DNA of 26,496 nucleotides from a virus, in IMG/VR virus record IMGVR_UViG_3300032053_000441, positions 1-26,496 of that record, one strand, 5' to 3'. The notes beneath the pieces were generated by a model that searched no databases, was not told where the DNA came from, and saw only the letters and a list, made by a program, of their open reading frames with translations. A program made the position numbers and the translations under genes. This document shows positions 1 through 26,496 of the stretch, piece by piece (position 1 is the stretch's first letter; every line of letters begins with the position of its first letter).

Positions 1-143
1 GGGGTCGGGCCCTTCCGGTCGCCCGGTATCCTGACAGCGCGGCCCTCCGGGGCAGCCATGAGTAGCCGAAAGGTGAAAGTGTCTTTACCCCGGGGGGGTT
101 GTTCGTTTGACGGTGACCCCCTTGATCTGCATCCTTACTTCCG
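1..143. other. Leader upstream of the tail-fibre gene, no convincing gene
   Basis: This is the non-coding start of the window. It is GC-rich, with short inverted G/C runs near 7-24 and 41-53 and a run of seven G at about 93-99. I see no clear promoter and no strong Shine-Dalgarno motif before the ATG at 144. A small ORF from the ATG at 58 runs about 88 bases into the fibre gene and is not accepted. Confidence 0.4.
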
Positions 144-3100
144 ATGGCGAACCCTATGGCAATCCCAAAAGTTTTCTCTGGCCGGGTTGGCACTCCAATC
201 AACTGGCCCGATGGCTCTTCCGGGGGAGGCATGAGTGGTCAGCTCACTGATGACCAACTCGACGCCCTGCTCGGAACGTCCGGCGCTCCGGCGGCGGGAA
301 ACAAGTTCGTCACCAACTCGGATTTCCGGCTGACGAATGCACGCACCCCGGGTGCGCACGCGCCTACGCACAAGGCTGGTGGCTCCGACCAGATTCTCCT
401 CGATGAGTTCGGCGCGCCACTCGATCGAACGCTCCTGGATGCCACGCCGGCCCGGCATGGGTTGCTTCCAAAGCTATCCGGGCAGGGGTGGCAATACCTC
501 GATGGATCCGGGGGGTGGTCGCAGCCGCCGGTCCCCGCAATCGTAGTTCCCACCGGAACGGGGTTCCGGCACGTGACCGCGGGGGTTGAGGACCCGGCCA
601 CCAAGCTCGTGGAGAATGCCGACGTCGCTGCCCTGGCGGCAATCGTGGAAGCCAAGCTCTCATTGAATTTTCCCACGCACGCGGAGAACCACGCCGCCCG
701 GCATCTTCTGGCCGGTGGTGATTCATTGCTGTTGACCAACAACGAGATCGCCGTCGGGGCCGCCATCGCTGAAGCGAAACTAAATCTGAATTTTGCGACG
801 CACGCAGAGAATCATGCTGCACGGCATGGCCCGGCCCCGGCCGCCGACCCACTGAGACTTGATGACCTGGAGGTTCCGCAGAATAATACGGACCTGAACG
901 CCTCGATCACCGCGCACGGGTTGTGTCCGTTGCTCTCGAACGTTGCCACGAATTTCTTGAATGGTGTCGGCGGCTGGACCGACCCTCCGGCTGGACTGCT
1001 GCTCTCAGGGAGCGCCTACGTCGTCATCGGGGGAAGCGCCAACAGCACCACCAACGGAACTGCGCTCGTGGCGGCCTACGCGGCAGCCACGGCGAAGACA
1101 CCACACGGGGCTGCACTGGCGGCGAACAACCGATACACGATCTATTTGCTGCCCGGGGTTTACACATTGACCTCGGCGGCACTTGTGATGTCAGCCCAGT
1201 TCATCGACCTGGTCGGCATCGGCGGAACGCCGCACAACATTATTCTAACCAGCAATGGCACAACGCTTTCTGCTTCGGGTAATGATCTCGTAATCGCGAA
1301 TCTGCGGATCCACACTTCGGTCGCTGGAGTTGCGACTTTGAACACCAACGACTATGCGTTTTATCCGACATCGGGGTTAACCGGTCATAAGTTGATCGGT
1401 GTGGTCTTCGATGCCGATGATCAGACGATCAATCGGGGGATGCGTTGCGGTGTCACATACGCAGGCATTTATATTGATTGCATCAGCGCCACCGACCGGG
1501 GTTTTGGTTGCTGGTGTGGCACAACGCCTGGGGTTGCCTCGGGATATTTTGTCAACTGCGAAGCCAACCGGATGGGATTCGGGATGGGTGTCGGGTCGGC
1601 ATCGGCGGTGGTGGGCACTGCGACTGGGGTATTCTGGAAGTGCCGGTGCTCGGGGGGCGGATTCGGGGGCAATGGTAATGCCAGCGGGACATTTACCTAC
1701 TGCCAGACTTGGTCAGCATTCCAGAACGCTTACGCGAACTGCCAGGCCACTGGGGACAGTGCTTGCTTCGGTGGGGGCAACACCGGGGCTGCTATTTCCG
1801 CCTCGGGGGTGTTCACCTTCTGCTCGTGCGCGTCCGGAGCTTCCTTCGGCTACAACATTCAGGCCAACGCCGGAGTGGCCTCGGGGACGTTCAAGGACTG
1901 CCATTCGGGAGCGATCCGTGCGTTTGGATCCACTTTGTTTTCTGGGACGGCCTATAACTGCACGGCACTGGGCACCTCGTTCGGGTCGGGAACCGGGTCT
2001 TCGATCACGGGCCAGTTGTTCAACTGCACGGCCTACGGCGATACGGCATTTGCTGGTGGAGGCGGGTCGATGTCGGCTGCGGCGGTGCTCTACAACTGCA
2101 TCGGACAGAATTACTGCTTCACCGGGCGCAACGGGGGCGCCGGGGGCGCCATCGCTGGCCTCCTGGTGAATTGTTCCGGAGTCTCGACGTGCTTCGCCTC
2201 GGGCACCTCCGGCGGGGCCATGTCGGGCACACTCTCCGGCTGTCGATGCTCGGCTGGTTTCAATCCCACTCTGACCGGGAACATCAGACTTTGCGATTTC
2301 CCGACCGGGAACGATAATCTGATTGTCACGGCGCTGAATCCGGCGGCCGACGTCACGGCGTTCACTTCGCAGGTGACTACGAACATTAACGCCGGGAGTG
2401 CGGTCGGATTCTACGGGGTGCTGGGGAGTGCGGTGCACTCGACGACGCAGGCGTTGACGATGAACGCCATGACGTCAGCCTACGCCCAGGCCGGGTTGGT
2501 CGGGTGCAAAGGAAACACCATGATCACCGCGGCCGCAACAGTCACTTCGGTCATCGGGTTTGGGGTGCAGAACTTGATTCGCGGCGGATGCACGGTGACG
2601 CACTGCATCGGGTTGCTTTCGACTCCTTTTTACAACGACTTAGGTGCCGGCAATACTGTGGATAGTGCCTATGGGTTGGTCGTGAAATCCTGCATGATCA
2701 ATGTCGGCGTCACCCTCAACAACGTTTACGGCATGTATCTGGCGGATCAGCAGTTCGGGACGAATCGTTGGGGTGTGTATCAGTTGGGAGCGACCAACAA
2801 AAATTACTTTGCCGGATGGGTGGGGCTCAATGTGGCACCCACCACGATGTTGCATCTGGTGGAAGCTCCGACGCTTACCGCAGTCACGAACATCACGTCG
2901 CAGGTTTTGGTTGCGCCGTCCCAGGCGGATAACACGGGCACCGATTACATTGCGCTCAAGATTCAGCAGAATACGGCGACGGCAAACAACTTCAGTGCTA
3001 CGGGTGCCGGTTATGGAATTGTGGGGGTGCTATGTCAGGCGGGTTCCGGCGCTGCCGGAGCTGGGACGCATTCGTTGATTACGGGGGCTTGGATCCGTTG

Positions 3101-4253
3101 TTTCAAGAATGGGGCGGGGGTTGTGGCGGAAATGAATGCACTGCACCTTCAGGTTCAGAACAACGTCGCCAACGCGCTTACGCTGTCTCGTTCGCTTTAC
3201 GTCGAAGCTCCGCAATTGGTCACTGGAACGATCGGGACCAATTATGGAATTTACATTGCTGATCAGAAACCCGCCGGGGTCACCACGGGCTATGGCGTTT
3301 ATCAACTCGGGACGACTTCTCTGAATTTGTTCCAGGGCCAGGTTATTTTGGGTGTCGCCAGTGGGGCGGGAGCGAACGGTCAGGCATTGGATAGTGGTCC
3401 GACTTCCACACTCACCGTTGGGACGTATCAGTGGGGCTCGGTTGTCCCCCTCTTCAATCCGGCGGGTGCTTCAAGTGCTACGTTTACGGGCATTTTCATG
3501 CAGCCTCAAACCACCGGGGCGCAGAATTTCAGTGGAACGATTACCGGGATCAATATGCAAGCCCTGCATTATGGCACAGGGTCCTGCACGCTGCTGGTGG
3601 GTGGGGACTTCGCCGTCCGAAAGGTGACCACCGGGGCGGTTACCAGCATGGTGGCGCTGCGAACATATTCCGTCAACGCCAATGCCACCGCACAGGTTGG
3701 GACGGCTTATGGGTTGTGGTGCCAGACGCCTCTGCTGATCGGTGTGGGTTTCATCACAACCAATTACGGCGTTTACATTGACGACCAGAAACCCGCCGGT
3801 GTTACGACAGGTTGGGGCATATATCAGATCGGCGCGACGACGTTGAACTATTATGCGGGCAAGGTTGGCGTTGCAATGTCCCCGGTAAACACGCTGGATG
3901 TCACGGGAACTTTTGGGGTGACCAGCACGGCGGCCATTGGGGGCGTGCTGACCATGTCGGCGGGGGTCGTTCATGCGATAGTGTCCTATTCGGCCGCCGG
4001 TGCGTTGGCAATTACCACAGCGCACTATTGCGTGCTGTGCGACACCACGGCGAATGATGTCACTTGTAATCTTCCGACTGCGGTGGGGATTACCGGGCGG
4101 GTCGTGGCCTTCAAGAAACTTGTCGCCGCGAACAACATGCGGATCATCCCCAACGGAGCGGAAACGATCGACGGAGCGGCAAACTACATCACGGCGGTCC
4201 AGTGGAATTCAGTGACCTTGATCTCCAATGGTGCCAACTGGTTCTTGATCTAA
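144..4253 (+). CDS. Large tail fibre/spike with beta-helix and three ~174-aa repeat modules
   Basis: This 1369-aa protein is most likely a trimeric receptor-binding fibre or spike. Residues 60-290 carry short phage-fibre modules: two copies of an 'HGL.P.LS...L.G.GGW..PP' motif and a 41-residue tandem repeat containing 'THAENHAARH'. From about residue 290 a pectate-lyase-like entry strand ('YLLPGVYTL') leads into a right-handed beta-helix-like stretch (about 440-710), in which an 'SG.f..C' rung recurs every 25-30 residues. Residues ~720-1250 contain three divergent ~174-residue modules, each ending in 'YG.Y..DQ...G...G.YQ.G' (motifs near 859, 1032 and 1206). The last 65 residues match the common fibre end 'LP.A.GITGR...KK......I.PNGAETIDGA'. 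No catalytic residues for a depolymerase could be assigned. The ATG at 144 is the first plausible start. Confidence 0.88.
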   Translation: MANPMAIPKVFSGRVGTPINWPDGSSGGGMSGQLTDDQLDALLGTSGAPAAGNKFVTNSDFRLTNARTPGAHAPTHKAGGSDQILLDEFGAPLDRTLLDATPARHGLLPKLSGQGWQYLDGSGGWSQPPVPAIVVPTGTGFRHVTAGVEDPATKLVENADVAALAAIVEAKLSLNFPTHAENHAARHLLAGGDSLLLTNNEIAVGAAIAEAKLNLNFATHAENHAARHGPAPAADPLRLDDLEVPQNNTDLNASITAHGLCPLLSNVATNFLNGVGGWTDPPAGLLLSGSAYVVIGGSANSTTNGTALVAAYAAATAKTPHGAALAANNRYTIYLLPGVYTLTSAALVMSAQFIDLVGIGGTPHNIILTSNGTTLSASGNDLVIANLRIHTSVAGVATLNTNDYAFYPTSGLTGHKLIGVVFDADDQTINRGMRCGVTYAGIYIDCISATDRGFGCWCGTTPGVASGYFVNCEANRMGFGMGVGSASAVVGTATGVFWKCRCSGGGFGGNGNASGTFTYCQTWSAFQNAYANCQATGDSACFGGGNTGAAISASGVFTFCSCASGASFGYNIQANAGVASGTFKDCHSGAIRAFGSTLFSGTAYNCTALGTSFGSGTGSSITGQLFNCTAYGDTAFAGGGGSMSAAAVLYNCIGQNYCFTGRNGGAGGAIAGLLVNCSGVSTCFASGTSGGAMSGTLSGCRCSAGFNPTLTGNIRLCDFPTGNDNLIVTALNPAADVTAFTSQVTTNINAGSAVGFYGVLGSAVHSTTQALTMNAMTSAYAQAGLVGCKGNTMITAAATVTSVIGFGVQNLIRGGCTVTHCIGLLSTPFYNDLGAGNTVDSAYGLVVKSCMINVGVTLNNVYGMYLADQQFGTNRWGVYQLGATNKNYFAGWVGLNVAPTTMLHLVEAPTLTAVTNITSQVLVAPSQADNTGTDYIALKIQQNTATANNFSATGAGYGIVGVLCQAGSGAAGAGTHSLITGAWIRCFKNGAGVVAEMNALHLQVQNNVANALTLSRSLYVEAPQLVTGTIGTNYGIYIADQKPAGVTTGYGVYQLGTTSLNLFQGQVILGVASGAGANGQALDSGPTSTLTVGTYQWGSVVPLFNPAGASSATFTGIFMQPQTTGAQNFSGTITGINMQALHYGTGSCTLLVGGDFAVRKVTTGAVTSMVALRTYSVNANATAQVGTAYGLWCQTPLLIGVGFITTNYGVYIDDQKPAGVTTGWGIYQIGATTLNYYAGKVGVAMSPVNTLDVTGTFGVTSTAAIGGVLTMSAGVVHAIVSYSAAGALAITTAHYCVLCDTTANDVTCNLPTAVGITGRVVAFKKLVAANNMRIIPNGAETIDGAANYITAVQWNSVTLISNGANWFLI

Positions 4254-4254
4254 T

Positions 4255-4812
4255 ATGGCATACAACCCTCGATCTGGTTTTAGTGGAAACGGAGGCAGGA
4301 TTTTTTACCTCTCGCCGTCGATTGCTTCTGACGTTCCTGGCTATAAACTCGCCGGAGTGCGTCCCTCCGTAGCGGCGGAGCAAACACTTGTCACCAACAA
4401 CACCGGGACCGGTGACACCTTGATCGGATCGTTCTGCACGCTGTTGTTGCAGCCGGATATTCACGCGCTGCCCGCGGGGCTGGCCTACCGGAACATCTGG
4501 TGCAAAACTGATGGGGCCTCGGCTGTCGCCAGGATGAAACTGGAACTTTACCAGAGGACTGCGTTGGGAGTCGAGACGTTGCTGAGGTCAAGCTACTCGA
4601 AGAATTTCTCCGGCACCGATGCGGAAATGATTCATTGGACCTACGCCGACGCGTCCGACCATGTGCTTGCGCTGCTTGACAGACTCGTCTTCAAAATTTA
4701 CGTTGCCCGGGTCAGTGGAGGGTCGGGTTCGGTTCTCACCACGATTTTCTTTGAGGGCATTGATCGCGCATCGCACATTGTCACGACGGTTGATCTTTAC
4801 ACCGGTTCTTGA
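4255..4812 (+). CDS. Beta-rich phage structural protein, probably fibre-associated
   Basis: This 185-aa protein starts at an ATG one base after the fibre gene's stop, so the two are probably co-translated. It has no signal peptide or membrane segment and reads as alternating beta strands. The C-terminal pattern (a 'RLVFKIYVARV' strand, then 'FFEG' and 'SHIVTTV') is of a kind I associate with tail-associated beta-sandwich proteins encoded next to fibres. That family link is from memory and not a domain assignment. A small fibre-tip, chaperone or decoration protein is possible. It has no Shine-Dalgarno motif, consistent with coupling to the upstream gene. Confidence 0.7.
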   Translation: MAYNPRSGFSGNGGRIFYLSPSIASDVPGYKLAGVRPSVAAEQTLVTNNTGTGDTLIGSFCTLLLQPDIHALPAGLAYRNIWCKTDGASAVARMKLELYQRTALGVETLLRSSYSKNFSGTDAEMIHWTYADASDHVLALLDRLVFKIYVARVSGGSGSVLTTIFFEGIDRASHIVTTVDLYTGS

Positions 4813-4879
4813 TGGAGAAAATTCTTGCTATCGTCTGCCAGGTTGGTAGAGTGTCGAGAGACCTAGAAAGATTACATAT
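4813..4879. other. 67-bp gap with a weak promoter-like pair
   Basis: This is one of few real gaps in the block. TTGCTA at 4825-4830 and TAGAGT at 4847-4852 are 16 bases apart and could act as a sigma70-like pair, but both depart from consensus. A weak purine stretch (GAAAG) lies before the next ATG. No terminator hairpin is visible. Confidence 0.15.
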
Positions 4880-5290
4880 ATGATTCTGAAATTGGAAGCC
4901 GTTTTGAACCCCGCATTCCAGGATGCGTTTGTTGCACTCACAAATCAACCGTTGCCGGCGCTCTCCGCTTTTCGGTTGGCGAAGATTTTGAAACAGTTTC
5001 GTGGCGAAGCTGCCGAGTTCGATACGGTCAGGCAGGCGTCGATCAAGGCGCATTGTTCGATCCCGGGAGATTTGGCCTCGCTGGATACGGCCGCATTCAC
5101 AAAGGATGTCATGGCGGTGTATGCGGAGGAAATTGAGGTCGAGCTGGTCGGACTGGTTGAACTTACTGACAAGATGACTCTGACCGCGCAACAGGTGCTC
5201 CAGCTCGAAGGTTTTGTATATGCACCCAGGGCCGAGAGTCCCGTGAGCGAGGAATCGGACAGCAAGATCGTTCCGATGCCTCCGGCTTGA
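4880..5290 (+). CDS. Small phage protein of unknown function (136 aa)
   Basis: This is a 136-aa acidic, mostly helical soluble protein with no Cys-rich or membrane segment. The N-terminal half reads as helices around 'FRLAKILKQF', and the middle ends in an amphipathic stretch ('VELTDKMTLTAQQV'). The tail after about residue 113 is low-complexity and probably disordered, ending in 'PMPPA'. Its size and pattern recall small helical proteins found near tail genes in other phages (for example DUF1617-like), but I cannot confirm this. The ATG at 4880 has only a weak upstream purine tract. The gene lies between fibre genes and the terminase, so a tail or assembly role is an inference from position. 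Confidence 0.7.
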   Translation: MILKLEAVLNPAFQDAFVALTNQPLPALSAFRLAKILKQFRGEAAEFDTVRQASIKAHCSIPGDLASLDTAAFTKDVMAVYAEEIEVELVGLVELTDKMTLTAQQVLQLEGFVYAPRAESPVSEESDSKIVPMPPA

Positions 5291-5303
5291 CGGTGAAGCA
5301 ATC

Positions 5304-5310
5304 GGGAGGA
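5304..5310 (+). promoter_or_regulatory. Shine-Dalgarno site deciding the GTG start at 5322
   Basis: GGGAGGA lies 11 bases before the GTG at 5322. It supports the 73-aa frame over the overlapping TTG-initiated frame that begins at 5287. Confidence 0.5.
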
Positions 5311-5321
5311 ATACTACCTTC

Positions 5322-5543
5322 GTGCAGGAACCGAAGAATGAAATTTACAGCCGACGCAATCATCCCGGTGCTTTATCGGAGGAAGTCGCCTGCGCCGCAG
5401 CGTTACGAAGCGGAGCAGTTCCTCTTCAAATTCTTCGGGACGCTTCACCCAATACCAGACTGCAATTTCTCTACACCATCGGTTGTGCATTTATCGCCGC
5501 CGGTGAACCGCCTATTTTCCCCCCAGTCACCCTCAAATCTTGA
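5322..5543 (+). CDS. Small unknown protein with GTG start (73 aa)
   Basis: The frame competes with an 87-aa frame starting at TTG 5287. I prefer this one because GGGAGGA sits just upstream and the product reads like a folded protein: a helix with 'EVACAAALRSG', then 'LQFLYTIGCAFIAAGE'. The competing product is basic and proline-rich. The stop lies three bases before the ATG of the next gene. The hydrophobic patch 'LYTIGCAFIAAG' is too short and polar to call a transmembrane segment. Function is unknown. Confidence 0.55.
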   Translation: MQEPKNEIYSRRNHPGALSEEVACAAALRSGAVPLQILRDASPNTRLQFLYTIGCAFIAAGEPPIFPPVTLKS

Positions 5544-5546
5544 CGC

Positions 5547-6179
5547 ATGATTACCTACGACCAGCACGACAACGACTACACGATTCTGAAAAAGATTTTA
5601 CGGGTGCTTCACGATCGCTGGGAGGCCGGCACGATGCAGTTTTCTGCGGAACCTCCGGTGGGCGTCTATTTGGATTTGCAGATGACGCTTTGGAAAAAGA
5701 TGCTCCAGGCGTTGAATTTGGTGGCTCCCAGCTCAGGCGGACAGATTCTCATGGTGGAACGGATGCCTGGTTTGCTCTCGGCCGACTTGGACGTCCCCGG
5801 TCAATGGCTGACGCCGACCACCGGGGCCTCGGATTTCTCCGGAGGGATTTGGACGTGTCCCGAGGGCGGGAACTTTCTGGTTTCGATGCGGACCACGGTT
5901 GAGGCTGTGGGTCCGGGGGAGATTTACAGCGAGACGCTATACATCGTCGGCGAGTATGAGCCGGTGATCGAGAACGCGATGGAGTCAATTATCACCGGTG
6001 GCACGGGTTCGTTGTCGCAGCACGCTACGGTTTATCGGATTTCACTCAACGCCGGTGCCCAGATCCAGCTCCGCTACAACGTCATTGGACTGAACGGGGT
6101 GATTATCAAAGGTGGTGCGTTGGTGGACGATTCGCACGCAGGTAGTTTGGCTTCGTTCTGGTCGATTGTGAAACTGTGA
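5547..6179 (+). CDS. Structural protein with C1q/TNF-like C-terminal domain
   Basis: This is a 210-aa protein. The first ~60 residues are helical ('LKKILRVLHDRW', 'LQMTLWKKMLQAL') and could form a trimeric stalk or virion-attachment segment. From about residue 95 it is beta-rich: 'GNFLVSMRTTVEA', then 'HATVYRISLNAGAQIQLRY', ending in 'SFWSIVKL'. That arrangement, with a polar 'L..G.QI.L' strand near the end and an aromatic closing strand, resembles C1q/TNF-like jelly-roll heads at phage fibre tips. Short length and position beside fibre genes fit a receptor-binding or head-fibre protein. The fold call is by pattern only. It starts three bases after the preceding stop, without a Shine-Dalgarno site. 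Confidence 0.7.
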   Translation: MITYDQHDNDYTILKKILRVLHDRWEAGTMQFSAEPPVGVYLDLQMTLWKKMLQALNLVAPSSGGQILMVERMPGLLSADLDVPGQWLTPTTGASDFSGGIWTCPEGGNFLVSMRTTVEAVGPGEIYSETLYIVGEYEPVIENAMESIITGGTGSLSQHATVYRISLNAGAQIQLRYNVIGLNGVIIKGGALVDDSHAGSLASFWSIVKL

Positions 6180-6343
6180 AGGCCAAGATTTCATTCTTGG
6201 CCACGCGCTGCTGGGTGCATCTTCAGCGGCGCTTCGATTGGTTCCCCGGTGTGCCGGGCAGTATTTTGAACGGATGGCTGCCCCGGTATTCCCGTCAGTG
6301 TGAATTTTCAGGACCCCTTCGTCGCGCTGTGTGCTCAGCATAG
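6176..6343 (+). CDS. Possible 55-aa ORF with GTGA overlap, before the terminase
   Basis: This frame fills the otherwise empty 150 bases between the 210-aa gene and the terminase. Its GTG at 6176 overlaps the preceding TGA as GTGA, a coupling arrangement like others in this block, and its stop at 6343 lies 13 bases inside the terminase. The product is basic and aromatic ('RRFDWFPGVPG', 'GWLPRYSRQCEF'), without a recognisable domain. It is too short for a small terminase. The 8-bp hairpin at 6181-6202 lies within its first codons, which could mean regulation or that this is not coding. Confidence 0.4.
   Translation: MKAKISFLATRCWVHLQRRFDWFPGVPGSILNGWLPRYSRQCEFSGPLRRAVCSA
6181..6202. repeat. 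Perfect 8-bp hairpin just after the 210-aa gene
   Basis: GGCCAAGA and TCTTGGCC are exact reverse complements separated by six bases (TTTCAT), starting two bases after a stop codon. No T-run follows, so it is not a typical intrinsic terminator. It could be an RNA processing or stability element upstream of the terminase, or part of the possible 55-aa ORF. Confidence 0.5.
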
Positions 6344-8232
6344 AAAAGGTCGGGGCACCTTTTCGTGAAGTCATTGATCGGACTTCCGAGGCGCTGCACA
6401 AGGGCGGGGACTCGGTTCAGGCCGCGCGCCTCGCGCTTCATATTCTTGGACAGACCGCCCGGATAGATCGTCCCGACCAGGCACAGAAGACGCTTCAGGC
6501 GCTCCTCCATTGGTGTCTGAGTGAAGACCACTACGCCGACGCTGCGCAGCTCTGTTGGTCTCCCACTCTCTTCACTTCTGAGCCGGCCTGCACCCGGGCG
6601 GTTTGGAATGCCCTTGATGAATCCAGCGGATTGATCGTGATGGGTGGGGCCTCGATGTCCAAGTCCTATGGTTGCGGCGTGTATTTCATGCTCGACTGGG
6701 CTGTCGATCCCGAATATACGACCGTGAAAGTCCTGGGTCCGTCCGAACAGCACCTTCAAGACAATTTGTTTTCTCACCTGATTGAACTGCATCGCCGGTC
6801 AGCGATCAAACTTCCAGGCAAGGAAGGTGACTTGTTCATTGGATTGGACTTTCGGCAGCGAAGGTCTTCGATTTCGGGTGTAGTCATTCCGCTGGGAAAG
6901 AAACCCGCCGGTCGGCTTCAGGGTGCCAAGCGGTTCCCCCGGGAGGTGGCGCACCCCAAGTTCGGGGTTCTTTCCCGGATGAGGATTCTGCTGGACGAGG
7001 CTGAGAACATTCCAGCGGGCATCTGGTCGGATATTGACAACGTGCTCTCGAATTCTGAGGGCAACATGGGGTTGAAAATTGCTTGTGCATTCAACCCGAA
7101 GAACCCGGCGCTGCCTTTGGGCATCCGCGGTGAGCCGGTCAATGGTTGGGCGACATTCGACAAGGACAAAGATTGCACCTGGATTTCTTCACGCAACTGG
7201 CGGGTGGTCAGGCTTGACGGCGAGAAATGCGAGAATGTGGTTCAGAAGAGGATTTTATATCCCGGACTTCAGACAGAAGAAGGTCTGTTGAAGCTTGCTG
7301 AATCGTCCGGCGGTATGACTTCGGCATCCTACATGACTTTCGGGCGAGGGTGCTACCCCACTGAGGGAGTGGCGTTTTCGGTGATCCCGATGTCGGTGCT
7401 CAACAAGATCAAGGGCACTTTTATTTGGGAAGGGATCCCGCGGCCGGTGGGCGGCGCCGACCTGGCGCTGGAGGGTGGCGACCGGGCGGTTCTGGCTACC
7501 GGTTTGTGGGGAACTGCGGTGGGCATGATTCTGCCTCCGTCTTTGCTCAACCCAAAGGGGTTGAGGGTTGATTTTAAGAATGCCCAGGGGCGGCCCCGCG
7601 CGCGCTTCGCGCTGCAAGGCACCGGATTCTTGACGTTGGAGCGCGGGGAAACTGTGTCAATGGCCAGGCAGGTCAAGCGAGTGTGTCTTGAGCTTGGGAT
7701 TGATCCGGACTGGGTTTGCCTGGATCGAACGGGCCACGGGGCTGGCGTGCACGATCTGGTGAAGGAGATTTGGAGCGATCAGGTGATCGGGATCAACTAT
7801 TCGGAGTCTGCCACCGAAATGAAGATCATGGAGGAGGACACAGATCGCGCGATTGACGAATACGATCGGATTTACAGCGAATTGTGGTTTGCGCTGAAAC
7901 GGTGGGCCGAGTTCGACATCGTGAAGCTTCTTCCGACGGTGGATCTCACCAAGAACGATCTCACGCAGCAACTTGCCGGCCGCACATTTGATCCCAAGCT
8001 CAGGAAAAAGCTCGACACCAAGCGCGAATTTAAGATGGCGCACGGTGGGCTGTCCCCGGACGATGCCGATGCGCTTACGCTCATGGTGCACGCGGTCCGT
8101 CGGTCGTCGGGAGGATACACTCCAACGGGTGTTCCTGCGCTTCAAACTTCGGAGTCTGAACGGGAAGATCAAGCGTGCCCCTGGATTGAAGACGCCACCT
8201 CGGAGAGAGACTCGATGGATTCGGTGGATTGA
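6331..8232 (+). CDS. terL: Large terminase subunit (DNA-packaging ATPase/nuclease)
   Basis: This is the ATP-driven motor and headful or site-specific nuclease that packages DNA through the portal. In 633 aa, the ATPase domain has a variant P-loop 'GGASMSKSYG' (about 105-114, Ser in place of the usual Gly before Lys), a Walker B 'ILLDEAE' (D222, E223) and a coupling motif 'ACAFNPKNP' (251-259). The RNase H-like nuclease domain has acidic metal-site candidates at D377 ('GGADLAL'), D465 ('VCLDRTG') and D577/D578/D580 ('LSPDDADAL'). An in-frame TGA at 6301 leaves the GTG at 6331 as the best start, with no clear Shine-Dalgarno site. The ~100 residues before the P-loop are longer than in many terminases. 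No small subunit was identified nearby. Confidence 0.93.
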   Translation: MLSIEKVGAPFREVIDRTSEALHKGGDSVQAARLALHILGQTARIDRPDQAQKTLQALLHWCLSEDHYADAAQLCWSPTLFTSEPACTRAVWNALDESSGLIVMGGASMSKSYGCGVYFMLDWAVDPEYTTVKVLGPSEQHLQDNLFSHLIELHRRSAIKLPGKEGDLFIGLDFRQRRSSISGVVIPLGKKPAGRLQGAKRFPREVAHPKFGVLSRMRILLDEAENIPAGIWSDIDNVLSNSEGNMGLKIACAFNPKNPALPLGIRGEPVNGWATFDKDKDCTWISSRNWRVVRLDGEKCENVVQKRILYPGLQTEEGLLKLAESSGGMTSASYMTFGRGCYPTEGVAFSVIPMSVLNKIKGTFIWEGIPRPVGGADLALEGGDRAVLATGLWGTAVGMILPPSLLNPKGLRVDFKNAQGRPRARFALQGTGFLTLERGETVSMARQVKRVCLELGIDPDWVCLDRTGHGAGVHDLVKEIWSDQVIGINYSESATEMKIMEEDTDRAIDEYDRIYSELWFALKRWAEFDIVKLLPTVDLTKNDLTQQLAGRTFDPKLRKKLDTKREFKMAHGGLSPDDADALTLMVHAVRRSSGGYTPTGVPALQTSESEREDQACPWIEDATSERDSMDSVD

Positions 8233-8864
8233 CACCCAAAACCGCAAAGTGCATAATAGCAACTGAGTTGAAAGAACTTCGGCCAAATCACAACCTTTAC
8301 CCGCCTGGCGGGTTTGTGTCACATCTTCCTGGGGGCCCTTTTTTGGGGCACTCCTGGCAGCATGTGATAGACAAGGTCGCACGATACCGGAAGTCCAACC
8401 GGTTGGAGTTGGGGGATCCGGAGCAGGAAGTCAACACTGAGTTCTGTTCTCGCAGCCCGCACTACTGCAATGCTGCGGCTTTGGCGGCGCTTCCTGAGTC
8501 CGCCAAGAGCGCGCGACACCAGGAGAAATCATTCAGCAATCGGGTATTGGCCTGGCTGGCTTCGATGTATTCCAAGACTTTCATGCGGACGGTTCCGTTG
8601 GCCGACAAAGCCGAGGCGACGCGACGGGCGGAAATTTGCGTGTCTTGTCCGCAACAGAAGGCCCGGGAGGTGGATTGCATCACTTGCGGGGGCAACTATA
8701 AACTCGTAGCAGATGGGATCAAGAAACGGGTTCCTGGAGTTCACGCGGAATTGTTGTGCTGCCGGGTCCTCGGGGAGGACACATCTATTTCGGTCGGGTT
8801 GGGTCAGCGTCCGGTTGAAAATCGGGCACTTCCGGATTTTTGTTGGCGCCGGGCGATCGAATGA
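8229..8864 (+). CDS. Cysteine-rich zinc-ribbon-like phage protein (211 aa)
   Basis: It starts at a TTG that overlaps the terminase stop (TTGA); TTG 8268 is an alternative. The N-terminal ~80 residues contain 'YPPGGF', a 'W..VIDKVARYRKSNRL' helix and two cysteines (73 and 80). I recall this pattern as a conserved domain in phage proteins encoded between terminase and portal. The C-terminal part has paired 'ICVSC' and 'DCITC' motifs (C137, C140, C150, C153), a typical zinc-ribbon spacing, plus C177/C178 and C205. No enzymatic motif is visible. The next gene carries a related CxxC module. Role unknown; head assembly or a packaging accessory would fit the location. Confidence 0.75.
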   Translation: MTPKTAKCIIATELKELRPNHNLYPPGGFVSHLPGGPFLGHSWQHVIDKVARYRKSNRLELGDPEQEVNTEFCSRSPHYCNAAALAALPESAKSARHQEKSFSNRVLAWLASMYSKTFMRTVPLADKAEATRRAEICVSCPQQKAREVDCITCGGNYKLVADGIKKRVPGVHAELLCCRVLGEDTSISVGLGQRPVENRALPDFCWRRAIE

Positions 8865-9109
8865 TTCTTCCAAATCCATTCAAATTTGTCGCAGCGATGG
8901 CCCGGGTGGCCAGGTTGTTTATTTTGGGGGAGGACATATTTGCGCCCGTTTGGATGGCGAAATACCGTGCTCGGGTTTGCCGCAGTTGTGCGTTCTACGA
9001 AGCTGGGCAATGCTCCAAGTGCACTTGTTTTGTTGGGTTGAAGTCGATTCTTCGTTCAGAATCCTGTCCGATAGGGCACTGGGGACGACTTGACACGAGG
9101 CTGTTCTAA
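8861..9109 (+). CDS. Small zinc-ribbon-like protein (82 aa)
   Basis: It starts at an ATG overlapping the preceding stop (ATGA at 8861-8864); a longer frame from 8840 is less likely. The N-terminal 35 residues form a basic, hydrophobic helix ('FVAAMARVARLFILG'). They are followed by 'CRSC' (C40, C43), 'CSKCTC' (C51, C54, C56) and 'SCPIGHW' (C69). The CxxC...CxxCxC...CP.G.W pattern is a common zinc-binding signature among small phage proteins. It resembles the C-terminal half of the upstream gene, suggesting duplication. Function is unknown. Confidence 0.75.
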   Translation: MILPNPFKFVAAMARVARLFILGEDIFAPVWMAKYRARVCRSCAFYEAGQCSKCTCFVGLKSILRSESCPIGHWGRLDTRLF

Positions 9110-9128
9110 CCGCTTACTTACTACCACG

Positions 9129-11273
9129 ATGCCCGCTGACAAAGTCACTGTTGCCAATACTGGTGCGACCCCGGGGGAACTACTCAATTCTCCTGATTAT
9201 GATCCCACCAAGAAGCTCCCCAAACAGCCGCCGGTGCGCGCCATTAAGGATGCGAAGCAGGCCGCCCAGGTGGTCACTACGGTCATCAACGCGTCCCGGG
9301 AACGGAACACAAAGAATGCCCGGGTTCAGGCAAAATATAATGCAGAGCGGCCGTTCAAGCAGACTCGGCTGGATACAGACGGTCTTGGGTGGAAAACGAA
9401 CATCACCACCAATCCGCTTTCGATGATCGTGGACAAGATCGCCCCTCGGTTTGAGCGGGCGTTGTCCTCGGCCAAGTATTTGACCAGTTCTTCGTTGCCG
9501 GCTACGGTTCCCGGCGCCTCGAAAAAGAACGAGGAGTTCCAAAAGGAGATCACGCAACTTTGTCGGCAGAAGGCGGGTTGGTCGGAGTTGGTCGGTGATG
9601 TCGCTCAGGAGAATGCTTTGTTCGGGTTTACGTCGTTGGGGAATCTCGAAGAGTGGTCTTGGTATCCGACGCATTTTCGTCAGGATCGGTTTTTCGTTCC
9701 CCCGTTGTCCAAGCAGGATGCCGACGAATCTCAACTCATTGTCTGGACTGAATTGTTCATGCCGAATCAGCTTGTCGAGATTCTGTCGGATAGAGAGGCG
9801 GCTGTGGATGCCGGTTGGAAATACGAGAATGCGGTTCGGGCTGTCAATTTTGCTTTGCCGATAAATCAGCGTTCGATGAATAGCGACACTTCCCGGATAT
9901 GGGAGGATCTCACTCGTGAATCGAATCTGGCTGCGGCTTACGCAGACAGCGCGCGGATGGTGGAACTTTACTCGATTTTGGTAAAAGAGACCAGTGGGAA
10001 GATCACGCATTGGCGGTTGAGCCGAACACCGGCGACAGCCGAATGGGCGTTGGTATTTCAACGCAACGATCGGTTTGAAAAGTTCAGTGACATCGCTACG
10101 TTTTTCTCTTTCCAAAAAGCCAACGGAACGATGCATGGATCCAAGGGTGTTGGCCGGTTGGTCTATGATACGGCTGCGGTGATTGACAAGGCCCGGTGCG
10201 AGGTAATCGACCGATTGCAGCTTTCCGGTAAGATTTTACTCACGAGTGATGAGAAGCAGATCAAACGATTCCGGATGTCGATGTTTGGCAACGCTATTTT
10301 GATCGGCTCAGCCTACCAGGTCCAACAGCAGACTATCACCCCGCACACCGAAGAGTTTTTTGCGCTTGATCAGTTCCTCACGAGTTTGATCGACCAACAG
10401 GTGGGGAATGTGAGTCCTCGAATGTTCACCGGAGACCGGGTCACCAAGGCCCAGGTGGATTTGTTCGCTTCTCGTGAGGAGGAGTCGAAGGACACTCCGA
10501 TCATGCGATTTTTGATGCACTGGTCCAAGGCGATTTCAACCATTCAGCGCCGGGCGTGCTCGAAGGATTGCGATGAAGCTGATGCCCAGGCGATGCGTAA
10601 GCGTCTGTTGGCCATTATGTCTGAAGAGGAGCTTGAGCAGTTGGCCAATACGCCATCTGCCATGGTCGTCCAAGATTTGACCGGGCTTGATCGCCAGCAG
10701 ATTATTCTCATAGCTCAGGAGAATCAGGGGAATCCGTTGGTGAATCAGGTCGAATTGAAGCGCCGTCAATTGACCGCTCAAATGGGGGCCGACTTCGCCG
10801 AGGCCGTTCTCAATCCGGTGAACGATCCCACTCAACTTGCTGAGCAGACCCGGATGCAAGAGATCGAGAATATTTTGTTGCAGATCGGTAAACCCGTCCC
10901 GGTGAGCCCCCGGGATAATCACTTGATCCATATCGAATCCGTGATGAAGGTGATCGACGAAATGGTGCCGACTCTTGTGGACGACACCTCGAAGGTGCCG
11001 GTGGTTGAAATTGCGATTGACCATGTCGTGGCGCACGCGCAAATGACACTTGCCACCGGAGAGAAGATTCCGGAAGTTCAGGCTGCTTTGTCCAAAGTTC
11101 AGACCCTCAAAACCCGTATCGCTGCTCTGATGGCGCACGAGAAAGCAATCCAGGAAGGCCTGGGAGCGAACCTCGACGCCGACCAGGCGCTCGCGGCGGG
11201 TGCCGGTGCCGCAGACCCCCTGCTGGCTCCGGATGCGTCGGCGGTGCCTGCGCCCGTCGGTGCGGGGATCTGA
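9129..11273 (+). CDS. Portal protein (head-tail connector)
   Basis: This 714-aa protein is assigned as the dodecameric portal at the capsid vertex through which the terminase pumps DNA. Support comes from its size, its place after the terminase and before the scaffold and capsid genes, and portal-like sequence. There is an early segment 'NPLSMIVDKIAPRFERAL', a beta-rich middle with 'HWRLSRTP', a helical stretch with 'SPRMFTGDRVTKAQV', and a long helical C-terminal region (about 450-680) ending in an Ala/Pro-rich tail. The length fits podovirus-type portals with a long C-terminal barrel. The ATG at 9129 is chosen over the in-frame TTG at 9090, which would overlap the previous gene by 20 bases. 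Neither has a strong Shine-Dalgarno site. Confidence 0.85.
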   Translation: MPADKVTVANTGATPGELLNSPDYDPTKKLPKQPPVRAIKDAKQAAQVVTTVINASRERNTKNARVQAKYNAERPFKQTRLDTDGLGWKTNITTNPLSMIVDKIAPRFERALSSAKYLTSSSLPATVPGASKKNEEFQKEITQLCRQKAGWSELVGDVAQENALFGFTSLGNLEEWSWYPTHFRQDRFFVPPLSKQDADESQLIVWTELFMPNQLVEILSDREAAVDAGWKYENAVRAVNFALPINQRSMNSDTSRIWEDLTRESNLAAAYADSARMVELYSILVKETSGKITHWRLSRTPATAEWALVFQRNDRFEKFSDIATFFSFQKANGTMHGSKGVGRLVYDTAAVIDKARCEVIDRLQLSGKILLTSDEKQIKRFRMSMFGNAILIGSAYQVQQQTITPHTEEFFALDQFLTSLIDQQVGNVSPRMFTGDRVTKAQVDLFASREEESKDTPIMRFLMHWSKAISTIQRRACSKDCDEADAQAMRKRLLAIMSEEELEQLANTPSAMVVQDLTGLDRQQIILIAQENQGNPLVNQVELKRRQLTAQMGADFAEAVLNPVNDPTQLAEQTRMQEIENILLQIGKPVPVSPRDNHLIHIESVMKVIDEMVPTLVDDTSKVPVVEIAIDHVVAHAQMTLATGEKIPEVQAALSKVQTLKTRIAALMAHEKAIQEGLGANLDADQALAAGAGAADPLLAPDASAVPAPVGAGI

Positions 11274-11276
11274 AGA

Positions 11277-11693
11277 ATGGCTACACGAGACTCGGCTTTT
11301 CAAGCTCCGGAATGGGATTCAATGGACAGCGCGAACCTTCGCGGGTTCCTGGCTTCTCAAACTGGCCGGCGGTTCACTTTTCGGTTGATCAATTCTCGTC
11401 CGGGGTTTGAGTTGCCCCACAATATTAGGGGGGATTTGATCCAGGCCCGGGCCTTGGAAGCCGCGGTCATTGAGGGCTATGAGACTGCGGTGGCTTCTGT
11501 TTTTAGTTTCATCGAGACTGAGGTTCTTGGAGACGCGATTGCGGCGGTCTATCCGTCGATCGACAACGAAGGACTATGGGACAAACGGTTGACCGCGGAA
11601 GAACTTCCGGAGCCCATTGTCCAATCTGAAACGGTTGCCGCCAGTCTTGAACCGCTTCCCGAGTTCTCAATTCGACCCGCTACACCCGCCTGA
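11277..11693 (+). CDS. Unknown small protein between portal and scaffold (138 aa)
   Basis: This is a soluble 138-aa protein beginning three bases after the portal stop. It has a compact helical core ('LIQARALEAAVIEGYETAVASVFSF', about residues 55-80) and an acidic, proline-rich tail that is probably disordered. No known motif is recognised. Small genes at this position in short-tailed phages often encode minor head or ejection-related proteins, but that is positional inference only. Confidence 0.7.
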   Translation: MATRDSAFQAPEWDSMDSANLRGFLASQTGRRFTFRLINSRPGFELPHNIRGDLIQARALEAAVIEGYETAVASVFSFIETEVLGDAIAAVYPSIDNEGLWDKRLTAEELPEPIVQSETVAASLEPLPEFSIRPATPA

Positions 11694-11696
11694 TCT

Positions 11697-13163
11697 ATGC
11701 CTGAAAAAACTACTCCCGTCAGAGACGAGCCGGTTATCACAGAGGTTCCTGTTGAGCATACAGGAACGGTAATTGTTGAGGACGCCGGCCAGAAACGATT
11801 GACTTTTCAACGGGCCGATGTTGCGCTCGACGAACTCATGGCGGCGAGGCAGAAGAAGGAGGATGACGATGAGGGGGCAGCGGCTAAGAAGGCTGCGGAT
11901 GAAAAAGAGGCTGCTGAAAAGGGGGTTGCCGGTAAAGCGGCCGACAAGCCGGTCGTGGATGCTGGAGCTGCGACTGCGGGCGATCTAGCAACGCAAGGCG
12001 ACGCGCAGGGTGCCACGGGTGCCCAAGCAACGCCGGGCGAAGGGCAGGTTGACGCAGTCGTAGCTCCAGCAGTCACAGATGATCTTGTTGCAGATCCCGA
12101 GTTCCTCAAAAAAGTTGAGGAAATAAAACTTCCGCCGCATTCGCGTCCGGCTTCCGCCGAGGCGTTTGCTACGGTCAAAGAAATGGGTCGGCAGGAGGTT
12201 GAGCGGATTTCCAAGCGCGCGCGGGCACTGGCGGAAGAGGTTGCTGCGTCTAAAGCGTCGGCTGCGGAAGCTGCGGCGAAAGCGGCGCAGGTTCCTCCGG
12301 AGATTTTGAAGGAGGTTGAGGAACTGCGAAATTTCCGGGCTGCGCTCGATGTGGATAATACGCCGCAGGTGAAGGCCGTGACGGAAAAAATCACCGCGAA
12401 TGAAGAGCGGGTATTTAGCTTGCTTCGGGAAAATGGGATGTCCGATGACGGCCTCAAGCAGATCAAGGAAGAACTCGGTGGCGTTGCAAAGGTTGATTGG
12501 TCTTCGGTGTTGGCGAAACTCGACGCAACCGCGGCTGACGATTTGAAATCGTTGGTTTCGGAGGCGCGGATACTTGGTCGGGATCAGGTTGAGGCAGCCA
12601 AGAAAGCTCGGGCAAACGCTTCGGAGTTTGTGAAGGCTCAGGAACAAGCAGAGATCAAGCGGCAGCAATTGGTTTCTCAATCCCGGGCGACGGCTGCGGA
12701 CGTTCTTCTCGCCAAGATTGACCATGCGCGAGAGGTCGATGTGGCGAAAGTTTCCGAGGTTGACCGGCCAACCGCTATTATTCGCAATGCAGCGGCAAAA
12801 AAGATCCGCGAACGTGTGGCTGCGGCGTTGTCCGATACGTCTCCGGATATGCACGCCACCCTGGCCGTAGGGTCTGCGCTGGCGTTTGTTTATGCGGAGC
12901 AAAATGATGGGCTCACCAAACGGCTGGCCACGATTGAGACGGCGCACAAAGCCGCGCTGGTTGCGATGCAGAAGGAACGAGATACTGCGGTGGCGCAGCT
13001 CGATCGGATTCGGAAAGCTTCGCGGGGAAGCCGGGTTGACGATCCTAATCGGTCGGTGCGTAAACCGGTTGATGCCGGTGGAGAATACAAGTTCGGGGTG
13101 CGGTCTTCGCAAGCTCTCGATCAGCTTGCTGAACAGGTAACTGCGGAACGCAATTCAGCATGA
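11697..13163 (+). CDS. Probable capsid scaffolding protein, coiled-coil
   Basis: This 488-aa protein is very rich in Ala, Glu, Lys, Asp and Gln. Residues 55-130 are low-complexity and probably disordered ('KKEDDDEGAAAKKAADEKE'). Long heptad-like helices follow (about 160-210 and 300-350, then 400-445), and the basic C-terminus ('RGSRVDDPNRSVRKP') could bind the capsid shell. This composition and the place between portal and major capsid genes fit an internal scaffold that directs procapsid assembly and is then lost. No protease motif is evident. It starts three bases after the preceding stop and ends in an ATGA overlap with the glycosyltransferase gene. Confidence 0.75.
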   Translation: MPEKTTPVRDEPVITEVPVEHTGTVIVEDAGQKRLTFQRADVALDELMAARQKKEDDDEGAAAKKAADEKEAAEKGVAGKAADKPVVDAGAATAGDLATQGDAQGATGAQATPGEGQVDAVVAPAVTDDLVADPEFLKKVEEIKLPPHSRPASAEAFATVKEMGRQEVERISKRARALAEEVAASKASAAEAAAKAAQVPPEILKEVEELRNFRAALDVDNTPQVKAVTEKITANEERVFSLLRENGMSDDGLKQIKEELGGVAKVDWSSVLAKLDATAADDLKSLVSEARILGRDQVEAAKKARANASEFVKAQEQAEIKRQQLVSQSRATAADVLLAKIDHAREVDVAKVSEVDRPTAIIRNAAAKKIRERVAAALSDTSPDMHATLAVGSALAFVYAEQNDGLTKRLATIETAHKAALVAMQKERDTAVAQLDRIRKASRGSRVDDPNRSVRKPVDAGGEYKFGVRSSQALDQLAEQVTAERNSA

Positions 13164-14143
13164 CCTTGGCAGAATTAGTCGTTCGTAAGGTGGTTGAAAT
13201 GGGAGACGAAGCCGCCTCCCAGTTCTTCAGGCATTGTCTTGTTGCGGTTAAACAGTGGAGGATGGGATCTCGTGCGGTTCCTGCGTCTGCGCTGGAGAGA
13301 ATGTATGCAGCGTTGAACAGCAATCCGGTTCCTGAAATTCTTGAAGGGAACTGGGAAGGACGCAAGGTTGCGATGCTCCTGCCTTGGTATAAACAGGTGA
13401 ACCCGGTGACGGCGTTTTGCCTCATGGGGCTGTTCAATCCCGCGACGATGCGGGTTTTTATGTCCTGCCAGGATGCGTTCATTGCTCATACTAGAAACAC
13501 ACTTTCCAGAATGTTTCTCAATTCACCGTGCGAGTGGGCGGTGATGTTTGACAATGACATGGTTTATCCATTTGGGTCTTCGGTCTTTTTTAACGGTATC
13601 ACGCGATTTGAGTTTTCTGAAGAATTTGCTGGGGCCAGAACGATTCACCGGTTGATGTCTCATGGGAAATCTCTCGTCGGTGGACTTTATTTTGGGCGCA
13701 ATGAAGATGGAAAACCGATGTTTAGTGAAGGACTTTCTGATCCGGAAATAACTGCGCTGGTCCACAAGGGCCCCCAAAATAAGTTGATGGCGACTCGATG
13801 GGTGGCGACGGGGTGTCTGTTAATTCATCGAACGGTTTTTGAGGACATCAACAAAAAATATCCGGATCTCGGGGATCATTGGTTTACACCTTCAGAAGCG
13901 GACTTGCTTGAATCTGTGAAGACCGTTCGGTCCATGCTCGGGAAATTTCCTGATCAAGAGATTGACCGATTTTTGGCTTCTGCGGTGGAGCAAACGCAGC
14001 ACAATTCAAAACCTGGTTCGGGGGAGGATGTGACTTTTTGCATTCGCGCCGGGCTTGCCGGGCATCAACCGCACGTGGACCTTGGTTTGGTTTGCGGGCA
14101 TATTGGAGACGCTGTTTATGGGCCTTTCAACACCCGTTCGTAA
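13160..14143 (+). CDS. Glycosyltransferase-like (GT-A) protein with HTH-like N-terminus
   Basis: This 327-aa protein starts in an ATGA overlap with the scaffold gene. Residues 68-320 look like a GT-A nucleotide-sugar transferase: an opening strand 'VAMLLPWY' (70-77), a DXD-type metal motif 'MFDNDMV' (D131, D133), 'VATGCLLIHRTVF' (215-227), and 'GEDVTFCIRAGLAGH' (E289, D290) followed by H314, which resembles the acceptor/metal end of GT2-type enzymes. Residues 5-50 look like a Cro/XRE-type helix-turn-helix ('AASQFFRHCLVAVKQW' followed by 'ALERM'), although this is weaker. It would transfer a sugar to an unknown acceptor (protein, DNA or surface glycan). Position between scaffold and capsid genes is unusual. 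Confidence 0.75.
   Translation: MTLAELVVRKVVEMGDEAASQFFRHCLVAVKQWRMGSRAVPASALERMYAALNSNPVPEILEGNWEGRKVAMLLPWYKQVNPVTAFCLMGLFNPATMRVFMSCQDAFIAHTRNTLSRMFLNSPCEWAVMFDNDMVYPFGSSVFFNGITRFEFSEEFAGARTIHRLMSHGKSLVGGLYFGRNEDGKPMFSEGLSDPEITALVHKGPQNKLMATRWVATGCLLIHRTVFEDINKKYPDLGDHWFTPSEADLLESVKTVRSMLGKFPDQEIDRFLASAVEQTQHNSKPGSGEDVTFCIRAGLAGHQPHVDLGLVCGHIGDAVYGPFNTRS
14105..14110 (+). promoter_or_regulatory. Shine-Dalgarno site for the second glycosyltransferase
   Basis: GGAGAC lies seven bases before the ATG at 14118, inside the end of the preceding gene. It decides the start over the longer frame from 14055. Confidence 0.5.
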
Positions 14144-15002
14144 AAGTGTTAACGCGGGGTGCAAGTGCCTCGATCCTCGCGCGCTGAAGGTGGCCCGCCC
14201 GAAAGGTGTTCCTGAGTCCAAATTGATGATCGCGATGCAGTATTGGGACGGGGATAAAGGGCAGGCTGAAAAGTTTCTTCGGTTGATTACGGATATGCAG
14301 GAGGGTTATTCGACCGAAGCGGGGGTCATGATTTCGGCCAGGTTTGATTCGTCGATTGACGAAAAACTTGTGGAATACGTATCCCGAAAATTTCCGGTGG
14401 TGACGCTCGTTGGTCGGCGGAGAGGGACGGGTTGGCCATTTGGATGCAACGAGGTTTGGTTTGAGACGATGTTGTGGCTTTTCGGGCAAAGACGTTCGGG
14501 CAGACTCTTGGAATATAAGGCGGCACTCACGCTGGAGGCGGATGATGCCCCGCTGGCAAAGGATTGGATCAAGCGGCTTTCCGATGCGTTTGATGCCGCC
14601 CGACCGGCACACGTAATCGGGCATTTGCATTCATGGGATCGCATGAATGACCAGCGAAAAATTGCGTCGTTCCATTGCAATGGGAACGCATTGTTTGCGC
14701 TTTCGCCAGAATTGGAACGAGTTCTTGTCGCTCGGCAGGGAGTTCCTGCGAACTCTCCATGGGATTGTCACATGGCGCCTGCGTTCAAAAAGCTTGGCTG
14801 GTTTAGCACTCCGGCAGTTCGGTCGATCTATAACACAAAGGGTCTTAAATTGAAAACTTTTGCATGGATGCGGGATCGAGGCGGTGCGTTTGTGCATGGG
14901 GTGAAGGATGATTCTGCATTTGAGATCGCGCGGAGACTTTATGTTGGGACGCCGGTTGACAGCACACTATCGGCTGCGCATAATACAGAGGTCGAGAACT
15001 AA
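14118..15002 (+). CDS. Second glycosyltransferase-like (GT-A) protein
   Basis: From the ATG at 14118 the product is 294 aa and overlaps the first glycosyltransferase by 26 bases. It opens after a basic segment with the strand 'LMIAMQYWDGDKGQAEKF' (37-54). A second strand is 'FPVVTLVGRR' (92-101). An acidic metal-site candidate is 'LTLEADDAPL' (E140, D142, D143), and near the end 'WDCHMAPAFKKLGW' resembles the acceptor loop of GT2-type enzymes. I see no signal peptide. It is probably a GT-A enzyme working with its neighbour, for example adding successive sugars. The canonical DXD is only partly kept (EADD), so an inactive or divergent enzyme is possible. Confidence 0.65.
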   Translation: MGLSTPVRKSVNAGCKCLDPRALKVARPKGVPESKLMIAMQYWDGDKGQAEKFLRLITDMQEGYSTEAGVMISARFDSSIDEKLVEYVSRKFPVVTLVGRRRGTGWPFGCNEVWFETMLWLFGQRRSGRLLEYKAALTLEADDAPLAKDWIKRLSDAFDAARPAHVIGHLHSWDRMNDQRKIASFHCNGNALFALSPELERVLVARQGVPANSPWDCHMAPAFKKLGWFSTPAVRSIYNTKGLKLKTFAWMRDRGGAFVHGVKDDSAFEIARRLYVGTPVDSTLSAAHNTEVEN

Positions 15003-15127
15003 ATCCTCGCCGTTGTTGTTCTCCAACGGTAAAGGCCTATACGCCCGCTGGCCGGGGTGAGAGTCGGTAAACGCGCGCAAGCGCCCGGGCACGCCGGCAG
15101 CGTGTATGTCGGAGAACTCTCAATCCT
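15003..15127 (+). promoter_or_regulatory. Structured leader before the major capsid gene
   Basis: This 125-bp gap precedes the most highly expressed structural gene. CCGTTG (15010-15015) and CAACGG (15024-15029) form a 6-bp stem with an 8-base loop. GCGC-GCAA-GCGC (15075-15086) forms a short stem capped by a GNRA-type tetraloop. GGAGAA at 15113-15118 is a Shine-Dalgarno site nine bases before the ATG at 15128. A promoter is plausible, but I see no clear -35/-10 pair. Confidence 0.4.
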
Positions 15128-16375
15128 ATGGGTGCTATTTGCAATGAACCCGATGCCCTAAGCGACATCGCGGTCAAAGATACCAATCGTCTCGTCGGTC
15201 GAATCGCGGAATCGCTCGCGATGAACGCCGTGTTCATCAACGTCCTTGATGGTGGGACTTTCGCGTCCGGGCTATCGGACACCGTCCGTTCTGCGGTCAG
15301 TATGCCCGCGGCTCCCGGTGATTCGCTCGCGATCCCCACGTTCATGAACGATACCGCTGTTTGCGGCACCGATGGGATCCAGGATCTCACGGGCACCATT
15401 GAGTTCCAATACTCGCTTCAGACGAAGCGCGGTCGTGGCCCTCGTGTGTGCATGAAGAAAGGTTACGCTGCTTATCGGGACAGCTACCTACAGGCCGAAA
15501 ATTCGTTGGTGAAACTGATTGTTCAGTATATCAACGCGGACGTTCGGGCCCAGTTGTATCTGAACAGCGCCTCGAAATTCAATGCCGCGAAGGGCTATTG
15601 TTTTGAGGATTTGTTCACCGGTGGCAATCCTACGGACATCGGCGTGCAGTTTGCGCAGGTGCTTCCGACTGGTCCGGTGAGCTTCAAGGCTCTTCAAACT
15701 CTGAACCGGTATATGCGAGAGGCCCTCCTGGCTGAACCGTTCTCCGGTGAAGGCAAGGGGCAGCCGCATTGCAAAGTCATCGGCTCCGCCGAGATCATCG
15801 ACGCGTTCCGTGAGGAATCCGGAGTGAAGGAGAATATGCTGGCGTTGACCGCCGGTGGCTATCAGATCGGTGAGAACACGTTGACCGCCTATTCCTGGGA
15901 GACTTCCCCGGCGTATCGCGGCATCGCGTTCGGCACAGATCAGTCCCCGCTTCGCGCCACTGGTTTCGACCAGAACGGTGATCTGAACCTTGTGGATCCC
16001 CGCCTTGTGGTTGCCGACCCGGCTACCAACACGGCCTACAGCATCGTGAATCCTGCGTGGCTCACGGCGCCCTATGAACTCCTGTTCGTGCTCTACATGG
16101 ACAGCTTCCGCCGGCTGGTGCCGGAAAAGTATGTCGGCGAGGGTTCGTTCAAGTTCGCGCCGCAACTCGTTTCCGGTGAGTTGATCTGGCACTACCTCCT
16201 GGACAACGACTGCAATTTGTGGGGGGATTACGGGTTCCACAAATATCAGATCACCCGGGCCTATCAGCCTGTGCGGCCGATGCACGTAGTTCCTGTCCTC
16301 TACCGTCGGTGCAAGTCTGACCTGGGGCTCGAAGATTGCGTTTCGACCAGTTGCCCCGTCCTTGGTGAGCTGTAA
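15128..16375 (+). CDS. Major capsid protein (probable)
   Basis: This 415-aa protein is called major capsid by context. It follows scaffold-like genes, has its own leader and Shine-Dalgarno site, ends at a strong terminator-like hairpin, and uses C/G-ending codons more consistently than the surrounding genes, as expected for high expression. The sequence has an N-terminal helix segment, an extended strand region around 'FQYSLQTKRGRGPRVCMKKGY' (about 92-112), a long helix ('SLVKLIVQYINADVRAQLYL', about 125-145) and a beta-rich C-terminus. That layout is compatible with an HK97-type fold, but I cannot show the fold from sequence alone. Cys105, Cys390, Cys398 and Cys403 could matter for capsid stability. 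Confidence 0.7.
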   Translation: MGAICNEPDALSDIAVKDTNRLVGRIAESLAMNAVFINVLDGGTFASGLSDTVRSAVSMPAAPGDSLAIPTFMNDTAVCGTDGIQDLTGTIEFQYSLQTKRGRGPRVCMKKGYAAYRDSYLQAENSLVKLIVQYINADVRAQLYLNSASKFNAAKGYCFEDLFTGGNPTDIGVQFAQVLPTGPVSFKALQTLNRYMREALLAEPFSGEGKGQPHCKVIGSAEIIDAFREESGVKENMLALTAGGYQIGENTLTAYSWETSPAYRGIAFGTDQSPLRATGFDQNGDLNLVDPRLVVADPATNTAYSIVNPAWLTAPYELLFVLYMDSFRRLVPEKYVGEGSFKFAPQLVSGELIWHYLLDNDCNLWGDYGFHKYQITRAYQPVRPMHVVPVLYRRCKSDLGLEDCVSTSCPVLGEL

Positions 16376-16427
16376 GCCGGAATCCGGCTAGTCAAAGGGG
16401 GCACGTCCTAGTCGGGCGTGCCCCTTT
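16375..16427 (+). terminator. Tandem hairpins forming a terminator after the capsid gene
   Basis: Two hairpins follow the capsid stop. The first is AGCCGG (16375-16380) with CCGGCT (16384-16389) and a 3-base loop. The second is a longer stem with GGGGCACG (16398-16405) pairing CGTGCCCC (16417-16424). One G-U and two A-T pairs extend it outward to the T-run at 16425-16427. It is followed by CTC. The second is a likely intrinsic terminator; the first could be a processing or stabilising element for the capsid mRNA. Confidence 0.65.
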
Positions 16428-16480
16428 CTCATGTGCGGCTCGTATAACATCTAAATATCCTGCGGAGAATAACCGAGGGA
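16428..16480 (+). promoter_or_regulatory. AT-richer stretch before the 527-aa gene, possible promoter
   Basis: After the terminator, TATAAC (16443-16448) resembles a -10 box. No matching -35 is visible at 16-18 bases. GGAG (16464-16467) and GAGG (16475-16478) lie before the ATG at 16481. A promoter restarting transcription is plausible because the terminator would otherwise block the downstream genes. Confidence 0.25.
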
Positions 16481-18064
16481 ATGCAGGCGGAAATCCTGCG
16501 CTGCACCACACTACAAAAAAGTTGTATGATCAGGCCTTTCGAGTTTGCAGCGCCATTTGATCTGCGGGTCCTTCCGGATTCGTATATCTCTCCGGCGTTC
16601 AACTGCGCACTTGAGACGGCTGGTTACCATTCTTCGTCCTCGTCTTCGGGGGGCACGGTTCCTGAAATTACTACTGCGGATTATGTTCGCGCAGCGTTTG
16701 ACCATTTGAAGAGTTTGGAATTGCCGCGCACTACTCGTGTGGGGTTTTCCATGACACTCGATCCGTATCCGTTTGGAGGAATTTTTCCGCAGATTTCCGG
16801 GAATGTGGTTGGGATTCCCGCGGGAGAGGAAGCGAATTACGAGATCCGGGCATACCGAGGATTGCATTTGGATTCTTCGCTGGATCTTCTGGATGCTGTT
16901 GGGACGCCTAACACGGACGGAACCTGGGTGGTGACGGGGTCGCTTATTGGTGGATATTCTGCGCAGTTGTGGGATCTCACCACGAATGAGTTTGTCACTG
17001 AGGCTTTTCAGGAAACTGGGTTGCTGCGAGCGTTCGGATCTGTTTTGAATACCGACCTCAACTGGGAGTTCAAAAGTCGGACTTGCCGCGTTCGGGATCA
17101 GGCTTTTGCAGTGATTGCAGCGACGGCGATCGGGGATTATGAGACGGCCGTTCGGTGGGCTAATGGGCTCGCAACAGTGGTCCAAAATTCGGGGCAGTCG
17201 CCGGAAGAAGTTTCTTATTTCGGCGCGACGTATGAAGATTTATATGTCCGGACCGACACGCTTTGTTGGATTGCTTACGCGTTTTCGTTTTTGTGTGAAC
17301 GTTATCCGGAGAACCTGGATTTTAACATTGTTGAAAACCTGGCGGTGTTTAACGTTGCCTCTTTGTGGATCTACTACTTGATTCAATCCCCAGTTGATGA
17401 TCCCCGTTATGGCGCGGTCCTTGCAGGGAAGGGAGTTTATCCAGCTCCGGCGTATGTTTTTGATGGTAATTTCGTGCTTCCGGAGTCTTTTGTATCTGAC
17501 AATGCAGCGGCCTATTTTGCGTTTAAGAAATTCGCTGACGTATTCCCAACGCATTGGTTCGCGAGTTTGAGCCAACAGGCCGCAGATGATGTTGCCAAAA
17601 CAGTGAAGCGGACTTGGGAAAGTGTGTTGCTGCGGTCACCTCACGCTGTCGATGAGAACAACGTCAGTGACATCAGGCACAATCTTGAGGATCTGGCCTG
17701 GTATGCACTCGTTGCTCGGGCCACGGGGAACGTGAGCAAGCAACTTGACACGTTGGCAATGTTGGAGAACTACCGGGTTGCCGGCGGTTATACCAGGTAT
17801 TTGGCAACCTACGGTTATGGTGGTTTTGCTGACGGAGAGATCGACGTTCCACACTCTGCATTGACGGCAACGGCTTTGTTCGCTTCCGGGCAGCAAAGCG
17901 TGAGCGATTCGCTGTTGAACGAGTTGAAATTCGTTTGGCAGGGCGTCGGATTCACCTCGAATTTTCTGGATGATCCGGCGCATTTGGAACGCGATCAGTC
18001 CTCCGCATTGGCTGCGGCTTTTACCATTCTTGCAGGCAGACCTAACGGTTTTCTTGACTTATGA
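16481..18064 (+). CDS. Probable (alpha/alpha) barrel virion-associated protein, unknown function
   Basis: This 527-aa protein starts at ATG 16481; ATG 16526 is an alternative, which would remove 15 residues. A short N-terminal segment ends in a Ser-rich linker ('SSSSSSGG', 51-58). Residues ~70-180 look beta-rich, like an Ig-type sandwich. From about 200 to the end it is helical, with repeating helix pairs such as 'DQAFAVIAATAIGDYETAVRWANGL' (206-230) and 'RTDTLCWIAYAFSFLCERYP' (257-276). This recalls six-hairpin (alpha/alpha)6 glycosidase-like folds. No catalytic acid pair could be placed. It is soluble, with no signal peptide, and sits just after the capsid terminator. A capsid-associated decoration or a glycan-processing enzyme are both possible. 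Confidence 0.6.
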   Translation: MQAEILRCTTLQKSCMIRPFEFAAPFDLRVLPDSYISPAFNCALETAGYHSSSSSSGGTVPEITTADYVRAAFDHLKSLELPRTTRVGFSMTLDPYPFGGIFPQISGNVVGIPAGEEANYEIRAYRGLHLDSSLDLLDAVGTPNTDGTWVVTGSLIGGYSAQLWDLTTNEFVTEAFQETGLLRAFGSVLNTDLNWEFKSRTCRVRDQAFAVIAATAIGDYETAVRWANGLATVVQNSGQSPEEVSYFGATYEDLYVRTDTLCWIAYAFSFLCERYPENLDFNIVENLAVFNVASLWIYYLIQSPVDDPRYGAVLAGKGVYPAPAYVFDGNFVLPESFVSDNAAAYFAFKKFADVFPTHWFASLSQQAADDVAKTVKRTWESVLLRSPHAVDENNVSDIRHNLEDLAWYALVARATGNVSKQLDTLAMLENYRVAGGYTRYLATYGYGGFADGEIDVPHSALTATALFASGQQSVSDSLLNELKFVWQGVGFTSNFLDDPAHLERDQSSALAAAFTILAGRPNGFLDL

Positions 18065-18390
18065 GTTCTGAAATCACAGATATTTTTGCGGTTCCGGTGC
18101 TCTCGGCTGAGCCTCCAGAGTTCAAACCAGCCATCCCGGATGTATTGATGCGGGACTTGGTCGGGGTGGAATACAATCGCTGGTTGGCCAGTGAGCTTTC
18201 TGTGATGTCGCAGAAGCACGATTGGTTGATCCGGCAGGTTTGTCATCTGGCCCAGGTCACCTCGGCGCACCACCTGCAAATCGTGAAGTGGAAGCAACGC
18301 GTAGAAAGTCCGGTCACCGCAGTTGCGGCAATTGTTGTGTGGTTCATCCCGGTTTGGATCCCCAGATTGTTTGCTTGGATCTTTCCATGA
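18061..18390 (+). CDS. Small tail-anchored membrane protein, holin candidate (109 aa)
   Basis: It starts in a stop/start overlap with the 527-aa gene. The first 80 residues are soluble and helical ('EYNRWLASELSVMSQKHDW', then 'HHLQIVKWKQR'). A single hydrophobic segment, about 84-107 ('AAIVVWFIPVWIPRLFAWIF'), ends the protein, so it would be a tail-anchored inner-membrane protein. Small size and its ATGA overlap with a lipoprotein-like gene are compatible with a class III holin or a holin regulator in a lysis cassette. No endolysin was found in the window. Equally, it could be a structural membrane protein. Confidence 0.55.
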   Translation: MSSEITDIFAVPVLSAEPPEFKPAIPDVLMRDLVGVEYNRWLASELSVMSQKHDWLIRQVCHLAQVTSAHHLQIVKWKQRVESPVTAVAAIVVWFIPVWIPRLFAWIFP

Positions 18391-19139
18391 AAGTGCTCGT
18401 TCTAAGCGTAATATTGGCGTTCTGTGCTGGATGCTCGTCGCTCATGCCGAAGGCGGTGGAGTTCGGGCAGGACAAAGTAGCCAAATATCCTGCGGTTTCG
18501 GCCAAACAGACCGAGGTATTGAAGCAAACGGCCTGGAAGGCCTCCGAGCTGGCGCGCGAGGTGCACGTTGAGGCGGTCCAGGAGAACGTTTCGACTAATT
18601 TGATCGCCAAAGCCGAGGACACGTCGTTGCTCACAGAGTCGGTTTCAGACGCGCTAGGCCCCCCGAGGCGCCAACCGGCCGAAGACACGACCGCGCGCGA
18701 GCTGGTGGCCAGCCTGGAGCATCGGATCGCCCTTTACGCAGCCGATGTCCAGGACTTCAAGGATGAAATTGCGCCTCTGGCCGGGAAAAAGGTCGAGGGA
18801 ACGGGCTGGTTTCAGGTTCCCTATCTGCTTTGGGTCGGTGGAATTGCGGTTGCGGCCTGGCTGGTCTATACTTTCGGCAAAATCGGGCTCTCGGTGGCTG
18901 CTTTGGCGCACCCGGCGGCCGGGATGGGCCTTGCGGCGGTCAACTTGACGGGAAGCATTGCCGGAAAGATGATTAAGCAGCTTGCGGTGGGTGGGGAACG
19001 GTTCAAAGAGGCGCTCGGAAAGCTCAACCTCGACGAGAAGGTTCGCGAGATGGTGTTGAATACGTTCCGGGCGGAGCATAAAGGCGTTCAGGACGAGGAC
19101 ACGCAGGCGGTGGTGAAGGAACTGACGAACAAAGGCTAA
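18387..19139 (+). CDS. Putative lipoprotein with second TM segment, u-spanin-like
   Basis: From ATG 18387 (ATGA overlap with the previous stop), the 250-aa protein has an N-terminal hydrophobic stretch 'VLVLSVILAFCAGC' with a lipobox-like Cys16; the Cys at -3 is unusual. A 120-residue helical, charged region follows (about 25-135). A second transmembrane segment occurs at about 144-163 ('VPYLLWVGGIAVAAWLVYTF'), and the last 87 residues are helical and basic. Lipidated N-terminus plus later TM segment is the topology of unimolecular spanins (such as T1 gp11) that link the outer and inner membranes at lysis. This one has a larger cytoplasmic C-terminal part than I would expect. Confidence 0.6.
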   Translation: MKVLVLSVILAFCAGCSSLMPKAVEFGQDKVAKYPAVSAKQTEVLKQTAWKASELAREVHVEAVQENVSTNLIAKAEDTSLLTESVSDALGPPRRQPAEDTTARELVASLEHRIALYAADVQDFKDEIAPLAGKKVEGTGWFQVPYLLWVGGIAVAAWLVYTFGKIGLSVAALAHPAAGMGLAAVNLTGSIAGKMIKQLAVGGERFKEALGKLNLDEKVREMVLNTFRAEHKGVQDEDTQAVVKELTNKG

Positions 19140-19140
19140 T

Positions 19141-20940
19141 ATGAGCTGTAATTGCAACGGTAGCGGGTGCGCGGGGTGCTGTGGGACGTCCACATTGAGC
19201 CCATGCACCGTTTGTGCCCCCAACACAGCGGCAAACGAGACGCTTTCGAGTGTGCTCGACAATTTCATCGCGTCGTTCTTTGGGGAATTGACGAAAACCG
19301 AGGTGAACGGCGTTGTAATTTGGGTTTTGCCATGCGACCTCAATGTGGGACTCCAGAATAATCCCCGGCTGACCGATGAGGGGTTGGCGTGCTACTTTCT
19401 GCGACTTTTTGAGGATGGGATCACCGGGCTTACGGGACCGCGCGGGTTTAAGGGTGATGCGGGCACCGATGGCGCCAGTGGAGTTTGCTTTTTGACTTCG
19501 GCGTTCACACAACCGACGGATTTGTGTCCGGACATTACGATCACTGTGGATAATCCGGATCTGCTCGCGCCTGAAATGTATATTTGGATCCCCGGTTCCG
19601 GGTATTATCAGGTCGTGCAGGTTGTTGGAGACGTTGTGACAATCACGTTGATTGCTGCGATCTTGAGTCCGAATCCAACCACTCCGATTGACACCCCGGT
19701 CATTCCGGCCGGCGCGCGGGGTGAGACGGGGATTCAGGGACTCGTTGGTCCAGATGGTCCTCAAGGTCTGCAAGGAAATCCTGGTAATAACGGTTCTAAC
19801 GGAGCAAATGGAACCTCGGTTCAAGCATACTTGGAGACAACTTTTACGATTCCTGCGGTGAACGCCGAATCTGCGGCTCCCATCGAGATTGATGTGAGTT
19901 TGGGGTCATTTGGTTTGATCGGGGCTACTCAAGGGCAGTGGGTGTGGGTTGAGGGAGCCGGTTATTTTCAGGTGACTACGTGGACCAGTGCTACGCAATT
20001 CAAACTGACGAATCCGTTGGGGTATTTTACCAACGAGACTCCGGGAACAGTGGTAGGTATAGGTGCGATGATTCTTGCGATGCCACCTCCGTCCCCCTCA
20101 GAATTGGATACGCAGACGGTCAAATCTACGGTTCGGGCGTGCTCGGCTGGAGATGGTAATCGGGGTTTGAATGGCGCAGACACAATCGACGGCGTCGTGA
20201 TGGCCAACGGGGATCGGGTATTGATAACGGCACAGACGGATTCGACAAAAAATGGGATCTATGTGGTCAATACTGCGGGTGTTTGGACCCGTGCGACGGA
20301 TTGCAACAGCGTTGCCACGATGTTTCCCGGGATCATGGTCCCCGTTGGTTACAATTTAACCGCTACCCGGTTCAATAATACGGTTTGGACCCTTATGTGG
20401 GATATGGCGAGTCAGTTCGATGTCGGCACTGATGACGCATTTTTCTACATGACGAATGCGTTTTTGCCAGCGTATGCGTCGGTCGGGTATCAAGGGCATA
20501 TCGGAGGTAACCCTGTTCAAACATGGCAAGCCAACGATACCTGGAAAACAATTTACAATAATGCGTTAGGGACATACTTTGATGCGGGACGCGTGCTCAA
20601 CATAACTCCCGTGCTTCAAAGCACGCACCCAGTTCCCAAGGTGGAAATTGTTTTGGCGGGGGACTATCTTTGCTCGTTTTCTGCGGAGGCTTATCGAGTA
20701 ACAGCAAATGCGGATCGGGTCGAATTGGGAATTCTTCTGAACGGCGCAGTCGATGCCGGTGGTGGTGTGTGCGGCGGTCAGTTGGATACGGACTACGATA
20801 TTAGTTTAACACTTTCTGGACAGGTGATTCTCCAGAATCTTCAGACCGGGGATGAGGTCGAGTTGATGTCCAGAAACCGATCTGGCAATCGGGTATTCAA
20901 CCTCCGGAATGTCACCTTTACGATTCACCGGGTATTCTAA
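19141..20940 (+). CDS. Collagen-like tail/head fibre protein
   Basis: This 599-aa fibre has a cysteine-rich N-terminus (seven Cys in the first 25 residues: C3, C5, C10, C13, C14, C22, C25), unusual for a fibre. Two collagen-type Gly-X-Y stretches (about 93-114 and 191-226) are each followed by a similar beta module: 'MYIWIPGSGYYQVV' (146-159) and 'QWVWVEGAGYFQVT' (266-279). A common phage-fibre module follows, with 'NGIYVV' (371-376) and 'WTRATD' (382-387). The C-terminal ~100 residues look like a C1q/TNF-type head ending in 'NVTFTIHRVF'. It is probably a trimeric fibre on the tail or head. AAAGG lies a few bases before the ATG. Confidence 0.85.
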   Translation: MSCNCNGSGCAGCCGTSTLSPCTVCAPNTAANETLSSVLDNFIASFFGELTKTEVNGVVIWVLPCDLNVGLQNNPRLTDEGLACYFLRLFEDGITGLTGPRGFKGDAGTDGASGVCFLTSAFTQPTDLCPDITITVDNPDLLAPEMYIWIPGSGYYQVVQVVGDVVTITLIAAILSPNPTTPIDTPVIPAGARGETGIQGLVGPDGPQGLQGNPGNNGSNGANGTSVQAYLETTFTIPAVNAESAAPIEIDVSLGSFGLIGATQGQWVWVEGAGYFQVTTWTSATQFKLTNPLGYFTNETPGTVVGIGAMILAMPPPSPSELDTQTVKSTVRACSAGDGNRGLNGADTIDGVVMANGDRVLITAQTDSTKNGIYVVNTAGVWTRATDCNSVATMFPGIMVPVGYNLTATRFNNTVWTLMWDMASQFDVGTDDAFFYMTNAFLPAYASVGYQGHIGGNPVQTWQANDTWKTIYNNALGTYFDAGRVLNITPVLQSTHPVPKVEIVLAGDYLCSFSAEAYRVTANADRVELGILLNGAVDAGGGVCGGQLDTDYDISLTLSGQVILQNLQTGDEVELMSRNRSGNRVFNLRNVTFTIHRVF

Positions 20941-22397
20941 TGGCTCAGCTTGAAAGACCGAGGGTGTATCCCGGAGGTTATGGTTTCGACTCCGAAGGGG
21001 TTCTTGCGTGTCCGGCTGATTCGGATCTGTGGTGGAAACCCTTATCGGCGCCAGGAACGGATCCGAGTATTAACGGACCGGTAGGTCCTGATCGTCACGA
21101 TAATGATCCGTTTTTAGATTTAGGACTTCCGGCGATCGTTGCGAAGTTCGTTTTGGATACGTTTGAACTTTACGCGCCTTGCGATTTGGTAGATGGGTTG
21201 AACCTGCTTGACTGGCGTTCGACATTGTATTTTGGCGGTTCATGGGGTGCGCGCAGCCTTCCGCTGTGTGCTTGGGAGAATTTTGAAGCCGGCAACCATG
21301 GAGAACCTCTTGACGGTCTGGGGAATTGTCATCAAGGTTTTGGAGGATTGTGGGTGGCACGCAATCGTCCGTTCGGGTTGTATGGTTGGGATGATTTCGA
21401 GTCTTACATGCCTTTCTGGGATGTGAATGGACTCAACAATGGTGCGGGGTTGGGGCCAATGGTTGGGCGAAGTTTGAATGCTCCGGCTTTGGCCTACGAT
21501 ACTTTCGAGACTTATTTCGGGGGTTCAGTGGTGGCGGGACTGAACGGCGGTGGAGGTTGGACGGATCCTTGGGTGGGCGGGTCCTCTTCGGAGCCGATTG
21601 TCAGAAATCGGGTTTGTGGGATTGTTCCGATGGACAGACGCGCTTCACTGACGCTTACCCTCGCTGGGAGTGAACTTTCTCGTAAACTTCCGTGGGCGGA
21701 CACCTGGCAAAAAATCAGGATAGCGTTGCGGCTTCAATGGAAGGAAGAGGTGGACACGGAAGTATTTAACTTCCCAAGATTGGCTATTGGTGTGTGCAAC
21801 GGCGACGATGTTCCATTGAACCGATTTTCCAGTGCTACCTGCAATAATTTCCTCGGTGTGGTGCTGTCAGACTGGCTCATTTACGCGCGATGGTTGGGTT
21901 GGGACATCGTTCCTTTTGGGACTGGCATTCTCAAGGCCTGCCAAAAGATTGCCGCAGTAGAAACTTTCGGTGTCGATGATTTGACTGACAATGATTCTTG
22001 CGCAGTGATGCTCGGGGCGGACACTGTTTCGGGCGAGGCTTATCCTCCTCGTGGAATTTTGTTCATTGACATTACGAAAGATACTCCGAAATATCGGGTT
22101 CAAGTTGGTCTCCGCGGGATTGGTAGCAACACCATTCACGGGGACGAAACCGATGTCACAGATGCGTTACTCAGGTTCTACGAGGCTATAGAGTATCCGA
22201 TTGCTCCGTTTCCAGGCGGACCTCCGGTAATGGGCCGGCACTTCGGTCCGAATAGTGCGGATCAAGAATTCACAGTGGATGAGAGCGGAGATGGGGTGCT
22301 CGATACGCTCAATATTTTCTTGGACGATGGCGGAGAAACCCCTTTTGGGGACTACTATATCGAGTTAAGTGACGTGGACGTTGTCAAATTTGCGTAA
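20940..22397 (+). CDS. Repeat-containing structural protein with four ~38-aa repeats
   Basis: The 485-aa protein begins one base inside the previous gene's stop. Residues 72-222 contain four degenerate repeats (about 72-110, 111-148, 149-185 and 186-222) with a common core 'D.FE.Y....V.GLN.G.GW', for example 'DDFESYMPFWDVNGLN' and 'DTFETYFGGSVVAGLN'. From about 249 to the end there is a beta-rich domain whose pattern recurs in the next gene; both end in '[ILV]..SDV.[IV]V.[FL]A'. No enzymatic motif is visible. It is likely a virion fibre or decoration protein in the same assembly as its neighbours, but function is unknown. Confidence 0.7.
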   Translation: MAQLERPRVYPGGYGFDSEGVLACPADSDLWWKPLSAPGTDPSINGPVGPDRHDNDPFLDLGLPAIVAKFVLDTFELYAPCDLVDGLNLLDWRSTLYFGGSWGARSLPLCAWENFEAGNHGEPLDGLGNCHQGFGGLWVARNRPFGLYGWDDFESYMPFWDVNGLNNGAGLGPMVGRSLNAPALAYDTFETYFGGSVVAGLNGGGGWTDPWVGGSSSEPIVRNRVCGIVPMDRRASLTLTLAGSELSRKLPWADTWQKIRIALRLQWKEEVDTEVFNFPRLAIGVCNGDDVPLNRFSSATCNNFLGVVLSDWLIYARWLGWDIVPFGTGILKACQKIAAVETFGVDDLTDNDSCAVMLGADTVSGEAYPPRGILFIDITKDTPKYRVQVGLRGIGSNTIHGDETDVTDALLRFYEAIEYPIAPFPGGPPVMGRHFGPNSADQEFTVDESGDGVLDTLNIFLDDGGETPFGDYYIELSDVDVVKFA

Positions 22398-22405
22398 GGA
22401 AAACT

Positions 22406-23116
22406 ATGCCTATCCCAACCATTTACTACCGGGCGATCGGAACCCCCGAGGATTTCAATCGTGTTATGCTGAGCAACGGAGTTGTCGCTCGCGAGCATGG
22501 CGTCTCTTCTTGGGACCGTCTGCGGATGATTTTCCGGGTATCTATTACACCGGATGGAGGAGCGTTCACTAATATCGACGATTGGCCGCATTTTGTCTGG
22601 GGATTCTGCCATGGTCAGGATTACCTACCTCTCGAAGACACGGTGGACAACTTCGCCGGTTGGTGGACCAACGATCAAGATGCCGACCGGTATGCTTCGA
22701 CGCCTTATTCATACTATTTTGATCCGGTCAACGCGGTCACGATGGTTGGCGCGATGCCTGCGAACATCGTGGAACACGGGGAAGGACCGGCGGGTCTCTT
22801 TATCTTTGGCGCGGAGACGCTCGCCAGGTCTGCGATGATGTTCGACATTATCCGGCTTGGTGGTGGCTCATTCACGTTGCACCCGGCGCTGTTTCGTTCG
22901 GCTTTCGCTGATTCAACCGACGCGGACGAACACACCTTTTTGGAGCAGGCCATTGAACTGACTCCGGCGATGACCGGGCACGGTAGTTCTGGATGGGATC
23001 GAACGGTCACCATCGACGAGCCTGGGGATGGGGAACTGGATTCCATCTGTTTTGGGTGGGATCGGGTGAACACGCGGATCGAAATCAGTGATGTCGGAAT
23101 TGTCCGGCTTGCTTGA
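22406..23116 (+). CDS. Structural protein paralogous to the C-terminal half of the previous gene
   Basis: This 236-aa protein lacks the repeat region but aligns along its length with residues ~249-485 of the upstream gene. Matching landmarks include 'SWDRLRMIFRVSI' with 'TWQKIRIALRLQW', 'GFCHGQDYLPL' with 'GVCNGDDVPL', and the end 'VTIDEPGDGELDSI...IEISDVGIVRLA' with 'FTVDESGDGVLDTL...IELSDVDVVKFA'. A duplication within the structural module is the simplest explanation. AAGGAAA lies five bases before the ATG, a good Shine-Dalgarno site. There is no signal peptide. Confidence 0.7.
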   Translation: MPIPTIYYRAIGTPEDFNRVMLSNGVVAREHGVSSWDRLRMIFRVSITPDGGAFTNIDDWPHFVWGFCHGQDYLPLEDTVDNFAGWWTNDQDADRYASTPYSYYFDPVNAVTMVGAMPANIVEHGEGPAGLFIFGAETLARSAMMFDIIRLGGGSFTLHPALFRSAFADSTDADEHTFLEQAIELTPAMTGHGSSGWDRTVTIDEPGDGELDSICFGWDRVNTRIEISDVGIVRLA

Positions 23117-23157
23117 CGTTTCGGAACGGGACCCAGATAGTAGAAGGAAGCAAATGT

Positions 23158-23490
23158 ATGAGTATTGACCTTGGAAAAGTTTCGGATGGCCCGTTGTGCC
23201 CTCCGTCCACTGTCTCCAGCCAGCAGAAGACGACGATGTTTTATCCGTCACTCTATTTGGAGAACATCGAGAACCTACCCTCGATCCCTGAGTCGGGGTC
23301 GATGCTGGTCCGGTTCAAACGGCGCAGTATTTCGGCCACCAAGCGCGACGATGGCGAGTCATCTGTGACGGTCACGATCGACGTAGTTTCCATCGAGAAA
23401 ATCACCGGGGAGAAAACTACGCGCAAGAATTCTGTGGATGCGTTTGATGATGTGGCCAAGGAAGTGTTCGCTGACAAGAACGAGGAATAA
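23158..23490 (+). CDS. Small protein, capsid-staple-like (110 aa)
   Basis: I use ATG 23158 (110 aa) rather than TTG 23113 because GAAGGAAG at 23143-23150 is an upstream Shine-Dalgarno site. After a flexible start the pattern 'FYPSLYLENIENLPSIPESG' (28-47) leads into alternating beta strands with 'VRFKRRSISATKR' and 'VTVTIDVVSIEKI', then an acidic helical tail. The 'YPSLYL..I..LP..P..G' start matches a family I recall being annotated as capsid staple or small head protein in phages. This is from memory and unverified. It lies just before the adaptor and nozzle genes. Confidence 0.55.
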   Translation: MSIDLGKVSDGPLCPPSTVSSQQKTTMFYPSLYLENIENLPSIPESGSMLVRFKRRSISATKRDDGESSVTVTIDVVSIEKITGEKTTRKNSVDAFDDVAKEVFADKNEE

Positions 23491-23493
23491 ACC

Positions 23494-24453
23494 ATGGCTG
23501 CCCCCGCAGGTTTCCAAATCGGAGCGGTGCTTTCGGAAGCGCGTCGCATTCTCGGGACGTGTCCGCAATCGGTCGTGCTCTCGAAGATTTCCCAGGCTGT
23601 TGAGATTCTGGCCAACGCCGGGGATTTCGATCCGCTCATGGGATATTTGGATATTTGCACTGCCGGTTGTATTGTCACTCTCCCCCGAGAGGTGTCAAAT
23701 ATCCTGGCCGTGAACATTGGTGGGACTCCGTCAATGGCACGGAGCCAGCATTACAACTTTCATTTGAACGGTCCGGGCGATTGCACCGGTCTGTGTAATT
23801 ACTCATGGCAGGACCTCGGGTTGGTCCCAACCTATCGAGAACTGATCTCTCCGTCGAAGTTGATCGCTTTCGTGCAGTTGGCGGAGGACGCTGGGGCAGA
23901 GTTGTGGGCCTACGGAGAAGACGTGCTGGGCAATGTGATCCGGACAAAGGAGAATGGTGTCTGGTTCAACGGATACCGAATTCCGACGGTGTTCGGCTAC
24001 GCGCTGCCGGATTCGACGGCCCCGACGTTTGCCCGCGTGCTACGCGTCCGCAAGGCGGAGACCGTCGGATCTATCCGGTTGTCCAGTTTTGACAATGGCA
24101 TCGGCACTGGGACGCTCCTGGGCAATTTTCAGTGGGATGAGACCGACCCGCAGTATCGCCGGATCAAACTTCATACGTGCGCTGACTGGATTCGCATTGC
24201 GTTTCGTCGGGCGATCCCGTTATTCGCTTCGACCGACGATTGGGTCCCGATGCCTTCGCTCACTGCGCTTTTCGCCATGCTAGAGGCAATGAAGTATTAC
24301 CAGGAGGGTGATCTGGCCCGGGCCGCCGGCTTCGAGGCGACTGCGCGTCGGTGGCTCACCGAAGCAATCTGGGCGTCAACGCCTCCGGGCCAGGAGCCTG
24401 TTCAGGTGAATCCAAGCGACGTCTTGTTTGATGCTTCTGACGCACTTGACTGA
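23494..24453 (+). CDS. Probable head-tail adaptor / tail tubular A-like protein
   Basis: This 319-aa soluble protein begins just after the staple-like gene, with GAGGAA eight bases before the ATG. The N-terminus ('VLSEARRILG', 'ISQAVEILANAGDFDPLMGYLDI') forms a helical region and a beta-rich middle follows. The C-terminus has helices around 'LTALFAMLEAMKYYQEGD'. The layout and the nozzle-like gene right after it are those of adaptor/tail-tube proteins that connect portal to nozzle in short-tailed phages (T7 gp11-like, P22 gp4-like roles). The assignment rests on gene order and pattern. Confidence 0.6.
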   Translation: MAAPAGFQIGAVLSEARRILGTCPQSVVLSKISQAVEILANAGDFDPLMGYLDICTAGCIVTLPREVSNILAVNIGGTPSMARSQHYNFHLNGPGDCTGLCNYSWQDLGLVPTYRELISPSKLIAFVQLAEDAGAELWAYGEDVLGNVIRTKENGVWFNGYRIPTVFGYALPDSTAPTFARVLRVRKAETVGSIRLSSFDNGIGTGTLLGNFQWDETDPQYRRIKLHTCADWIRIAFRRAIPLFASTDDWVPMPSLTALFAMLEAMKYYQEGDLARAAGFEATARRWLTEAIWASTPPGQEPVQVNPSDVLFDASDALD

Positions 24454-26468
24454 TGGCAATCGCCGCCGACAACCGGATCCCGGACGCAGACTTTGCGTTT
24501 CCCTATGGGGTCAATAGCACGATCGACCCGGACATCATGCCCGCGGGAATGGTCGTGCGTGCGTTCAATGCGGTCAATCGTGGCGCCCGATGGCGTTGCC
24601 GGCCGGGGCACCTCCAGCTTAACTGTCTTCCTGATGGGGAACTCCAGGGTGCGTTCTTTTACCGGCCCACTGACTCAGCGTCGCAGCTCCTTGTCGCCGT
24701 AGCGGGCAAAATCTACGCGGCGAATGCCCCGTTCACAGAATTCATTGAGCTTGCCGGTCTCCAGTTTGGAGTGCATTCCCGGTTTGTGCATTTCTGCCAG
24801 GGTGAGCAAGCAGTCGTGCATAACGTCGCGGACGATTCGTTGACGCTGATTTCTCCGCATTCTGTTGTGATAATTCAGGACGGGATAACGGCGCCGGGCG
24901 TTTGGGACGGGACTATTTCGGGGCACGACACTAGTTTGCCGGTCGGAACGGTCATGGCATGGTCTGGGGATCGGCTGTGGGTGGCTCGGGGGAAGCGGTT
25001 GTTTGCGTCTGACTATGCGAATCCGCTGTCGTTCTGGGAAGGCCAATATATCAACGATCAAGGATTGAGCATTGGTGCATTCATCTTCAAGCACGACATT
25101 ACGGCGCTGGCGGAAGTGTCCGCGGTGCAGGATCCCTTTCTTGTGGTGTTTACCCGGGAATCGACCGAGGCGGTGTTGACCTACATCCGGCAACGCGATG
25201 CTTGGAACACAGTTGCCGGGTTCATCACGACGCTTTACCCGAACATTGGGTGTGTGGGCCCGAATGCCTGGGCCACGTTCAATGGAATGCTTTGGTGGTA
25301 TTCCAGCCAGGGGTTGATCAATTTGAACGCAGCCGAGTCCTCGAAACGGTCCTCAGAGATTTCGTATCTCGACGGCCCGATGGTGGTGTCAAAACGGCTG
25401 CTGTCTCCCGACCTTGAGGGCGTGGCGATGGGGTCGCACGAGAATTATTTGATGGTCAGTGTGCCTTATTCGCAGAAGAAGAATTTGCATACGTGGGTTT
25501 ATGACAGCTCCGTCGCAACGGCTGCCGCGGTGATGAGTGCCGGGTGGCAAGGCTACTGGGTGGGGACCCGGCCGGTTTGTTGGGTGAGGGGGACGGTCAA
25601 CAACGAGACGCGGTGCCTACACGTGAGCACCGACCTCGACGGCAAGAATCGGCTGTGGGAGTCCTTTCAGCCTGACCGGTTGGATAATGGGTGCCCGATT
25701 CTTTGGGGGTTTGAAACGCGCGCCTATGTCCGGTTCGACAAGCAGGCCTCTTGGATGCGCTATGCAGATTTGCACATGGCGGATTTCACGCAAGACGCCG
25801 ATATCCGGGTGCTTTGGGCGGGTTCCGCGCGGGGTCCCTACAAGTCGATCAAGCTGAAAGAGGTGAAGGTTGCCTCTGGGTCGATTGACTCGGCGTTGCC
25901 GTTGGATGCCGAAGAGGTGATGTTCGCGTTCAAATCGCAATCGCGATACCTGCGGACCGAGGAAGTCACCCGGCAGGAGATTACGGAGAATTCCTCGGAT
26001 GGCGTCGAACATGACGCCTCGGAGGAGATTGATTTTGGGTTTCAGTTGCTTGTGCTGGTGCTCGGCCCGGGTTCGGTTCGTGCGATCAAGGCGTTTGGCC
26101 AGCCGGAGGCGGAATCTCGGACCGGAGTTTGTGAGGCGGCCGACGACGAGTTTCGAGGGGTGAGGTTTGACGGAGCAGCTTCAAAGGCAGATACTAAGGC
26201 TGCCGTGATCGAGGTGCTGGCCGACGGTCCGGTTGATTATTCAGCCGGGGCTTCGGTGGTTTATACCTACCGGGGGGTGCAGGCGGTTGGGGCGGGGACG
26301 GCAACGGTTCCAATTTCGGCAAACGCGGCGCAACGATTGGCCGATGCGATTGCGAGCATGAAAGCGGCGCACGAGCTGGTGCTTGTGGCGCCTGCGTTCA
26401 TTGGTGGTGGCAAAGTATGCCAGGATTTGCAGGCGGGTGCGGATGACATTGTCGGGAACGAGCTATGA
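24453..26468 (+). CDS. Tail nozzle / stabilisation-type protein
   Basis: This 671-aa protein begins in an ATG/stop overlap with the adaptor-like gene. The N-terminus ('DPDIMPAGMVVRAFNAVNRG', then 'CRPGH') is the characteristic opening of podophage nozzle or tail-stabilisation proteins (P22 gp10/T7 gp12 type). It is followed by a long beta-rich region (about 40-460), with propeller-like blades such as 'GDRLWVARGKRLFASDYANPL' (aligned near residues 172-192) and 'ESTEAVLTYIRQRDAWN'. A more helical, acidic C-terminal extension after about 480 ends in 'GGGKVCQDLQAGADD'. It would form the distal tail tube/nozzle. No depolymerase or peptidase motif is visible. Confidence 0.75.
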   Translation: MAIAADNRIPDADFAFPYGVNSTIDPDIMPAGMVVRAFNAVNRGARWRCRPGHLQLNCLPDGELQGAFFYRPTDSASQLLVAVAGKIYAANAPFTEFIELAGLQFGVHSRFVHFCQGEQAVVHNVADDSLTLISPHSVVIIQDGITAPGVWDGTISGHDTSLPVGTVMAWSGDRLWVARGKRLFASDYANPLSFWEGQYINDQGLSIGAFIFKHDITALAEVSAVQDPFLVVFTRESTEAVLTYIRQRDAWNTVAGFITTLYPNIGCVGPNAWATFNGMLWWYSSQGLINLNAAESSKRSSEISYLDGPMVVSKRLLSPDLEGVAMGSHENYLMVSVPYSQKKNLHTWVYDSSVATAAAVMSAGWQGYWVGTRPVCWVRGTVNNETRCLHVSTDLDGKNRLWESFQPDRLDNGCPILWGFETRAYVRFDKQASWMRYADLHMADFTQDADIRVLWAGSARGPYKSIKLKEVKVASGSIDSALPLDAEEVMFAFKSQSRYLRTEEVTRQEITENSSDGVEHDASEEIDFGFQLLVLVLGPGSVRAIKAFGQPEAESRTGVCEAADDEFRGVRFDGAASKADTKAAVIEVLADGPVDYSAGASVVYTYRGVQAVGAGTATVPISANAAQRLADAIASMKAAHELVLVAPAFIGGGKVCQDLQAGADDIVGNEL

Positions 26469-26496
26469 GCACAACCAAGACTGGGCTGTATCTTCG
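26465..26496 (+). CDS. Start of the next gene, truncated by the window
   Basis: An ATG overlaps the nozzle-like gene's TGA as ATGA. Only ten codons ('MSTTKTGLYL') are visible, so no function can be given. It is probably another tail gene, because the coupling pattern continues. Confidence 0.6.
   Translation, partial: MSTTKTGLYL

Follow-up and report, generated by a model that had tools for sequence, protein, structure and literature searches.

A predicted helix-turn-helix glycosyltransferase encoded between putative scaffold and capsid genes in a lineage of uncultured phages

Described phage glycosyltransferases and related folds

Glycosylation of phage virions is already known, and glycosyltransferases (GTs) of the GT-A type are common in phages. 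The T4 alpha- and beta-glucosyltransferases are GT-B enzymes, which act on hydroxymethylcytosine in DNA. They resemble the enzyme described here in being phage sugar transferases (PMC13216743), but the latter is a predicted GT-A enzyme, and its relatives lack the base-hydroxymethylation genes that were searched for. In mycobacteriophages, including Che8, Corndog, and Myrna, capsid and tail-tube proteins are glycosylated by phage-encoded GTs (PMC12363180). The present lineage is similar in that its genes point to such glycosylation; the available part of that source describes neither a fusion to a helix-turn-helix (HTH) domain nor a GDP-sugar island between scaffold and capsid genes.

The GT-A core is defined by the DXD, xED, G-loop, and C-His elements; the xED carries the catalytic base of the inverting enzymes (PMC7185993). 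The same GT-A motifs are found in PHROG 1574, a family of unknown function; its matches to the members P0004 and P0005 reach 8e-35 and 8e-36. A distant relative of the GT adjoins the capsid gene in the Microcystis phage Mel-JY34 and in a prophage-like plasmid of Ca. Promineifilum breve. The distant phage and plasmid GTs that were compared share 18-24% identity with the enzyme, and none of them carries an HTH at its N-terminus. Only in the lineage described here were the fusion and the location between scaffold and capsid observed. No description of an HTH-GT fusion or of a scaffold-capsid glycan island was found in the open-access literature. What appears to be new is the joining of HTH and GT, probably an ancestral arrangement, and the glycan island that occupies the scaffold-capsid interval.

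The fused gene and its predicted domains

The window, 26,496 bases long, is a virus record in IMG/VR and is itself a fragment. The HTH-GT gene (P0001) occupies positions 13160..14143 on the plus strand and encodes 327 residues. Its start codon forms an ATGA overlap (13160..13163, plus strand) with the preceding putative scaffold gene, whose TGA stop lies at 13161-13163, and the two genes might be translationally coupled. The coordinates, frame, and overlap of the original prediction were exact. The GT-A catalytic core spans residues 68-320 (13361..14119, plus strand), with D131-D133 as the DXD, E289-D290 of G288-D290 as the xED, and G218 and H314 as the G-loop and C-His, the last two assigned by motif order. 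R112, D131, D133, G218, D290, and H314 are invariant in comparison with six distant phage and plasmid GTs. Among 44 closer relatives, D131/D133, E289, D290, G218, and H314 are all invariant. The 327-residue ORF is hit by the PHROG 1574 profile at 4e-7 and, weakly, by two PHROG glycosyltransferase families; the Pfam search of the ORF gave no match.

The AlphaFold2 model was built with the 44 homologues and has a mean pLDDT of 93, with most of the GT core above 90 (single-sequence AlphaFold reached a pLDDT of 34 only). Known GT-A enzymes made up most of the 46 matches that Foldseek returned from the PDB at E<=1e-3. The top ones were the collagen lysyl hydroxylase/glucosyltransferase LH3, STIV A197, ColGalT1, Mnn9, and ppGalNAc-T. 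The best matches among viral models were GTs of uncultured phages. The nearest solved structures (LH3, ColGalT1, and ppGalNAc-T) are largely protein-glycosylating. These are eukaryotic secretory-pathway enzymes that share the GT-A fold at about 10% identity, and a TM-score of about 0.4-0.45 makes the modelled likeness a weak guide to the acceptor. The motifs and the model together point to a metal-dependent GT-A glycosyltransferase with an N-terminal Cro/CII-like HTH. The GT-A core had been proposed at residues 68-320 with D131/D133, GED at 288-290, and H314, and the invariant motifs and the model bear this out.

Because the best matches in both Foldseek searches are GTs and tell little about the HTH, this domain was tested by sequence. 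It covers residues 3-53 (13166..13318, plus strand), close to the predicted 5-50, and consists in the model of helices 3-14, 16-23, 27-35, and 42-53 at pLDDT 92-97. Helices 16-23 and 27-35 form the HTH, with a conserved W33. The original prediction would have failed if residues 1-65 had folded into the GT core or been disordered; four confidently modelled helices were found instead. They are followed by a flexible linker, residues 54-64 (13319..13351, plus strand), with pLDDT blocks of about 59-62. The N-termini of nine relatives matched almost exclusively HTH families in Pfam (best 0.0038-0.008). The HTH-family profile found XPH1, P22 Cro, and BldC-like DNA-binding proteins among PDB sequences at E about 1. 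With hhalign, the profile scored 28.0 with P22 Cro, 24.7 with lambda CII, 18.7 with P22 C2, and 17.3 with P22 C1; lambda CI and lambda Cro gave no score. In a background of 150 random segments the highest score was 29.2 and the next 13.6. The segment scoring 29.2 is a GT of the same family that probably overlaps the end of the HTH profile. The N-terminus of the window protein alone matched nothing in Pfam or the PDB and is too diverged to do so, hence the assignment rests on the family and the model. The four-helix bundle of the Cro/CII type is seen in the model of the whole protein, and sequence homology at the family level. The domain shares with P22 Cro and lambda CII the four helices, the aligned HTH register, and the conserved tryptophan, but it is fused to an enzyme and is mostly neutral to acidic.

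The domain is under strong purifying selection. Its dN/dS among the HTH bearers is about 0.07-0.10, as low as that of the GT core (0.06-0.08), and the linker appears relaxed, with a dN/dS of 0.78 in the single pair where it was computable. The HTH was found in 12 loci: the window, L266, L241, L221, L223 (nearly identical to L221), L251, L208, L264, L118, L054, L034, and L218. In most relatives in the lineage the GT occupies the same position but lacks this domain. The orthologue search thus found the enzyme both with and without the domain. The fusion of a DNA-binding-like domain to a sugar transferase is as unusual as had been supposed. The HTH bearers are paraphyletic and often basal in both the GT tree and the capsid tree, which is consistent with one ancient fusion followed by several losses. 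Either tree requires four changes to account for this pattern; the well-supported branches demand at least three in the GT tree and at least two in the capsid tree. The HTH is therefore probably ancestral and was lost several times, with some tree placements resting on long branches.

The scaffold-capsid interval in the lineage

The close relatives were retrieved with hand-made DNA patterns for WxxxxDxDM and GEDVxFC. The tblastn searches and automatic pattern scans with the window GT, terminase, portal, and capsid against phages, viral_contigs, and genome_contigs gave no useful match. A capsid alignment identified 349 relatives in viral_contigs, of which 80 were kept; together with one MAG contig they form a sample of 81 loci. 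Several members are represented by contigs of about 70-76 kb. One member, L208, lies in a MAG contig labelled Candidatus Peribacteraceae, a label that may be a binning error.

The gene order common to most relatives is terL, g8229, g8840, portal, scaffold, GT, g14118, and capsid. In the window, all on the plus strand, the large terminase (6331..8232) is recognised by phrog_2 (E=1.9e-9). No library recognises the putative portal (9090..11273), scaffold (11697..13163), and major capsid (15128..16375) proteins, so these names rest on position and conservation: the portal on position and synteny, the scaffold also on its composition, and the capsid on a protein 59-63% identical to those of the closest lineage members. 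The g14118 gene (14118..15002, plus strand) is probably a second GT-A-like enzyme as judged by motif inspection, with RFD at residues 75-77, ExD at 140-142, HxNGN at 186-190, WD at 215-216, and HG at 260-261. Its R75, D77, E140, D142, N188-N190, W215-D216, and H260-G261 are invariant. Database searches with g14118 returned no match that names it, and profile comparison gave no support for its being a homologue of the HTH-GT. A tandem pair of ORFs matching g14118 occurs in one HTH-bearing virus (L221:4190-5838). At the start of the window (144-4253), a 1369-residue repeat-rich protein with recurring 'NYGIYIADQKPAGVTTGYGVYQ'-like motifs is probably a tail or surface protein.

The GT is present in 67 of the 81 loci. 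The contigs of the other 14 extend less than 6 kb beyond the capsid gene on its upstream side, ending within about 4.2 kb of it, so the place of the GT was probably cut off. In every sampled locus with a long enough contig, the GT lies between scaffold and capsid. The original prediction had called the gene not a standard virion gene. For this lineage that is wrong, as the GT belongs to the scaffold-capsid block and is conserved there.

The interval between the GT and the capsid gene is variable in content. A GDP-mannose dehydratase and/or a GDP-fucose-synthase-like epimerase is found there in 27 of 69 distinct loci, and sulfotransferases, methyltransferases, and extra GT-like ORFs (with a sequence like FLxNDADS) also occur. 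Representatives matched GDP_Man_Dehyd (6.7e-136), Epimerase (1.6e-58), Sulfotransfer_3 (2.4e-28), Methyltransf_24 (4e-7), and Methyltransf_11 (5e-6) in Pfam; the extra GT-like ORF tested against Pfam had no match. The L238 contig starts within the interval (89-4156) and reads GDP-mannose-dehydratase-like, GDP-fucose-synthase-like, two GT-like ORFs, a small ORF, and capsid. Its genes were named by inspection of the sequences and by similarity to the Pfam-confirmed representatives. Island genes between scaffold/GT and capsid were also observed in L031, L257, L262, L281, and L288. In L034 and a few HTH-less loci, the GT almost adjoins the capsid gene. The position of the GT is fixed and the content of the interval varies; the GT is therefore the one constant gene, and the first, in a glycan island of variable make-up.

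GDP-sugar genes are absent from the interval in the window and in all 10 HTH loci among the 69, whereas 27 of the 59 loci without HTH carry them; in the HTH loci the interval, where filled, contains mainly g14118. The island argument therefore derives from the HTH-less relatives. The association of the HTH with a minimal island is phylogenetically confounded, and no functional claim is attached to it. UDP-galactopyranose mutase was considered as a shared source of sugar donor and rejected, as it was found in only 1 of 24 records. This gene (PF03275) lies at 38431-39063 of G001, the record of L218, which also encodes a TnpB/Cas12f-like protein. G002, the record of L221, encodes a dATP/dGTP diphosphohydrolase (PF18909, 1.7e-33) and a member of the nucleoside 2-deoxyribosyltransferase family. 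These two enzymes possibly modify the nucleotide pool; no PurZ was seen among the Pfam matches listed for G002.

Possible acceptors and the role of the helix-turn-helix domain

The lineage encodes its GT together with the virion genes, and a sugar-gene island between scaffold and capsid suggests that sugars are attached by these phages to their own particles. The best explanation, to which a probability of roughly 0.5 is assigned, is that the HTH-GT primes the glycosylation of a virion protein, that island enzymes of the relatives extend the glycan, and that the HTH positions the enzyme. The enzyme would transfer the first sugar to a structural protein during particle production; the constancy of its gene points to this priming role. 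The mycobacteriophage GTs that act on capsid and tail-tube proteins are a precedent for such an activity. The acceptor would most likely be the co-expressed capsid or another late virion protein. In many relatives, the downstream GTs, GDP-sugar-forming enzymes, sulfotransferases, and methyltransferases would supply donors and extend and decorate the glycan. The probably ancestral HTH would serve as a docking or oligomerisation module that places the enzyme, which takes up the docking domain offered as one option in the original prediction.

Alternatively, the HTH might be a working DNA-binding domain that recognises a site in the phage's own genome and thereby autoregulates the late operon or holds the GT at the packaging DNA; virion proteins would still be the target of the GT. 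The match of its fold to P22 Cro and lambda CII, the strong purifying selection, and a W..GSK(P) pattern similar to canonical HTHs, which is mostly retained across the bearers, are consistent with this role. However, the net charge of the domain ranges from -3 to +2 and is -3 to 0 in 8 of 11 bearers, which gives DNA binding no support, although a neutral or acidic charge is compatible with specific binding. Most relatives keep the GT in place without the HTH, and the profile found no free-standing copy of the domain, as a separate repressor gene would be, in 24 related records. This role is regarded as possible but tentative.

The synthesis of surface polysaccharides also typically involves GDP-fucose enzymes, sulfotransferases, and methyltransferases. 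During infection, the GT and the island might act on the host surface and alter its O-antigen, capsule, or receptor, for instance as a defence against superinfection. Phage GTs that alter the host serotype are known (PMC12619734). However, all loci that are complete enough have the GT between scaffold and capsid, a position that implies late expression alongside the virion proteins; a host-surface role is thus considered unlikely. Somewhat more doubtful still is a combined scheme, in which the GT is the invariant priming enzyme of the island and the HTH binds phage DNA or nucleoprotein, so that glycosylation occurs at the assembling, packaging capsid, with HTH-less lineages targeting the enzyme otherwise.

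The substrate might also be a collagen-like (Gly-X-Y) fibre protein, as LH3 and ColGalT1 act on collagen. These collagen GTs are the best Foldseek matches. Gly-X-Y repeats are present in the window (19141-20940) and in 40 of the 81 capsid-sampled lineage loci, compared with 1 of 161 non-lineage loci. However, only 1 of 43 earlier-fetched lineage loci has such repeats, though most of them keep the GT, and no lysyl-hydroxylase-type dioxygenase was seen among the Pfam matches (1e-5) of two HTH genomes. The case for collagen as an obligatory substrate is weakened by those members whose fetched stretch has the GT but no collagen repeats, and such a substrate is considered very unlikely. Both the host surface and the collagen-like fibre fit the data less well than virion-protein glycosylation.

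Sugar transfer to DNA, with the HTH bringing the GT to its substrate as the original prediction had suggested, is highly improbable: the fusion itself and the known DNA-modifying phage GTs (T4, PMC13216743; others cited in PMC12619734) speak for it, but the HTH is mostly neutral to acidic and absent from most relatives, the gene lies within the structural block, none of 24 related records has a thymidylate-synthase-type hydroxymethylase or a Tet/JBP match above the Pfam cut-off (one sub-threshold match reached 11 bits), and no base-hydroxymethylation gene was found among the Pfam matches for most ORFs of two HTH genomes.

The sugar coats of phages affect antibody recognition, and perhaps stability and adhesion, yet measurements exist for just a few of them. 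In this lineage the stretch from scaffold to capsid gene seems to be set aside for sugar enzymes, of which one GT is constant. Virion glycosylation can thereby be predicted, and tested, for many uncultured phages. With its unusual architecture, the HTH-GT fusion also lends itself to the question of how a phage might steer a transferase to the correct protein, and when.
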